A DNA stretch of 64,000 nucleotides. Source: Auritidibacter ignavus. Its GTDB lineage: Bacteria > Actinomycetota > Actinomycetes > Actinomycetales > Micrococcaceae. This document shows positions 1 through 64,000 of the stretch, in pieces; position 1 is the stretch's first letter; each line of letters begins with the position of its first letter. The notes under the pieces are model-generated. The model was not told where the DNA came from. It was given only the letters and a program-made list of their open reading frames with translations, and did no database searches. The stretch is from the NCBI RefSeq assembly GCF_003703835.1, contig NZ_RDQR01000010.1, positions 1 to 64,000 on the forward strand. The letters run 5' to 3'. The translations under genes and the position numbers were made by a program.

Positions 1-206
1 GGACGCTGAAGAAAAGGGCGGCAGACATCCTGGCCTACTTCGACCGCCCCGGAACCTCCAACGGACCCACCGAGGCCATCAACGGACGACTCGAACACCT
101 GCGCGGATCCGCCCTGGGCTTCCGGAACCCAACCAACTACATCGCCAGGTCCTTGCTCGAGAGCGGAGGATTCAAGCCCCGTCTACACCCTCGATTGTGA
201 AGAGCC
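1..206 (+). mobile_element. Right end of an ISL3-type insertion sequence
   Basis: The stretch holds the end of a transposase frame. It closes with an octamer at 199-206 (gaagagcc) whose complement, GGCTCTTC, resembles the terminal inverted repeats of ISL3-family elements. The stop codon of the transposase overlaps this octamer. The left part of the element lies outside the window, so completeness and target duplication cannot be judged. The family assignment rests on the protein end and the terminal octamer only. Confidence 0.7.
3..200 (+). CDS. ISL3 family transposase, C-terminal 65 residues (cut by window edge)
   Basis: The frame is open from the window start and ends with TGA at 198-200. 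The peptide contains GTSNGPTEAINGRLE followed by LRGSALGFRN and NYIARSLLESGG, which is the typical C-terminus of actinobacterial ISL3 (DDE-type) transposases. The conserved Glu of the DDE triad probably lies in the TEAINGR segment. It runs toward the element end and away from the missing 5' part. It is not listed as a pseudogene because only the window edge truncates it. Confidence 0.75.
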   Translation, partial: TLKKRAADILAYFDRPGTSNGPTEAINGRLEHLRGSALGFRNPTNYIARSLLESGGFKPRLHPRL

Positions 207-263
207 GCTAATCCGGCCCTGAGCGCGTCGGTGCTGACCTGTACAGTCAGCCCACCCAGACCC

Positions 264-269
264 TAAACT
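264..269 (+). promoter_or_regulatory. Candidate -10 box of a leaderless promoter for the metallo-hydrolase
   Basis: TAAACT ends 7 bases before the ATG at 277, so transcription would start at or next to the start codon. No Shine-Dalgarno sequence precedes the ATG. No convincing -35 element is seen. Confidence 0.35.
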
Positions 270-276
270 GAGCGCT

Positions 277-993
277 ATGCCCAGTCACGATACCTCGACC
301 CAGCCCAGCAACCACCCCGCAGCCGGTGAGATTCGCGTGATCGCGGACCTGCCACAGGTCACCATCCGCAGCCGCTGGGTCTCCGAGATACGCAATAACG
401 TCTACCTGCTGACCTCCAAGTGTTCCGGTACGCAAGTGCTTATCGATGCTGCTGACTTCCCCGAGGCCATTGACGAGCTACTGGAATCCGCCCGTGCCGA
501 TACCCCCTGTGAACCGCACGTGGCGGTCATTATTACCACCCACCAGCACTGGGACCACATCCGGGCGCTGGCCGCGGTGGCCGAGACCACCGGGGCACCG
601 ACCGCGGCCGGTGCTGCCGATGCCGAGGCCATTGCAGAAGCTACCGGCGTGGCTCCGACCGTGGTGCTCCACCACGGTGACACAGCCCAGTTCGACGGGA
701 TCAGCCTGGATGTGATTGGATTGCGCGGGCACACCCCGGGATCGGTAGCCCTGGCCTATCGAGCGGACGACGACGAGTCGCCGGTGATTTTCAGCGGTGA
801 TTCGCTCTTCCCTGGAGGTGTGGGCAATACGGACCAGGACCCCCAACGCTTCGCGCAACTGTTTGCCGATGTCACCGCGCGAGTGTTTGATCGCTATCCC
901 GACGACACGGTGGTGTTGCCTGGACATGGCGATCACACCACCCTGGGCGCGGAGCGTCCGCACTTGGACGAGTGGAAACAACGCGGCTGGTAA
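277..993 (+). CDS. Metallo-beta-lactamase fold hydrolase
   Basis: The 238-residue protein carries the metal-binding signature of this fold: HQHWDH at residues 89-94, His152 in GHTPGS, Asp175 in GDSLFPGG and His217 in LPGHGDHTTLG. The end of the protein (PHLDEWKQRGW) matches the glyoxalase-II-like subgroup that hydrolyses thioesters and related substrates. The actual substrate is unknown. The ATG has no ribosome binding site, but TAAACT at 264-269 sits 7 bases before it, which suggests a leaderless transcript. A second protein of the same subgroup lies at 59239-59883 beside mscR. The neighbour downstream is convergent. Confidence 0.85.
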   Translation: MPSHDTSTQPSNHPAAGEIRVIADLPQVTIRSRWVSEIRNNVYLLTSKCSGTQVLIDAADFPEAIDELLESARADTPCEPHVAVIITTHQHWDHIRALAAVAETTGAPTAAGAADAEAIAEATGVAPTVVLHHGDTAQFDGISLDVIGLRGHTPGSVALAYRADDDESPVIFSGDSLFPGGVGNTDQDPQRFAQLFADVTARVFDRYPDDTVVLPGHGDHTTLGAERPHLDEWKQRGW

Positions 994-1047
994 CCCGGCC
1001 CAGGACCGGGCTGAACCGGTGACGAGCGGTACTGGCGGTACCGATGG

Positions 1048-1893
1048 TTAGATGGTGTAGTCCAGCTCTTTATGGCCTACCACGAACACCCGGCGCATCG
1101 GGAAGATGGTGACCACGGTGCCATCCGGGCTGGTGTAGGGCGGGTAGTCGTGCAACATCCGCTCTCGGTATTCACTCAGATATGCGGCTTGCAGATTGGA
1201 GCCGTCGCGCTCATCAATCTCGGCAAGACCTTGGAGCACCGGACGCAGGGCGGCACCTTTTACCCAGTTGTAGACCGGTTCTTCCCCGGTCAGTACCTGG
1301 TGATAGGTCGTCTCCCACACATTGGGTCGGAATCCCCGACGGATCAGCGTGTGCGTGTATTCTCGCGGGGTGTAGATCGATTCGCCGGTGTAGGTCCGTT
1401 GGGAGGCTTCAGCATATTCGGGCCGATTCGCCAGCTCGGCAATCGTCCTGTGGGAGGGTGCCGAATAATTGCCGGGGACCTGCATCGCAAACCAGGCACC
1501 CGGTGACATCTGCCCCAACCAGCGGTCCATCAATTGCCGGTGGTTGGGTATCCACTGCAACATGGCATTGGAGACCACCACGTCCACCGAGGCATCGGGC
1601 TCCCACTGTTCGGCCTCGATGTGCTCAAACCGCAGGTTCGTGGGGGCCTGCGGGTCGTCCTGAAGGCTGAGGCGAGCTTCTTGAACCATTTCTCGGGAGG
1701 AATCCAGACCAATGACCTCCGCCTGCGGCCACCGTTGGGCCAGGGTGCGGGTCATGTTCCCGGGCCCGCATCCCATATCCACCACGGTGCGGGGTTGATC
1801 GGCGTAGATCGCAGCACTGAGATCATAGAAGGGACGGGCCCGGTGCCCGGCGAAGATAGCATACTGGCTAGGATCCCAGATGAAATTCTCCAT
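1048..1893 (-). CDS. tam: Trans-aconitate 2-methyltransferase
   Basis: This is a SAM-dependent methyltransferase of 281 residues. Motif I is VVDMGCGPGN at residues 37-46 and an acidic residue follows in VIGLDSS. The family methylates trans-aconitate, a by-product inhibitor of aconitase, and the protein length and the N-terminal WDPSQYAIFAGHRARPFYDL segment fit Tam. The frame is open further upstream, but the Met at 1893 (MENFIWDP) aligns with the family start and follows a purine-rich ggtagaggt. It is divergent from the helicase gene and convergent with the hydrolase gene. Confidence 0.85.
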   Translation of the reverse strand: MENFIWDPSQYAIFAGHRARPFYDLSAAIYADQPRTVVDMGCGPGNMTRTLAQRWPQAEVIGLDSSREMVQEARLSLQDDPQAPTNLRFEHIEAEQWEPDASVDVVVSNAMLQWIPNHRQLMDRWLGQMSPGAWFAMQVPGNYSAPSHRTIAELANRPEYAEASQRTYTGESIYTPREYTHTLIRRGFRPNVWETTYHQVLTGEEPVYNWVKGAALRPVLQGLAEIDERDGSNLQAAYLSEYRERMLHDYPPYTSPDGTVVTIFPMRRVFVVGHKELDYTI

Positions 1894-2017
1894 ACCTCTA
1901 CCGTAGACCCGCGCAACGGTGGTGCCGATGGGGCACTGACACGCAAAGAAACAGATCGTTTCGGTGCCGGCTCTGCGGTGCCGGTCTACGGCCACTGAAG
2001 CGAGCGCGCAACTGCCG

Positions 2018-2023
2018 TAGAGT
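2018..2023 (+). promoter_or_regulatory. Candidate -10 box before the helicase gene
   Basis: TAGAGT ends 5 bases before the ATG at 2029 and there is no ribosome binding site, a pattern seen with leaderless actinobacterial genes. No clear -35 element is visible. Confidence 0.3.
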
Positions 2024-2028
2024 ACGAG

Positions 2029-4668
2029 ATGATGCTTTTGACTGACGTTCTTCCCGACCACCAAGACCGCACCGCCCAGGATCCGGCTGAGCTCTACGAC
2101 CGTTTCACGCAGTGGGTCGGCTCCCGTGGCATCACGCTGTATCCGGCCCAGGACCAGGCGGTCACCGAGCTGTTGGAATCCAAGAACGTCATTATGGCCA
2201 CCCCGACCGGATCTGGGAAGTCGATGGTGGCTTTGGCCACGCACTTTTTGTCGTTGGCCCACCACCAGGTGTCTTACTACACCGCACCGATCAAGGCGTT
2301 GGTCTCGGAAAAATTCTTCGACCTAGTGGATATTTTTGGGGCCGAGAACGTGGGAATGATTACCGGGGATGCTTCGGTGAATGCTCAGGCGCCGATTATT
2401 TGTTGCACCGCGGAAATTCTGGCGAATGTGGCCCTGCGGGAAGGCACCGGACTGGACATCGGCCAGGTGATCATGGACGAGTTCCACTACTACGCCGATC
2501 CGGCCCGTGGCTGGGCCTGGCAGGTCCCGCTGATTGAGCTCCCCCAGGCCCAGTTCTTGCTGATGAGCGCCACCTTGGGCGACACCACGCGGTTCGAACA
2601 GCGCCTCACCGAGGCAACCGGCAAGCCCACTGTGACCGTTACCGCCGCCACCCGGCCGATTCCGTTGCACTTTAGCTACTCCGAGCAGTCGGTGGTCCAC
2701 CGGGCAGAACAGTTGGTGGCAGCCGATCAGGCACCGATCTATATTGTGCACTTCTCGCAACTGGACGCCGTTGAGCAGGCCAGCAATCTCTCCTCGCTGG
2801 CGGTCCTGAGCAAAGCAGCGCAAGCGCAACTGGCCGAACAGCTGGAGACCTTCCCCTTCCAGGCCGGGTTTGGCAAGACGCTGAAAAGGCTCCTCAAGGC
2901 CGGGATCGGAGTTCATCACGCCGGAATGTTGCCCAAGTATCGCCGGTTGGTTGAAAAGCTCGCTCAGCAGGGCACACTGAAAATCATCTGCGGTACCGAC
3001 ACGCTGGGTGTGGGTATTAACGTGCCGATTCGCACCGTGTTGATCACCGCGCTGAGTAAGTTTGATGGGCGCAAAACCCGGCACCTGAATGCTCGCGAAT
3101 TTCACCAGATCGCCGGCCGGGCCGGACGTGCCGGTTTTGATACTGCCGGCTATGTGGTCGTTCAAGCACCCGAGCACGTCATCGAGAAACAGGCCGAGCA
3201 GGCCAAATTGGAACAGAAATTTGCCGGCATTAAAGATCCGCAGGAGCGAGCCCGGCGCATCAAACAGTCCAGCAAGTCCTCGGCAAAGAAAAAACCGCCG
3301 GAAGGTTTTGTGTCGTGGTCGGAAAAGACCTTCGACAAGCTAGTCGCTGCTGAGCCGGAGCCGATGGTCTCGCAGCTGCGGATCAACCACTCGATGGTGT
3401 TGAACCTGGTCGAACGAGTGGGGAACCCGGTCCGGCATGTGCGTCGGTTGATCACGCGCTCGGACGAGACCCCCGCTCGGCAGGCGCAATTACAGCGAGA
3501 GGCGATCGGCATCCTGCGCGAGCTACTGGCCACAGGCGTGCTGGTCAAGTCTGACACCCCGGACGAGTTTGGTCGTCAACTCGAGATCACGGTAGATCTG
3601 CAACCGGATTTTGCACTGAACCAGCCGCTGTCGCCATTTGCCTTGGCGGCGTTTGAGCTACTGGACCCGGACAGCCCCACGTATGCCCTGGATATGGTCT
3701 CTATCGTGGAGGCCACCCTGGATTCGCCACGACAGATTCTGTCTGCCCAGACCAAGAAGGCCAAGGACGAGAAGATGGCCGAAATGAAGGCCGAGGGGCT
3801 GGAGTATACCGAGCGGATGAACATCTTGGACCAAACCACCTACCCGCAACCGCTCGGTGAGCTTCTCGAGCAACAGTTCGCGATGTATGCGCAGGCAGCC
3901 CCCTGGCTGAAAGATTTTGAGCTGGAACCTAAGTCGGTGGTGCGCGACATGTACGAACGTGCGATGAGCTTTGGCGAGTTCGTCAGCTTTTACTCCTTGG
4001 CCCGCTCTGAAGGCGTGGTGTTGCGGTATCTGACCGATGCGGCGAAGGCCATGCGTCAGACTATCCCCCAGGATGTGCGCACTGCCGAGATCGACGTCAT
4101 CCAGGACTGGCTGGATACCATGATCCGGTTCACCGATTCCTCGCTGTTAGAGGAATGGGAGGACCTGATTCCCGGCGATATCGACCAGGCGCGAGAAGAA
4201 TATGAGAATCCTGAGCCTCCCAGCCCTCCGAAGCTCACCGAGCAGACCGGCGTGTTCCGGGTGATGATCCGCAATGCCATGTTTCGGCGGGTACAGCTCT
4301 TTGGGGCAGAGAAGGACGCGGAGCTGGAAGGGATGGATTATCTGCCTGAGGGCGCCATCCCGTTCACCAGCGATAATTGGGCCGACGCGCTGGATGATTT
4401 CTTCGCCGACTACGAGGACCTGGACGATACCGCCTCGGCACGGGACCCAAAGTTATTACGGATCAACACCGAGCCGCAGCTGGGCCCTGGCGAGTTGGAC
4501 GATCTCGGGGCCAGCCCCGGTGATTACTGGAGTATTACGCAAGTGCTCGTGGATCCCGAGGCAAACTACGACTGGGCACTGAATGCTGTGGTGCATTTGG
4601 CGGCCTCCAACGAGCAGGGGGCCCCAGCGATCACGATGCTATCGGTGGGTGAACCAATCGAAGGCTAG
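2029..4668 (+). CDS. DEAD/DEAH box superfamily II helicase with DUF3516 C-terminus
   Basis: The 879-residue protein has a Ski2-like helicase core: Walker A ATPTGSGKS at residues 57-65, Walker B DEFH at 150-153, motif III SAT near 180, and the HHAGMLP, GTDTLGVGIN and QIAGRAGRAG motifs of the second RecA domain. The rest, from about residue 430, matches the actinobacterial DUF3516 extension. Proteins of this family are thought to unwind RNA or DNA, but the specific substrate is not known. The Lys-rich patch AKKKPPEG joins the core to the extension. Two adjacent ATGs open the frame and the first is used here. Confidence 0.88.
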   Translation: MMLLTDVLPDHQDRTAQDPAELYDRFTQWVGSRGITLYPAQDQAVTELLESKNVIMATPTGSGKSMVALATHFLSLAHHQVSYYTAPIKALVSEKFFDLVDIFGAENVGMITGDASVNAQAPIICCTAEILANVALREGTGLDIGQVIMDEFHYYADPARGWAWQVPLIELPQAQFLLMSATLGDTTRFEQRLTEATGKPTVTVTAATRPIPLHFSYSEQSVVHRAEQLVAADQAPIYIVHFSQLDAVEQASNLSSLAVLSKAAQAQLAEQLETFPFQAGFGKTLKRLLKAGIGVHHAGMLPKYRRLVEKLAQQGTLKIICGTDTLGVGINVPIRTVLITALSKFDGRKTRHLNAREFHQIAGRAGRAGFDTAGYVVVQAPEHVIEKQAEQAKLEQKFAGIKDPQERARRIKQSSKSSAKKKPPEGFVSWSEKTFDKLVAAEPEPMVSQLRINHSMVLNLVERVGNPVRHVRRLITRSDETPARQAQLQREAIGILRELLATGVLVKSDTPDEFGRQLEITVDLQPDFALNQPLSPFALAAFELLDPDSPTYALDMVSIVEATLDSPRQILSAQTKKAKDEKMAEMKAEGLEYTERMNILDQTTYPQPLGELLEQQFAMYAQAAPWLKDFELEPKSVVRDMYERAMSFGEFVSFYSLARSEGVVLRYLTDAAKAMRQTIPQDVRTAEIDVIQDWLDTMIRFTDSSLLEEWEDLIPGDIDQAREEYENPEPPSPPKLTEQTGVFRVMIRNAMFRRVQLFGAEKDAELEGMDYLPEGAIPFTSDNWADALDDFFADYEDLDDTASARDPKLLRINTEPQLGPGELDDLGASPGDYWSITQVLVDPEANYDWALNAVVHLAASNEQGAPAITMLSVGEPIEG

Positions 4669-4692
4669 CACATACAGTAAAGGAGTGATTCC

Positions 4693-6042
4693 GTGGAGTC
4701 CGTCTCGTCGATGAGCACCGGTGTGAACTCCAGTGAGTTCACCACCCGCCAGGATGGGTACCGGCAGCGCACCCACCGCGTGCAGGTTCCGGTTGATCAC
4801 GACCAAGCAGGCGCAGCAACCGATCCTGAGATGCTGTGGGTCACCGCTCGCGAGTTTCGCCACCCCGACGATGACCCGGATTCCGAGATCAACGCCAAGC
4901 CGTGGTTGATTTACTTCCAGGGCGGACCCGGCTCCCCCGGACAACGGCCGGGCACCATCGGAGGATGGCTGGCCGAGGCACTGAAGACCTACCGGGTGAT
5001 GATGCTCGACCAGCGTGGCACCGGTCTGTCCACCCCACTGAATCATCACACGTTGCGTGCCCGTGGGGATGCGACCGCGCAGGCGGACTACCTAACTCAT
5101 TTCCGGGCACCGGATATTGTGGCCGATGCTGAAGCCCTCCGAACAGGTCTCGGCATCGAGCCGTGGGTCTCGCTCGGCCAGTCCTTTGGCGGATTCTGTA
5201 CACTCAGCTACCTCAGCTTCGCCCCTGAGGGCTTGTGCGGTAGCTTAATCACCGGCGGTCTAGCCCCACTGTCTGGACCGGCCGACCGCGTCTATCGGGC
5301 CACCTACGCGCGGATGCGGGCCCGCAACCAGGAATACTTCGACCGTTACCCGGAGGATCTGAAGGTGTTGGCACGGGTGTATCAGCGGGTTCGTGCCGGC
5401 GGAATAGTCCTTCCCGATGGGTCGAAGCTCACCGTCCCTCGCGTGCAAACCCTAGGGATGATGCTGGGTGGCAATACCCGGGTTGACACCTTGCACTACG
5501 TGCTGGAGCAAGCGTTCATCCCGGGGACTGATCAGCTCAGCGATCACTTTCTGCACGCGGTATATGAGCAGGTATCCCGGGCCAGAAATCCGCTGTATCT
5601 GATCCTGCACGAAGCCATCTACGCTCAGCCGGATCAGGCCGCCGAGCCCACCAACTGGGCGGCCGAACGGATGCTGAGAGAGTATCCAGACTTCGATGCT
5701 GAGGTCACGCAGACCCCGTGGCTGACCGGTGAGATGTGCTACCGGTGGTATACCCGCACTGATCCGACGCTGATTCCGATCGCTGAGGCGACCGAATTGA
5801 TTGCGCAACACACCGGGTGGGGCCGATTATACGACCTCGAGCAATTGGCAGCTAACCAGGTGCCGGTGGCTGCAGCGGTCTATCGTGACGATGTCTACGT
5901 CGATCGCGACCTGTCACTGGAGACCGCCGGACGGGTGGCCAAGCTACAGGTGTGGGAGACCGATGCCTACCATCATGACGGGATCGGCCAGGCGGGGGCG
6001 AAAATCTTCACCCGCCTGCAAACGATGATTCACGACCGGTAA
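4693..6042 (+). CDS. Prolyl aminopeptidase-like alpha/beta hydrolase (peptidase family S33)
   Basis: The 449-residue protein has the S33 layout: oxyanion-hole motif GGPG at residues 77-80, DQRGTG at 106-111 and the nucleophile elbow GQSFGG with Ser164. Members of this large (about 45-50 kDa) group cleave N-terminal proline from peptides. No signal peptide is seen, so it is probably cytosolic. The GTG start at 4693 is chosen because aaggagtg lies 6 bases upstream. The gene follows the helicase gene by 24 bases and may be cotranscribed. Confidence 0.82.
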   Translation: MESVSSMSTGVNSSEFTTRQDGYRQRTHRVQVPVDHDQAGAATDPEMLWVTAREFRHPDDDPDSEINAKPWLIYFQGGPGSPGQRPGTIGGWLAEALKTYRVMMLDQRGTGLSTPLNHHTLRARGDATAQADYLTHFRAPDIVADAEALRTGLGIEPWVSLGQSFGGFCTLSYLSFAPEGLCGSLITGGLAPLSGPADRVYRATYARMRARNQEYFDRYPEDLKVLARVYQRVRAGGIVLPDGSKLTVPRVQTLGMMLGGNTRVDTLHYVLEQAFIPGTDQLSDHFLHAVYEQVSRARNPLYLILHEAIYAQPDQAAEPTNWAAERMLREYPDFDAEVTQTPWLTGEMCYRWYTRTDPTLIPIAEATELIAQHTGWGRLYDLEQLAANQVPVAAAVYRDDVYVDRDLSLETAGRVAKLQVWETDAYHHDGIGQAGAKIFTRLQTMIHDR

Positions 6043-6066
6043 GCACGGCGCCCGTCAGCCCGCTGG

Positions 6067-7404
6067 TTAGCGACGAGTCGAGTCTTGGCTTCGGGCACCC
6101 TCTTTCTCGGCGGAATCGTGTGAGTCCTCGATGTCGTCCGGCGGGTCAATAATCGAGCCGGACTCGTTGACCACCTGTTGTGAGACCGGGGCGGAACGGC
6201 CGGACCGTTGGACGTCTTCCAGTCGGGTCTCGTGGGCCTGACGGATAATGCTGGACCATTGGTCTTTATGTTCGATCAGCTCGTCTAGGTATTTATACTC
6301 GACCCGACGGGCCTTTTCAGTCCACTCATCCATTTTCGCAGCGGCCTTCTCGCGCTCTTGCTCTGCAGTGGAGTCATCCAGCTTGGAATACCGGAAGGAG
6401 AACTTCTCCGCATTCTGCAATGCGATCAGCGCCTTGCCCTTCTTCGAGGTCAACGAGGTGACAACCACAATGAGCAGGATGGCAATAATAACCACCAACG
6501 ACATCTCGGTCGGAATTTCTTGAACCGGCACTGGTTCCCCACCGTTGATAAACGGCAAACTGTTCTCGTGGAGGGCGTGTAGCACCAGCTTGATACCGAT
6601 GAAGCCGAGAATGGCTGCCAAACCGTATCCCAAGTACACCAGACGGTCCAGCAAGCCATCGATCAGGAAGTACAGCTGGCGCAAGCCCATCAGCGAGAAA
6701 GCGGTGGCGGCGAAGACGATATAGGGCTCCTGGGTGACACCATAGATCGCGGGGATCGAGTCGAAGGCGAAGAGCACATCGGTGGCACCGATCGCGATCA
6801 TGACCAACAACATCGGGGTGATCATCAGCTTGCCACGTTCTTTAGTGAACAGTTTGTCCTGGCGATAATCGTGTGAGACCGGGAAAATCCGACGGGCGGT
6901 GCGCACCATAATGTTTTCGGCCTCATTGGACTTCTCGTCGGCCGAGGTCAATTCGCCCTTGAGTTGCTGGCCGGCCAGCAGAATCAGGAACAGACCGAAG
7001 ACGTAGAACACATCCGACCAGGCGTTGATCACGGCTGCGCCGAGGAGGATGAAAATCGTCCGGGAGATCAGCGCGAAGGTAATACCGAACAACAGCACCT
7101 TTTGTTGGTACTCGCGCGGTACCTGGAAGTTGCTCATGATGATCATGAACACGAACAGGTTATCGATCGATAGTGACTTTTCAAGTAAGAACCCGGTGTA
7201 GTACTCCACGGCGTGGGAGGTATCGCCGAAGAGGAAAAATACCAGGCCAAACAGCAACGCCAGTCCAATGTAAATGGAGGACCAAATCGCGGCTTCTTTG
7301 ATCGTGGGGGTATGGGCTTTCCGAGCGTGGGCAAAGTAGTCGAAAGCCAATAACCCCAGGATGATCGCAATGGTGACCAACCAGGTCACAAGGTTGATTT
7401 CCAC
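6067..7404 (-). CDS. TerC family integral membrane protein
   Basis: The protein has about nine hydrophobic segments and the TerC signature EKSLSIDNLFVF early, with a second acidic motif (ATDVLFAFDSIPAIYGV) later. The C-terminal 120 residues are charged and probably cytoplasmic. TerC relatives, including Alx and MntP-like exporters, are linked to manganese export or metal delivery to secreted proteins. The GTG at 7404 is chosen because aaaggagc sits 6 bases before it; the resulting 445-residue protein starts MEINLVTWL. A candidate manganese riboswitch precedes it. The tellurite-resistance label of the family need not apply. Confidence 0.85.
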   Translation of the reverse strand: MEINLVTWLVTIAIILGLLAFDYFAHARKAHTPTIKEAAIWSSIYIGLALLFGLVFFLFGDTSHAVEYYTGFLLEKSLSIDNLFVFMIIMSNFQVPREYQQKVLLFGITFALISRTIFILLGAAVINAWSDVFYVFGLFLILLAGQQLKGELTSADEKSNEAENIMVRTARRIFPVSHDYRQDKLFTKERGKLMITPMLLVMIAIGATDVLFAFDSIPAIYGVTQEPYIVFAATAFSLMGLRQLYFLIDGLLDRLVYLGYGLAAILGFIGIKLVLHALHENSLPFINGGEPVPVQEIPTEMSLVVIIAILLIVVVTSLTSKKGKALIALQNAEKFSFRYSKLDDSTAEQEREKAAAKMDEWTEKARRVEYKYLDELIEHKDQWSSIIRQAHETRLEDVQRSGRSAPVSQQVVNESGSIIDPPDDIEDSHDSAEKEGARSQDSTRR

Positions 7405-7440
7405 AGGGAAGCTCCTTTGAGGATACGAGAATGAATCACA

Positions 7441-7552
7441 AGTCTCTCCCACTTGAGCTGATGGTCTCTGCTCAAGCCTCGCGCCCGGTTGAGAATGATC
7501 TCCACGTGCTGACGTTCGCGAGAAAGATCGGGATACTCCCCTGTTCGTGGAC
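7441..7552 (-). promoter_or_regulatory. Candidate yybP-ykoY manganese riboswitch upstream of the TerC gene
   Basis: Reading the minus strand, three conserved blocks of this RNA class appear in order: GGGGAGUA (7534-7541), CGUCAGCA (7507-7514) and GAGACC (7463-7468). The last block lies in the loop of a perfect 7-bp hairpin, CTTGAGC/GCTCAAG (arms 7470-7476 and 7452-7458), which could compete with aptamer folding. The ribosome binding site follows at about 7411-7417. yybP-ykoY RNAs sense Mn2+ and commonly control TerC and MntP genes. The closing P1 stem is weak by eye, so a covariance search is needed. Confidence 0.65.
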
Positions 7553-7576
7553 TACTGTAGCATCTCGACGATGATA

Positions 7577-9721
7577 TTAGGCGTGTCCGGCTTGTTTCAT
7601 CTGACGCAGTTCTTTTTTGAGCTCCGCTACCTCGTCGCGCAGGCGCGCGGCAAGTTCGAACTGCAGATCTGTGGCGGCCTGATGCATCTGCTGGGACATG
7701 TTGTCGATCAAGTCCTGCAGATCCTTGGCCGGAAGGGCAGCAATCTTCACGGCCTGCTGGCCCTCACGATCGGCCTGTTGGGATTTCTGTTCATCGGTGA
7801 TCATCGAGGTGTAGCCACGGTGTCCCTCACCAAAATCAAAGCCGGCCTTGACCCCGCCCATGCCCGACAGGAAGTCTTCGGAGTCGGCATCCTCACGGGC
7901 CAGTTGGTCCGTAATGTCGGCAATGCGCTTACGCAACGGCTGCGGGTCGATACCGTGCTCGGTGTTATAAGCCTGCTGGATTTCACGACGACGGTTGGTT
8001 TCGTCGATAGCCTGTCGCATCGAGTCGGTGATTTTATCGGCGTACATATGCACCTGGCCGGAAACGTTGCGGGCGGCACGACCAATAGTCTGAATCAGCG
8101 AGGTGGTTGAGCGCAGGAATCCTTCCTTATCGGCGTCCAAGATTGACACCAGCGATACCTCGGGCAAATCCAAGCCTTCGCGCAAGAGGTTAATGCCGAC
8201 CAGCACGTCGAACGTGCCCTTGCGTAGCTGGGTCATCAGCTCCACCCGTTTGAGCGTGTCGACATCGGAGTGCAGATACTGGACCTTGACCCCGTGCTCG
8301 ATCAGGTATTCGGTCAGGTCTTCGGCCATACGCTTGGTCAGGGTAGTAACCAGCACGCGTTCGTCACGCTCGACCCGCTGGTTGATCTCGTCCATCAGGT
8401 CATCGATCTGGCCGTTGGTGGGCTTGACCACGACTTCGGGGTCGATGAGTCCGGTGGGTCGAATAATCTGTTCCACCACGCCGTCAGCTTGGGCCAGCTC
8501 GTAGGGGCCCGGGGTGGCCGACAGATAAATGGTTTGGCCGATGCGCTCGAGGAACTCATCCCATTTCAGTGGCCGGTTATCCAATGCTGAGGGCAACCGG
8601 AACCCGTGATCGACCAGGGTGCGTTTACGCGACATATCCCCTTCATACATTCCGCCAATTTGGGGCACGGTCACGTGGGATTCGTCGATGATCAACAAGA
8701 AGTCATCGGGGAAATAGTCGAGTAAACAGTGTGGAGCAGAGCCGGGACCACGGCCGTCAATATGGCGCGAGTAATTCTCAATCCCGTTGCAGTAGCCCAT
8801 TTGCTGCATCATTTCGAGATCGTAGGTGGTGCGCATCCGCAACCGTTGGGCCTCGAGTAACTTATCTTGGGCCTCTAACTCTGCCAGTCGCACGCGCAAT
8901 TCATCCTCGATGGACTCGATGGCCCGAGCCATCCGATCATCACCGGCCACGTAGTGGGAGGCCGGGAAGATGTACATCTCGTCTTCTTCCCGGATCACGT
9001 GACCAGTCAGCGGGTGCAGGGTCTGGATCGAGTCGATCTCATCGCCGAAGAATTCCACACGGACCGCAAGCTCTTCATACATCGGGATGATCTCTACGGT
9101 GTCGCCACGGACCCGGAAGGTGCCACGGTGGAAGTCGTGGTCATTGCGCACATACTGCATATTCACGAACTGACGCAACAATTCGTCCCGGTCCAGCTCT
9201 TGGCCCCGTTTGAGGGTGACCATCTGGCGGATATATTCCTCCGGGGTACCCAAACCGTAGATGCACGATACCGTAGAGACCACCACGGTGTCCCGGCGGG
9301 TGAGCAAAGCATTGGTGGCTGAGTGGCGGAGGCGTTCGACTTCCTCATTGATGGAGGAATCTTTTTCAATGAAGGTATCCGACTGCGGGACGTAGGCCTC
9401 GGGCTGGTAGTAGTCGTAGTAGGAAACGAAGTACTCGACCGCGTTGTGCGGAAGCAGGTCTCGCAATTCGTTGGCCAGCTGGGCGGCCAGAGTCTTGTTC
9501 TGGACCATCACCAGGGTGGGACGCTGAAGTTGTTCAATGGTCCAGGCCGCGGTCGCAGATTTACCGGTGCCGGTGGCCCCCATCAGCACCACGTCTTTTT
9601 CCCCGCCACTGACACGCTCAGCCAATTCGGCGATAGCACGTGGCTGATCGCCAGAGGGCTGATAGGGAGATTCCACCTTGAAGGGCGCAACTTGCCGGGT
9701 GATTTCTTGGGCCAGACTCAT
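7577..9721 (-). CDS. uvrB: UvrABC excision nuclease subunit B
   Basis: The 714-residue protein recognises damage with UvrA and then recruits UvrC for nucleotide excision repair. It has Walker A GATGTGKS at residues 48-55, the beta-hairpin region [12 protein letters not shown] at 101-112, helicase motifs SATPGPYE and QTIGRAARN, and a C-terminal UVR domain ([22 protein letters not shown]) that binds UvrC. The length is slightly above the usual 660-700. The ATG at 9721 follows a modest agagg. The TerC gene follows on the same strand after the riboswitch region. Confidence 0.97.
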
Positions 9722-9803
9722 GCCTCTACCCTACTCTTCTCCCCCCGGTCTGCCACCGCAAAAGCCCGGTCGTCAGACCCAGAGCGAACGCGCCAGCAAC
9801 CCG

Positions 9804-11813
9804 TTAGGAGACCTGCGGTTCTCCCGACTGAGCCCGGGCCAAGGCCTTCTCGACGGTCTGACTGTACAGCGCGCGTCCCTGCTGGTCCTTGGGGTGCACC
9901 GAGTCATCGGCCAGCAAGTCAAGGTGGTCCTGGATGGCGTTATTCCAGTCGGCCAGATAAATATCGTCGTGGTTCTTCACAGCTTCCCGGATGGCCCGGT
10001 TGGCCGGGTCGATCCAGGTTGCCCGAGACGGACCATAACCGGTCACCAACACCAGGCGCCGATCGGGACCGATGATCTCGCGAATGGTCTCGATCTGATC
10101 CTGGCTAATGACGGCGTTTGTGGCCAGCCCGACCACGACATAGGGTCGCAGTTTGCCCTCGGACTTCAACCGGTTCAAGATCTCCGGCGCAGACTGGATG
10201 GAGCGGGAAATCTCTGCATCGAGATAAATGCCGGGAAAATCCTGATTCAGGGTCTTTCCGGCAGCGACGAGCAGAGAATCACCGATCATCGTGATGTTCT
10301 CTCCAGTGACTTCTGGGCCGGGATGACCGACCGGTGAGGCGTGTTCGGTGGCAGTATCCTCAGCAGTTTCTGTAGCGGAGTCGCTGGGCGCAGCGGATGG
10401 GTCCTCGGCGGGTTGTTCCGAAGGTTGCTCCGAGGGCTGTTGGCCTGGTTCGTCCTGGGCTTCATCGTCGGACTCAGAGCCGATCACGAGGCGGTCTTGA
10501 TCCCCGGCAGCTTGTTGCAGGGCTCGCTCGGCGCTGGATTGTTGTGGCGATACGGCAATGGCGGAACCCGCAACGATCAATACCCCGGCCAGACCCGCAA
10601 TGGTTGCGACCTTGGCTACCGGCATCAGCTGCGTGATTTGCGCTACCAGCTGACGACACCAGGTCAAAAACCCGTGGGTGCGGATGGGGGTTTCAATGAA
10701 GCGGTAGGACAGCTCCGCGAAAACGATGCTGAGCACGATGATCGGCAGTGCTGCCAGCAGCGGGTTCATCGTCGGGCTGAGGTAGTACATCAGCACCCAC
10801 AGCGGCCAGTGCCATAGGTAGATCCCGTAAGAGCGCACGCCCAACCACACCAGGACCGGGTTCTCCAGGATGGCGGTCAACGCCAGGGCCGGTTGAGACG
10901 GGGCCACATCGTTGAGCAGACTGCGGACTGTGATGGCCACGGCCACACTAATCGCAACCATCCCCCAGGGATACATCAGGGACTCGGGTAGGACCATCAT
11001 CATCGTGATGGCAGCCAGCAATCCCAGCCAACCGCCCACGCCCCACAGGGTGGGATAGCGCGTAGGATTGATCGGCATCTTCAGAGCACCCGGGATCGCT
11101 AAGGCGATGCCGGCGCCCAACATCAGACCCCAGAGGTGTGTGTCGGTACCCATGTAGGCACGGGAGAGGTCAACCCCAGACAACCAGACATGGGCAACGA
11201 TCGACGTCGCGGCAACAGCGAAGACGACGGCGAGTCGTCGGGACCGGGACCAAAAGACGAGCAACGCAACGATGAGGGGCCAGAAGACGTAGAACTGTTG
11301 CTCCACGGATAACGACCACATATTGGTGAACAGCAACGGGGAATTCTGTTCAAAATAGCTTGCACCATTGGCGATTTCGACCCAGTTATAGGTTCCGGTC
11401 AGTGCACCAACAAACTGGCGTGGCAAGGACACGAGTGCATCGCCGCCGACCGCCAGAGCCAGAGCGGAGGCACCGATCAGGGTAACGACCACGGCCGGCA
11501 CCAGCCGACGGAAGCGACGCACCCAGAAACTCTTGAGCTCAAGCCGTCCGTGACGGTGTAGTTGCTGGAGCAACAGGGCGGTGATTAAGAAGCCGGAGAC
11601 CACGAAAAACATATCCACACCGGCAAAGCCGGCTGGAGCCCACCCGGGAATGAGGTGATACACCAAGACGGCCATGGCGGCAATGGCCCGCAACCCATCA
11701 AAGCCACGCAACCGTGGGGGTCGTGCGGCGGTGTGGGAGCTCGTGTTGGTTCCATCGGCGGACACCGTCGTCGATGCCGGTCGCTCCGCTGTATATGACG
11801 CCATATTACGCAT
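9804..11813 (-). CDS. Acyltransferase 3 family membrane protein with SGNH domain (OatA-like)
   Basis: The N-terminal half has RGFDGLRAIAAMAVLVYH, the start of the acyltransferase-3 fold, followed by about ten membrane segments. A Pro/Glu/Ser-rich linker leads to an extracytoplasmic SGNH domain whose triad can be read: Ser513 in GDSL, Asp637 and His640 in DDSVH. Proteins of this design O-acetylate peptidoglycan or surface polysaccharides; the acceptor here is unknown. The frame extends upstream to a GTG at 11870, but a palindrome there and the lack of a ribosome binding site favour the start at 11813 or the ATG at 11804. Confidence 0.8.
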   Translation of the reverse strand: MRNMASYTAERPASTTVSADGTNTSSHTAARPPRLRGFDGLRAIAAMAVLVYHLIPGWAPAGFAGVDMFFVVSGFLITALLLQQLHRHGRLELKSFWVRRFRRLVPAVVVTLIGASALALAVGGDALVSLPRQFVGALTGTYNWVEIANGASYFEQNSPLLFTNMWSLSVEQQFYVFWPLIVALLVFWSRSRRLAVVFAVAATSIVAHVWLSGVDLSRAYMGTDTHLWGLMLGAGIALAIPGALKMPINPTRYPTLWGVGGWLGLLAAITMMMVLPESLMYPWGMVAISVAVAITVRSLLNDVAPSQPALALTAILENPVLVWLGVRSYGIYLWHWPLWVLMYYLSPTMNPLLAALPIIVLSIVFAELSYRFIETPIRTHGFLTWCRQLVAQITQLMPVAKVATIAGLAGVLIVAGSAIAVSPQQSSAERALQQAAGDQDRLVIGSESDDEAQDEPGQQPSEQPSEQPAEDPSAAPSDSATETAEDTATEHASPVGHPGPEVTGENITMIGDSLLVAAGKTLNQDFPGIYLDAEISRSIQSAPEILNRLKSEGKLRPYVVVGLATNAVISQDQIETIREIIGPDRRLVLVTGYGPSRATWIDPANRAIREAVKNHDDIYLADWNNAIQDHLDLLADDSVHPKDQQGRALYSQTVEKALARAQSGEPQVS

Positions 11814-11850
11814 GCGCTTAGAATAGCTCTGAGATACCCGGCTCAGACCG

Positions 11851-11868
11851 GCAACACGACCGTGTTGC
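11851..11868. promoter_or_regulatory. Perfect 18-bp inverted repeat upstream of the acyltransferase gene
   Basis: gcaacacg-ac-cgtgttgc has two perfect 8-bp arms with a 2-bp centre. It lies 38 bases upstream of the chosen start, between the acyltransferase and coaE genes. It could be an operator for a dimeric regulator. No regulator is recognised. Confidence 0.4.
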
Positions 11869-11958
11869 ACAATTAAGATCTTTTCGCTACACCATGACCT
11901 ACCGCTATCGAGCGGTTGGGCTCGACTGTCACTCCGCCCCTGTCAGACGTGGGTGAAC

Positions 11959-12564
11959 TCACCGAGCGGAGTACAGCGACTGCCAGAGTTCGCTGACCTG
12001 TTGTTGTGTGTGTTCCAGCGATTGGGAATTGTCAATGACCCACGTGGCGATCTGGGTGCGTTGGGCGTCGGTGGCTTGGGACTCCATCCGGGCTTTGGCA
12101 TCGGCAGGGTCCATCCCTCGATAGGTGGTGAGCCGCTCTAGTCGAGTCTGCTGATCACATGTCACCACGATCACTCCGTCGAAACGCTCCGCTTGCCCGG
12201 TTTCGGCCAGTAAGGGAATGTCTTCAATCAGCACGGTCTCCCCCGAGCCTTCCGCGGTGGCAGCCTCAATCTGGCGCAGGGTCTCAGCCCGGACCGCCGG
12301 ATGGACGATCGAGTTGAGTGTTTGGCGTGCTTGGTCGTCGTTAAACACGATCGAGGCCAGGGCGTGACGGTCCAGCTGTCCGTGTTCGTCGAGAAGGTGC
12401 TCACCAAAATGCTCGACCACTTCCTGTAGCACCGGTTGACCAGGGGCCATCAGCGACCGGGCAATGGCGTCGGCGTCAATGATGACTGCGCCCAGCTCGG
12501 CCAGCATCTTCGCCACCGTCGATTTACCGGATCCAATTCCTCCGGTCAGGCCGAGGTGTGTCAT
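11959..12564 (-). CDS. coaE: Dephospho-CoA kinase
   Basis: CoaE phosphorylates the 3'-hydroxyl of dephospho-CoA in the last step of coenzyme A synthesis. The P-loop GGIGSGKS is at residues 8-15, followed by DADAIARSL and the family segment IVHPAVR. At 201 residues it matches the simple bacterial form without the C-terminal UPF0157-like domain found in some actinobacteria. It is divergent from the YigZ gene; the 64-base gap holds the promoters of both. Confidence 0.95.
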   Translation of the reverse strand: MTHLGLTGGIGSGKSTVAKMLAELGAVIIDADAIARSLMAPGQPVLQEVVEHFGEHLLDEHGQLDRHALASIVFNDDQARQTLNSIVHPAVRAETLRQIEAATAEGSGETVLIEDIPLLAETGQAERFDGVIVVTCDQQTRLERLTTYRGMDPADAKARMESQATDAQRTQIATWVIDNSQSLEHTQQQVSELWQSLYSAR

Positions 12565-12615
12565 CGAGGTCCTCCTGGATGGTGGGCGAGCTCGGGCTCA
12601 GCTGGCGAAACCGCC

Positions 12616-12621
12616 TAGACT
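12616..12621 (+). promoter_or_regulatory. Candidate -10 box of a leaderless promoter for the YigZ gene
   Basis: TAGACT ends 7 bases before the ATG at 12629, the same spacing as at the hydrolase gene at 277. No ribosome binding site is present between them. Confidence 0.35.
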
Positions 12622-12628
12622 GTCGACT

Positions 12629-13312
12629 ATGCCCGATTCACAGTGCTCATCCTATCTGGTCCCCGCCGCCAGGCGCGAGACCGACGGAGTCCGGTTGGAG
12701 ATCAAGAAATCTGAATTCATCGCCTATGTGCACCGGGTTGAGAGCGAGTCTGCTGCCCGTGAAGTGATCGAGCGAATCCGGAAGCACCACCACGGGGCTC
12801 GACATGTGTGTTCAGCCTTTATTCTGGGGCCGGATCGGACGGTACAACGCTGCTGTGATGATGGTGAACCGGCCGGAACCGCCGGGATCCCGATGCTGCA
12901 AGCCCTGTATAGTTTCACTCACCCTCAGTTCGACGGGTATCTATCCGACACGGTGGTGGCAGTGGTGCGATATTTTGGTGGGATTAAACTCGGTGCCGGT
13001 GGCCTAGTCCGTGCCTATACGGATGCCGTTGTCGCTGGGCTCGAGTCCACAGTGGTGCGACGTCGGGCGCGGGTGTTGTTGTATGAGGTTGCCGCACCGC
13101 ACGCCGATGCCGGCCGGTGGGAGAACGAGTTGCGTGCAACCGGTGTCGAGGTGTTTGGGACCAATTATGGTGGCACCTCGGCCCACATTCAGCTCGGTAT
13201 CCGCGACGAACGCGGTGCAGTGGAGAAACTCCAGACTGATCTGGCCACGATCACCTCGGGAGCTGCCCATCCGGTAGCAACCAGCACGCAATGGATGGAT
13301 ATCAGCTCATGA
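12629..13312 (+). CDS. YigZ/IMPACT family protein
   Basis: The 227-residue protein matches UPF0029/IMPACT family members: KKSEFIAYVHRVESES near the N-terminus, HHHGARHVCSAFILG, the block DDGEPAGTAGIPMLQAL, and VVRYFGGIKLGAGGLVRAY. A C-terminal domain with an EF-G domain-like fold follows. The bacterial proteins are thought to bind nucleic acid or ribosomes, with no firm function. The ATG at 12629 gives the standard N-terminus. Its stop overlaps the start of the next gene by four bases (ATGA), so the two are translationally coupled. Confidence 0.9.
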   Translation: MPDSQCSSYLVPAARRETDGVRLEIKKSEFIAYVHRVESESAAREVIERIRKHHHGARHVCSAFILGPDRTVQRCCDDGEPAGTAGIPMLQALYSFTHPQFDGYLSDTVVAVVRYFGGIKLGAGGLVRAYTDAVVAGLESTVVRRRARVLLYEVAAPHADAGRWENELRATGVEVFGTNYGGTSAHIQLGIRDERGAVEKLQTDLATITSGAAHPVATSTQWMDISS

Positions 13313-14451
13313 CCGATCACCCTCAATCACGGACGCAGCGTGTTGCCACCGGTGTCGATCGACTCTTGCTCGACCAACTCGATGAGCTACTCGAGCAGTC
13401 ACCGAGCTATCGGGATCTGCCCGTCGTGGTGGTGAACGAGACCGAGGGAACAGTGGCCGCGGAGCTGAGAAGCCGGGGCATGCCACTGCGCGTGGTGCAA
13501 GATTCGGCGCTACTCTTCGATCGGCTCAGGGCACAGGCCGATCTCGCCCACGAACCGTGGGATGATGTGGTGAGCCGCGAGATCCTCCAGGGTGCCGGCA
13601 CGGTGCTGTATCGGTTGCCGCGCCCGTTGGAAGCGGTGGAGGAAACCGCATGGCATGTGGCCCGCTGGGCCAAGGAGACCGTAGTGTTACTCGCCGGGGC
13701 ACGACAGAAAGATCTGCAACGGTCGGTTAATGACCGTTTGGGCCAATATTTTGGGCACGTTTCGGCCTCGCGCGGTGCGTATAAGGCCCGTGTTATTCGT
13801 GCCCGTGACCCACACCTCCCAGATGCGACACGCCAGACCCCACCACGGATCCCCCGGGTGAACACCGACCGGGTGCTTGACCACGAGCTGGCACTGCGCG
13901 CCTACGGGCTAACGTTTGGTGCCGCCCGGGTTGATCCGGGTACCCGGTTGATGCTGGAGACCATTTTGGGAACCGACCATGCTTTCCAGGATGCTATCCG
14001 AGGTGCGGGTACAGCCGTTGATCTGGGCAGTGGTAATGGCACGGTGGCTACCGTGCTGGGATTGGAGACCTCCATCCCGCAGATTATTGCCACCGATGAT
14101 TCAGCTGCCGCTGTCTGTGCAACGCGCGCGACCCTGGTGGCGAACGGGTTGGACAATAACAGTCGCTTCGCGGTCTACCACCAGCCCGATACGAAGCAAC
14201 TTGCTGATGCGTCGGTTGATCTGGTGGTGTTGAATCCACCCTTCCATCACGGGTCCTCGGCGGTGACCCGGCAGATTGCACTCGACCTGTTTGTCGCAGC
14301 GGGCAGGGTGCTGACCGCGAACGGCTTATTGGTGGCCGTATGGAATTCGGGGCTACAGTATCGTCCGCATCTGGAACGTCTGGTGGGCCCGACGACACAG
14401 TTGGCGCGGACCAAATCCTTTACGGTGACTATCTCTGAAGTCACCGGCTAG
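13309..14451 (+). CDS. Class I SAM-dependent methyltransferase, RsmC/RlmG-like
   Basis: The 380-residue protein has two halves, as in RsmC and RlmG: a degenerate N-terminal methyltransferase-like domain and an active C-terminal one. The latter has motif I DLGSGNG at residues 238-244 and motif IV NPPF at 309-312, typical of N2-guanine rRNA methyltransferases. The exact target (16S G1207 or 23S G1835) cannot be told from sequence by eye. The ATG at 13309 overlaps the stop of the YigZ gene; a longer frame opens at 13291. Confidence 0.82.
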   Translation: MTDHPQSRTQRVATGVDRLLLDQLDELLEQSPSYRDLPVVVVNETEGTVAAELRSRGMPLRVVQDSALLFDRLRAQADLAHEPWDDVVSREILQGAGTVLYRLPRPLEAVEETAWHVARWAKETVVLLAGARQKDLQRSVNDRLGQYFGHVSASRGAYKARVIRARDPHLPDATRQTPPRIPRVNTDRVLDHELALRAYGLTFGAARVDPGTRLMLETILGTDHAFQDAIRGAGTAVDLGSGNGTVATVLGLETSIPQIIATDDSAAAVCATRATLVANGLDNNSRFAVYHQPDTKQLADASVDLVVLNPPFHHGSSAVTRQIALDLFVAAGRVLTANGLLVAVWNSGLQYRPHLERLVGPTTQLARTKSFTVTISEVTG

Positions 14452-14502
14452 GCCAGCCAGGCTATTCTCATGATAAGCGCAAGAGAGGAAAGGCACCCAT
14501 CA

Positions 14503-15078
14503 ATGTTCATCAAAGTGTGCGGAGTGACCCGGGCGGAGCATGTCGAATGGGCAGCTGAGCTCGGCTACGATGCGGTGGGTTTCATGTGTGTTCGGAACTC
14601 ACCTCGGTATGTCCCGGTTGAGCAACTGGCTGATCTCGCGCGGGTAGCCCGGAACAGGATTCGGACGATGGCAGTGGGGATGACCTTTACCGAGGTGGAA
14701 CAGGCTCTCGATCTTGTCGATGCCGTCCAACTCTATGAGTATGATCCTCGGCCGGCACACTTGGCTGTGGCCTCAGCTGAAGCCCCCACCCGTGCCGATG
14801 CCCACCCTAATGTCGAGTATTGGTTCTACGACATCAGCCACGGCACCGGGTCCTTTACCGCTCCCCCAGATTGGATTCACGAGGCCAGGGTTCCGGTGGT
14901 GTTAGCCGGTGGGCTCCATCCCGAGAACGTCGCCGAGGTGGTCCGAAATTACCATCCGGCGGGGCTCGACGTCTCCAGCGGGGTGGAGAAGGAACGAGGG
15001 GTCAAGGATCGGCACCTGATGGAAGCATTCATCCGCCGTGCTCGGCAGGCTCAGACCACCCCGTCGTCTGAGGCCTAG
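14503..15078 (+). CDS. trpF: Phosphoribosylanthranilate isomerase
   Basis: TrpF converts phosphoribosylanthranilate to CdRP in tryptophan synthesis. The 191-residue protein starts MFIKVCGVT, placing the catalytic Cys at residue 6, and has the candidate catalytic Asp at 110 in YWFYDISHGTGS. LAGGLHPENV and GLDVSSGVE, the phosphate-binding and C-terminal blocks, are intact. The usual QLHG motif reads QLYE here. The ATG at 14503 follows gagaggaaagg. The gene stands alone, 16 kb from the trp operon at 28963-35612, and ends before a strong hairpin. Many actinobacteria lack trpF and use the bifunctional PriA. Confidence 0.85.
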   Translation: MFIKVCGVTRAEHVEWAAELGYDAVGFMCVRNSPRYVPVEQLADLARVARNRIRTMAVGMTFTEVEQALDLVDAVQLYEYDPRPAHLAVASAEAPTRADAHPNVEYWFYDISHGTGSFTAPPDWIHEARVPVVLAGGLHPENVAEVVRNYHPAGLDVSSGVEKERGVKDRHLMEAFIRRARQAQTTPSSEA

Positions 15079-15113
15079 CGTATGTCATCGTAGCGATGGT
15101 AGCCATCATCAAA

Positions 15114-15151
15114 ACAGTGGGCCCGAGGGAAGTTTCCCTCGGGCCCACTGT
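15114..15151. terminator. Strong bidirectional hairpin between trpF and rpsA
   Basis: Two perfect 18-base arms (15114-15131 and 15134-15151) are separated by only two bases; in RNA the innermost pairs would open into a loop. On the minus strand the stem is followed by TTTTG, fitting termination of rpsA. On the plus strand the tail is TTCTCG, poorer in T. It lies exactly between two convergent genes. Confidence 0.8.
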
Positions 15152-15201
15152 TCTCGACAGTTCGTCTCAGTCAGCGGCTCGACGAACTGGACAGGCAATG
15201 T

Positions 15202-16668
15202 TTAGTGGCCGGTAAGCTTCTCACGCAGAGCAGCCAGCGCTTCATCGGACGCCAGGGTACCGGCGTCATCAGCATCGGAGTGCTCTTCTTCGGAAGAATA
15301 CGAAGCCTGGCCGGTGTCGACCGGTCCAGCCGCGGCAGCTTCGGCACTGTCGGCCAGGTGGCGAGCAACCTGTTCCTTGTGAGCTTCCCAGCGGGCCTGA
15401 GCATCGGCGTAGTCCTGCTCCCAAGCAGCACGTTGCTCTTCGTAGCCTTCCATCCACTCGTTGGACTCGGGGTCGAAGCCGTCGGGGTACTTGTAGTTGC
15501 CTTCTTCGTCGTAGTCGGCGGCCATACCGTACAGGGCCGGGTCGAACTCGGTGCCTTCGGGGTCAACGCCCTCATTGGCCTGCTTCAGCGACAGCGAGAT
15601 GCGACGGCGCTCCAGGTCGATGTCGATGACCTTGACGTAGACGATTTCGCCGACGGAGACAATCTGCTCGGCGGTATCGATGTGACGGTGTGCCAATTCG
15701 GAGATGTGCACCAGACCTTCGATGCCGTCTTCGACGCGGACGAAAGCACCGAACGGTACCAGCTTGGTGACCTTACCGGGCACGATCTGACCCAGAGCGT
15801 GGGTACGGGCGAACAGCTGCCACGGATCTTCCTGAGTGGCCTTCAACGACAAGGAGACGCGTTCACGGTCCATGTCGACATCGAGGACCTCAACGGTGAC
15901 TTCCTGACCCACTTCGACAACCTCAGAGGGGTGGTCAATGTGCTTCCAGGACAGCTCGGAAACATGAACCAGACCGTCGACGCCACCCAGGTCCACGAAA
16001 GCACCGAAGTTGACGATCGAGGAGACCACACCGTTGCGGACCTGACCCTTCTGCAAAGCCTGCAGGAAGTTCGAACGAGCCTCGGACTGGGTCTGCTCCA
16101 GCCAGGCACGACGGGACAGCACCACGTTGTTGCGGTTCTTATCCAATTCGATGATCTTAGCTTCCAGCTGCTGACCGATGTAGGGGGCCAGGTCGCGAAC
16201 GCGACGCATTTCAACCAGGGAGGCCGGCAGGAAGCCACGCAGCCCGATGTCGAGGATCAGGCCACCCTTGACCACCTCGATGACGGTACCGGTGACCACA
16301 CCGTCTTCGTCCTTGATCTTCTCGATGTCGCCCCAAGCCCGCTCGTACTGAGCACGCTTCTTGGACAGAATGAGACGGCCTTCTTTATCTTCCTTGGTCA
16401 GCACCAGGGCTTCAATGGAGTCGCCCACCGCCACGACATCGTCGGGATCAACGTCATTCTTGATGGACAGTTCGCGAGACGGGATCACACCCTCGGTCTT
16501 GTAGCCGATATCGAGCAGGACCTCGTCGCGGTCGACTTTGACGACGGTGCCAGCCACCAGGTCGCCATCGTTAAAGTATTTGATGGTCTCATCGACGGCA
16601 TTGAGGAAATCGTCTTCCGTTCCAATGTCGTTGACGGCAACCTGTGGGGCATTGGTAGTAGTGGTCAT
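15202..16668 (-). CDS. rpsA: 30S ribosomal protein S1
   Basis: S1 helps mRNA bind the small ribosomal subunit. The 488-residue protein has four S1 RNA-binding domains at about residues 35-104, 121-187, 208-276 and 293-362, the usual number in actinobacteria compared with six in E. coli. An acidic, Trp- and Tyr-rich C-terminal tail follows. Codon use is strongly biased, as expected for a highly expressed gene. The ATG at 16668 has GGAG 10 bases upstream. A good promoter lies at 16801-16829 and a strong terminator downstream. Confidence 0.96.
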   Translation of the reverse strand: MTTTTNAPQVAVNDIGTEDDFLNAVDETIKYFNDGDLVAGTVVKVDRDEVLLDIGYKTEGVIPSRELSIKNDVDPDDVVAVGDSIEALVLTKEDKEGRLILSKKRAQYERAWGDIEKIKDEDGVVTGTVIEVVKGGLILDIGLRGFLPASLVEMRRVRDLAPYIGQQLEAKIIELDKNRNNVVLSRRAWLEQTQSEARSNFLQALQKGQVRNGVVSSIVNFGAFVDLGGVDGLVHVSELSWKHIDHPSEVVEVGQEVTVEVLDVDMDRERVSLSLKATQEDPWQLFARTHALGQIVPGKVTKLVPFGAFVRVEDGIEGLVHISELAHRHIDTAEQIVSVGEIVYVKVIDIDLERRRISLSLKQANEGVDPEGTEFDPALYGMAADYDEEGNYKYPDGFDPESNEWMEGYEEQRAAWEQDYADAQARWEAHKEQVARHLADSAEAAAAGPVDTGQASYSSEEEHSDADDAGTLASDEALAALREKLTGH

Positions 16669-16800
16669 GTAGTAGGGACTCCGAATGGATATGGTTTATT
16701 AACTAATGGTCTTTGGATGTTGAGAACGACCTCGCTATCGTGAAGACGCCTCAGCGTCGGTGCGGGGAAATCTCAGCAGAGCGCCGGCATGCCGGCGCAC

Positions 16801-16829
16801 CTGATAATCTTACGGCATGACGTTGTCAA
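16801..16829 (-). promoter_or_regulatory. Promoter of rpsA
   Basis: On the minus strand a perfect -35 TTGACA (16824-16829) and a -10 TATCAG (16801-16806) are separated by 17 bases. Transcription would start near 16794, giving an AT-rich leader of about 125 bases before the rpsA ATG. Confidence 0.6.
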
Positions 16830-16889
16830 GGTCAATGTGACAACACGATCAATTCCGCAGTATTGCGCGGAACATGACGTGCTCTGCAC

Positions 16890-19757
16890 TTAGTGGGCTG
16901 CTTGCTGCCAGGTGCGTCCGCGTCCGACTTGCACATCCAGGGGCACCGAGAGCTCGGCGGCCTGCGACATTTCTTCAACCAGAATTGTTTCGGCCCGTTC
17001 CCGTTCTGATTCTGGGACCTCGAGAATCAGTTCGTCGTGGACCTGCAACAGCATCCGCGTGTTCATCGATTCCTCGCGGAGTCGCCGGGCGACACCGAGC
17101 ATCGCGACCTTGATCAGATCCGCGGCCGAGCCCTGAATCGGGGCATTCAGCGCCGCGCGTTCTGCCATATCCCGCAATTGGCGATTATCGGACTGCAAGT
17201 CTGGCAGATAGCGACGTCGCCCCATCATCGTGGAGGTATAGCCGTCGTTGCGGGCTTCTTTGACCACCCCACGCAGGTATTTTTGCACGGAGCCGAAGCG
17301 CTGGAAGTAGGAACTCATCAGCTCACGGGCCTCATCAACCGGAATTCTGAGCTGTTTGGATAGCCCGAAAGAACTCAGACCGTAGGCCAGACCGTAGGAC
17401 ATCGCTTTGACCTTGTCACGCATCGCAGTGGTCACCTCTGCGGGACGGACATCAAAGACCTGGGAGCCGACGAACCGGTGGAGGTCCTCACCCTCCTGAT
17501 AAGCCTGGATCAATCCGGCATCCTCGGACAAGTGGGCCATGATGCGCATTTCGATCTGCGAATAATCCGCTGTCAGCAGTGTGGTGGGTTCATCGCATCC
17601 GGGAATGGTCCCGGCCTGGAAAATGTCGCGAATACGTCGACCGGTTTCAGTGCGGACCGGAATATTCTGCAGGTTCGGGTTCAGGCTCGACAGTCGCCCC
17701 GTCGCCGCCGCGGTCTGAGAGTAGGTGGTGTGGATGCGCTGATCGGTAGCCACCGAATCGAGCAGACCCTGCACGGTTTGTTTCAATTTGGTGGCATCTC
17801 GATAGGCCATCAGGTTGTGCAGAAAGGGGTGATCGGTCTTGTCCAGCAGATCATTGAGGGATTCGGCATCAGTGGAGTGCCCGGTTTTCGTTTTACGAGT
17901 CTTGGGTAGATTCAACCGGTCGAAGAGCACGGTTTGAAGCTGTTTGGGCGAGCCCAGGTTCACCGGGTCACCGTCGATGGATTCCCGTGCTCGGTCTTCG
18001 GCGGCCTGAGCCTGATCACTAAAGACTTCCAGGAGCTCGTGGAGCTTATTGGTATCGACCGCAACCCCGGTTTCTTCCATCACGGCCAGCACTCGGGAGA
18101 GCGGAATTTCCACCTCGGTGACCAGCTGATGCGCATCGCGGGCGATCAGCTCGGGGTACATGACTTCGTGGAGTCGGATCAGCATCGACGCGGCCTGACC
18201 CAGATAGGTCTGCATTTCCTGGCTCAGTGCTGGCTCGTGAGTCTCCCCCAGATCGAGCTCACCCTGTTTATTCACCGGTGCTGTTTTGGGCACCTCGAGC
18301 GTGGTGTTCAGATACGTCTGCGCTAGCGCTGGCAGATCGTAACCGCGACGGTCCGGCTGGAGCACGTATCCGCAGAGCAGGATGTCGTCGACGACCTCGG
18401 CAATGTGGTGGAGGTCTTGGTCCTCGTTCAAGGACTGCGTGAGCACCTCGGTGGCGCCACCGGCTTTGATCAGTGTTTTTAGGTCGTAGACCACTTTTTG
18501 GTAGGAGCCCGAGAGTAAGAAATCGTTGACTTCGGCGATCAGCTCGGTGTCAGTAGACCCGGAAAGCTCGATCACACCGGCCTGGTCTTCAGTGGCGATA
18601 GAGACTGCGGCCACGGTGCCGTAGTCGCCAGGGGCCGGGATTTTGCGTCGGGTGATGACCTCCGGGGCGGTGATCTGGGCGAAAACCCCGAGCGAAGAGC
18701 CACCATGGGTGGAGAGAAAATCCCGTAGCTGGGCTGCCTGGGTGATCAGCTCGATGGTGACCTCCACCGAGGCCTGAGCTGAGGAGCCTTCGAGGCCGAG
18801 ACGTTCATTGAAGACATCGAAAACCCGTTCGCGCACGCGGTTGAATTCCAGGGAATCGAATAAATCGTTGATGTGGTCGTGATCCGGTGCAGACAGCGCG
18901 GTGGCTTCGAGCTGAACGGGAAGGTCTAGGTCGCGTACCAGCGCGTTGAGTTTGCGGTTACGGATCACATCGTCGAGGTGCTCGCGTAGCGCTTGGCCTT
19001 TTTTCCCCTTGATCTGGTCAGCGTTTTCGATCACGCCCTGCAGATCTCCGTATTGTTTCAACCATTTGGAAGCGAAACCGGCGCCAACACCGGGGACACC
19101 GGGGAGATTATCGGCTTTTTCCCCGACTAGGGCCGCCAGCTCGGGGTATTGTGCTGGAGTAACCCCGTATTTATCCAGCACCGTTTGGGTGGTCATCGGT
19201 GGGATTTCGGAGACACCCTTGGTCGGATACAACACCGCGGTGGTCTCCGAGATCAGCTGGAAGGCGTCCCGGTCGCCGGAGACCACCACGGTGGTCCAAC
19301 CGGCTTGCTCGGCTTGCGCCGAGAAGGTTGCCACAATGTCGTCGGCTTCGTAGCCGTCGACGGTGATCGCCGGAATGTTCAGGGCCTCGAGGACTTTACC
19401 GATCAGATCAATCTGGCCGGAGAATTCCTCGGGAGTTTCTTGCCGACCGGCCTTGTATTCACCGTATTCTTCCGAACGGAAGGTCGGGGTGGAGACGTCG
19501 AAGGCGACCGCGACGTGGGTGGGTTGTTGCTCGCGAATCATCGACAGCAACATGGTCAAGAATCCATACACCGCATTCGTGTGTTGCCCGGTGGTTGTGG
19601 CGAAGTTCTCTGCCGGTAGCGCGTAGAAGGCCCGAAACGCCATGGAGTGGCCATCGATGACCAACAGCCGAGAGTTCTGCTGGGAGCGCTCCGGGGACGT
19701 CACGGCGGAATCCGATGCGGTGGTGCGGGATCTTTGTTGCTCAATCACAGCTTCCAT
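16890..19757 (-). CDS. polA: DNA polymerase I
   Basis: PolA fills gaps and removes RNA primers during replication and repair. The 955-residue protein has an N-terminal 5'-3' exonuclease/flap domain (LLVIDGHSMAFRAFYALP near residue 31) and the polymerase motifs DYSQIEMR at 731-738, the O-helix RDKVKAMSYGLAYG at 780-793 and QVHDE at 905-909. The 3'-5' exonuclease domain lacks the DxE metal motif, so proofreading is probably absent, as in other actinobacteria. Residue Tyr788 occupies the position that is Phe667 in Taq. rpsA follows on the same strand but has its own promoter. Confidence 0.96.
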   Translation of the reverse strand: MEAVIEQQRSRTTASDSAVTSPERSQQNSRLLVIDGHSMAFRAFYALPAENFATTTGQHTNAVYGFLTMLLSMIREQQPTHVAVAFDVSTPTFRSEEYGEYKAGRQETPEEFSGQIDLIGKVLEALNIPAITVDGYEADDIVATFSAQAEQAGWTTVVVSGDRDAFQLISETTAVLYPTKGVSEIPPMTTQTVLDKYGVTPAQYPELAALVGEKADNLPGVPGVGAGFASKWLKQYGDLQGVIENADQIKGKKGQALREHLDDVIRNRKLNALVRDLDLPVQLEATALSAPDHDHINDLFDSLEFNRVRERVFDVFNERLGLEGSSAQASVEVTIELITQAAQLRDFLSTHGGSSLGVFAQITAPEVITRRKIPAPGDYGTVAAVSIATEDQAGVIELSGSTDTELIAEVNDFLLSGSYQKVVYDLKTLIKAGGATEVLTQSLNEDQDLHHIAEVVDDILLCGYVLQPDRRGYDLPALAQTYLNTTLEVPKTAPVNKQGELDLGETHEPALSQEMQTYLGQAASMLIRLHEVMYPELIARDAHQLVTEVEIPLSRVLAVMEETGVAVDTNKLHELLEVFSDQAQAAEDRARESIDGDPVNLGSPKQLQTVLFDRLNLPKTRKTKTGHSTDAESLNDLLDKTDHPFLHNLMAYRDATKLKQTVQGLLDSVATDQRIHTTYSQTAAATGRLSSLNPNLQNIPVRTETGRRIRDIFQAGTIPGCDEPTTLLTADYSQIEMRIMAHLSEDAGLIQAYQEGEDLHRFVGSQVFDVRPAEVTTAMRDKVKAMSYGLAYGLSSFGLSKQLRIPVDEARELMSSYFQRFGSVQKYLRGVVKEARNDGYTSTMMGRRRYLPDLQSDNRQLRDMAERAALNAPIQGSAADLIKVAMLGVARRLREESMNTRMLLQVHDELILEVPESERERAETILVEEMSQAAELSVPLDVQVGRGRTWQQAAH

Positions 19758-19780
19758 CCTATCGGTGGGGCGCCGGGTTC

Positions 19781-20143
19781 TCAGCGGGTTTCCACACTCT
19801 CCCCGGTGACGTCGTCTTCGTCCAGCTCGTCAAAGTAGCCGGGGTCCATCCGTACGCCGGTCAGATAACTGGAGCGAGCAATGGCCATCGTGCCGATCGC
19901 GGAGGTACCCAGTTGCATGAAGATAATCAGGATGACCTTGAGCGTGTCAACCACGGTGGGTTGGACCAGCAGGCAGCCGACGACCACCAGGATCATGCCC
20001 AGTCCCCCGGCGGTACCGACGGCGGAGACGCGCATGAAGGGGTCGGTAAACCGCACCAGGCCCAGGGCTGCGGTGGCAAAAACCAGGGCCCCGAGCACGA
20101 CGAAGACCTGGCCGAGAACGAAAGAGAAGGTGGTGATATCCAT
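19781..20143 (-). CDS. mnhG: Mrp Na+/H+ antiporter subunit G
   Basis: This 120-residue protein has three membrane segments and the MnhG/PhaG motif GLVRFTDPFMRVSAVGTAGGLGMIL. It is the last subunit of the mnhABCDEFG complex, which exchanges cytoplasmic Na+ for H+ and supports pH and salt tolerance. The start codon overlaps the mnhF stop (TAATG). The tail after the last membrane segment is acidic. The gene ends 23 bases before the start of polA on the same strand, so polA could be read through from this operon. Confidence 0.92.
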   Translation of the reverse strand: MDITTFSFVLGQVFVVLGALVFATAALGLVRFTDPFMRVSAVGTAGGLGMILVVVGCLLVQPTVVDTLKVILIIFMQLGTSAIGTMAIARSSYLTGVRMDPGYFDELDEDDVTGESVETR

Positions 20144-20421
20144 TAGCGTTGCCCCCTGGTGAGTGCTCGACCCAGCGAGATGGCGGAGAGGAATCCGATC
20201 ACCGAGGCTACCAGCACAATATCGAAGGTGAACTGACCGCCGAGTCGAACCCCAAAGATCGCGATCAGTCCGGCCACACCGAACATCAGCAAATCCCCGG
20301 CGATGGCACGGTCCGCTTCGGTCGGTCCTTTCAACATGCGCCAGGTGGCCACCAGGGTCGAGACGATCAGTAGCGCAAAGGCGATGTCAAGACCGAGGAA
20401 ATCGAGATTGATCAGGTCCAT
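20143..20421 (-). CDS. mnhF: Mrp Na+/H+ antiporter subunit F
   Basis: The protein has 92 residues and three membrane segments. The family block RMLKGPTEADRAIAGDLL lies after the first segment and identifies MnhF/MrpF. It is a small structural subunit of the hetero-oligomeric antiporter. It starts 6 bases after mnhE ends and its stop overlaps the mnhG start, so its synthesis is coupled to its neighbours. Confidence 0.92.
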   Translation of the reverse strand: MDLINLDFLGLDIAFALLIVSTLVATWRMLKGPTEADRAIAGDLLMFGVAGLIAIFGVRLGGQFTFDIVLVASVIGFLSAISLGRALTRGQR

Positions 20422-20427
20422 GATTGG

Positions 20428-20934
20428 TTACCTCCCGTCCTGTTCGGCCTCGGTGTCTTCGGCGAGGGCGCGCTCTCCAGCCTGAACTTCGGGATCGAAG
20501 AGTTCTTTGTAGAGTTCCGGGCCCGATCTCGGGTGTTCGGGTCGGGGGTGATCGAAACCTTCGGGACGTTTGGCGCGGAGCATATGTTCTTCCATATCCC
20601 AGGACCCCTCGCGAATGGCGTCCGCATCTCCGTCGTAGAGCGAGTGCACGTAGATCCAGCGCACCCCGTGGACGTCAATGGTGGTCCCCAGCGTCAGGGT
20701 TCCGGGGGTGATGGTAATCATCGAGGACAGCAATGTGACTTCGAGTTCGGATTCGCACCGGGTCGGCACCCGGGCGATCCCAGAGTGGGCGTTGAGTCCG
20801 GGCGTGAGGTTATCGGCAATCACCGCCCAGTTGGCGACGATCACTTCTTTGATGTACCACACCAACACGCAGATGAACCGGAAGGGCCAGCTGAAGTAGT
20901 CACCCACGCTGGCAGAACGTCGGGTCGTGATCAT
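20428..20934 (-). CDS. mnhE: Mrp Na+/H+ antiporter subunit E
   Basis: The 168-residue protein matches MnhE from FRFICVLVWYIKEVIVANWAVIADNL through CESELEVTLLSSMITITPGTLTLG and the HSLYDGD block. Only the C-terminal part of the usual family membrane region is present, because the first two hydrophobic segments of longer MnhE proteins are missing. A charged C-terminal tail of about 50 residues extends past the family domain. It overlaps mnhD by four bases (ATGA) and precedes mnhF by 6 bases. Confidence 0.88.
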   Translation of the reverse strand: MITTRRSASVGDYFSWPFRFICVLVWYIKEVIVANWAVIADNLTPGLNAHSGIARVPTRCESELEVTLLSSMITITPGTLTLGTTIDVHGVRWIYVHSLYDGDADAIREGSWDMEEHMLRAKRPEGFDHPRPEHPRSGPELYKELFDPEVQAGERALAEDTEAEQDGR

Positions 20935-22598
20935 CCGTTCATCACCGCCTCGAGATAGTTGCTGGTATCGAGCAGGCCTTCGGCGGCCATTCCTGACAGG
21001 GTCAGTAGCAGCTGTGCGCCCAGGCCCAAGCAGATGGTGAGTCCAGCGAGCACGATCGCTGGTAGCGACAGGTTCCAGCTAATGCGTTTTTTGGGCACGG
21101 TCGACCGGTCGGATTCGATAATGGTCATCGACTGTGTGAGAGTCTGGAACTGTGATTCGGAGGCCATATGGGCCAGTTGGGGGGTCCGCGAGTTCGGATC
21201 AGAGTAGGCCGAAGCGGTTGAGGCAATAATACGGGTCGCCGAGGGGGTGTTACGCGATTTCGACTTGGTCCGCTGGGCGGATTTTTCCCAGAACATCCCC
21301 GACCAGATCTTCAGCATCGATAGCAGCGTAACCAACGAGACCACCACCATCACGACGACCGCGGCGATTTCGTCGGCTTCGACCGCTCCAAGGATCAGCA
21401 AGAACTTCGCCATAAATCCGGAGAACGGTGGGATCCCGGCCAATGACAGGGCAGCCACCAAGAAGGCTCCAGCCACCCAGGGTTCGGTACGTACGATTCC
21501 GCCCAGTGCACCGATCACACCGGTGCCGTAGCGGACTTCCACGGCCCCGGTAGACAGGAACAGGCTGGCTTTGACGATCATGTGGTGCAACAGGTAGAAG
21601 ATGCCGGCGGTCAGCCCCAATTCGGTGAACAATGCGACGCCGAGCAGGATGTAACCAATCTGGGAAACCATGTGGAAGGCCAAAATGGTGCGGGTGGTCT
21701 TCTCCCCTACCGCCCCGAGCACGCCGATGACCATAGTGAGGCAGAACAGCAATACTCCGACCCACAGAAAGCGGGTGTCGCCGTCGAAAATCACCGCGTA
21801 CAGCCGGTAAATCGCATAGATGGCGACCTTGGTGTGTAGTCCGGAGAACAGCGCGGTGATCGCCGGTGAGGTGGCCGGGTAGGACCGGGCCAACCAGCCG
21901 TGCAGCGGGACGATGGCAGCTTTAATACCCAGCGCCAACAAACACACCGACGCGGCCATGGCCACCGTCCGGTCGGAGGACCCCAGGCTGGCCAGCACAC
22001 CGATGTTCACGCTCCCGGCGGTGCCGTAGAGGAAACCCACACCGATCATGTACAGCGTGGAGGTGAACAGGTTCAAGGTGACGTATAACCGGGCACCGTG
22101 AACGCGACGGGCCGGGGTCTGTCGGTTGGCCGAGAGGACATACAACCCATAAGACGGCAGAAGCATGACCTCAAGGAACACGAAGAGGTTGAACAAATCC
22201 GCGGTGAGAAATGCACCGTTGACGCCGGATCCCAGGATCAACACCAGGGGGGCAAAGAACATGGAGTTGGCCGCATAGGAGGCCAGCGCGAACCAGGTAC
22301 AACAAACCGTCAGGATGCTGGTGACCGTCAGCATCAGGGCCGAAAACATATCGGCCACAAACGGAATGCCGACACCATAGGGCCATAACCCCACCGAGTG
22401 GCCCAGCGCATCCGGGTGATCGGGGTGGGCAAAGTAGGCCACCAAGTAGACCGAGAAGGCCAGGATCACGAGCTGGGTGATCATCATCACCCAGGCGTGT
22501 AGTTTCAGCCGGTTACCGACCACCGCCAGGGCCCCGCCGACCAGTAGTGGAACCGCGACCATCATCGGCAACAGCATCTCCAGCACGTTTTGGCTCAT
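20931..22598 (-). CDS. mnhD: Mrp Na+/H+ antiporter subunit D
   Basis: This 555-residue, about 14-helix protein is homologous to the complex I subunits NuoM and NuoN and forms one of the proton-translocating modules. The conserved region LGIKAAIVPLHGWLARSYPATSPAITALFSGLHTKVAIYA carries the Lys and His residues expected in the channel, and HMIVKASLFL holds the second key Lys. A polar loop of about 80 residues interrupts the C-terminal helices, longer than in most homologues. It overlaps mnhC and mnhE by four bases each. Confidence 0.93.
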   Translation of the reverse strand: MSQNVLEMLLPMMVAVPLLVGGALAVVGNRLKLHAWVMMITQLVILAFSVYLVAYFAHPDHPDALGHSVGLWPYGVGIPFVADMFSALMLTVTSILTVCCTWFALASYAANSMFFAPLVLILGSGVNGAFLTADLFNLFVFLEVMLLPSYGLYVLSANRQTPARRVHGARLYVTLNLFTSTLYMIGVGFLYGTAGSVNIGVLASLGSSDRTVAMAASVCLLALGIKAAIVPLHGWLARSYPATSPAITALFSGLHTKVAIYAIYRLYAVIFDGDTRFLWVGVLLFCLTMVIGVLGAVGEKTTRTILAFHMVSQIGYILLGVALFTELGLTAGIFYLLHHMIVKASLFLSTGAVEVRYGTGVIGALGGIVRTEPWVAGAFLVAALSLAGIPPFSGFMAKFLLILGAVEADEIAAVVVMVVVSLVTLLSMLKIWSGMFWEKSAQRTKSKSRNTPSATRIIASTASAYSDPNSRTPQLAHMASESQFQTLTQSMTIIESDRSTVPKKRISWNLSLPAIVLAGLTICLGLGAQLLLTLSGMAAEGLLDTSNYLEAVMNG

Positions 22599-23080
22599 TT
22601 CTCGCCTCCTGTGGGACGCTGTGTGCCGGCCTGCTGGGACTGCTCAGCGGCTTGTTGGGCCGAGCGGGCTTGGTCGTTGGCCTCTTCCTGGGCGTGCAAG
22701 ACTTCCAAGGTGTGAGTGGCCGTGCCCGGGATGGTGGCGTCAGAGACCGCCTCTGCTGTGGTGTCCAGAGTCTCGGTGCGACCGGCAGTACGGTCACCTC
22801 GGTCACCGGTGACCGCGAGGACGAGCATGAATACCGTGATGGAGAAGGCAATCACGATCGCGGTGAGCACCATGGCTTGAGGCAAAGGGTCGGCGGCCAG
22901 TTCGGGGTCAACCTCGCCGAAGGGCTCGTGACGTCGGGACGCGCCACCGGCAGCCATCAGCACCAAGTTTCCGGCGTGGCCAAGCAGGATGAAGCCCAGA
23001 ATGATGCGCAACATTTCTCGTTTGGTGAACAGGTACACGGCCCCTGCCACAAGGAGGCCAACGGTTAGTGCCAGGGTCAT
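22595..23080 (-). CDS. mnhC: Mrp Na+/H+ antiporter subunit C
   Basis: The N-terminal 100 residues match MnhC/NuoK with three membrane segments, including RIILGFILLGHAGNLVLMAAGG and ADPLPQAMVLTAIVIAFSI, the signature of the subunit. The remaining 60 residues are hydrophilic and Gln/Ala-rich, an extension not part of the core family. The gene overlaps mnhAB and mnhD by four bases (ATGA). Confidence 0.92.
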   Translation of the reverse strand: MTLALTVGLLVAGAVYLFTKREMLRIILGFILLGHAGNLVLMAAGGASRRHEPFGEVDPELAADPLPQAMVLTAIVIAFSITVFMLVLAVTGDRGDRTAGRTETLDTTAEAVSDATIPGTATHTLEVLHAQEEANDQARSAQQAAEQSQQAGTQRPTGGEK

Positions 23081-26000
23081 CGTTTCACCTGCCGATCGTG
23101 TGAGGGGTTTGCATCAGTGTCTGGTTGCCGGGACCGCGATTCAGTCCGGATCCGCTGTGAGGGGAGCACTCCGGTGGTCGGGTGGGGGTCCGGGGGTGGA
23201 GGTAATTGTTGTCCCAGAGCGCCGTCATCGCGGGGTTGATCCATACCCAACAGGTTGAAAGCCATGAGGATCAAGCCCAGCACCGCCAAGTAGACCCCCA
23301 GATCGAAGATCAGCGCGGTGTTGAGGTGCAGGCCAAATACATCGGCGTGTAGTGGGGTGAGGAAGGATCCTTCGAGCATGCCCCAGATACCGGTGAGCAC
23401 ACCGACGACCACGCCGGTACCGATCAGCGTGATATAAGGCCAGCGCACAGGAGCGCGTTGATCGGAGGAAGCGACCAGGTACAGCAACGAGAACCCGGCC
23501 CCGGCCAGTAGCGCGGCAATGAATCCGCCGCCGGGTTCGTTATGGCCACGGACCAGCGTGACCAGGGAGAGCACCATCATCACCGGGACGGCGATCTTGG
23601 TGAAGCTGCGCAGATACGCCAGATTCACGTGAGGGTGCGACAGTGGCGAGGTGCTAGAGGCTGCTGATTGCAACACCGGGTCGGGCTTGCGTGAGGCCAA
23701 CAGTGCCGCCACGCCGATACCGGCCACACCGAGTACCGTGAGCTCGCCCAGGGTGTCTAGCGCACGGAATTCGACGAGGATGGTATTGACGATATTGTCG
23801 CCGCCGGTGATCTCAGTGGCTTCGGTGGCGTAATAGGATCCCACATCAGACAGTTCGCGTCGGCCGGTCAGGGCAAAGACGCCAAGGAAGGCGGCGCCAC
23901 CAGCGCCCAGGGCCGCGATGGCGGCCGGTAGGGCCTGGCGCAGCGAGGTCGTAGAGAATCGTTGGGGCAACCGTTTGAGCAGTAGCACCATGACCACCAC
24001 GGTGAGGATCTCGATCAGCAGCTGGGTCAGGGCAACATCGACCGAGCCCAGGTTGAAGAACCACAGCGTGGTGGTGAAGCCGACCACGCCAACAACCACC
24101 AGGGCTGAAATGCGGGTTTGGGTTCTGATGGTAGCGAATACACCGACCCCGGTCAGCAACACCAGTGCCCAGTCCAGGGGCAGATCGAGACCATCGACTT
24201 GGTCGGGTAGGTGGCCCGGGAGTGTGAAAAGTCCGATGACGGCCAGGGCAATGACTGCCACAGCGGGCACGATCAGGTGGCGTCCTGGGTTTTGTCCGGA
24301 GGTCCAGGCACCCACACGGGCACCGAAGTCTATGAGTCCTTCACGCAGGGCTTCGACCACGCCGAGTCCGGAAACGGGAATCCCGCGCGGAACCAGGAAT
24401 GCTTCGATCTCTGGCATCTTCCAGACCGCGATCACACCGCCGATGATGACCAGCACGGATAGCCCCAGGGCGGGGGTGAACCCGTGCCAGAGCGCAGAGT
24501 GGACTTCGGTGTAGCTGCCGACGGCCTCGGAGACAGCAGCGGTGGCGAGTTGATCGGTGAGCCCGGGAGCCAGCCCGAGGACGACGCCGGCCAGCGAGAC
24601 GATCATCGGGAAGATCCAGAAGGTGATCTTGCCATCTTTAACGGTGCGGATATCGGCCGAGGAGCCCCGCGGGGTGTTCAGCCAGCCACGGGGTGAACGG
24701 TAGTTACCGAAGGCGCCCCAGACCAGTCGGCCCGAGTAAGCGAAGGTGCAGATGGCTGCCACGACGATTGCCACGGTCAGGGCCACGTGTAATTCGCCGG
24801 GGAGGTTTGTTTCGATCAGTGCGTCGAACAGGGTTTCTTTGGACACGAACCCGAACAGCGGTGGCAGACCGGCCATGGAGGCGGCAGCGACGGTGAGCAC
24901 GGTGAGAGTGGCCGGCATGTTCACATCGCGGGAGGCCAGCATGCGCATATCGCGGGTGCCGGCTTGGTGGTCGATGATGCCAACGGAGAGGAATAAAGCG
25001 GATTTAAACAGGGCGTGGGCCATGGTGTGTAGCACCGCGGCGGTGATCGCCAGTGGGGTGCCGACACCGATAAGCATCACCAGATAGCCCAGCTGGGACA
25101 TGGTGGAGTAGGCCAACAGTTCTTTCAGGTCGTACCGACGCAGGGCGCCGAAAGCACCGAACAGACACGTGATGGTTCCCAGCAACACCAGCAACAGGGT
25201 CCACAGTCCATGCCCGGCCAGTGCTGGCGAGAACAGCAACAGGAGATAGACCCCCGCCTTGACCATCGCGGCCGCGTGCAGGTAAGCAGACACCGGGGAG
25301 ATGGCCACCATGGAGTCGGGCAACCAGGCTTGGAAGGGGAACTGCGCAGATTTGGTCAGTGCTGCCATCGCCAGCAGTACCACCACGCTGGTGGTGATGC
25401 CGGGACGGGTCCAGATCTCGGAGGCTAATACCTCGGTGATCACGGTGGTTCCGGCCGCTACGGTCATCACACACACCGCAGCCAGCAGGCACAGTCCTCC
25501 GGCCACGGTGACCAGTAATGTGCGGATGGCCGGCTGGTGGGCATGCGGGCCGGAGCGGGCGATGAGGAAGAAGGAACAGAAGGTGGTGCCTTCCCAGGCG
25601 ATGTAGAAGACCAGCAGGTCGTTGGACAGTACCAACACCAGCATGGCCAGCGCGAAGGCTGACATCGTCAGATAGAAGGAGACGAGTTTTGTTGAGCCCA
25701 AATACCGTGGCGAGTAGAACAGCACTCCGGCCCCGATGAGCAACACCAGCAGAGAGAACAGCAGGGAGAGACCGTTGAGTCGGAGGTGGAAGCCGATTTC
25801 GAGCAGGCCCGGGATCCAGGGATAATACTCGATCACCTCACCGCCGGGACTGATGATGTAGGCGCTCATCAACAGGACGGCGGCCGCCAGCAGCGGCAGG
25901 CATAATACCCATCCGGCGTTGCGACCGAGCCATTGCGATAATGGGCCGGCGCTGATCACGCCAAGAAGGACCAGGATGACGGAGGCCAGAAGCACGAAGG

Positions 26001-26082
26001 AAGTTACCTTTATCGTTGGGGGCAGGGATGAGAAAACCTGCAGGAACCGGAATGGTCCGGGCCCCGCAGCGGGGATGGCCAT
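23077..26082 (-). CDS. mnhA: Mrp Na+/H+ antiporter fused subunit A-B
   Basis: The 1001-residue protein joins two subunits that are separate in Bacillus. The first 800 residues are MnhA, homologous to NuoL, with the Lys- and His-bearing membrane blocks (ALTKSAQFPFQAWLPDSM, YLHAAAMVKAG) and an MbhD/MbhE-like tail (VDVALTQLLIEILTVVVM). The last 200 residues are MnhB, recognised by VRGHNEPGGGFIAALLAGAGF. Fused MnhAB is usual in many actinobacteria. It is the first gene of the operon; the start has no good ribosome binding site and is preceded by a 380-base gap. Confidence 0.92.
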   Translation of the reverse strand: MAIPAAGPGPFRFLQVFSSLPPTIKVTSFVLLASVILVLLGVISAGPLSQWLGRNAGWVLCLPLLAAAVLLMSAYIISPGGEVIEYYPWIPGLLEIGFHLRLNGLSLLFSLLVLLIGAGVLFYSPRYLGSTKLVSFYLTMSAFALAMLVLVLSNDLLVFYIAWEGTTFCSFFLIARSGPHAHQPAIRTLLVTVAGGLCLLAAVCVMTVAAGTTVITEVLASEIWTRPGITTSVVVLLAMAALTKSAQFPFQAWLPDSMVAISPVSAYLHAAAMVKAGVYLLLLFSPALAGHGLWTLLLVLLGTITCLFGAFGALRRYDLKELLAYSTMSQLGYLVMLIGVGTPLAITAAVLHTMAHALFKSALFLSVGIIDHQAGTRDMRMLASRDVNMPATLTVLTVAAASMAGLPPLFGFVSKETLFDALIETNLPGELHVALTVAIVVAAICTFAYSGRLVWGAFGNYRSPRGWLNTPRGSSADIRTVKDGKITFWIFPMIVSLAGVVLGLAPGLTDQLATAAVSEAVGSYTEVHSALWHGFTPALGLSVLVIIGGVIAVWKMPEIEAFLVPRGIPVSGLGVVEALREGLIDFGARVGAWTSGQNPGRHLIVPAVAVIALAVIGLFTLPGHLPDQVDGLDLPLDWALVLLTGVGVFATIRTQTRISALVVVGVVGFTTTLWFFNLGSVDVALTQLLIEILTVVVMVLLLKRLPQRFSTTSLRQALPAAIAALGAGGAAFLGVFALTGRRELSDVGSYYATEATEITGGDNIVNTILVEFRALDTLGELTVLGVAGIGVAALLASRKPDPVLQSAASSTSPLSHPHVNLAYLRSFTKIAVPVMMVLSLVTLVRGHNEPGGGFIAALLAGAGFSLLYLVASSDQRAPVRWPYITLIGTGVVVGVLTGIWGMLEGSFLTPLHADVFGLHLNTALIFDLGVYLAVLGLILMAFNLLGMDQPRDDGALGQQLPPPPDPHPTTGVLPSQRIRTESRSRQPDTDANPSHDRQVKR

Positions 26083-26465
26083 CGGTCTACGTGGGCGGTA
26101 ACCCGGACAGCATTTGACCCCACTGGGTGATGTGCCCGTTCGTCCCGGAATGCAAAAGCACCCAACGAATAGGAAGGAACCCGGGATGGGAGCGGCCGTA
26201 CTGAGCTGGCTGTGGCATGACTCCCCCTCCGAGTATCAGACTGTGTGTTGGTGTGACGTGTGGGTGCCAGTGATGGTCATTCCGATGATCTATTTTAAAC
26301 CAGGTGACCTGGAACCTCCAGGTAACCAGCAACATCATCCTTCCCTGCTTGCAGGAGACAGTCAAACACAGGCTGGCCCCGTGTCGGGGTGATGTCATAA
26401 GCACCGATGTAGCACGGGTAGGGTGCGGTGGTAAACGCGGAGAGACCGCTGAGAACAGTGGAGAG
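26083..26465. other. Intergenic region between mnhAB and tRNA-Leu
   Basis: No convincing gene is seen on either strand; open frames here lack family motifs and run into the tRNA. The region contains a perfect palindrome at 26300-26312 and a related sequence at 26318-26327, next to an AT-rich TTTAAAAT that could be the -10 of a minus-strand promoter for the mnh operon. If so, the operon has an untranslated leader of about 200 bases. Confidence 0.5.
26292..26327 (-). promoter_or_regulatory. Candidate promoter and operator of the mnh operon
   Basis: On the minus strand TAAAAT (26292-26297) could serve as -10. Immediately upstream lies CCAGGT-G-ACCTGG (26300-26312), a perfect 6-bp inverted repeat, and a second half-matching copy CCAGGTAACC (26318-26327) begins 18 bases further on. 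The palindrome would fall between -35 and -10, where a repressor could block polymerase. The -35 is weak. Confidence 0.35.
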
Positions 26466-26550
26466 TGGTGCCCGAAGTGGGACTCGAACCCACACATCTT
26501 GCGATACCGCATTTTGAGTGCGGCGCGTCTACCAATTCCGCCATTCGGGC
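26466..26550 (-). tRNA. tRNA-Leu (anticodon CAA)
   Basis: The minus strand folds into a class II tRNA: acceptor arms GCCCGAA and TTCGGGC, anticodon loop CTCAAAA giving anticodon CAA (reads UUG), a variable arm, and the T-loop GTTCGAGTC. The discriminator A at 26469 is followed by an encoded CCA (26466-26468). It is isolated from the other tRNAs in the window. Confidence 0.95.
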
Positions 26551-26713
26551 TGGCACTCGACCCATATTACACACAATTCTGCCTGGGAAAGAAATTCTGA
26601 ACACGGTGAGAGCGGTGTCTCACGAGCTGGTGAACAGGTTGCGTAGAATAGTGACTCGGTACACATCAGCGGTCGCTTGACCGGGGTCAACGCCACGATG
26701 GTTGGAGGATGTT

Positions 26714-27355
26714 ATGACGTCTGAGCAAGACACCGGACAGCTGGGTTTGCCACGCCAGACCCGTCGTATTGTCGTGGCCGAGGACGAGACCATTATTCGA
26801 CTCGATATTGTCGAAACGCTCGAAGGCCTCGGGTACGAGGTGGTCGGTCAAGCCGAGAACGGACAACGTGCCATTGATCTCACCCGGCAACACCAACCGG
26901 ATGTGGTGCTGATGGATATTTCGATGCCGGTGGTGGATGGGATTGTCGCAACCCGTGAGATCTGTGCCGAGAAACTCGCTCCGGTGGTGATTCTCACCGC
27001 GCTGCCGCAACGGGAGTTAATAATTCAAGCCACTGAGGCCGGTGCGATGGCGTATTTGGTCAAGCCGTTCAAGGAGCAGGACCTCGTACCGGCCATTGAG
27101 TTGGCGGCAGCCCGGTTTGATCAAATGCAAGCTTTGGCCAATGAGGTGTCGGATATCACCGAGCGGTTTGAAACCCGCAAAATGGTTGATCGTGCTAAGA
27201 CGTGGCTGATGGAGACATTGGGACTAACGGAGCCGGAGGCCTTCCGGTGGATCCAGAAGACCTCCATGGACCGGCGACTGACGATGCATCAGGTAGCTGC
27301 GACCGTCGTTGAACAGATGAACTCCAGTCGCGGGGTGCAAGACCCCAAGGACTGA
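26714..27355 (+). CDS. pdtaR: ANTAR-domain response regulator, PdtaR type
   Basis: The 213-residue protein has a receiver domain with acidic pocket Glu23-Asp24, phospho-acceptor Asp68, Thr95 and Lys117, and a C-terminal ANTAR RNA-binding domain (about 145-205; AKTWLMETLGLTEPEAFRWIQKTS). Such regulators, when phosphorylated by PdtaS-type kinases, bind tandem hairpins in mRNA and prevent premature termination. The kinase gene is not adjacent. The ATG at 26714 is used because GGAGG lies about 6 bases upstream. It is convergent with pyk. Confidence 0.9.
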   Translation: MTSEQDTGQLGLPRQTRRIVVAEDETIIRLDIVETLEGLGYEVVGQAENGQRAIDLTRQHQPDVVLMDISMPVVDGIVATREICAEKLAPVVILTALPQRELIIQATEAGAMAYLVKPFKEQDLVPAIELAAARFDQMQALANEVSDITERFETRKMVDRAKTWLMETLGLTEPEAFRWIQKTSMDRRLTMHQVAATVVEQMNSSRGVQDPKD

Positions 27356-27370
27356 GAGCTCACGGTGGGT

Positions 27371-28873
27371 TTAGAGCGGTGACCAGCCTGATATCTGATC
27401 CATACGGTGACGTGGTGCGGGACTGACCGGTTCTTGACTGGTCTCGACGCTGCCCTCGGAAGTGACATCCCCAAGGCAGTGGACCTTGAGCATATTGGTG
27501 GTCCCGGGCTTACCGGGAGGTGAGCCCGCCACAATGATCACAAGTTCGCCGGGTTCAGCGACCCCTTCCCGGATCAGCTCAGCATCCACTTGGGCCGTCA
27601 TTTGGTCAGTGGAATTCACGAAGGGCACGATCCGCGGTGTGACACCCCAGGTCAGGCACAGCTGGTTGTGAGTCTGGTCGGAGTGGGTGAAGGCATATAT
27701 CGGCTGTTCGGGACGCAACCGGGACAGCCGATGGGCGGAGTCTCCCGATTGGGTGAAACACACCAGGTTGGTGATTTCTAGCCGTTCGGCGATATTCACG
27801 GCCGCCCGAGTCACCGCACCGCCCCGGGTGCGGGGTTTAGAGCCTAGCGGGGCGATGCGTTCCAGACCGTGGACTTCGGTGGAGGTGATGATCTCGGACA
27901 TGGTGCGCACGGTTTCGACTGGGTATTTACCAATCGAGGTCTCACCCGATAGCATCACAGCATCGGCACCGTCGAGGACCGCGTTGGCACAGTCGGAGGC
28001 TTCGGCACGTGTGGGGCGTGGGTTCTCAATCATTGATTCCAGCACCTGAGTCGCCACGATGACGGGCTTGGCCCAGCGACGAGCCATTTCAATGGCTCGT
28101 TTCTGGACCACGGGCACATCTTCCAAGGGCAACTCCACGCCCAGGTCACCGCGGGCAACCATGATCGCGTCGAAGGCATCAACGATGTCTTGGAGATTAT
28201 CAATCGCCTGGGGCTTTTCGAGCTTGGCGATAACTGGGATTCGGCGCTGTTTTTCATCCATGATCTGATGAACCAGCTCGATATCAGCAGCGTTGCGCAC
28301 AAAGGACAGCGCGATCATATCCACGCCGGTGTCCAACGCCCACCGCAGATCTTCTTGGTCTTTGTCTGTCAGGGCCGGGACATTGACCGCCACTCCAGGG
28401 AGGTTGATACCTTTGTGGTTGGAAATCTCGCCTCCGACCATGACCTCACAGATCACCTCGGTATCAGTCACCTCAGTGGCGCGCAACTGAATCTTACCGT
28501 CATCGACCAGCAATTGGTCTCCGACCGACACGTCGGCGGGCAATCCTTTGAAGGTCGTGGACACCTTTTCTGCGGTGCCGGGCACATCGTCGGTCGTGAT
28601 GGTGAAGCTCTGTCCAGCGGTGAGCTCATGAGGACCGTTCTCGAAGGTGCCGGTCCGGATCTTTGGCCCTTGCAGGTCGGCAAAAATCGCCACCGGTTGA
28701 TTCAGGTCCGTAGCCGCCTGGCGGATTGTGTCGTAGGTTTCACGGTGGATCTGGTGGTCACCGTGACTCATGTTCAGCCGGGCCACGTCAACGCCTGCTT
28801 CTAGCAGCTGGCGGGTCGTGTGATAGCTGGCGGTCGAAGGTCCGAAGGTGGCGACAATTTTTGCATGTCTCAT
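27371..28873 (-). CDS. pyk: Pyruvate kinase
   Basis: The 500-residue enzyme transfers phosphate from phosphoenolpyruvate to ADP in the last step of glycolysis. It starts MRHAKIVATFGPS and carries RLNMSHGDH, the active-site signature IPVIAKLEKPQAI with the catalytic Lys, MVARGDLGVELP and MLSGETSIGKYP. The C-terminal allosteric domain is present. The family norm is about 470-480 residues; the extra 20 form a Ser/Pro-rich C-terminal tail. It is convergent with pdtaR, with 15 bases between stops. Confidence 0.96.
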   Translation of the reverse strand: MRHAKIVATFGPSTASYHTTRQLLEAGVDVARLNMSHGDHQIHRETYDTIRQAATDLNQPVAIFADLQGPKIRTGTFENGPHELTAGQSFTITTDDVPGTAEKVSTTFKGLPADVSVGDQLLVDDGKIQLRATEVTDTEVICEVMVGGEISNHKGINLPGVAVNVPALTDKDQEDLRWALDTGVDMIALSFVRNAADIELVHQIMDEKQRRIPVIAKLEKPQAIDNLQDIVDAFDAIMVARGDLGVELPLEDVPVVQKRAIEMARRWAKPVIVATQVLESMIENPRPTRAEASDCANAVLDGADAVMLSGETSIGKYPVETVRTMSEIITSTEVHGLERIAPLGSKPRTRGGAVTRAAVNIAERLEITNLVCFTQSGDSAHRLSRLRPEQPIYAFTHSDQTHNQLCLTWGVTPRIVPFVNSTDQMTAQVDAELIREGVAEPGELVIIVAGSPPGKPGTTNMLKVHCLGDVTSEGSVETSQEPVSPAPRHRMDQISGWSPL

Positions 28874-28962
28874 AGCTTTAACCCTAGGACTGATGGGTAG
28901 AGAAAAGAAACGCTTCAGTGACGGATGTTTCGCCGCACTGATGCTGTTGCCGACGCGCGGGT

Positions 28963-29961
28963 TTAGCTCTCAGATCTGGTGTTGACCTGGGATGATCCTA
29001 CCGGTTGGGGTGAATCCGGATGCTCGGTGTCTGTAGCGGTCTGTGTGGTGGTATCGGGTGCGCGACCGGGAAGCCAGACAGTTTCGGCTTCCGCGCGTTT
29101 TTCAGCGGTGCGAGGCCGGGTGAAGAACAGGTAGACGAGCATGACAGCGGCCACGACGAACAGCGCCAGAGAAATCCAGGCGTGCAAGCGCATGGTGACA
29201 CCCAGGATTTCGACGTCGGCGACGTAGTCGGTACGCAGATTCTCGATCACGGTGCGTCCGGCGCCATACCAGGCCACATAGCTCCACAGCATCATGCCTC
29301 GGCGTAATTGGAATTTCCGATCGATCAGCAAGAGCACGACCACGCCGAGCAGGTTCCACAACGATTCGTAAAGGAACGTGGGGTGGAACAGCGTATCGGC
29401 GGGATAGCCGTCCGGGAAATTGTAGTGGTTGGCATCAACTTCCAGACCCCACGGCAGATCTGTCGGGCCACCAAAAAGTTCTTGGTTGAAGTAGTTGCCC
29501 CATCGGCCGATGGCCTGAGCCAGTAAGATGCCGGGAGCCACCACATCGGCGAAGGCAGCAATTTTGTATCCATAACGCCGGCAGGCGATCCAGGCACCCA
29601 ACGCGCCCATCGAGATCGCCCCCATGATACCGATGCCACCCTCCCAGATGTAGAGGATGCGCACCGGGTCACCGCTCCCGTCGAAACCTGGGCCGAAGAA
29701 CGGGCCGGGGTTGGTGAAAACGTGGTAGAGGCGAGCTCCGACAATACCAAAGAGCAACGCCCAGATGCCGATGTCGAAGACCGCGCCCTCGGCGCCGTCA
29801 CGTTTCTTCCAGCGCCTATTACCCAGCCAGAACGCCAGAATGGCGCCCAGGATGATGCACAGAGCGTATGCACGGATCTCGAGGGGTCCTAGCGTGAAGC
29901 CGTCCCAGCCGGGGGCCGGGATAGCTGCCAGTGTCTCCCAGGTGCTGATAGTCGACAACAT
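28963..29961 (-). CDS. lgt: Phosphatidylglycerol-prolipoprotein diacylglyceryl transferase
   Basis: Lgt attaches a diacylglyceryl group to the lipobox Cys of lipoproteins, here for example the AMIN-like protein at 51685-52395. The protein has about seven membrane segments and the family signature GRWGNYFNQELFGGPTDLPWG. After the last segment there is a polar tail of about 55 residues, as in other actinobacterial Lgt. It follows trpA by 16 bases on the same strand, an arrangement common in actinobacteria. Confidence 0.95.
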   Translation of the reverse strand: MLSTISTWETLAAIPAPGWDGFTLGPLEIRAYALCIILGAILAFWLGNRRWKKRDGAEGAVFDIGIWALLFGIVGARLYHVFTNPGPFFGPGFDGSGDPVRILYIWEGGIGIMGAISMGALGAWIACRRYGYKIAAFADVVAPGILLAQAIGRWGNYFNQELFGGPTDLPWGLEVDANHYNFPDGYPADTLFHPTFLYESLWNLLGVVVLLLIDRKFQLRRGMMLWSYVAWYGAGRTVIENLRTDYVADVEILGVTMRLHAWISLALFVVAAVMLVYLFFTRPRTAEKRAEAETVWLPGRAPDTTTQTATDTEHPDSPQPVGSSQVNTRSES

Positions 29962-29977
29962 CGGTTCCTACGATTCG

Positions 29978-30781
29978 TTAGTTGCGAGCAGTACCGGTTG
30001 CTAGTTTAGCGGCAAGTTCTCTCACTGCTACAGGACCGTGATCGCGTAAAGCACTCACCAGGGCCGTGCCAACGATCGCGCCATCAGCGTAACGACCAAT
30101 CTGCTGGATGTGCTCAGGCTGTGAGATCCCCAGCCCCACGCACACCCGCGGTGCCCCCGCCCGGTGCGCACGATCCACCACGCGCTGGGCAGCTTCCGAG
30201 ACGTGTTGACGGGCTCCGGTCACACCCATGACCGAGACGGCATAAACGAAACCACGGCTGGAGTTCACGACCAGCTCGACACGTTCATCCGAGGACGACG
30301 GTGCGGTGAGGAAGATACGGTCCAGCTCGTACCGGTCACTGGCTGTGAACCATTCATCAGCTTCTTCGGGCACCAGATCAGGGGTGACCAGTCCGGCTCC
30401 GCCGGCTTCGGCCAGCCGACGGGCAAACTCGGTGACCCCCAGGCGTGACACCAGGTTCCAGTAGGTCATCACCACCACGGCCGCATCGGTAGCTGCGGTG
30501 ACGTCGTTGACGAGCTGGAAAACCTGATCAGTATGAAAACCGTTGTTCAGGGCGTGGGCGGTGGCCTTCTGGATGACTTCCCCGTCCATGACCGGATCCG
30601 AGTAAGGCAAGCCAATCTCGATAATGTCAGCGCCGTTGCGTCCCAGCTCGATGGCGGCCTGAATGGAGTCCTGCAGTGTGGGGAATCCGGCCGGCAGGTA
30701 ACCGATGAACGCGGTACGCCCGGCTTGGCGGGCAGCTTCGATTTTCTCGGTGCACCGGGAGCGAATCTGATTCCGTGTCAT
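29978..30781 (-). CDS. trpA: Tryptophan synthase alpha chain
   Basis: TrpA cleaves indole-3-glycerol phosphate to indole and glyceraldehyde 3-phosphate; the indole is channelled to TrpB. The 267-residue TIM barrel has [11 protein letters not shown], the catalytic Glu in [12 protein letters not shown] and the Asp in [11 protein letters not shown]. The phosphate-binding block [10 protein letters not shown] follows. Its start overlaps the trpB stop by four bases, which fits equal synthesis of the two subunits. Confidence 0.96.
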
Positions 30782-32091
30782 CTGTGCTGTGTCTCCTCGG
30801 TATCGGTGCTGTCATCCAACAGGTTGAGATACTCCGCGGCGGTCGTGACGTCTTTATCGCCCCGTCCGGAGAGATTGACCAGGATGATCTTCTGCTCGGA
30901 TGCGGGGGTGGATGCAGAGACGAGACCCTGATCGTGCCACCGCTGGGCAAGTTTGATGGCACCGGCGACCGCATGTGCTGATTCCAGGGCGGGCATGATC
31001 CCCTCACGACGGGAGAGTTTTAAAAAGGCCTGCATGCACTCATCGTCATTGATGGGCTCGTAGTGGGCTCGCCCGGTGCCGTTCAAGTAGGAGTGTTCCG
31101 GGCCCACGCCCGGGTAGTCCAGACCGGCCGAAATGGAGTGAGTTTCCAGGGTTTGGCCGTCGCGGTCCTGCATCAGGTAGGACTTCGCTCCGTGCAGGAT
31201 GCCCACGTCGCCAACGGTGATGGGAGCCGAGTGCTTACCGGTCTCCACGCCGTGTCCGCCGGCCTCAAAACCGTAGAGTTCTACCTTGGGGTCGTCGAGG
31301 AATCCGTGGAAGATGCCGATGGCGTTCGATCCACCACCCACACAGGCGGTGACCGCATCCGGTAGCCGGCCGGTGGCATCCAGGATTTGTTGCCGTGCTT
31401 CCTCGCCGATGACCCGGTGGAAGTAGTGCACCATGGCCGGGAACGGGTGTGGCCCGGTCACAGTACCCATCAGATAGTGTGTGGTGTCGACACTGGCCAC
31501 CCAGTCGCGCAGAGTTTCATTGATCGCGTCTTTGAGTGTGCGGGAGCCAACGGTTACCGGCACCACCGTGGCCCCCAACATGTGCATACGGGCTACGTTC
31601 AGGGCCTGGCGACGGGTGTCTTCCTCCCCCATGTAGACGGTGCATTCCATCCCGAACAACGCGGCGGCGGTGGCGGTGGCCACCCCGTGTTGGCCAGCTC
31701 CGGTTTCGGCAATCAACCGGGTTTTACCCATCTTCTGGGCCAGGAGCGCCTGACCGATCACGTTATTGATCTTGTGGGAGCCGGTGTGGTTGAGGTCCTC
31801 ACGCTTGAGAAACACCCGCACCCCGGGCAGATCCTTGGCAAAGCGCGTCACTTCGGTGAGCAACGAGGGCCGGTTGATGTAGTTGGCGTAGAGATCTGCC
31901 AGCTCCGCGGTGAACTCAGGGTCCTCACGGGCGGCGTTAAAGGCCTCGGTGAGTTCGTCCAGAGCTGCAATCAACGATTCCGGCATCCAGCGTCCGCCGA
32001 AAGGCCCGAAATAGGGACCCTGTTCTTCCCGGTATGGTCCCTGTGGTCCGGTCAGGGACCCCGGTGCGATGTGGTGATCGGCAGTTGTCAT
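30778..32091 (-). CDS. trpB: Tryptophan synthase beta chain
   Basis: TrpB condenses indole with serine using pyridoxal phosphate. [17 protein letters not shown] carries the PLP-binding Lys, [20 protein letters not shown] contains the catalytic Glu, and GGGSNAIG binds the PLP phosphate. The ATG at 32091 gives 437 residues. A GTG 30 bases upstream (32121) is in frame, but the shorter start has a better-placed purine-rich aaagaagaac. The gene lies between trpC and trpA, separated from trpC by about 70 bases. Confidence 0.95.
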
Positions 32092-32163
32092 ACACGTTCT
32101 TCTTTCGGGATTATTCTTCACGTGACCGGCACCATTGACTGCGAGCTATCCAACAGCGCTCAG

Positions 32164-32994
32164 TCACGAATCGGTCCTCTCGCCAGAGACACTGGTGGCA
32201 CGGAAGTCACGGATCGCATCTGCGGGGGTACCGTGTTTGACCAGCGCTTCCCCTACCAGCACCGCATCGGCTCCGTGGCGGGCATAGTCGGCCACATGCT
32301 CGGGGCCAGTCACCCCGGACTCGGCCACCCGAACGACGTGTTCGGGCAGGTGTTGCGCCAGCTCAGCGTAGTGGGTGCGATTGACCTCAAGAGTTTTCAA
32401 ATTACGGACGTTGAGACCGACGATCTTGGGTGCGATATCGTAGGCACGCTGAATCTCATCGACCGTGTGGGTCTCAACCAGCGCGTTCATTCCCAGTTCA
32501 TGGGTGAGGTCAATGAAGTCTTTCAGTTGCGCATCGTCGAGCGCCGCCACAATGAGCAGGATGAGATCAGCCCCGTGTGCCCGCGCTTCATAGATTTGGT
32601 ACTCGTCAACGGTGAAGTCTTTGCGCAACACCGGAACATCCACCGCCGCTCGAACCGCGTCCAGGTCAGCCAGTGAACCACGAAAGCGACGCTGTTCGGT
32701 CAGCACCGAGATCACCGCGGCACCCCCATTCTGATACCGGGTTGCCAGCTCAGCGACAGCCGGAATCTCAGCCAGGGACCCGGCAGACGGTGAAGCTCGC
32801 TTGATTTCAGCGATGATCCGGACGCCAGTGGGGTCGTTGCGACCGTTGACCAGGGCTTGATGGGCGTCGCGAGCAGCCGGTACAGACACAGCATCGCGTT
32901 GGATTTGAGCGCGGGAGACGGCACGGATGCGGTCATCGATGTCCTCGCGCACCCCGCGGATGATCTCATCCAGAACGGTACCGGTACCACCCAT
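32164..32994 (-). CDS. trpC: Indole-3-glycerol phosphate synthase
   Basis: TrpC closes the indole ring of CdRP. The 276-residue monofunctional enzyme has the N-terminal VLDEIIRGVREDI, IIAEIKRASPSAG with catalytic Lys and the phosphate contacts, VPVLRKDFTVDEYQIYEAR, LVETHTVDEI, IVGLNVRNLKT and VAESGVTG. It is not fused to TrpF; that gene is at 14503. It follows the small HGxxPAAW gene by 14 bases. Confidence 0.96.
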   Translation of the reverse strand: MGGTGTVLDEIIRGVREDIDDRIRAVSRAQIQRDAVSVPAARDAHQALVNGRNDPTGVRIIAEIKRASPSAGSLAEIPAVAELATRYQNGGAAVISVLTEQRRFRGSLADLDAVRAAVDVPVLRKDFTVDEYQIYEARAHGADLILLIVAALDDAQLKDFIDLTHELGMNALVETHTVDEIQRAYDIAPKIVGLNVRNLKTLEVNRTHYAELAQHLPEHVVRVAESGVTGPEHVADYARHGADAVLVGEALVKHGTPADAIRDFRATSVSGERTDS

Positions 32995-33008
32995 AGCGAC
33001 TGCGATCC

Positions 33009-33293
33009 TTAGTGGGAGCTATTGGTTTTGGAGCCACCGACTCCATAACCCATTTGACGCATCACGAAGCCAACAATCAGTCCGGCCACGGCAATGACGC
33101 CACCTACCCAGATCAACCAGATCTGTCCGGCCAGTAGCGCCACAGCACCCACAACCGAACCGATCAGGACCAGCACCACCAGGGCCCATGCAGCCGGGGA
33201 GTTTCCGTGTTCAACGGGGGCGGCATGGGTGGGATCGTTGAGAATGCGACCGTGATCGTCAATGATGATCTTCTCATCGGTGGGCTGAGACAT
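33009..33293 (-). CDS. HGxxPAAW family small membrane protein
   Basis: The 94-residue protein carries the motif HGNSPAAW (the last residues read HGxxPAAW), then two predicted membrane segments and a short Gly/Ser tail. This family (DUF6704-like) is found almost only in actinobacteria, inside trp operons between the TIGR02234 gene and trpC. No function is known; a role in tryptophan metabolism or transport is inferred from context only. The ATG at 33293 is chosen over the one at 33311 because aaaggag is spaced 6 bases before it. Confidence 0.85.
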   Translation of the reverse strand: MSQPTDEKIIIDDHGRILNDPTHAAPVEHGNSPAAWALVVLVLIGSVVGAVALLAGQIWLIWVGGVIAVAGLIVGFVMRQMGYGVGGSKTNSSH

Positions 33294-33426
33294 CGATGCT
33301 CCTTTATGCACTGATCAAAGATGGGTGATGATTCTCTATTCTGCCACTAATCGGAACAGATGCCATCAGCACACGTCGTTGTTTACGTCTGAGTTGGCAG
33401 TCTGGCCCGGCGCTGATGGATGCCCG

Positions 33427-34035
33427 TCAGGTGGGATCCTGGCCACGGGAAAGTTCATCCCAGGCATCAATTTCAGCTGTGCGGGACGGTTGGGGCGAGG
33501 ACAACCTGCCACTGGTTCCAGACTCCGGTTGCACGGTAGTCGTAGCTTTTTCATATTTGCGGGAACTGGACAGTGACCAATGGCGTCCGACCACCAACAC
33601 AACTACCCCGAGCAGGGCTAACCCCATTCCCACGATCAAACAAATCCAACCTGCCGCCGTCACCTGCACCGGGCCGGGGTCTTGAGCCAGCCCGGTGTAT
33701 TCAGCCACGGCGGGTTGAATGGACCCGACGGGATCGGCAAGGACCAACCCGCAGGCCCAGGCCAGCATAGCGCCCACCAGGATCAGCAGCACACCGATCA
33801 CCCAGCGTCCCACCGTGCGGACGATAGTCAGCGCGATTGCGGCGGCCAGGGCGACCAAGGCCATGGCCGTAGTCACCGGTGAGACGTCTTGACCGCTGAC
33901 GGTGATCTCGGCGTCAAGCGTTTGGGGAATCTCGGTGGCACGTACCCAGGTTTGAGTGGCACAGATCAAGGCCACCGCACCGAGGGCGAGCACTAGCAAC
34001 ACGGTATTGCGACGAGAAAAGATCTTCGCGAGCAT
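33427..34035 (-). CDS. Trp operon-associated membrane protein (TIGR02234 family)
   Basis: The 202-residue protein has four predicted membrane helices (residues about 10-30, 58-75, 82-100 and 130-150), an extracytoplasmic loop after the first helix and a polar C-terminus. It matches the conserved protein found directly after trpE in actinobacteria. The function is unknown. Its start codon overlaps the trpE stop by one base, so translation is coupled to TrpE. Confidence 0.85.
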   Translation of the reverse strand: MLAKIFSRRNTVLLVLALGAVALICATQTWVRATEIPQTLDAEITVSGQDVSPVTTAMALVALAAAIALTIVRTVGRWVIGVLLILVGAMLAWACGLVLADPVGSIQPAVAEYTGLAQDPGPVQVTAAGWICLIVGMGLALLGVVVLVVGRHWSLSSSRKYEKATTTVQPESGTSGRLSSPQPSRTAEIDAWDELSRGQDPT

Positions 34036-35612
34036 TACTGTTCCTCATCACGGTTATCGTCTCGGTAGTGACGGAGTTGTTCAGCGGCAAACAGGGCCCG
34101 CAACGGTGCCGAAGCTTTGGCCACGGTTTCTGCTGCTTCGGCGGCTGGGACCGAGTCGGCGACGATTCCGGCGCCGGCCTGGACGTAGGCGACCCCGTCT
34201 TTGAGCAACACGGTGCGAATGGCGATGGCCATGTCCATATTGCCGGCAAAGTCGATATAGCCGACCACACCCCCATAGGGCCCGCGAGCTTGGGGTTCCC
34301 ATGCGTCGAGCAGTTGCAAGGCGCGGGGTTTAGGAGAGCCCGACAGGGTGCCAGCGGGGAAGGCAGCCGCCAGCACGTCCAGCGCGGATACGCTGGGTTC
34401 CAGGGTGCCCGAGACGTGGGAGACCAGATGCATCACATGGCTGAACCGTTCAATCTCCATGAATTGTCCGACCTGTACACTGCCGGGTCGGCAGACTTTG
34501 GACAGGTCATTGCGAGACAGGTCTACTAACATCAGGTGTTCGGAGCGTTCTTTTTCATCGGCCAAAAGTTCCTCGGCCAGTCGGTGGTCCTCGTCGAGGC
34601 TTGTGCCACGAGGTCGGGAGCCGGCGATGGGGTGGGTAACCACTTGGCCGTCATTGACGGTGACCAGCGCTTCCGGAGAGGCACCAACGAGCTGGAATTG
34701 GCCGCTACCGTCGGGACGGTCAAAGGTGTAGAGGAACATATACGGGCTGGGGTTCATGGCCCGTAGGGCACGGTAGACCTGAAGGCCCGAGACCTGGGTT
34801 TCGGTAGTAAACCGGCGCGAGACCACGATTTGGAAGACTTCGCCGTCAGCGATAGCTTCCTGTGCCTCGGCGACGGTGGCGAGAAATTCGGATTCATCCC
34901 AGGAATGTTTAACCCGTTCAAACGTGTCGACGCCCTGCCAGCCGGCTGGGGCGACACTCACCGGTTCGGCAGCGGGTGCACTGATCAGCTGAGCCATGTT
35001 CCGGACCCGCGACACGGCGTGCTGGTAGGCCTCATCGGTTCCGTGATGGAGCCCGGTGGGATCGATCGCGTTGGCCACTAAGGTCACGGTGCCATCAACG
35101 TGATCGTGGATGGCGACATCGGACATGAGGTTCATCGCCAACTCAGGTAACTGCAGATCATCGACCGGTGGATTCGGTAGGTGCTCCCAGTGCCTGACGG
35201 TTTCCCACCCGAGGTATCCCACCATGCCCGACAGTAAGTATGGCACCTCAGTGCCAAGATCGGCACGGACATCGGAGGTCAGCTGATCCAGGGTGGTGGC
35301 CAGCACGTCCAGCGCGGTGCCCTGGGTGGGCAGTCCGGCCGGGGGTTGTCCTTGCCAATGGGCCTGGCCGTTGCGTTCGGTCAAGGTGGCTGAACTGGCG
35401 GCACCGATAAACGAGTACCGTGACCATACTCCGCCTTGAGCAGCAGATTCCAGCAGGAAGGTGCCCGCACGGTCTTCAGCCAAACGTTGGTAGAGCCCGA
35501 CCGGTGTCACCGCGTCAGCCAACACCGTCATGGTAACTGGGATCACCCGGTGGCGCTGGGCCAGGGCATGGAACTCCTCAGGGCTGGGACTGATGACGCC
35601 CACATCGCGCAT
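34035..35612 (-). CDS. trpE: Anthranilate synthase component I
   Basis: TrpE makes anthranilate from chorismate with ammonia from TrpG, which is not encoded here. The 525-residue protein has the feedback-inhibition motif LLESA near residue 53 (FLLESAAQGGVWSRYSFIG) and the chorismate-binding block from FQIVVSRRF to AAFPAGTLSGSPKPRAL. SRPRGTSLDED and EIERFSHVMHLVS are active-site segments. An SD aaggag precedes the ATG. A 22-codon frame fills the space to hisI, and its stop overlaps this SD. Confidence 0.95.
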   Translation of the reverse strand: MRDVGVISPSPEEFHALAQRHRVIPVTMTVLADAVTPVGLYQRLAEDRAGTFLLESAAQGGVWSRYSFIGAASSATLTERNGQAHWQGQPPAGLPTQGTALDVLATTLDQLTSDVRADLGTEVPYLLSGMVGYLGWETVRHWEHLPNPPVDDLQLPELAMNLMSDVAIHDHVDGTVTLVANAIDPTGLHHGTDEAYQHAVSRVRNMAQLISAPAAEPVSVAPAGWQGVDTFERVKHSWDESEFLATVAEAQEAIADGEVFQIVVSRRFTTETQVSGLQVYRALRAMNPSPYMFLYTFDRPDGSGQFQLVGASPEALVTVNDGQVVTHPIAGSRPRGTSLDEDHRLAEELLADEKERSEHLMLVDLSRNDLSKVCRPGSVQVGQFMEIERFSHVMHLVSHVSGTLEPSVSALDVLAAAFPAGTLSGSPKPRALQLLDAWEPQARGPYGGVVGYIDFAGNMDMAIAIRTVLLKDGVAYVQAGAGIVADSVPAAEAAETVAKASAPLRALFAAEQLRHYRDDNRDEEQ

Positions 35613-35622
35613 GGGGGTCTCC

Positions 35623-35691
35623 TTAAGGTTTAGGTTCGGTCGGGTCGGGTTTCGGGGCAGGGGTGATGATCACAACGACGTGACCGGACAT
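35623..35691 (-). CDS. Possible 22-residue leader peptide between hisI and trpE
   Basis: A small frame, [22 protein letters not shown], starts within the hisI stop (TAATG) and ends with a TAA that forms part of the trpE ribosome binding site (TAAGGAG). Such geometry would couple translation of trpE to hisI. The peptide contains no Trp, so it is not a classical attenuation leader. There is no independent evidence that it is made. Confidence 0.25.
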   Translation of the reverse strand: MSGHVVVIITPAPKPDPTEPKP

Positions 35692-36077
35692 TAGTGTTGG
35701 ATCACCGGGATTTCCCGGTCAGTAAAGCAACTGGTGGTGCCGGTGTGGCAGGCTGGTCCGGTTTGGTGAACTTTCAGGAGCACCGTATCGGCATCACAGT
35801 CCAAGGAGACGGAAACCACCTGCTGGATGTGCCCTGAGGTCTCGCCTTTGCACCAGTATTCCCCGCGCGAGCGGGACCAGTACCAGGCCCGTCCGGTGGT
35901 CAGCGTCCGATGGAGTGCTTCATCGTCCATATATCCCAGCATCAACACCTGGTCGGTATCAGCGGACTGGACGATGGCCGGAATCAATCCCTGGTCATTA
36001 TGCTTCAGCCGAGCGGCGAGTTCCGGGTCGAGTCCACCGGTGTGAGCGCGGTCTGGTGCGTGGTTGGGAGCATTCAT
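35691..36077 (-). CDS. hisI: Phosphoribosyl-AMP cyclohydrolase
   Basis: HisI opens the purine ring of phosphoribosyl-AMP in histidine synthesis. The 128-residue monofunctional enzyme has [29 protein letters not shown], the metal-binding [13 protein letters not shown] and [11 protein letters not shown]. HisE is a separate gene at 38590. hisI directly precedes trpE, linking the two pathways that share PRPP, but is cut off from hisF by an oppositely oriented gene. Confidence 0.95.
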
Positions 36078-36130
36078 GATTCTTCTAGTCTAAAACGGCT
36101 TGTCCACTATCGAGTTCACATCAGACATGC

Positions 36131-36136
36131 TAGGTT
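36131..36136 (+). promoter_or_regulatory. Candidate -10 box before the TIGR03085 gene
   Basis: TAGGTT ends 6 bases before the GTG at 36143, with no ribosome binding site between, as expected for a leaderless transcript. No good -35 is seen. Confidence 0.25.
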
Positions 36137-36142
36137 CCAAGT

Positions 36143-36820
36143 GTGACGGAAAAAGGGTCTGGTGCCCTGGCAGGGGCGGATGATTTTGTAGCGGCATCCC
36201 GCGATGCCCTGGTCTCGGCGCTCCTGGCGGCCGGACCTGATCAGCCGACCCTGTGCGAGGGCTGGCAGACCCAGCATTTGGTTGCTCATTTGCACCTGCG
36301 AGAGTCATCCCCCCTGGCTGCTGGATTGCTGTTTGCCCCGCTGTCGGAGAAGCTCCATGAGCGCACCATGGAGTTGGGTGACCAGTGCACGTCGGTGGCC
36401 GAGTATCATCGCCTCGTCGAACAATTTGCTCGGGGCCCGAAACCGGGACAGAAGCCCTCAACCGCGCGTAAAGTCGCCACCACGTTCCGTCGCACCTTCG
36501 CGGGAAAACGACTCGCTGAGGTTTCCAATCTCCTGGAATTCTTCGTTCACACCGAAGATATTCGACGCGCCCAAAACCGATGGGCACCACGCAAGCTCGC
36601 GCAGGACTATGCTTCAGCACTTTTTGAACAACTCAGCCACACCGCCAAGTGGCAGTATAAGAAGTCCTCGGTGGGAGTCGCCCTGGTGCGTTCCAACGGT
36701 GAGCGTATTGTGGCCAAGAATGGATCGGAGTTTACCTACATCACCGGACCGGCCGGTGAATTGGTGATGCACGCTTTTGGTCGTACCGACCACGCTTTGG
36801 TACTGATCGACCAGGCCTAG
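36143..36820 (+). CDS. TIGR03085 family metal-binding protein
   Basis: The 225-residue protein has the N-terminal DinB-like helix bundle of the mycothiol-dependent maleylpyruvate isomerase superfamily. LCEGWQTQHLVAHLHLRE provides the first His residues, and NLLEFFVHTEDIRRAQ supplies the later His and acidic residues of the metal site. Relatives include mycothiol transferases; whether this one uses mycothiol is inference, though the genome does encode a mycothiol enzyme (mscR). It sits on the opposite strand between hisI and hisF. The start is a GTG without a ribosome binding site. Confidence 0.8.
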   Translation: MTEKGSGALAGADDFVAASRDALVSALLAAGPDQPTLCEGWQTQHLVAHLHLRESSPLAAGLLFAPLSEKLHERTMELGDQCTSVAEYHRLVEQFARGPKPGQKPSTARKVATTFRRTFAGKRLAEVSNLLEFFVHTEDIRRAQNRWAPRKLAQDYASALFEQLSHTAKWQYKKSSVGVALVRSNGERIVAKNGSEFTYITGPAGELVMHAFGRTDHALVLIDQA

Positions 36821-36850
36821 ACCTCATTCACCCTCGCACACGGAGTGAAA

Positions 36851-37633
36851 TCACTGGCCTGAGCACCGAACCGGGAAACCGGCCTGTCGTATCTGCTCCT
36901 TGACCCGAGCAATCATTTCGTGGGGTCCGAAGTGGAAGAGCGAGGCGGCCAAGACTGCATCGGCGCCGGCCTGAACGGCCGGAGGGAAATCCTCGGGTTT
37001 ACCCGCGCCACCGGAAGCAATCAGGGGCACGCTGGCATGGGGACGAACCGCCTGGATCATCTCTAGGTCAAAACCTTGCTGAGTCCCGTCGGCATCAATA
37101 GAGTTCAACAGGATTTCGCCCACCCCGCGGTCGCAGGCCTCGCGCACCCACTCCACAGCGTCGATCCCGGTGCCGCGTTGACCACCGTGGGTGGTGACCT
37201 CAAAGCCAGAGAGCACCTGCGGGTCACTGGTTCGACGAGCATCAACCGAGAGCACAAGCACCTGGTTGCCAAACCGTTGAGCGATCTCGTTGATCAGTAG
37301 CGGACGTGTCACGGCCGCGGAGTTCACGGAGGTTTTATCGGCACCGTGCCGCAATAGCCGGTCGACATCGTCAGTACTGCGCACCCCACCTCCAACCGTG
37401 AGCGGGATAAACACCTGCTGGGCTGTTTGTTGCACCACCTCGTAAGTGGTCTCCCGGTCGGCGGTAGTCGCCGTCACGTCGAGGAACGTCATCTCATCAG
37501 CCCCAGCTGTGTTATACCGGGTGGCCAGCTCTACTGGGTCCCCGGCGTCACGCAGGTCGGTGAAATTCACTCCTTTCACCACGCGACCGTCATTGACGTC
37601 CAGGCAGGGAATAATACGGATAGCGACTGACAT
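36851..37633 (-). CDS. hisF: Imidazole glycerol phosphate synthase cyclase subunit
   Basis: HisF joins ammonia from HisH with PRFAR to make imidazole glycerol phosphate and AICAR. The 260-residue barrel begins with [19 protein letters not shown] (catalytic Asp in CLD) and has [19 protein letters not shown] with the second catalytic Asp, [12 protein letters not shown] and ASGGAG. hisH and hisA/priA are not in the window. It is the last gene of the minus-strand run from def to hisF and ends 30 bases from the convergent TIGR03085 gene. Confidence 0.95.
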
Positions 37634-37701
37634 TGACGAAGCAGTTCCTTGTCGTAGTTCGGGGACAGCAGGGACGTGGTGCGCGTGGGGTCGGCGCCGG
37701 T

Positions 37702-38553
37702 CTAGAGCCGAATAGCGTGAATGGCCGAGGCCAGGATGGCCCGAGCCTTGAGCTGGTACAGCTCGTCCATGATCTTATTCATGTCCTTTTTCAACACCAT
37801 GGAGCGCACCGCGACCCAGTTGTCATCGGCCAGCGAGGAGATGGTTGGCGATTCCAGGCCCGGGGTGACAGTGAGTGCCTGATTCAGATGTTCCCGACGG
37901 ATGTCGTAGTCAATCATCACGTAGCGACGGGCGACCAACACGGACTTCAGACGGCGGATCAGTACATCCAGACCAGTGGGGTGTTGGCCCGTGCGAGTGA
38001 TCAGGATGGCCTCGGAGTGCATAATGGGGTCACCGATGACCTCCATTCCTGCTGCTTTGAGAGTGCTACCGGTCTCGACCACGTCAGCGATCGCATCGGC
38101 CACGCCCAGAGATACTGAAGATTCCACGGCACCATCTAGGTGAACGATACGGCCAGGGGTGATCTCCAACGTATCCAGGTAGTCAGCAAGCAACCCGTCG
38201 TAGCTGGTTGCAATACGTTTACCGGCCAGCTCCTGAACGTTCGTGAAGTGCCCGTGAGGTGCTGCGAACCGGAAAGTCGACTCGGCGAAACCCAAGGCCA
38301 TGATCTCCTCGGCGGTATCGCTGACCTGTGCATCGACGAAAAGGTCACGACCGGTCAATCCGATGTCCAGGCTACCGTCGGCCACATAGACGGCGATATC
38401 GCGTGGGCGGAGATAGAAGAACTCGACCTGATTGTCGTTGTCGACCATGACGAGTTCTTTACGGTCTCGACGTTGCCGGTAGCCAGCTTCGAGAAAGATG
38501 GCTTGGGCTGCTTCGGATAGGGAGCCTTTATTCGGCACAGCGACGCGCAACAT
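37702..38553 (-). CDS. hisG: ATP phosphoribosyltransferase (long form)
   Basis: HisG catalyses the first, feedback-regulated step of histidine synthesis, joining ATP and PRPP. The 283-residue protein has [39 protein letters not shown] and the PRPP-binding block [18 protein letters not shown]. The C-terminal 70 residues ([46 protein letters not shown]) are the ACT-like regulatory domain of the long form, so no HisZ is needed. It lies 36 bases after hisE. Confidence 0.95.
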
Positions 38554-38589
38554 GGGTGTGTTTTCTCCTTGGTGTAGTCCCGAGATGAC

Positions 38590-38853
38590 TTAGAGGTGCC
38601 GGTAGATATCCTCGAGCGTGAGGCCTTTGGCGATCATCATCACTTGAACGTGATAGAGCAACTGCGACATTTCCTCAGCGGCTTCGGCATCGGTTTCATA
38701 TTCTGAAGCCATCCATACCTCGGCAGCTTCTTCGACGATTTTCTTGCCGATAAAATGTACCCCCCGGTCCAGTTCAGCAACGGTGCCGGAGCCTTCTGGG
38801 CGACTGTGGGCTTTCTCAGTGAGTTCGGCAAAGAGTTCTTCGAAGGATTTCAC
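38590..38853 (-). CDS. hisE: Phosphoribosyl-ATP pyrophosphatase
   Basis: HisE hydrolyses phosphoribosyl-ATP to phosphoribosyl-AMP, the second step of histidine synthesis. The 87-residue helical MazG-like protein has [40 protein letters not shown] with the acidic metal ligands, and [15 protein letters not shown]. It is a separate protein, as in other actinobacteria, with hisG directly downstream. Confidence 0.95.
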
Positions 38854-38887
38854 CCCTTTAGACTACCTGGCTTTCCTCGCTTGTGAG

Positions 38888-39628
38888 TTAGCGCTCATCC
38901 GATGCGTCAGAATGAGACCCGGGTTGCAGAGTGGGGTCCGGCATGCGAGTTTCTATTTCGGGCTTCTCGTGGGCTCTGGCGTGGGCCCAGACAAAGAATC
39001 CTGCCAACGTAAACGCACCGTAGAAGATGTACATCGATCCGGTTGCGTAATACCCGGCCGAAAACAGCAGGGGCACCCCGACGATATCGACCGCGACCCA
39101 GATCAGCCAGAATTCAACCCACCCTTTGGCCATTCCCCAGGTCGCTAACAGCGAGCCGACAAATGTCCAGGTGTCTGCCCAGACCGGTTCATAGGATCCC
39201 AAGAGCCTAAACAGGGGTGTGATGGCGGCGGTGCCTCCCACCAGGGCAATAATTAATCCCAGACGCACCGGCCAGGAAGCCCACTGTGGGGTAATCGCCG
39301 TGGATTCTGAGTCGTCTCGTCCTGCTTCACGTTCTTTCTTCGATCGCTGCCATTGCACCCATCCGTAGATCGACACCACGATGAACATGATTTGGCGACC
39401 GGCCTGACCGAGTAGATTAACCGCGTCTTCCCCACCGAAAACACCTGCAAGAAAGACGGTCAGTAGCAACATATTGCCGATGATGCCCACCGGCCACGCC
39501 CACACCCGACGGACCATACCACCCAGCGCAGAGGCCAGACCGAACAGGTTCCCCACGACCTCACGGACCAGTAGACCTCCACCGGCTATCGGGATCGTCC
39601 AGTCGAAAACGTCGATGAACCAATCCAT
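38888..39628 (-). CDS. pnuC: Nicotinamide riboside transporter
   Basis: PnuC facilitates entry of nicotinamide riboside for NAD synthesis. The protein has about seven hydrophobic segments, and typical blocks such as YGWVQWQRSKK and SLLATWGMAKGWVEFWLIWVAVDIVGVPLLF can be read. The C-terminus is a polar tail of about 40 residues. The ATG at 39628 starts 5 bases after the rpe stop. A longer frame from 39670 overlaps rpe by 37 bases and has a better SD, so the start is uncertain. Confidence 0.85.
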   Translation of the reverse strand: MDWFIDVFDWTIPIAGGGLLVREVVGNLFGLASALGGMVRRVWAWPVGIIGNMLLLTVFLAGVFGGEDAVNLLGQAGRQIMFIVVSIYGWVQWQRSKKEREAGRDDSESTAITPQWASWPVRLGLIIALVGGTAAITPLFRLLGSYEPVWADTWTFVGSLLATWGMAKGWVEFWLIWVAVDIVGVPLLFSAGYYATGSMYIFYGAFTLAGFFVWAHARAHEKPEIETRMPDPTLQPGSHSDASDER

Positions 39629-39633
39629 ACCAG

Positions 39634-40332
39634 TCAGCTCGCTGTGCTCCGCGATGGGGTCTGAGGGCATCGGTGGCCTCGGGCAGCTAGGATGCGTAGC
39701 TGATCAATGGCTTCGCTTGCATCCTCGGCCCCGTAAACCGCCGAACCAGCCACGAACGTGTCGGCGCCTGCTGCTGCCGCACGTTCAATGGTCTCCGCAT
39801 TAATCCCCCCGTCGACTTGCAGGGCCACCGGTAGTTCTGCCGCACTGATCGCCTGGCGGGCCCGGCGAATTTTCGGCAGGACCATCTCGAGGAATGCTTG
39901 GCCGGAAAAGCCCGGCTCGACAGTCATCAATAACAGCATGTCGAGTTCTCCCAGCATGTCCAGGTACGGCTCTATGGGGGTGGCTGGTTTCAACGCCATC
40001 GAGGCCCGTGTACCGGTCGCACGTAACTGCTGTGCTAAGCGAATCGGGGCCGCTGAGGCTTCGGCATGAAAGGTTACTGACTCCGCGCCTGCCTCGGCGT
40101 AGGCTGGGGCCCATCGGTCGGGGTCTTCGATCATCAAGTGGATATCGAGTCCTAGATTCGTGGCCCGACGAATTGCCTGGACCACCGGCAAGCCGATGGT
40201 CAGGTTGGGAACAAAATGATTGTCCATCACGTCGACGTGCACCGCATCAGCAGTGGGTATTTTCTGCAGTTCCTCGCCGAGCCGAGCAAAGTCGGCCGAG
40301 AGAATAGAGGGATGAATCTGCGGTATTGTCAC
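39634..40332 (-). CDS. rpe: Ribulose-phosphate 3-epimerase
   Basis: Rpe interconverts ribulose 5-phosphate and xylulose 5-phosphate in the pentose phosphate pathway. The 232-residue TIM barrel has [33 protein letters not shown] with metal and catalytic residues, [24 protein letters not shown] and [11 protein letters not shown], which contains the second catalytic Asp. It sits between rsmB and pnuC on the same strand, a common actinobacterial order for fmt-rsmB-rpe. Confidence 0.96.
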
Positions 40333-40400
40333 GGTGCTCTCTCTGATGTGTCGGGTGCGGATGAGGTGAAGTGTGATGGTGGAGGCGGGAAACTCTTAGC

Positions 40401-41951
40401 CTAGTCAGGCCCGTCGGTTTTGGCCATCAACGCAATGAACATGGCATCGGTGTGATGCAGGTGTGGCCACAGCTGGGCGGTTGCCGGTTGTCCTTCGGCA
40501 CTGGGAGTCAGACTGGTTCGCTCCAACCGGTCGGTGGCGGCCCGCAGAACCGCTGCCGGCGTATCGACCAGTCGCAACTCAGGGTGGCGCTGGAGTAAGT
40601 CCTGGACTTGGAGCTGAGTTTCCACCTGATGGGGAGAACAGGTGACATACCCCAGGTATCCCCCCGGCTCGAGCAACTCCACGGCCGCATCAGCCAGTTG
40701 CCGTTGCAACTGAGAAAGCACCGCCAAATCTTGCGTGGTGCGACGCCACCGCGACTCCGGACGGCGGCGTAGAGCACCCAGCCCCGTACAGGGTGCATCG
40801 AGCATAATGCGGTCAAAGGTTTCGGGTGCTCCGTGTTGTGCCAGTCCGTCGGTGAGTTCCCGACCGTCGTAGGTGACCAGCTCCCAGACCGAGCCTTCCA
40901 CCGGTGCCAGAGCCTGGCCCACCAGGCGCGATCGATGCTCGGAGACTTCATTGGCCACCAGGTGCGCACCGGCGCGTTGGGCTTCTGCCGCCAACAGCGC
41001 GGCTTTACCGCCCGGACCGGCGCACATGTCTAACCATCGTTCGCACTCCCCGACCGGGGCAACCTCGACCAGGGCGCGGGCAGCCAATTGGGAGCCGACG
41101 TCCTGGATCCGCACAGCTCCGGTAGCCACACCGGGGATCTTGCCGGCGTCGCCACCGGAAAAAGTGGCCGCATCCGGGGCCAAGCTTGAGGGTTCCGCGC
41201 CGTGATCCAATACTGGCTGAAGTTCTCCGATTCCCGGAAGTGCCACGAGATTCACATCGGGGGCCAGATTATCGGCCTCCAAGAGTTGCACCAGCTCACC
41301 GGCGGATCGGCCGTGGGTCACCAAAGCTTGTTTCAACGCACGAACAATCCAGCGTGGGTGCCCATACCGGATGGCCAGATCATCGTCACCGTCACCGGGC
41401 GCCAACTTTTCCAGCCACTCATCGAAGGTGGCGTGCGATACCTTGCGTAGCACCGCGTTAACCAATCCGGACGGTCCGGCACCAATCTGGTCTCGCACCA
41501 GGGCCACTGTGGAGTCCAGCGCGGCGTGGGTGGGGACCCGCATATGCATGAGCTGGTGAGTTCCCAAACGCAACACGTCGAGCACTTCGGGATCAAGCTT
41601 GTCCAATTCCCGGTCCACACACTCGGCCAGAATCGCATCGTAGCTACCCTGCCAACGCAGGCTACCGTAGGTCAGCTCTGTAGCGAACCCGGCGTCACGT
41701 TTGTTCAGCCGGTTGCGCCGAATGTACTGCGGTAGCACCAAGTTTGCGTAGGCATCATCGGCCGAAACAGCACGTACCACCTGGTAAGCGGTTAGCCGCG
41801 CCGGATCTGCGGTGCGGTTGCGGTGCGAGGGCGCCTGGGAGGAATACTGCCGTTTCTTGCCCGAGGCACCACGGTTGCGAGTTCGTCCCTGCCGGTTTCG
41901 ACGTTCACGACGTGGTTCAGCAGCCGAGTTGTCTTGGTATGCAGTGTTCAT
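40401..41951 (-). CDS. rsmB: 16S rRNA (cytosine-967 C5)-methyltransferase RsmB/NOP family
   Basis: The 516-residue protein has an Arg-rich N-terminus, a NusB-like domain (about residues 50-190; RLTAYQVVRAV, DAGFATELTYGSLRW) and a SAM methyltransferase domain with MCAGPGGKAALLAAEA, MLDAPCTGLGALRRRPESRWRR and CSPHQVETQ. The Cys in DAPCTG and the one in TCSPH are the catalytic pair of m5C methyltransferases. The ATG at 41951 overlaps the fmt stop by four bases; the frame opens further upstream inside fmt. Confidence 0.93.
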   Translation of the reverse strand: MNTAYQDNSAAEPRRERRNRQGRTRNRGASGKKRQYSSQAPSHRNRTADPARLTAYQVVRAVSADDAYANLVLPQYIRRNRLNKRDAGFATELTYGSLRWQGSYDAILAECVDRELDKLDPEVLDVLRLGTHQLMHMRVPTHAALDSTVALVRDQIGAGPSGLVNAVLRKVSHATFDEWLEKLAPGDGDDDLAIRYGHPRWIVRALKQALVTHGRSAGELVQLLEADNLAPDVNLVALPGIGELQPVLDHGAEPSSLAPDAATFSGGDAGKIPGVATGAVRIQDVGSQLAARALVEVAPVGECERWLDMCAGPGGKAALLAAEAQRAGAHLVANEVSEHRSRLVGQALAPVEGSVWELVTYDGRELTDGLAQHGAPETFDRIMLDAPCTGLGALRRRPESRWRRTTQDLAVLSQLQRQLADAAVELLEPGGYLGYVTCSPHQVETQLQVQDLLQRHPELRLVDTPAAVLRAATDRLERTSLTPSAEGQPATAQLWPHLHHTDAMFIALMAKTDGPD

Positions 41952-43003
41952 CGTCTCTGATCTGTCTTCCCTGTGCTGGCCACGAATAGATCGGGGGCGG
42001 TCGCGGTAGTCAGGAGTCTGACCGGTGCGTTCTGACCGCGAGCCCAATTAATGGCGGGCATCATTTTCTTCCCGGCCGGCTGGATTGCGGTAATTTCGAC
42101 GCTTCCCTCCGCACAACTCAGCACGACGCGCTTGCCTCGCACGCTGAGGGTACCGGCCTGGGATGCAGTCGGCTCCTCCGGGGTGACTTGACGTGCGCCG
42201 CCGAGCTTGACTCGCACTGCTTGAGCCGTGGGGTCTTCGTCACCGCCGTCTGCCGTCGGACCGAGGTTGTCGGTGACCAGCATCCCCCAAGCGCCCGGCT
42301 CCGGGGTGGTGCCGTTAATCCGGGCGAGCACGCGCTCAGCCGGCTGGTTAGCATCAATCAAACCATCGACGCCCGAGAGCTTGGGGGCGTAACTAGAGTC
42401 CCCGGTCTGTGCTCGTGGCGTCACCGTTCCGGCCGAGATCGTCTCCACGGTGTGTGCGAGAAGCTCTCCTCCGCGTGTTGCCATGTCTTCCAGCACTGCA
42501 CCTGCGGTTTGCTCCGGGTCGATGGTGTAGTTTTGTCTGGCCCACACGGCTCCGGAATCGAGCCCTTCATCGAGCTGAAATACCGTCATTCCCGTGTGGT
42601 ACCGACCGTCAATCATGGCCTGTTGAACCGGGGCCGCGCCACGGTACTCGGGCAAGAGCGAAAAGTGTAGATTGATCCAGCCCAGACGAAGATGCGCCAA
42701 CACGTCTGCCGGTAGCAGCGCCCCGTAGGCCACCACAACACCCAGATCGGGTTGGAGCTCATCGAGCTGGGGCAGCACGGATTGGCCGTGGACACCACTG
42801 AGCCGGTTGGCTTTGATGACCGGTAGCCGGTGGTGCGTGGCATAATCAGCCACCGGTGAGGCCGTGAGTTTCTTGCGTCGTCCAGTGGGGGCGTCCTGAC
42901 GGGTCAAAACGCCAACGATCTCCACGTCAGTGCTGATCGTAGCCCGCAGGGATTCCAGCGCGGTCACCGCGGGCTGCGGGGTGCCGGCAAACAGTATGCG
43001 CAT
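41948..43003 (-). CDS. fmt: Methionyl-tRNA formyltransferase
   Basis: Fmt formylates initiator Met-tRNA using 10-formyl-tetrahydrofolate. MRILFAGTPQPAVTALESL starts the 351-residue protein; the signature HFSLLPEYRGAAPVQQAMIDG, QLDEGLDSGAVW and the C-terminal OB domain are present. The usual length is about 310-320, and an acidic insert in the C-terminal domain (TADGGDEDPTAQ) explains most of the difference. It follows def by 1 base and overlaps rsmB by four. Confidence 0.95.
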   Translation of the reverse strand: MRILFAGTPQPAVTALESLRATISTDVEIVGVLTRQDAPTGRRKKLTASPVADYATHHRLPVIKANRLSGVHGQSVLPQLDELQPDLGVVVAYGALLPADVLAHLRLGWINLHFSLLPEYRGAAPVQQAMIDGRYHTGMTVFQLDEGLDSGAVWARQNYTIDPEQTAGAVLEDMATRGGELLAHTVETISAGTVTPRAQTGDSSYAPKLSGVDGLIDANQPAERVLARINGTTPEPGAWGMLVTDNLGPTADGGDEDPTAQAVRVKLGGARQVTPEEPTASQAGTLSVRGKRVVLSCAEGSVEITAIQPAGKKMMPAINWARGQNAPVRLLTTATAPDLFVASTGKTDQRR

Positions 43004-43004
43004 C

Positions 43005-43634
43005 CTAGCCTCGTTTTCCTCCGGGGGTATGTTGCTTCAGGCTCGGGGCCAAGTGCAGGCCGGCGGAGTGACCCTCGCGCATAAACGCCGAGCCGATCTG
43101 CTCGGCCCGTTGATGCTGGGTCTGGGCGGTGTCAGCCTTGAACTGTTTGGTATTCATCGCCCGGCGCGCCTGATGCCGTTGTTCGCCCTGCAGACGATCC
43201 ACAAACAGGTGACCGGTCAGATGATCGGTTTCGTGCTGAAGCATCCGCGCGAACAAGCCGTGCCCGTGGTAGGTCACTGCCTGGCCTTCAGTATTGAGTC
43301 CGGTTACTGTCGCTTCTGCGCGCCGGGGTGGCGCGTAGAACAGTCCCGGTACCGACAGGCAACCTTCCGACGGCTCGTACAATACGTCACCGCTGACCTC
43401 GAGGACAGGATTGATGACGTGACCTTGCCGACCCTCCACGTCGAAGACGAATAACGATTGGCTGACCCCGACCTGGGGGCCGGCTAACCCGACACCATCG
43501 ACCGCCTGCATCGTTTCCATCATGTCTGTGATCAAACGTCGTAGTTTGTCGGTTCCGAAACGAGCCGAATCAACCTCTCGGCAGGTAGTCTTCAGGACCG
43601 GGTCTGGTACCGTGCGTAAAGCTAAAACAGTCAC
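43005..43634 (-). CDS. def: Peptide deformylase
   Basis: Def removes the formyl group from the N-terminal Met of new proteins. All three motifs are present: GVGLAGPQVG, EGCLSVPG and QHETDHLTG, whose Cys and two His bind the metal. At 209 residues it is longer than the E. coli enzyme because of the tail QARRAMNTKQFKADTAQTQHQ..., seen in other actinobacterial proteins. It is adjacent to fmt, with which it acts on the same formyl group. Confidence 0.95.
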   Translation of the reverse strand: MTVLALRTVPDPVLKTTCREVDSARFGTDKLRRLITDMMETMQAVDGVGLAGPQVGVSQSLFVFDVEGRQGHVINPVLEVSGDVLYEPSEGCLSVPGLFYAPPRRAEATVTGLNTEGQAVTYHGHGLFARMLQHETDHLTGHLFVDRLQGEQRHQARRAMNTKQFKADTAQTQHQRAEQIGSAFMREGHSAGLHLAPSLKQHTPGGKRG

Positions 43635-43666
43635 CAGGCCACCCTATCCCGATCTGGGCGCACGGC

Positions 43667-44524
43667 CTAGCGCGCGCTCGCCGGCGGGGCAATGGGTCGT
43701 AGCGCAGGAGGAGTGTTCTCCACCACGCGGGCGTACTCCCAGGCTTGACGCAGTGACCAGAATTTGCGCCAGTGATCGGCCAGCACCTCGGGGCGGGCTT
43801 GATAGGCCACTGCTTCGGTTTCGCCCAGGGCCACCGCCAACAGCACCGCGTCATGCCCAAATTCCCAGGGCACCCAGCTACCCTGGTCGGCATCACGTAA
43901 GGATTCTTCGGCTTTCATGCCGGCGGTCAATTGCATGACCACTTTTTCATCCAGTGGCTTCACCCGCCCATCACGGGTCGTGCCTTTGGTTTTGTAGTCA
44001 ATCAAGCAGATCCGGCCACCAATTTCGGCCACCAGATCCAACGTCCCGGCATAACCGACCGTGTGATTCCACACCGTGACTTCAGCGGCCAGAGCGCGGA
44101 CCTGATAGTTTTCCCACCACTCATCGAACCGGTCCGCGAAAGCAGTCTCTGCGTGCTCGACCAGCAGTTGACGAGCCTGTGGCACCTGATGAGATTGACC
44201 CAGCTGTGCGCGGGCCACCTGTTCTGCATAGTAGTGCACCCGGTCACCACGTTCGGCTGCCTGGTCGCGGTACTGGCTGGCGGCCTCATTGGCGTGTCGA
44301 GCGAGCGCTTTGAGTTTGGGCCCGGAGCCAAGCGCCTGTGGCAATCGGGTATCTGTGATCAGTGCCTGGGTGGCCATATAGCTGGCCCAACCGGTCAGGT
44401 CAGCTGGCTGTTGCGCAATGACCGTGGTGATGGACGGAACTTGGGGAGCATCCCGGGTACTTCGGGCATACATACGTCCGGCAGGTGTTTGATGCGCCAA
44501 CAGGGGTTGAGTCATAGTCACCAT
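43667..44524 (-). CDS. PD-(D/E)XK superfamily nuclease-like protein
   Basis: The 285-residue protein has the core of this nuclease fold in its middle: Glu in AAEVTVWNH, then GTLDLVAEIGG with the metal-binding Asp and IDYKTKGT with the catalytic Lys. It resembles RecB-like or Cas4-like exonuclease domains, but no helicase part is attached. The substrate is not known. In related genomes priA often lies next to def and fmt; here this gene takes that place. The start is weak; an ATG at 44515 is an alternative. Confidence 0.65.
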   Translation of the reverse strand: MVTMTQPLLAHQTPAGRMYARSTRDAPQVPSITTVIAQQPADLTGWASYMATQALITDTRLPQALGSGPKLKALARHANEAASQYRDQAAERGDRVHYYAEQVARAQLGQSHQVPQARQLLVEHAETAFADRFDEWWENYQVRALAAEVTVWNHTVGYAGTLDLVAEIGGRICLIDYKTKGTTRDGRVKPLDEKVVMQLTAGMKAEESLRDADQGSWVPWEFGHDAVLLAVALGETEAVAYQARPEVLADHWRKFWSLRQAWEYARVVENTPPALRPIAPPASAR

Positions 44525-44732
44525 TGTCGCCGATGACCACCGACAGCTCCAGATTGAGTCGTGACGATCGCGCCCTGGTGCAGTGGTGCCCATGAGCGCT
44601 TGATCACACGACACTCACGCGTCCTTTCTGGGTCTGCCGCATCATTGTGGGCTCACGGGGGCATACGAAGGTGTCTATTGGGGGCTAAACACCGCAGGAT
44701 CCCGCTCACGACACACCGCCACTGGTGCTCGA

Positions 44733-44760
44733 TTGGACGAATCGTGAGTTTGTGTAATAG
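44733..44760 (+). promoter_or_regulatory. Promoter of the four-tRNA cluster
   Basis: TTGGAC (44733-44738) and TAATAG (44755-44760) are separated by 16 bases, and the first tRNA starts 53 bases after the -10. The four tRNA genes and the terminator at 45237 follow on the same strand. Confidence 0.5.
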
Positions 44761-44812
44761 AGTTTCAACTCGTTGGAAATCGCCCCCGGGGCTCCGGACG
44801 CGGTTTTCTGAT

Positions 44813-44886
44813 GCGGATGTAGCTCAGCTGGCTAGAGCACCACCTTGCCAAGGTGGGGGTCGCGAGTTCGAATCTCGTCATCCGCT
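44813..44886 (+). tRNA. tRNA-Gly (anticodon GCC), first copy
   Basis: The acceptor arms GCGGATG and CATCCGC, the D-arm, the anticodon loop TTGCCAA and the T-loop GTTCGAATC fold as a standard 74-base tRNA with anticodon GCC. CCA is not encoded. It is identical over its full length to the copy at 45156. Confidence 0.96.
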
Positions 44887-44903
44887 CGCAGAACAAGCAC
44901 CCT

Positions 44904-44974
44904 GGTGGGGTGGCCGAGTGGTGAGGCAGCGGCCTGCAAAGCCGTCTACGCGGGTTCGACTCCCGTCCCCACCT
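44904..44974 (+). tRNA. tRNA-Cys (anticodon GCA)
   Basis: Acceptor arms GGTGGGG and CCCCACC enclose a 71-base cloverleaf with anticodon loop CTGCAAA, giving GCA. The discriminator is T, as expected for tRNA-Cys, and CCA is not encoded. It lies 17 bases after the first tRNA-Gly. Confidence 0.95.
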
Positions 44975-45060
44975 CAGATGCTCCCCCGGACAGGGTGGTA
45001 ACCCAGTAGTATAGGGAGTGTTCAAGTTCTGATACTGTGGTCGATGGCCACGGCATCTGA

Positions 45061-45134
45061 GCGCGATTGGCGCAGTTGGTTAGCGCGCTTCCTCGACACG
45101 GAAGAGGTCACTGGTTCGAGTCCAGTATCGCGCA
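45061..45134 (+). tRNA. tRNA-Val (anticodon GAC) with C33
   Basis: Acceptor arms GCGCGAT and ATCGCGC with discriminator A enclose a complete cloverleaf. The anticodon stem CTTCC/GGAAG holds the loop TCGACAC, so the anticodon is GAC (Val), but position 33, almost always U in tRNA, reads C. CCA is not encoded. It lies 86 bases after tRNA-Cys. Confidence 0.88.
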
Positions 45135-45155
45135 CTGAACCGGTGGATGGTTCAT

Positions 45156-45229
45156 GCGGATGTAGCTCAGCTGGCTAGAGCACCACCTTGCCAAGGTGGG
45201 GGTCGCGAGTTCGAATCTCGTCATCCGCT
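45156..45229 (+). tRNA. tRNA-Gly (anticodon GCC), second copy
   Basis: This gene is identical to the tRNA-Gly at 44813 across all 74 bases. Unlike the first copy, the discriminator T is followed by CCA (45230-45232) in the DNA. It is the last tRNA of the cluster. Confidence 0.96.
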
Positions 45230-45236
45230 CCAACAC

Positions 45237-45273
45237 CAGGCTGGTCACGCGAGATCGTGACCAGCCTGCTTTT
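45237..45273 (+). terminator. Rho-independent terminator of the tRNA cluster
   Basis: A perfect 13-bp stem (45237-45249 with 45256-45268) closes a six-base loop and is followed by CTTTTG. It ends the tRNA transcript just before the convergent zapE. Confidence 0.88.
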
Positions 45274-45307
45274 GTCTCTGCAACCCCCGCCGGTGCCGAA
45301 ACCGGGT

Positions 45308-46372
45308 CTACTTTGCTTCGGTTTGGCCGAGCACACCTTCCCGTGCTAACGCGGTCATGCGCGAGACCGTTCGGAAATATTTCTTCAGGTACCCGCCGTT
45401 CATCATCTCCTCGGTGAACAGCTGGTCGAATGGCACACCGGAGGCGATAACCGGAACGTCCTTATCGTAGAGTCTGTCGGCCAGCACCACGAACCGCAGG
45501 GCCATCGCCTGCTCGGTAATGGTCTCCACGTCGTGGAGCACCAGCACGTCGATATCCTTGACCATTTCGCGATAACGGGAGGGATGAACCTGTGAGAGGT
45601 TTTTCATCAACGCTGCGAAATCGTCGACCGCCACGACGTGGGCTTCGGGGAAGTTCTCCTGGGCCAGGTGTTCAATCTTGTCATCCTCCACCGGGTCGGG
45701 GGCTTCTTCCAGACCGCGGTGGCGGTAGTCTTCACCGTCAATGCGGACCACTTCAAATTGAGAGGACAATACCTGAATCTCCCGTTTGAAGTCTTGGGCA
45801 GCGAAGCGTCCTTCTCCGAGTGCACCTGGCAAAGTATTGGATGTAGCCGCCAGTTTCACCCCGGCATCGGCCAGCTCACGCATTAGACGCGACATCAGCA
45901 CGGTATCGCCGGGATCATCGAGTTCGAACTCGTCGATGCACACCAGTGAGTACTGTTTGAGCACCTCAACGGTTTTGCTAAAGGTTAGTGCCCCGACCAG
46001 GTTCGTGTACTCCACAAAGGTACCGAATGCTTTATGGTCGCCTCCGGCCGCATGCCACAGTGAGGCCAACAGGTGGGTTTTCCCTACACCGAAACCACCG
46101 TCAAGGTACAGGCCGGCAGGCTGGTTGTCCTTCTTCTTTTTCTTCCCAAATAAACCGAGGAACCCTCCGGAGGTGTTCGAACCGGAACCGGAGATGGACT
46201 CGGCGAATTTTTTCAGACGACTGACCGCTTCAGCCTGAGATGGATACCGATCATCAGGAATGTAAGTCTCGAACGACACCTCACCAAAGCGATAGGAGGG
46301 GTGGAATCCTGCCAGCAGTTGTTCGGCAGATACCTGGGGTTGACGTTCGGCCAAGCGGACAATCTCGGTCAC
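45308..46372 (-). CDS. zapE: Cell division protein ZapE (AFG1-like ATPase)
   Basis: The 354-residue ATPase has Walker A GGFGVGKTHLLASLWH, Walker B CIDEFELDDPGDT and sensor-like SNTLPGALGEGRF. ZapE/Lhp proteins associate with the Z-ring in E. coli and are related to mitochondrial AFG1; the role in actinobacteria is less clear. A Gly/Ser/Lys-rich loop (SGSGSNTSGGFLGLFGKKKKKDN) lies before the Walker A. It is convergent with the tRNA cluster and divergent from the rhodanese gene. Confidence 0.88.
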   Translation of the reverse strand: MTEIVRLAERQPQVSAEQLLAGFHPSYRFGEVSFETYIPDDRYPSQAEAVSRLKKFAESISGSGSNTSGGFLGLFGKKKKKDNQPAGLYLDGGFGVGKTHLLASLWHAAGGDHKAFGTFVEYTNLVGALTFSKTVEVLKQYSLVCIDEFELDDPGDTVLMSRLMRELADAGVKLAATSNTLPGALGEGRFAAQDFKREIQVLSSQFEVVRIDGEDYRHRGLEEAPDPVEDDKIEHLAQENFPEAHVVAVDDFAALMKNLSQVHPSRYREMVKDIDVLVLHDVETITEQAMALRFVVLADRLYDKDVPVIASGVPFDQLFTEEMMNGGYLKKYFRTVSRMTALAREGVLGQTEAK

Positions 46373-46631
46373 GAGGAACAGGCCCTTCTGGTAGGAAACG
46401 ATGATGAGAAGAAACCAGTGAAGTTTCCTGTCACGACACTACCCCGAAAACTTCTCGCCCCGATACATCTGCCAGAAGACATCCTGTTTCGTCCCGACGA
46501 GCGCACCTGCATCCTATGACTTTGTATGACGCAAACACCCCCGGGGCCCTGCCATCGACCATCGTCGAAGATTAGGGTTAAACCCACACAGTGACGTGAG
46601 TCAATGACCCCAACGGAAAGGTGCAACCACG

Positions 46632-47540
46632 ATGAGCGAGACACAAAACACTCCCCCGGTCGAGTCCAGTGAATACGCCCACCCGGAAAAATTGGTCTCC
46701 ACCGCGTGGGTTGCCCAGCACAAAGATGATCCCAACGTGGTGATCTTGGAGTCCAATGAAGACACGCTGTTGTACTCCACCGGCCACATCCCTGGCGCGG
46801 TCAAAATTGACTGGCACACCGAACTTAATGACCCGGTGACTCGTGACTTCGCGTCGCCAGAACAGTTCGCCGAGGTGGTCGGTTCCAAAGGGATCGACCG
46901 CGACACCACCGTGGTGTTCTACGGCGATAAGTCCAACTGGTGGGCTGCCTACGCACTGTGGGTATTCACGCTCTTCGGTCACCCAGACACTCGGTTGATG
47001 AATGGTGGACGGGATAAGTGGATTGCCGAAGGACGCGAAATCACCCAGGAGAAGCCTGATGTCAGCGCCGTCGAGTACCCGGTTGTGGACCGCGACGATA
47101 CCACCAACCGTGCGGTACAATCCCAGGTGCTCAACCACATTGGCCATCGCCCCCTGATCGATGTGCGCTCCTTCGCTGAATACACCGGAGAGACCACCCA
47201 CATGGCCGGCTACCCGCAAGAAGGAACCCTGCGCGGTGGACACATTCCTACCGCGCAGTCGGTGCCGTGGGCCTCGGCAGCCCGCGAGGATGGAACCTTC
47301 AAATCGGTCGAGGAACTTCGCGAGATCTACACCCAGCAGGCTGAACTCGGTGATACCGATGATGTGATTGCCTACTGCCGTATTGGTGAGCGTTCTTCCC
47401 ACACCTGGTTCGTGCTGAAGTACCTACTCGGCTACGATTCAGTGCGGAACTACGACGGCTCCTGGACAGAGTGGGGTAACTCGGTGGGTGTGCCGATTGT
47501 AGAAGGCGAAGAACCCGGCACCGACCCACGGTCGCACTAG
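46632..47540 (+). CDS. Thiosulfate/3-mercaptopyruvate-type sulfurtransferase
   Basis: The 302-residue protein has two rhodanese domains; the N-terminal one is inactive and the C-terminal one carries the catalytic Cys249 in [13 protein letters not shown]. The CRIGERS loop is typical of thiosulfate sulfurtransferases (SseA/CysA2-like) of actinobacteria. SD-like gaaaggtg lies before the ATG. The sufE gene follows on the same strand, so both handle persulfide sulfur. Confidence 0.9.
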
Positions 47541-47580
47541 GTCAGATTCAGAACCGGATCTGGTCTGCTCAGCCCACAGT

Positions 47581-47617
47581 GATGGCACCTGTTGTCGTTA
47601 GGATGACAGGTGCCATC
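47581..47617. terminator. Hairpin between the sulfurtransferase gene and sufE
   Basis: Perfect 12-bp arms (47581-47592 and 47606-47617) enclose a 13-base loop. There is no T-run after it, so it may be a weak terminator or an operator for sufE rather than a full terminator. Confidence 0.5.
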
Positions 47618-47686
47618 GGCGTAGAATGGAGCGGTGCCGGTGGCCCAGATCAGCGCCGGCAGGTCCTTCGTTGCTGAAAGGGTGTT

Positions 47687-48127
47687 ATGACCGCAACCTA
47701 TCCCGCCCCGCTACAGGAGATCATCGACGATTTTCAGGCCGTTCCCGAGGCAGACCGTCTGGAATTACTTTTTGAATTCTCCGAGGAGTTGCCGGAGGTT
47801 CCGGAAAAATACGCCGGGCACGAGGACGAGATGGAACAGGTTGTAGAGTGCCAGACCCCACTATTTTTGGCGGTTGAAACCGGTAAGGGAGAAGACCCCG
47901 AGGTGACTCTGGTGATTTCCGCGCCAGCGGAGGCACCCACGACCCGCGGTTTCGCCTCAGTGGTCCTTCAGGGGATTTCCGGTTTCAAAGCCTCCGAAAT
48001 TCTGGCCGTGCCCGATGATATGGCCAGCCAGCTGGGTCTGACTAAGGCACTCACACCCTTGCGTTTGCGTGGCATGAGCGCGCTCTTGGGTCGCATCAAG
48101 CGTAATATCACCGAACAGCTCACCTAA
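47687..48127 (+). CDS. sufE: SufE-like sulfur acceptor protein
   Basis: SufE takes persulfide sulfur from the cysteine desulfurase SufS for iron-sulfur cluster assembly. The 146-residue protein has EIIDDFQAVPEADRLELLFEFSEELPEVPE and the active Cys55 in VVECQTPLF, where the usual motif is VxGCxS. The C-terminal GLTKALTPLRLRGMSALLGRIK segment is typical. The suf genes themselves are not in the window; pairing with the upstream rhodanese gene is common in actinobacteria. Confidence 0.9.
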   Translation: MTATYPAPLQEIIDDFQAVPEADRLELLFEFSEELPEVPEKYAGHEDEMEQVVECQTPLFLAVETGKGEDPEVTLVISAPAEAPTTRGFASVVLQGISGFKASEILAVPDDMASQLGLTKALTPLRLRGMSALLGRIKRNITEQLT

Positions 48128-48171
48128 AAGCCAACCTTGGTCTCTTCACGGTCTGTGGCAGTTGGTGCTTC

Positions 48172-48906
48172 TTAGTCCTTGCCACGCAGGTCACGGGTGC
48201 CGGGCAAACCGGAGGCCCCGCCACGGGTTGCCGTGAGGTGTTCTGCCAGGACATTTTCGGTGGCTTGCAACACCTCGGCAACAGATTCAGTCACCGAGGT
48301 CTGCGTCATGCCCGGGCGGGTATACAGCACGCGCGAGACCGTATCGGCGCTGAAGTTCGGGAAGACCTGGTCTAAGATGCCGGTCATGTTCATCAGCGCC
48401 AGCACCGGCCAGGTGGTGAGATCCACAGGCTCATTTTCAAATAACGCTCCGCGAAGCACCGTCACAATGTCGACGTTCTCGAACGCACCCCACTTCCGGT
48501 ACCGGGTGCAGGGCCAAATGCCCAATATTTTTTTGTTGAGCTCTTCGACCATCTGCCGTTCTTCGAGCTGAGCCAACACCGCATCGAACAGCGCGGTACG
48601 ACCGAACCGGTAGATCCACTGTTCGGCGTCCTGATTCTCAGGGGAATCCTCTAGGACCTGGGATATTCGCGCCAGCGGCGTGTCACTTCCAGAAAACTCT
48701 TCTGATTGGATGACCAGGTCCTGCGTGACAGTCAGCAGGCCACGGCGGGTAAGGTCCGCTAATTCAGCTCCGGCCAAGGCCAACGACACCATGTTTTTGG
48801 AAGCCAACAATTTTCCACGATCATCGATGCATAACAGCAAGAACATCTCGCCCAGGCTCAGGGGGTTCTGCGTGGATTCGTCCTCGGCAGGGGTGTAAGT
48901 AGTCAT
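48172..48906 (-). CDS. GPP34 (GOLPH3-like) family phosphoprotein
   Basis: The 244-residue protein begins with LSLGEMFLLLCIDDRGKLLASKNMVSLALAGAELADLTRRGLL, the conserved start of the GPP34 domain known from eukaryotic GOLPH3/VPS74, which binds phosphatidylinositol 4-phosphate. Bacterial members are widespread in actinobacteria, but their role is unknown. No signal peptide or membrane helix is seen. It follows the HIT-family gene on the same strand by 6 bases, so the two may be cotranscribed. Confidence 0.85.
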   Translation of the reverse strand: MTTYTPAEDESTQNPLSLGEMFLLLCIDDRGKLLASKNMVSLALAGAELADLTRRGLLTVTQDLVIQSEEFSGSDTPLARISQVLEDSPENQDAEQWIYRFGRTALFDAVLAQLEERQMVEELNKKILGIWPCTRYRKWGAFENVDIVTVLRGALFENEPVDLTTWPVLALMNMTGILDQVFPNFSADTVSRVLYTRPGMTQTSVTESVAEVLQATENVLAEHLTATRGGASGLPGTRDLRGKD

Positions 48907-48912
48907 AGCGCC

Positions 48913-49554
48913 TCATTGTGAACGGTCAGCGGCATCGGTCTGGTGACCGGACTGCGACTGGTGGTGGTCAAATTCTTGGGTCGCCTCCGGCCAATCCTCG
49001 GCGATGAGCTCGCGCATTTCTGCCAGAGTCTGCGTCAGTGCTTTAGTCTGGGCGATAATGGGCATAAAGTTCCCGTCTCCGCCAAACCGCGGGACAATGT
49101 GCTGATGCAGGTGGGCCGCAATCCCGGCACCGCCGACCTTGCCCTGGTTCATCCCCAGGTTATACCCCTGGGCTCGTGAAACCCGTCGGAGCACGACCAT
49201 GCCAATCTGGCTGAGACGTCCGAATTCGGCAGTCTCTTCGATGGTTAGGTCCGTGTAGTCAGGAACATGACGGTACGGACACACCAACAGGTGCCCGGGG
49301 TTATAGGGATAGAGGTTCATCAACACATAACAATGCTCACCCCGGGCGACAATCAGGGAGTCCTCATCGCTACGTGAGGGGCCAGCACAGAACGGACAGC
49401 TTGCTTCATCCTTGACTTGTCCCTGGCCACGCTTGACGTAGGCCATCCGGTGTGGGGTCCACAACCGATCGAGCCGGTCCGGGGTTCCCGGCAGCTCAAA
49501 GCCATCGGTCACCTCGGCGTCTTCTGGGTGAGGAGTCTGTTGGTTATCCGTCAT
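48913..49554 (-). CDS. HIT domain nucleotide hydrolase/phosphorylase
   Basis: The 213-residue protein has the histidine triad HLHQH at residues 148-152, with His150 the expected nucleophile, and a CPFC pair (53-56) that with a His forms a zinc site. The block YVLMNLYPYNPGHLLVCPYRHV is typical of actinobacterial Ap4A phosphorylase-like HIT proteins. The substrate is probably a dinucleoside polyphosphate. It starts 3 bases after thrS ends and may be cotranscribed with it. Confidence 0.9.
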   Translation of the reverse strand: MTDNQQTPHPEDAEVTDGFELPGTPDRLDRLWTPHRMAYVKRGQGQVKDEASCPFCAGPSRSDEDSLIVARGEHCYVLMNLYPYNPGHLLVCPYRHVPDYTDLTIEETAEFGRLSQIGMVVLRRVSRAQGYNLGMNQGKVGGAGIAAHLHQHIVPRFGGDGNFMPIIAQTKALTQTLAEMRELIAEDWPEATQEFDHHQSQSGHQTDAADRSQ

Positions 49555-49557
49555 GAT

Positions 49558-51570
49558 TTAAACCTGCTCTTTAGTCTCCACCGCCTGCACAATGCGTTCA
49601 ATGGCTTGATCGATCGGCACCCCGTTGTCCTGGGAACCGTCCCGATACCGGAAGGAGACCGCACCGGCTTCTTGGTCTTCTCCCCCGGCAATCAGCACGA
49701 AGGGAACTTTCTGCTTCGAGGCGGTGCGGATCTTCTTCGGGAATCGGTCGGTGGAATCATCCAATCGCACCCGAATACCGCGCTCGCGCAACCGTTGCAC
49801 AATGGTGTCCAAGTAGTCATTGAATGCCTCCGCAACCGGGATGGCAATGACTTGTTCGGGAGCTAACCAGACGGGGAAAGCACCCGCGTAGTGTTCGGTG
49901 AGCACGCCAAGGAAGCGTTCAATCGAGCCGAACAGCGCGCGGTGGATCATCACCGGACGCTGCCGGGTGCCGTCGGCTGCCTGGTATTCCAGGTCGAAAC
50001 GTTCCGGCAGATTGAAATCCAGCTGGATGGTCGACATCTGCCAGGTGCGTCCGATGGCATCGCGAGCCTGGACGGAGACCTTCGGTCCATAGAAGGCAGC
50101 CCCACCCGGATCGTCAACCAGTTCCAGACCGGAGTCGGTGGCCACTTCGGCCAGGGTGCGGGTGGCTTCTTCCCAAATCTCGTCCGATCCCACGAACTTC
50201 TCGGGGTCCTTAGTCGACAGTTCCAAATAGAAGTCGTCGAGCCCGTAGTCCTTCAGCAAGTCCAGCACAAACTTCAGGGTATTGGACAGCTCGTCTTTCA
50301 TCTGTTCGCGGGTGCAGTAGATGTGCGCGTCATCCTGTGTCATCCCGCGCACGCGGGTCAGACCGTGCACGACACCGGATTTCTCATAGCGATAGACCGA
50401 CCCGAACTCAAATAACCGCAACGGCAGTTCACGATAGGACCGGCCACGAGAGGCAAAGATCAAGTTGTGCATCGGGCAGTTCATCGGCTTCAGGTAGTAG
50501 TTTTGGCCCTGGCGAGTGACGTCGCCGGTCTCTGGGTCCCGCTCTTCATCGACATGCATCGGCGGGAACATCCCCTCGGCATACCAGTCCAGGTGGCCGG
50601 ACACTTCATACAGGTGCTGTTTGGTGATATGCGGGGTATAGACGAACTCGTAGCCGGCTTCTTCGTGGCGGGTCCGAGAATAGTCTTCCATTTCCTTACG
50701 AATAATTCCGCCCTTGGGGTGGAAGACCGGAAGACCGGAACCGAGCTCATCGGGGAAAGAGAACAGGTCTAGTTCGGCACCGAGTTTACGATGGTCACGA
50801 CGCTCGGCTTCAGCCACGCGTTCCTGGTAGGCTTTCAGATCCTGTTTGGTCGGCCAAGCGGTACCGTAGATGCGTTGTAGCTGCTTATTCTTCTCATTCC
50901 CCAGCCAGTACGCGCCAGCGGCGCGGGTCAGGGCGAAAGCATTGGAGATCAGCTTGGTGGTCGGCACATGCGGTCCACGGCAGAGATCTTTCCAGACGGT
51001 TTCACCATGGTGATCGATGTTGTCGTAGATGGTGATTTCGCCGGCGCCAATCTCTACTGAGGCGCCTTCGCCGGTGGTATCGGCTTCGTGCTGTTTGTCG
51101 AGCAACTGGAGTTTATAGGGCTCGTGAGCCAGCTCTTCGCGGGCTTGCGCTTCGGTGACTTCACGGCGACGGAAATGCTGAGTCTGGTTGACAATTTTCA
51201 GCATTTTCTTTTCCAGAGCCTTCAGGTTTTCTGGGGTAAAAGGTTCCTCGACGTCAAAATCGTAGTAGAACCCGTCGGTAATGTAGGGGCCAATACCCAG
51301 CTTTGCATTGGGATACAGCTCTTGAACAGCCTGGGCCAGCACGTGTGCGGTCGAGTGACGCAATACCTCGAGACCTTCAGGGTCGGTGATGTCCACAGCC
51401 ACCACGTCGGCACCATCGGGAATGGTGCGGGACAGGTCCTGCAATGCGCCATTGACTTTCATGACCACCGTGGTTTTTTGATCGACGAAGAGTTCGGTAC
51501 CGGTTGTCTCTGCGCCCACCGCACGTTGTTCGCCATCAACGGTGATCGTGATTTGGTTCATTTCGGCCAC
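49558..51570 (-). CDS. thrS: Threonyl-tRNA synthetase
   Basis: The 670-residue enzyme charges tRNA-Thr. It has an N-terminal TGS domain (residues about 5-65), an editing domain with [11 protein letters not shown], the class II core with [10 protein letters not shown] and [14 protein letters not shown], and a C-terminal anticodon domain. The GTG at 51570 is chosen because GGAGGA lies 8 bases upstream; ATG at 51561 is the alternative. No T-box is visible in the 114-base leader. Confidence 0.96.
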
Positions 51571-51684
51571 AGGCCTGTTCCTCCTTGATGTCAGGTTGAG
51601 TTTTTGATGGCATACGGGACCACCAAACAACCACAGCACATTCTACGCCTGACCCCGGGTTCTCCCCTATTTCGCTGAGTGTTG

Positions 51685-52395
51685 TCAGTCATGGGCGAGG
51701 TCAATCACCACGCGACTGGGATTTTCGAGAACCTGCACGCGGTACTGACGTTGTTGGTCCACGCCAATGTAATAGGTCGAGGTGGCCTCCCAGGGTAAGT
51801 AGGTCACCACATCTTGGGCCACTTGGGCATCCAGGGAGGTCACCCGATGCCCGTTCTGTAGCGCCTGGGCTTCGTCAACCTGATCGTGGGAGGCCATGCC
51901 GGTGAGATTGATTTCTAAATAGGTGCCGGAAGACTCCTCGGCTCCCGGAATGGGTTCCCCAATACCTGGAGCCAGTGGGTGATCGGTGTATTCAGCCCGA
52001 TAGGCCGGTGTTCCGCTCCCGGCGTGGTCGATGACAATGCGGTCATACCCCTCGTGGACCGCTGACCGCACACCGGTGGCATACAGGCCGTCACCCTGGG
52101 AAGAGTCCGGGAATCCCTCAGATTCCTGAACACCGGAGCTCAGCGGTGGCTGATCCCCTGACGTGTCCTGGTCGGTTGCTGACGGACTGTTGCTGTCAGT
52201 CAGCGTTTTCTCGCCCGGCTTTAACGTGTTTGATGGCCTGTCCATAACCGTCTGTGACGGACTCGGAGTTGAGGCAGTGGTGGCTGATTCTGGGCTCGCG
52301 GGCTCCTCCGGCTCCTGGGAATCGTTCGAGCAGCCTGCCAAGGTCACCGTCAGCATTAGTCCGGCGGTCAAGACCAGCCATGAAGTCTTCATCAT
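51685..52395 (-). CDS. AMIN-like domain lipoprotein
   Basis: A signal peptide with lipobox LAGC places the lipidated Cys at residue 22, so the protein is likely anchored outside the membrane after Lgt modification. A Ser/Pro/Thr-rich linker (25-95) follows. The rest (SAVHEGYDRIVIDHAGSGTPAYRAEYTD and the terminal NPSRVVIDLAHD) matches the AMIN-like beta-sandwich, a possible cell-wall binding module. Function is unknown. It begins 18 bases after the NTF2-like gene, so it could be part of the dnaE2 transcript. Confidence 0.8.
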   Translation of the reverse strand: MMKTSWLVLTAGLMLTVTLAGCSNDSQEPEEPASPESATTASTPSPSQTVMDRPSNTLKPGEKTLTDSNSPSATDQDTSGDQPPLSSGVQESEGFPDSSQGDGLYATGVRSAVHEGYDRIVIDHAGSGTPAYRAEYTDHPLAPGIGEPIPGAEESSGTYLEINLTGMASHDQVDEAQALQNGHRVTSLDAQVAQDVVTYLPWEATSTYYIGVDQQRQYRVQVLENPSRVVIDLAHD

Positions 52396-52413
52396 AAGAC
52401 AACAGTATTCCCG

Positions 52414-52908
52414 TTAGAGCCCAGTAGGGCCGGCATCGACACAAGCTGCGAGACCATGAGTGGTGAGATCAGTCTGGTGCGCGGAGACGATACGCCAGTG
52501 TGCTCCACCGGTGGTCGCTGACTCCGGTGAGGAATGCGTTGTTCGGGCGAGGACGAAACTCATGATCATGCGACGGGGGTGATCAGCCGGTACTGTGCGA
52601 TCGTGGTGTCCGGTCATGGTGACGCGGGCCTGGACCATGGCGTGGCGGTCGCCCAGCATGCGTAGTTCGACCCGGCCGACGATGATGCTTGCCGCCCGCA
52701 GGGGGCCCTGAAAGTCTTCCGCGTGAGCTCGCTGAATCTCGTCGTGGCCTGTCCACCACAATCCGGTGTCACTAACGAATGAGGCGTCAGCAACAAACAG
52801 TTTGGCTAAGTGGTGGTCGTCGTGTTGATTCCAGGCCTGCTGGAATGCGTAGACGATGTTTTTGGGAGCAGCCAGGCTAATGGGTTGATCTGGTGTGCTC
52901 AGGTACAT
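52414..52908 (-). CDS. NTF2-like protein (SgcJ/EcaC family)
   Basis: The 164-residue protein has the SgcJ/EcaC pattern of the NTF2-like fold: VYAFQQAWNQHDDHHLAKLFVADASFVS, GHDEIQRAHAEDF and a closing beta-rich half with WRIVSAHQTDL. The fold has a pocket that may bind small molecules, but no reaction is established. It starts 33 bases after dnaE2 ends and ends 18 bases before the lipoprotein gene, both on the same strand. Confidence 0.8.
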   Translation of the reverse strand: MYLSTPDQPISLAAPKNIVYAFQQAWNQHDDHHLAKLFVADASFVSDTGLWWTGHDEIQRAHAEDFQGPLRAASIIVGRVELRMLGDRHAMVQARVTMTGHHDRTVPADHPRRMIMSFVLARTTHSSPESATTGGAHWRIVSAHQTDLTTHGLAACVDAGPTGL

Positions 52909-52941
52909 GGTGGTCCCTTCGTTTTTGTTTGTGTCCTGAGA

Positions 52942-55900
52942 TCATGGTTGTGGAGTGCTGTCAAGGGGCGTGGGTTCCCACGTCTCGGGATCTGGAACGG
53001 GAATGGGCCGGGCATGGTGGGGTATGACCTTCAGCGGCGGAAGCTTGCGGTCACGGTCTAACCAGGCGGCCCATTGCTCTCGGGTTTTGTCTAAGTAGTC
53101 CGGGTCGGGCAGACGTTGCCGGTCATGGAGGTCCCAAGCCCGAACAGCCTGCACATTGACCGCTCGGCGACCGGTTCTACGTGTCGTACCTTCAATGAGC
53201 AAGAGACGGGAACCAAACAGCAGGTTGCCGGAGTTATGTTGGGCCTCAGTAAAGAACGTGGTGTCAACGAGTCCGGTCCCGTCATCGACAGAGATAAACA
53301 CCACCCGACGTCCGCTACGCATCGGCGGAGTTTGAGTAGCAACTCTAACTCCAGCAACCAACACGCGAGATTGAGTGCGCAGGCTCAACAGTTTGTCAGC
53401 TGGGGTCACGCCCAGAGCATTCAGATACGGGTAGTGGGATTGCATCAGGTGCGCGGTGGTATCCAAGGCGGTGAGATCTAATTCGGTCGCAACCTGTTCG
53501 GTTACCGTCGGAGCAGGAAACAGTGCCGGCAGGCTCGACAGCTCGGTGTCGGGAAGTTCAAAGGCCAGTTGCCCGGGAATTTGACGCGACGGTTTGCGGA
53601 CTCGACGGCCCGACAGGTCTCCTGTGGCAGAGTCTTGTCGGGCATGTTGGTGTTGCAGATAGTGCACCAGATCGGTCCGCGACAGCCCGTGCGGGGTGAT
53701 CAGAGCATCGAGAGCACCGAGCTGTGCTAAGTGTTCTAAGGTCCGGCGATGGAGTCCGGAGCGATCGCGCACATCAGCCAGGGTGGTATAGGGTCGTGCC
53801 GCGAGGAGACGTTTTCGTTCGGTCGCGCTCATGCCCGAGACCGTCGTCAGCGACAGCCGGATGCCCCAACGCTTTTGGTCGGGCACCCATTCCAGGTGCA
53901 TGTGCTCAGTGGACCGGTTAATATCGACCGGAAGCACCGGGATACCCAACCGGCGGGCTTCGGCGACCATCACACGTTGCGGATACATACCGGGGTCGTG
54001 TTCGAGTACTGCAGCCATAAAGGCTTCGGGGTAATGGGTTTTTAGCCAGGCTGAATGGTAGGTCGGCACCGCGAAGGCTGCCCCGTGTGCTTTACAGAAC
54101 CCAAATGACCCGAAAGCTGCCAGGGTATTCCACACCTCGTCGATGACTGCGCGGTCCCAACCTCGTTGGTGTGCCCGGGAACGAAAATAGGATTCAACCT
54201 TGTCTTGTTGCTCCGAGCCGAGTTGACGACGTAGCTCATCGGCTCGGGCCAGTCCGCAACCGGTCAGTGTATCCAGGGTGCGCAGAATTTGTTCATGGAA
54301 TACCGTGACCCCGTGGGTCTCTTCCAGAATCCCTTGTAGCGCCGGGTGAGGATAGTGCGCCGGGGCATCTCCGTTGCGGAAATCAAGGAAAGGCCTCACC
54401 ATGTCGGATTTCATGGGGCCGGGGCGAAATAACGAGATATCAATGATCAGGTCATTGAGGTTTCGGGGTTCCAGTTTGCCGATCAGCTCACGCTGGCCCG
54501 GTGATTCAATTTGGAAACATCCGAGGGTGTGGGTACTACCGATCATGTCGAAGGTAGCGCGATCATCGCGGCTGACGTGTTCGAGGTCGATGACTTCCCC
54601 GGTGGATTCCTGGATCTGCTGGAGCGTGTAGGCGATGGTGGACTGCATGCGCACTCCCAGCACATCCAGTTTCAACAGCCCCATCGAGTCCATGTCGTGT
54701 TTATCAAACTGACTCATGGGCAAATCGATCCCGGAAGGTTGCACCGGGGTGCGATCGAGCAGGGTGGAATCGGAGAGGATCACCCCGCAGGGGTGCATGG
54801 AGATGTGTCGTGGCAACCGGTCGAGGCGTTCGGTGATATCAACTAGTAAGTCCAGCTGGTGATTGCCCAAGCTCCGTTGGGCCTGTAACCGGTGGGAGAA
54901 CTCTGCTAGTTCTGGCATAGTCTCCATGGCTTCTCGAAAATGTGAGGCTGAAAACCGCCACATCTGTTGGGCAATGGCATCGACGTCGTGTTCTTCCATG
55001 CCCAGGGCACGTCCAGCATCACGGATCGCCCCGCGAACTCGGTACCCGTTTTGCATGCTCATTAACGTGGTGCGTGAGTCACCGAAGCGATCAAAGATCG
55101 CTCGGTAGATCTCGTGGCGTCGGGCAGATTCGACGTCGATATCAATATCGGGCAGAGTCGACCGATCTTGAGAGAGGAACCGTTCAAAGATCAGCTCGTG
55201 TTCGATGGGGTCGACATCTGAGATACGTAAAACGTAATTGACCAGCGAGGACGCACCCGAGCCACGGGCCGAGGCACGCACTCCCATGTTCTCAATCATG
55301 GCAACCACTTCTGCCACGGTGAGAAAATAGCTGGAAAAATCCAAGTCCTGGATGATGTTCAGCTCGTGTTGCAGGCGATGGGACAGCTGAATTCCGTGGC
55401 GGGAATGTTCCGGCACTCCGGGAAAGCGTTGAGTAAGTCCGGCCCGACAACGTTGCGTGAGTTCACGTCCGGGATCTGCGCTCAGACCGATCACCCCGGT
55501 TTCTGGCACCCTGGGTTGTCCCCATCCAAGATCGGTTCGAGGATCCAGCACACACCGGCGAGCCAGCTCTTGGGTACGGGTGATCAGCTGACGGGCTCCG
55601 CTCAGACCGGTACCTGCCTGATGCGATATTTCGCCAGCCAGCTGGTGCATCTGTGCGGAGCTTTTCAGCCACCCTTGGCCAGTGGGCTGAAGATCGTGTA
55701 ACTGATCTAAACTGGTCAAGCTACGGGCCGCATCCAGCACATCGGCGGTGGCTGCTTGATCGGGGCTAACATAGCGCACCGCATTGGTGAGCACCGAGGG
55801 AAGTCCCAGGTCTTCGGCAACCCGTAAAAACTTCACCGCGTGTGAGGTTGAGAGTCGTTGCCCCGGCGGAGCTAGATGGCTGACAACCTCAATCCACAGC

Positions 55901-56502
55901 CCACCGTGTGGCAGGATATTTCGCCATTGACGTAGCAACTTCCGCCCGTCGTGGTAACGCCGTTGGGCAAAGGCGCGACCGACCGGTGATTCTGGACCCA
56001 GCAGAACATAGAGATCCGGTGCCGGTGCCGTAGTAGAGTAGCCGCCTCCCATGGCATCAGCCAGCTCTGTGACGGTGATGTAGGGGGCTCCCCCGCTGGT
56101 TCCGCCCAGCGTGTGTGCATGGGCCTGAGAGATCAGCCGTACCAGCGCACGGTAGCCAGCACCCATATGAGGTGAGGAGCATGACCCGGCCTCATGATGA
56201 CCGGCTGCCAAAATAGTGAGGCGTCCTAACCGATGGCGTGGGATACGGCCTGGTTTCGGTGCAGGATGATCTCCAGCGACCGCTAGGTTAACTCCCACCA
56301 CAGGTGCAATCCCGTGATCAAGACATGCGCGGAGGTGCTTTGCCATCCCGTAGAGCCCATCACGGTCTGTGAGCCCTAGAATTTCTGCCCCATCAGCAGC
56401 TGCTGCAGCCACTAAATCTTCTGGCCAGGACACACCGTAGTGCGTACTATACGAGCTGGAAACATTCAGATGGGGAAACGGCGAGGTATGCCGGATGCCC
56501 AT
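52942..56502 (-). CDS. dnaE2: Error-prone DNA polymerase III alpha subunit, DnaE2 (ImuC) type
   Basis: The 1186-residue protein is a C-family polymerase with an N-terminal PHP domain (LNVSSSYSTHYGV, ILGLTDRDGLYG), the polymerase core with ASARGSGASSLVNYVL and the catalytic PDIDID, and a C-terminal OB domain (VLVAGVRVATQTPPMRSGRRVVFISVDDGTG). It replicates past damaged bases during SOS mutagenesis, normally with ImuA and ImuB. The starting LNVSSSYS in place of the His-rich metal motif suggests the PHP site is altered. It starts 2 bases after the DUF6504 gene; no imuB gene adjoins it. Confidence 0.92.
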   Translation of the reverse strand: MGIRHTSPFPHLNVSSSYSTHYGVSWPEDLVAAAAADGAEILGLTDRDGLYGMAKHLRACLDHGIAPVVGVNLAVAGDHPAPKPGRIPRHRLGRLTILAAGHHEAGSCSSPHMGAGYRALVRLISQAHAHTLGGTSGGAPYITVTELADAMGGGYSTTAPAPDLYVLLGPESPVGRAFAQRRYHDGRKLLRQWRNILPHGGLWIEVVSHLAPPGQRLSTSHAVKFLRVAEDLGLPSVLTNAVRYVSPDQAATADVLDAARSLTSLDQLHDLQPTGQGWLKSSAQMHQLAGEISHQAGTGLSGARQLITRTQELARRCVLDPRTDLGWGQPRVPETGVIGLSADPGRELTQRCRAGLTQRFPGVPEHSRHGIQLSHRLQHELNIIQDLDFSSYFLTVAEVVAMIENMGVRASARGSGASSLVNYVLRISDVDPIEHELIFERFLSQDRSTLPDIDIDVESARRHEIYRAIFDRFGDSRTTLMSMQNGYRVRGAIRDAGRALGMEEHDVDAIAQQMWRFSASHFREAMETMPELAEFSHRLQAQRSLGNHQLDLLVDITERLDRLPRHISMHPCGVILSDSTLLDRTPVQPSGIDLPMSQFDKHDMDSMGLLKLDVLGVRMQSTIAYTLQQIQESTGEVIDLEHVSRDDRATFDMIGSTHTLGCFQIESPGQRELIGKLEPRNLNDLIIDISLFRPGPMKSDMVRPFLDFRNGDAPAHYPHPALQGILEETHGVTVFHEQILRTLDTLTGCGLARADELRRQLGSEQQDKVESYFRSRAHQRGWDRAVIDEVWNTLAAFGSFGFCKAHGAAFAVPTYHSAWLKTHYPEAFMAAVLEHDPGMYPQRVMVAEARRLGIPVLPVDINRSTEHMHLEWVPDQKRWGIRLSLTTVSGMSATERKRLLAARPYTTLADVRDRSGLHRRTLEHLAQLGALDALITPHGLSRTDLVHYLQHQHARQDSATGDLSGRRVRKPSRQIPGQLAFELPDTELSSLPALFPAPTVTEQVATELDLTALDTTAHLMQSHYPYLNALGVTPADKLLSLRTQSRVLVAGVRVATQTPPMRSGRRVVFISVDDGTGLVDTTFFTEAQHNSGNLLFGSRLLLIEGTTRRTGRRAVNVQAVRAWDLHDRQRLPDPDYLDKTREQWAAWLDRDRKLPPLKVIPHHARPIPVPDPETWEPTPLDSTPQP

Positions 56503-56504
56503 CC

Positions 56505-56837
56505 CTAAGCGGTTTCCCGTTCGGCAAGCTGGGCACCATCGTGAACCTTAATGAGCCTCCACAGCCCGGAGTCCAGATGATGGGAGACATCCACGGTCAT
56601 CACCGGTTGCGTGGACGAAGATATAGCGGGTCTGATCTGTAGGCGCCATACTTCGTGATCGATCATCCCTTGGCCCCTACCAGCGACAAAACGTGATTGT
56701 TGGGACCACCAGCGGCAACGTTGAAACCAACGCTGTGGTTCAGCGACCACGGTATAGTTTCGGCCCTTGAGATGCAGATGTAAGGGCATGCCGGCCGTGG
56801 TGCACACGACCCGAACAGATTGAGTTAACAACCCCAT
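56505..56837 (-). CDS. DUF6504-like small protein encoded before dnaE2
   Basis: The 110-residue protein contains LKGRNYTVVAEPQRWFQRCRWW and later VWRLQIRP and LDSGLWRLIKVHD, the WRGRxYxV, WW and WxL pattern of DUF6504. Such proteins are often encoded beside imuB or dnaE2 in actinobacteria and may correspond to a detached ImuB tail. The ATG at 56837 follows agaagg by 8 bases. It is the first gene behind the LexA box at 56953 and is directly followed by dnaE2. Confidence 0.6.
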   Translation of the reverse strand: MGLLTQSVRVVCTTAGMPLHLHLKGRNYTVVAEPQRWFQRCRWWSQQSRFVAGRGQGMIDHEVWRLQIRPAISSSTQPVMTVDVSHHLDSGLWRLIKVHDGAQLAERETA

Positions 56838-56944
56838 GATGATGCCTTCTTTCACCATACTTCCAATCAATCAGCCTGGTTCTCAGGCCAAATATGCAGA
56901 AATGGGAAGCACATGATCGTTGGGAAGGCCGATCATGACCACCA

Positions 56945-56973
56945 GTCTAAGAGAACATTCGTTCTAACTGCAA
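56945..56973 (-). promoter_or_regulatory. SOS promoter with LexA box before DUF6504-dnaE2
   Basis: GAACATTCGTTC (56953-56964) matches the GAAC-N4-GTTC core of Gram-positive LexA boxes. On the minus strand it lies inside the spacer between TTGCAG (-35, 56968-56973) and TTAGAC (-10, 56945-56950), 17 bases apart. Bound LexA would block the promoter. Confidence 0.65.
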
Positions 56974-57054
56974 CTGAACTTATCGGGCTACCAGGGACAA
57001 GATAAGAACATTTGATTGGTAGATAAAAGAGGGTGTGCGACCAAGCGAAGGATC

Positions 57055-57882
57055 TTAGAGTCCTGGAAGATGTTGCGTCTCGACCGGTTTAGTCAGTTCG
57101 GGGCCGTTGTTGCGCACATTGCCGACCGCGGTCGAGACCGGGTGCATCTGCCACTGGTCGCCCGCTGTGTCGTAGGCTTGTGCAACCACGGTATCGACCA
57201 GAGCTTGGGCCTGATCAGCATTGGTCAATTTCTCCGGCGCCAGCCAGTGGTCCATGGTCAACTGATTCATGGGCAACGGAAACCGATCATGCAGTCCCGC
57301 TAGCTCGTCGAGGACCTCGGGGCTACTACCGGGTTCCGGAGAAGCCCCGGTGAGGATCGTGGTAGACAGCACCCAGCCACGCGGATCATCGGTGGCTATT
57401 TCAGGGTCAGCCCACCATTCGTATAACCCAGCAAAAAAGATCGGGGCACCGTCTTTGCGGCTCACATAATAGGGCTGTTTTTTCTGGGTGCCTCGTGCAG
57501 TGGTACCGGGAAGCTTTTTCCACTCGTAGTATCCATCGACCGGAACCGCGCAACGTTGGGATCGAACGGCAGCACGAAAACTTGGTTTGGTGACCACCGT
57601 TTCTGATCTGGCATTGAACGTTCTGGACCCAAAGGACAGATCCTTCGCCCAGCCAGGGACCAGACCCCAGTGTGCCAGATGAACCTCCCGGCGCACGTGT
57701 CCGCCGGAATCGTCCGCGTTTTCGGACGTTGCCTCGACCGGTCGCTCCACGACAATCGCTACGTCCTTGGTCGGAGCCACGTTGTAGTCTTCACGGAGTT
57801 CTAGCTGTTCTTCCGGGGTGTGAGCCCCTGCGGCTGCAACTAAGTCGCCGATCGCTCGAGCCATCACAAATCGTCCGCACAT
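57055..57882 (-). CDS. SRAP family (YedK/HMCES) abasic site DNA-protein crosslinker
   Basis: The 275-residue protein begins MCGRFV, so Cys2 becomes the N-terminal residue that links to abasic sites in single-stranded DNA. NARSETV (Asn), YYEWKK (Glu) and LHDRFPLPM (His) are the other conserved active-site regions. The start at 57882 is fixed by the need for Met-Cys. It lies next to the SOS dnaE2 unit, though with its own upstream region and no visible LexA box. Confidence 0.93.
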   Translation of the reverse strand: MCGRFVMARAIGDLVAAAGAHTPEEQLELREDYNVAPTKDVAIVVERPVEATSENADDSGGHVRREVHLAHWGLVPGWAKDLSFGSRTFNARSETVVTKPSFRAAVRSQRCAVPVDGYYEWKKLPGTTARGTQKKQPYYVSRKDGAPIFFAGLYEWWADPEIATDDPRGWVLSTTILTGASPEPGSSPEVLDELAGLHDRFPLPMNQLTMDHWLAPEKLTNADQAQALVDTVVAQAYDTAGDQWQMHPVSTAVGNVRNNGPELTKPVETQHLPGL

Positions 57883-58061
57883 GGTGCCAGTATGCCACGA
57901 GCTGCTCAAGCGTTCATGGTGAAGGACTGATCACAGCTTGCGGTAGCAATAATAAACAAACTCTTATATTTCGGTGCCGAACTGTGATGAGATGGAGAGC
58001 AAGGGAAAATTCCCTCTCACAACACTGAGCTTTCGTCAATTGAGGAGCGTGTGTTTCCCTG

Positions 58062-59153
58062 ATGTCCCACCACGTCAAAGCAGCGGTTGTTAAATCCCAA
58101 GATGACCCGGTCTCCATTGAAACCATCGTGGTCCCCCATCCTGGGCCCGGTGAAGTCGTCGTCGATGTCAAAACCTGCGGCGTCTGCCATACCGATTACA
58201 GTTATGTCTCCGGTGGCGTAGGCGATAATTATCCGTATCTTCTCGGCCACGAGTCCACCGCTGTCGTCTCCGAAATTGGGGAAGGCGTTACCGAAGTTGC
58301 TGTCGGCGATAAGGTCATTCTGAACTGGCGAGCTGTCTGCGGTGAATGCCGCGCGTGCCGTAAGGGTGATCTGAAGTACTGTTTCAATACCCACAACGCC
58401 ACCCAGAAAATGACTCTGGAGGACGGGACCGAACTCGAAGCAGCCCTGGGTATCGGGTCCTTTGCCGAGAAAACCCTTGTTGCCGCCGGTCAGTGCACCA
58501 AAATCGATGAAGTCCCAGAGTCTTCTGACGCTGCCGTAGGACTGCTGGGTTGTGGCGTCATGGCAGGTATCGGTGCTGCCATCAATACTGGCGAGATCAA
58601 ACGAGGGGAAGCTGTGGCAGTCATCGGTTGCGGTGGTGTCGGCATGGCCGCTATTGCCGGGGCACAATTGGCCGGAGCTACCACGATCATCGCCGTCGAT
58701 ATCGAAGATCGGAAACTCGAGCAGGCGAAGCAGTTTGGTGCCACGGAAACGGTCAACTCGAAAAATACCGATCCGGTAGCTGCCATCCAAGAGCTGACCG
58801 GTGGGTTCGGAGCCGATGTCGTCATTGAGGCAGTCGGTCACCCTGAAACCTATAAACAAGCCTTCTACTCCCGTGACTTGGCCGGTCGCGTGGTCTTGGT
58901 CGGTGTACCACGCCCAGACATGGAGATCACCCTTCCCTTCCAGGATGTCTTCTCTCATGGTGGCGCTCTCAAATCGTCCTGGTATGGCGATTGCTTGCCG
59001 TCTCGAGATTTCCCGATGCTTGTTAACCAGTACCGGCTGGGGCGCCTAGATCTCAATGCTTTTGTCACCGAACGAATTGGTCTCGATGACATCAATGGTG
59101 CTTTCAAAAAGATGCACGCGGGCGATGTCCTCCGCTCGGTTGTCGAGCTCTAA
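58062..59153 (+). CDS. mscR: S-(hydroxymethyl)mycothiol dehydrogenase
   Basis: The enzyme oxidises the adduct of mycothiol and formaldehyde with NAD+, yielding S-formylmycothiol. The 363-residue zinc alcohol dehydrogenase has catalytic zinc ligands Cys39 and His63/Glu64 in GHE, structural zinc Cys93, 96, 99 and 107, and the nucleotide-binding motif GCGGVGM at 189-195. A bulged hairpin at 57995-58018 precedes it. The hydrolase gene downstream on the same strand is 85 bases away and could act on the product. Assignment to MscR rather than a general alcohol dehydrogenase follows overall family resemblance. Confidence 0.88.
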
Positions 59154-59238
59154 CATCCAGTTTCGTTGCGACACTTTGTGCTCCAAAACCTCTGATTACC
59201 CGATACCGACCGTTGAGCGGTCCGAAGGAGAACCGACC

Positions 59239-59883
59239 ATGACAGCCCGCATTGACCACCTCGAAACGTCAGGAACTTTTAGTCTCGATGGCGAAACCCA
59301 TCAGGTCGACAACAATGTATGGATCGTCGGTAACTCGACCGAGTGCATCATCATCGATCCAGCGCACGATGCCAATGCTGTCCATCAGGCAGTCCAAGGT
59401 CGCAACGTCGCCGCTATCCTGCTCACGCACGGTCACGATGACCATATTTCCGAAGCTCTCACAGTTCGTGATTTCGTCGATGCCCCGGTTTTGCTCAATG
59501 CTGAAGACCGGATGCTCTGGGACGCGGTCTACCCCGTCCAAGGTCCCGACGGATCTATTCAGGACGGAGATACTTTCACGATTGCTGGTGTCACCTTAAC
59601 AGCGTTTGAAACCCCCGGTCACTCGCCCGGATCCACCTGTTTCTATTCTGCGGAGCTGGAAGATGGGCAGGGCGCGGTCTTCACCGGTGACACACTTTTT
59701 GCTGGGGGGCCCGGTGCTACCGGAGGACGGTCCTACACCAGCTTTGACGCCATCATTAAATCGATTTCCGAGGTGTTGTTGGAGTTGCCTGAATCCACGC
59801 GGGTATTGACCGGTCACGGTGAGTCCAGCACCATCGGCACCGTAAAACCCCACCTGCAGGAATGGATTGATCGCGGATACTAA
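59239..59883 (+). CDS. Metallo-beta-lactamase fold hydrolase next to mscR
   Basis: The 214-residue protein has THGHDDH with metal ligands His64, His66, Asp68 and His69, then His128 (GHSPGS), Asp151 (GDTLF) and His193 (TGHGESS). A homologous gene accompanies mscR in other actinobacteria; hydrolysis of S-formylmycothiol is an inference from that pairing. The ATG at 59239 follows gaaggag. A longer frame opens upstream at 59056 within mscR and is not used. Confidence 0.88.
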   Translation: MTARIDHLETSGTFSLDGETHQVDNNVWIVGNSTECIIIDPAHDANAVHQAVQGRNVAAILLTHGHDDHISEALTVRDFVDAPVLLNAEDRMLWDAVYPVQGPDGSIQDGDTFTIAGVTLTAFETPGHSPGSTCFYSAELEDGQGAVFTGDTLFAGGPGATGGRSYTSFDAIIKSISEVLLELPESTRVLTGHGESSTIGTVKPHLQEWIDRGY

Positions 59884-59970
59884 AGATTATCGCGAAAACC
59901 AATCACAAGCACTTATTCAGCAGTGGCCGGAGACCTGTCGGGTCACCGGCCACAACGATAGGCATGGATG

Positions 59971-60807
59971 TTAGGCCCTCATATCGCGTACCGACAGTGA
60001 CTGTTCGGCACGCCCGAGATATCCTTTGCTGTCGGAAAGCACCGTGGAGGTAACCCCCAGACCGTTGTCGCCCAACGACACCGAGGTGGCCATCCCCAGC
60101 CAGTCCTCAGAGGGTTCGCGCATCAGGTGGATGCTCAGGTCAACGTTGGCGAAATAGACCTCGTCGTGATAGGGCTCAACTGCTGGTGCCAATCCGTTGG
60201 CGATATCGATCATCCCGATCGCGTGCACGAACGGGCTGGTAGGCTCATCCAGGATCATGGGAATCTCCGTATTGGCCCAGATCCGGCCGTGTCCCGGCGC
60301 GTGGTCGTCTGCTGCCCGAGATTGAATGGAGGCCACCAGTCCCCCGGCCCACCGCTTATTGAAGCCGGCATCCGGGGAACAGTGATCAATCGGAGCGAGA
60401 AGTGTGTCATCATGCAGACGGTGTGCCCGGGACGTATCAGAGGAAATGAGTCGCCAGGTCCGCGCAGTCAGTACCGCACGGCCTTGGGCCTCCACAGTGG
60501 ACTGAACCAGCTCGATAGTGCGACCGGGGCGAATGTTGCGGGTGGTGACCTTCACTTCGCCGGCATGAAGCTTGCCGAGAATATCGAAACTGATACGTGA
60601 GGTGGCGAAGTTCTCACGCGGTTCATAGGCCTCCAGTTCCGCGGCGACCAGGCCAGACACAGCAGCCATGTGCAGTTCATCGTCTTGCCAGGATCCAGTG
60701 GCATGTTCTGTTGAGGTGAAATATGAAATCCGAGTTCCCTCAGTGAACTCGGATGCCCCGGATCGAACGAAATATGCGTGTGGTGTGGAGTGTGTTTCTT
60801 CAGCCAT
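59971..60807 (-). CDS. Acyl-CoA thioesterase-like protein (TesB/hotdog type)
   Basis: The 278-residue protein has two hotdog domains: the first includes HMAAVSGLVAAELEAYEPRENFATSRISFDILGKLHAGEVKV, and the second ends in FANVDLSIHLMREPSEDWLGM, the segment that carries the active-site Asp in TesB-like enzymes. It resembles actinobacterial acyl-CoA thioesterase domain proteins, but the substrate is unknown. It stands alone on the minus strand between the mscR locus and nrdF. Confidence 0.75.
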   Translation of the reverse strand: MAEETHSTPHAYFVRSGASEFTEGTRISYFTSTEHATGSWQDDELHMAAVSGLVAAELEAYEPRENFATSRISFDILGKLHAGEVKVTTRNIRPGRTIELVQSTVEAQGRAVLTARTWRLISSDTSRAHRLHDDTLLAPIDHCSPDAGFNKRWAGGLVASIQSRAADDHAPGHGRIWANTEIPMILDEPTSPFVHAIGMIDIANGLAPAVEPYHDEVYFANVDLSIHLMREPSEDWLGMATSVSLGDNGLGVTSTVLSDSKGYLGRAEQSLSVRDMRA

Positions 60808-60870
60808 AACCGCTATCTAACCACTTTTTCACCACAAATATGAGGTCACACACACCCGAAGGGACCGAAT

Positions 60871-60885
60871 GACTCTCAAAGAGTC
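60871..60885. promoter_or_regulatory. Short inverted repeat upstream of the thioesterase gene
   Basis: GACTCT-CAA-AGAGTC is a perfect 6-bp inverted repeat with a 3-base centre in the gap between the thioesterase start and nrdF. It could be an operator or part of a small hairpin. Confidence 0.25.
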
Positions 60886-60937
60886 GTCCTGTCAATCTGT
60901 TTGGCTCTTTGGCGTTGCTTCTCGACGTGGAGCTAAC

Positions 60938-60975
60938 ATAGCTCAGCCCCGCAGGCTTCTGCGGGGCTGAGCTAT
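60938..60975 (-). terminator. Terminator hairpin after nrdF
   Basis: A perfect 16-bp, GC-rich stem closes a 6-base loop (GGCTTC on the plus strand). It starts 21 bases after the nrdF stop on the minus strand. The downstream tail has no T-run, so its termination strength is uncertain. Confidence 0.65.
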
Positions 60976-60996
60976 CGTGGTGGCTTGAAGTATTAG

Positions 60997-62007
<1,011 letters not shown>

Positions 62008-62051
62008 TCACGGAGTAGGGAGACAAGTGCGGAACGAATCCGCTCACGACC

Positions 62052-64000
62052 CTACAGCATGCACGATACGCAACCTTCGACTTCAGTTCCTTCCAACGCC
62101 AGCTGGCGAATCCGAATGTAGTACATGGTCTTGATGCCGTGGGTCCAGGCGTAGATCTGAGCCTTGTTGACATCGCGGGTCGTGGCGGTGTCTTTGAAGA
62201 ACAGTGTCAGGGACAGCCCTTGGTCCACATGCTGGGTCGCAGCGGCGTAGGTGTCGATGATCTTCTGGTATCCGACCTCGTAGGCATCCTCGAAGTACTC
62301 CAAGTTGTCGTTATTCAAGTAGGGAGCCGGGTAGTAGACACGACCCAGCTTGCCTTCTTTACGAATCTCGATCTTGGACGCGATCGGGTGAATCGAGGAG
62401 GTCGAGTTATTGATGTAGGAGATCGAACCTGTCGGTGGGACGGCCTGTAGGTTCTGGTTGTAGATCCCGTGGGTCATCACCGAGTCCTTCAGTTCCCGCC
62501 AGTCATCCTGGGTCGGGATGTCAATGCCACTGTCGGCAAAGAGCTGAGCGACCCGTTCGGTCGCCGGCTGCCACGCCTGGTCGGTGTACTTATCGAAGAA
62601 CACTCCGGAGGCGTAGTCCGAGTCCTCGAATCCTCCAAAACGTTCTCCGGTTTCGATCGCGATCTTGTTGGAGGCCCGCAACGCGTGGTACAGCACCGTG
62701 TAGAAATACATGTTGGTGAAGTCCAGGCCTTCTTCGGAGCCGTAGTGGATGTGTTCGCGTCCGAGATAACCGTGCAGGTTCATCTGCCCCAGACCGATGG
62801 CATGCGAGGAGGCATTGCCTTTGGCGACCGAAGGCACCGAAGCAATGTTGGACAGATCCGACACAGCAGTCAGCGCCCGGATCGCGGTCTCCACCGAGCC
62901 ACCCAGGTCTCCGGAGTCCATAGCTTTGGCAATGTTCATTGATCCGAGATTGCACGAGATGTCCTTGCCCACGAACTCGTAGTCGAGGTTCTCGGCGTAG
63001 GTGGAGGCTTCCGAGACCTGCAGGATCTCTGAGCACAGATTCGACATGGTGATCCGACCCTTGATCGGGTTGGCCCTGTTGACCGTGTCTTCAAAAACGA
63101 TGTAGGGGTAGCCCGATTCGAACTGGATTTCCGCTAGCGTCTGGAAAAAATCACGAGCGTTGATTTTGGTCTTGCGGATCCGAGGATCATCGACCATCTC
63201 GTAGTACTTTTCCGTCACCGAGATATCGCTAAACGGCTTACCGTAAACCCGCTCAACGTCATAGGGACTGAACAAGTACATGGCCTCGTTCTTCTTAGCC
63301 AGTTCAAAGGTGATATCAGGGATCACCACTCCCAAAGACAGGGTCTTGATCCGGATTTTCTCATCAGCATTTTCGCGCTTGGTGTCGAGGAACCGGTTGA
63401 TGTCGGGGTGGTGGGCGTGCAGGTATACGGCCCCGGCCCCCTGACGGGCACCGAGCTGGTTGGCGTAGGAGAAGGAGTCCTCCAGTAGCTTCATGACCGG
63501 GACCACGCCCGAGGACTGGTTCTCGATGTGCTTGATCGGTGCGCCGTTTTCACGCAAGTTGGTCAGCGACAGTGCCACGCCACCACCACGCTTGGACAGC
63601 TGCAGTGAGGAGTTGATGCCACGGGCGATAGATTCCATATTGTCTTCAACCCGTAGCAAAAAGCACGACACTAGTTCGCCCCGCTGTTTCTTCCCCGCGT
63701 TCAAGAAGGTTGGGGTGGCAGGCTGGAACCGTCCGCCGATGATTTCATCCAGCAGATTAGTGGCTAGTTGTTCATCGCCACGGCCCAGGTAGAGTGCGTT
63801 CATCACCACACGGTCTTCATAGCGCTCCAGGTAGCGTTCGCCGTCGAAGGTCTTCAGCGCATAAGAGGTGTAGAACTTAAACGCTCCCAAGAAGGAGGGA
63901 AAACGGAACTTATATGCGTAGGCACGGTCGAAGAGTGAGTCAACAAATTCTTTCGAGTATTGCTCGAAAGTCTCTGGCTCATAGTAGTCGTGCTCAATGA
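62052..64000 (-). CDS. nrdE: Class Ib ribonucleotide reductase large subunit (N-terminus beyond window edge)
   Basis: The frame is open across the right edge (64000) with [39 protein letters not shown], so the start of the gene is missing by roughly 50-70 codons. GELVSCFLL contains the first redox Cys, [20 protein letters not shown] and NLCSEI contain core segments, and the C-terminus EGCVSCML is the redox Cys pair reduced by glutaredoxin-like NrdH. It reduces ribonucleoside diphosphates with NrdF, the next gene downstream. Confidence 0.96.

Follow-up and report, generated by a model that had tools for sequence, protein, structure and literature searches.

The yybP-ykoY class of riboswitches is already in print, and so are a terC leader in C. 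glutamicum and, in a review, the three-way junction. The alx and mntP leaders of E. coli are described as manganese riboswitches (PMC9603457), and alx is annotated as a TerC-family Mn exporter gene. The leaders of L. lactis yybP, of X. oryzae and of E. coli mntP carry the loops L1 and L3 and the helices P1.1, P1.2, P3.1, P3.2 and P4 (PMC6754395), all of which they share with the leader described here, but they also have a helix P2 and a four-way junction, whereas our leader is without P2. The Mn/Ca riboswitch of S. pneumoniae mgtA is, like our leader, of the yybP-ykoY class and has a three-way junction, but it acts on transcription and precedes an ATPase gene, according to the cited part of a review (PMC9495176). 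For cg2157 (terC) of C. glutamicum, an Rfam yybP-ykoY leader is on record, with a transcript start mapped by RNA-seq 6 nt inside it (PMC3890552).

The leader described here precedes a TerC family gene of Auritidibacter ignavus, on the minus strand of a stretch of 64,000 nucleotides that is referred to as the window. It is almost certainly a member of the yybP-ykoY class, and membership taken together with manganese-responsive control of the TerC gene is highly probable. Like the alx leader it is matched by models made from actinobacterial leaders, has no room for P2 and precedes a TerC-family gene, and the Rfam profile RF00080 misses both. The alx leader differs by its longer P4 and by its host, start region and platform; it is also reported to respond to pH (PMC9603457). 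Very likely the window leader has the P2-less, three-way junction form found in alx. A new kind of junction was considered and rejected, since alx is without P2 too and a three-way junction is described for S. pneumoniae in the review (PMC9495176). The part that may be new is the strand-swapped expression platform discussed below. No paper on the expression platform in Actinomycetota was found among the matches listed, which is a weak negative, some papers on the class and on Alx lying outside the search.

Architecture of the leader and its relatives

In the window uvrB lies immediately upstream of the TerC gene, and its stop codon ends at 7577. The features of the leader and of the start region are collected in Table 1. 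Elsewhere in the window, two tRNA genes of one cluster (44813-44886 and 45156-45229) do not differ in their printed sequence.

Table 1. Positions of the TerC gene, its start region and the elements of its leader in the window
Feature	Position	Strand	Basis or remark
TerC family gene, GTG start	6067..7404	-	PF03741, E 6.3e-49; start matches relatives
CUUCCCUG, between Shine-Dalgarno and start, proposed half of the OFF helix	7404..7411	-	predicted pairing; final G opens the GTG codon
Shine-Dalgarno AAAGGAG	7412..7418	-	by consensus
P1.1 3' strand CUUGU	7438..7442	-	covariation
GAGA of L1 (3' side), with which the true third block GAGAC begins	7443..7446	-	invariant in 17 leaders
P1.2 3' strand GGGA	7447..7450	-	covariation; RNAalifold
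P4, perfect 7-bp hairpin with decoy GAGACC (7468-7463) in its loop	7452..7476	-	RNAalifold
P3.1 3' strand CGCGAG	7478..7483	-	covariation
CCGG, L3 3' side	7485..7488	-	invariant in 17 leaders
P3.2 hairpin GAGA-UCAU-UCUC	7491..7502	-	seen in sequence; covaries in relatives
L3 CGUCAGCACG, contains CGUCA (7514-7510)	7505..7514	-	CGUCA invariant in 17 leaders
P3.1 5' strand CUCGCG	7517..7522	-	covariation
7-nt joining strand without hairpin, at the position of P2 in four-way-junction members	7523..7529	-	RNAalifold, spacing
P1.2 5' strand UCCC	7530..7533	-	covariation; RNAalifold
L1 5' side GGAGUA	7534..7539	-	invariant in the 17-leader alignment except one G in one row
Proposed OFF-state strand CAGGGGAG, partner of 7411-7404	7536..7543	-	predicted duplex, -17.4 kcal/mol, p 0.025
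P1.1 5' strand ACAGG, switch helix	7540..7544	-	covariation
Candidate -10 hexamer TACAGT	7554..7559	-	inferred; predicted RNA start ~7547

TerC homologues were found in 58 of the 59 genomes tried, and of 30 loci retrieved from them 23 show a common leader before the TerC gene. It runs (A/G)GGGAGUA, usually UCC, a helix strand, CGUCA, a hairpin, usually CCGG, the other strand of the helix, an arm that varies and GAGAC. Six loci were without the motif (L009, L020, L021, L023, L027 and L028), while L024 offered too little DNA. Seventeen of the 23 motif-bearing leaders, recognized by pattern and by eye, were aligned with MAFFT (alignment A2); L004, L005, L007, L026, L029 and L030 were left out, three of which (L007, L026 and L029) had been misaligned in an earlier alignment, A1.

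When A2 was scored for a preset structure consisting of P1.1, P1.2, P3.1 and P3.2, 90.3% of the cells were paired, against 33-47% when the partners were slid. Both-sided changes occurred in 15 of the 25 pairs, and none of 500 shuffles reached any of the five measures. RNAalifold, to which the structure was not supplied, returned the same helices from the 17 leaders minus a few end pairs, and in addition P4, with compensatory changes; it found no P2 helix between P1.2 and P3.1 across these leaders. In a larger alignment of 80 matches from named loci (A3), 91.5% of the cells were paired, a figure that leans towards the model to which this alignment was fitted. A3 includes two weak reverse-strand chance matches of ~15 bits, L177 and L168. 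A single P1.1 pair is G-C in 30, C-G in 22, U-A in 15 and A-U in 6 rows of this model-biased alignment. By comparison of sequences, L1, L3, P1.1, P1.2, P3.1, P3.2 and P4 are thereby established, as is the link to genes for TerC or P-type cation ATPases described below.

The role of L1 has been published (PMC6754395). In the window its two sides are GGGGAGUA at 7541-7534 and GAGAC at 7446-7442, and the flanking helices P1.1 and P1.2 covary. Likewise, CGUCA of L3 (7514-7510) is invariant in the 17 leaders and is flanked by P3.1 and P3.2, which also covary; the A of this CGUCA is presumably the adenosine contacting Mn2+. P1.1 of the window, ACAGG/CUUGU, has five pairs, one of them G-U; where the relatives form a sixth pair, the window has A-G. 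P1.2 is UCCC/GGGA, and in P3.1 two of nine pairs are A-G. The conserved 3' block is GGGAGAGACUUGU at 7450-7438 on the minus strand; P1.1 extends to 7438 and the block thus lies partly outside the interval 7441-7552 that an earlier, sequence-only reading had marked as the element. The feature that defines the four-way-junction subtype, a P2 between P1.2 and P3.1, is replaced by the 7-nt joining strand, and on its predicted structure the window leader is not placed in that subtype. The folding energy of the single window sequence is unremarkable (z -0.69), so stability is no argument for the RNA.

Beside CGUCA, P3.1 has tandem G-A/A-G in some leaders and Watson-Crick pairs in others (A2 columns 39-40 with 81-82). 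The former are perhaps sheared pairs that keep the shape of the helix at the docking site.

Covariance models and the Rfam profile

Two covariance models, R1 and R2, were made from actinobacterial leaders only, and R2 was built without the window. On the window, R2 scored 58 bits (E 2e-13), which was its sole match in the 64 kb at E<=10. Also in the whole genome the window leader was the sole significant R2 match, the next best having an E of 0.93. This leave-one-out result bears out the sequence-only reading in its main point, a yybP-ykoY class leader before the TerC gene, and its suggestion that the actinobacterial form may depart from the textbook one agrees with the lack of P2. That reading had also named relatives without the blocks or covarying stems as what would speak against it; in the relatives the blocks are conserved and the stems covary. 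The RF00080 search that it had proposed as a check gave no riboswitch in the window leader, either at the gathering cut-off or at E<=10. Matches to mgtC_leader, mir-129 and snoTBR5 in the window were below their own cut-offs and were taken as chance.

The same Rfam profile gave no matches at E<=0.001 in the genome of the window, and among the relatives it was above the cut-off in none of 59 and matched at E<=10 in 15 of 59. It also had no match at E<=10 in the alx leader of E. coli K-12 (L200:169-303). Since RF00080 thus misses a published manganese riboswitch, its miss on the window refutes nothing, and for the P2-less form its cut-off fails to separate members from non-members. It recognizes the K-12 mntP leader (L201:262-358), unlike that of the window, with 41.6 bits, which is under the cut-off of 45; in this alignment the profile leaves the 5' strand (the start of P1) unpaired and expects a P2 hairpin. 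Applied to 18 short leaders found by R1, it matched two of them weakly, at 16.7 and 14.8 bits, and had no match in 16, that of the window included.

The actinobacterial models behave in the opposite way. E. coli alx, an experimentally shown member, was scored 44.9 bits by R1 and 44.2 bits by R2, the latter being the model that also matches the window. The P2-bearing mntP leader got 13.1 bits from R1 and nothing at E<=10 from R2, so the two models cover one form of the class; the training set of R1 consisted of P2-less leaders, and others may be missed. Among 296 genomes sampled from the phylum, at least 13 had RF00080 matches (one above the cut-off) and at least 30 had R1 matches at E<=0.01, and none was in both lists; these counts are lower bounds because both searches scored only part of the candidates. 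The two sets of leaders are linked, since nine of 14 loci with RF00080 matches also match R1 at E<=10, with a maximum of 30.3 bits. At L210 a weak RF00080 match lies on the same strand as the R1 match.

The distance between GGGAGUA and CGUCA is 18 nt in alx and 19 nt in the window, which is too short for P2. Among the 78 matches from named loci, 74 have a spacing of 16-19 nt and four have one of 20-22 nt. At 57 loci from whole genomes the spacing is 15-20 nt in 54 and 29-35 nt in three (L100, L101 and L104). L104 has an evident P2 hairpin, and the absence of P2 is thus not universal among the R1 matches.

The start region and the proposed expression platform

The start region was compared with both strands of P1.1 in 71 leaders, with 200 dinucleotide shuffles for each. 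The set comprises the window and 70 of the 78 matches, six matches downstream of the matched gene and two far upstream being excluded; in L177, L180 and L182 the chosen start codon is probably too far downstream. Pairing of the start region with the 3' strand of P1.1 (design A) had p<0.05 in 30 of the 71 leaders, mainly in Corynebacterium, Cellulomonas and their kin. Pairing with the 5' strand and L1 (design B) had p<0.05 in 12, namely the window, four Yaniella, three Enteractinococcus, isolate KG10, one Rothia, Sediminivirga and Brevibacterium. One or the other design was present at this level in 42 of 71 and neither in 29, counts in which the leaders are not independent because the species are related. 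For the window, the p-value of 0.025 is uncorrected; design A, tried there as pairing between the Shine-Dalgarno sequence and the P1.1 3' strand, was rejected (p 0.995).

In a competition among all 14-nt stretches of the aptamer, the start region found its best partner on one of the P1.1 strands in 48 leaders out of 71, where 14.3 were expected by share. This was the 3' strand in 36 and the 5' strand in 12. The best partner was on the 5' strand of P1.1 or on L1 in nine out of nine leaders from the window, Yaniella, Enteractinococcus and KG10, whereas in the Corynebacterium leaders other than cg2157 it was on the 3' strand in 11 of 13. The two analyses disagree for Sediminivirga and one Rothia, which have p<0.05 for design B but pair best with the 3' strand, and for Brevibacterium, which has p<0.05 for design B and its best partner elsewhere. 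Where the relatives have AAGGGAG/CUCCCUU, the window has CAGGGGAG/CUUCCCUG, with G-C in place of A-U at one position. At a second position of the OFF helix, a C has become U in the window, giving G-U.

The minimum-energy fold of the window leader contains the OFF helix, give or take an end pair, with P1.2, P3.1, P3.2 and P4 kept. In a model that ignores Mn2+ and tertiary contacts, imposing the aptamer fold carries a cost of 9.5-11.2 kcal/mol, which varies with the 5' end chosen. CUUCCC then opens partly to fully, while in the Shine-Dalgarno sequence two or three G/A, GG included, stay paired, and so does GTG when the 5' end is set at 7552. Since Shine-Dalgarno bases stay paired, full opening of the start region is not predicted.

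These calculations make an expression platform working through CAGGGGAG/CUUCCCUG plausible, and we lean slightly towards a translational ON switch of this kind. At high Mn2+ the legs L1 and L3 would dock around the ion, so that the weak switch helix P1.1 is held closed. When Mn2+ is low, CAGGGGAG, drawn from the 5' strand of P1.1 and from L1, would instead pair with CUUCCCUG between the Shine-Dalgarno sequence and GTG, and this helix would keep ribosomes off the TerC start. By locking P1.1, Mn2+ would free CUUCCCUG. Judged by the predicted pairings, it seems to be the opposite strand of P1.1 that serves in Corynebacterium and Cellulomonas. In their design, the Shine-Dalgarno sequence would mimic the 5' strand of P1.1 and pair with the 3' strand; in that of the window, a CU-rich stretch before the start would mimic the 3' strand and invade both P1.1 and the metal-site loop L1. 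The chances are about even that the platform is strand-swapped in the genus of the window, Yaniella and Enteractinococcus relative to Corynebacterium, Cellulomonas and others.

The aptamer might instead sense Mn2+ and control transcription, with Rho loading on the untranslated leader at low Mn2+, or act through RNA decay, the helix at the start region being secondary. In E. coli mntP, Rho and the riboswitch are reported to act together (PMC11647493), and the 29 leaders without a clear translational design would fit such control. Against it stand the preference of the start region for the P1.1 strands and the result that no intrinsic terminator was found within 7350-7650, and transcriptional control is considered rather unlikely here.

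As for the start of the transcript, TANNNT occurs 55 times at 19-22 nt upstream of GGGAGUA in the 71 leaders, against 35 times over all remaining upstream positions. In the window this would be TACAGT (7559-7554), from which the RNA would begin just before P1.1. A promoter consensus scan of the window picks a competing site at 7600-7571, and the start at ~7547 is a candidate for that reason.

Downstream genes, ligand and alternative readings

At E<=0.01, R1 matches 110 of 198 sampled genomes of the order. Seventy of the 80 named TerC loci have the match 5-110 nt upstream of the matched gene. In six, all of them Kocuria, it was found only downstream of the matched gene, where it perhaps precedes a second terC, and the element was absent from the available DNA of four loci (L144, L149 and L155 from Rhodococcus, and L119 from a Micrococcus MAG). 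At two Kocuria loci there are two copies of the element ~1.2 kb apart (L126, 149-265 and 1348-1476; L135, 126-251 and 1346-1476), each apparently before one of two adjacent genes.

When the 57 loci with the best whole-genome matches were inspected, the window's included, the next gene encoded TerC at 48 and a P-type cation ATPase (PF00690 with PF00122) at six, while two matches were at a contig edge and one was unreadable. TerC or a P-type cation ATPase thus follows at 54 of 57 loci; for the TerC protein of the window, handling of Mn2+ is assigned by homology. That one aptamer precedes two unrelated families of cation-handling membrane proteins agrees with a metal sensor. The ATPase loci are from six other genomes of the phylum (L083, L087, L092, L102, L103 and L104). 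At several of them CCGAAGG or CCGGAG, directly ahead of the start codon, answers the P1.1 strand CCUUCGG or CCUCCGG, a pattern like that of design A. In L186 and L189, which are RF00080-type leaders from elsewhere in the phylum, a GGCCAAAGGUCU stretch and then a T run were seen by eye past the aptamer; this looks like a terminator competing with P1.1, in which case the phylum would also have leaders of transcriptional design.

Mn2+ is very probably the physiological ligand. The matches that precede P-type ATPases, which we take to be of a kind able to move Ca2+, could also point to Ca2+ or alkaline pH as the physiological signal, with Mn2+ not the ligand alone. The alx leader is reported to respond to alkaline pH as well (PMC9603457), and the pneumococcal aptamer binds Ca2+ tighter than Mn2+ according to the cited part of the review (PMC9495176). 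Activation by Mn2+ is, however, reported for both (PMC9603457; PMC9495176), and the TerC proteins of B. subtilis are described as having Mn efflux activity, one of them being under a Mn riboswitch (PMC10550928). A signal other than Mn2+ alone is thus held to be improbable.

The sequence-only reading had followed the textbook model, with three conserved blocks in order before the TerC gene (GGGGAGTA at 7541-7534, CGTCAGCA at 7514-7507 and GAGACC at 7468-7463, minus strand), the last in the loop of a hairpin that would be the alternative fold. A search of both strands of the 64-kb window found the ordered set once, and GGGGAGTA with a CGTCA after it was absent from 50 mononucleotide shuffles (one strand); the first two blocks are therefore real and not chance. 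The third was misassigned. Both GAGACC and the perfect 7-bp hairpin around it, CTTGAGC/GCTCAAG (7476-7470 with 7458-7452), are present, but in the P3.2-P4 region GAGACC was found in one of 71 leaders, the window alone. The true third block is the GAGAC within GGAGAGAC, which is shared by all 17 aligned leaders and lies after the hairpin in the window (7446-7442). RNAalifold makes the hairpin the junction arm P4, with compensatory changes across the 17 leaders, in place of an alternative fold. The closing P1 stem had been called weak because the wrong 3' strand was used; with the correct one P1.1 closes as ACAGG/CUUGU. A third block and alternative fold at this hairpin are accordingly hardly credible. 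That the blocks are chance and no functional RNA is present has next to no probability given the covariation and the leave-one-out E of 2e-13, even with no Rfam match and an ordinary folding energy.

With membership in the yybP-ykoY class and Mn2+ as the probable ligand, the TerC proteins of many Actinomycetota are placed under likely Mn2+ control. The current RF00080 overlooks the P2-less form, E. coli alx included, and counts of manganese riboswitches made with it in these bacteria are for this reason likely too low. In the window, Mn2+ would switch on translation of a TerC protein that may be a Mn2+ exporter or a supplier of the ion to secreted enzymes. If the strand swap is true, one aptamer would be coupled to translation in two opposite ways within one phylum, and the strand of the metal site would double as the repressing strand. 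The two platform designs would then be a ready test of how an aptamer can be wired differently to translation.
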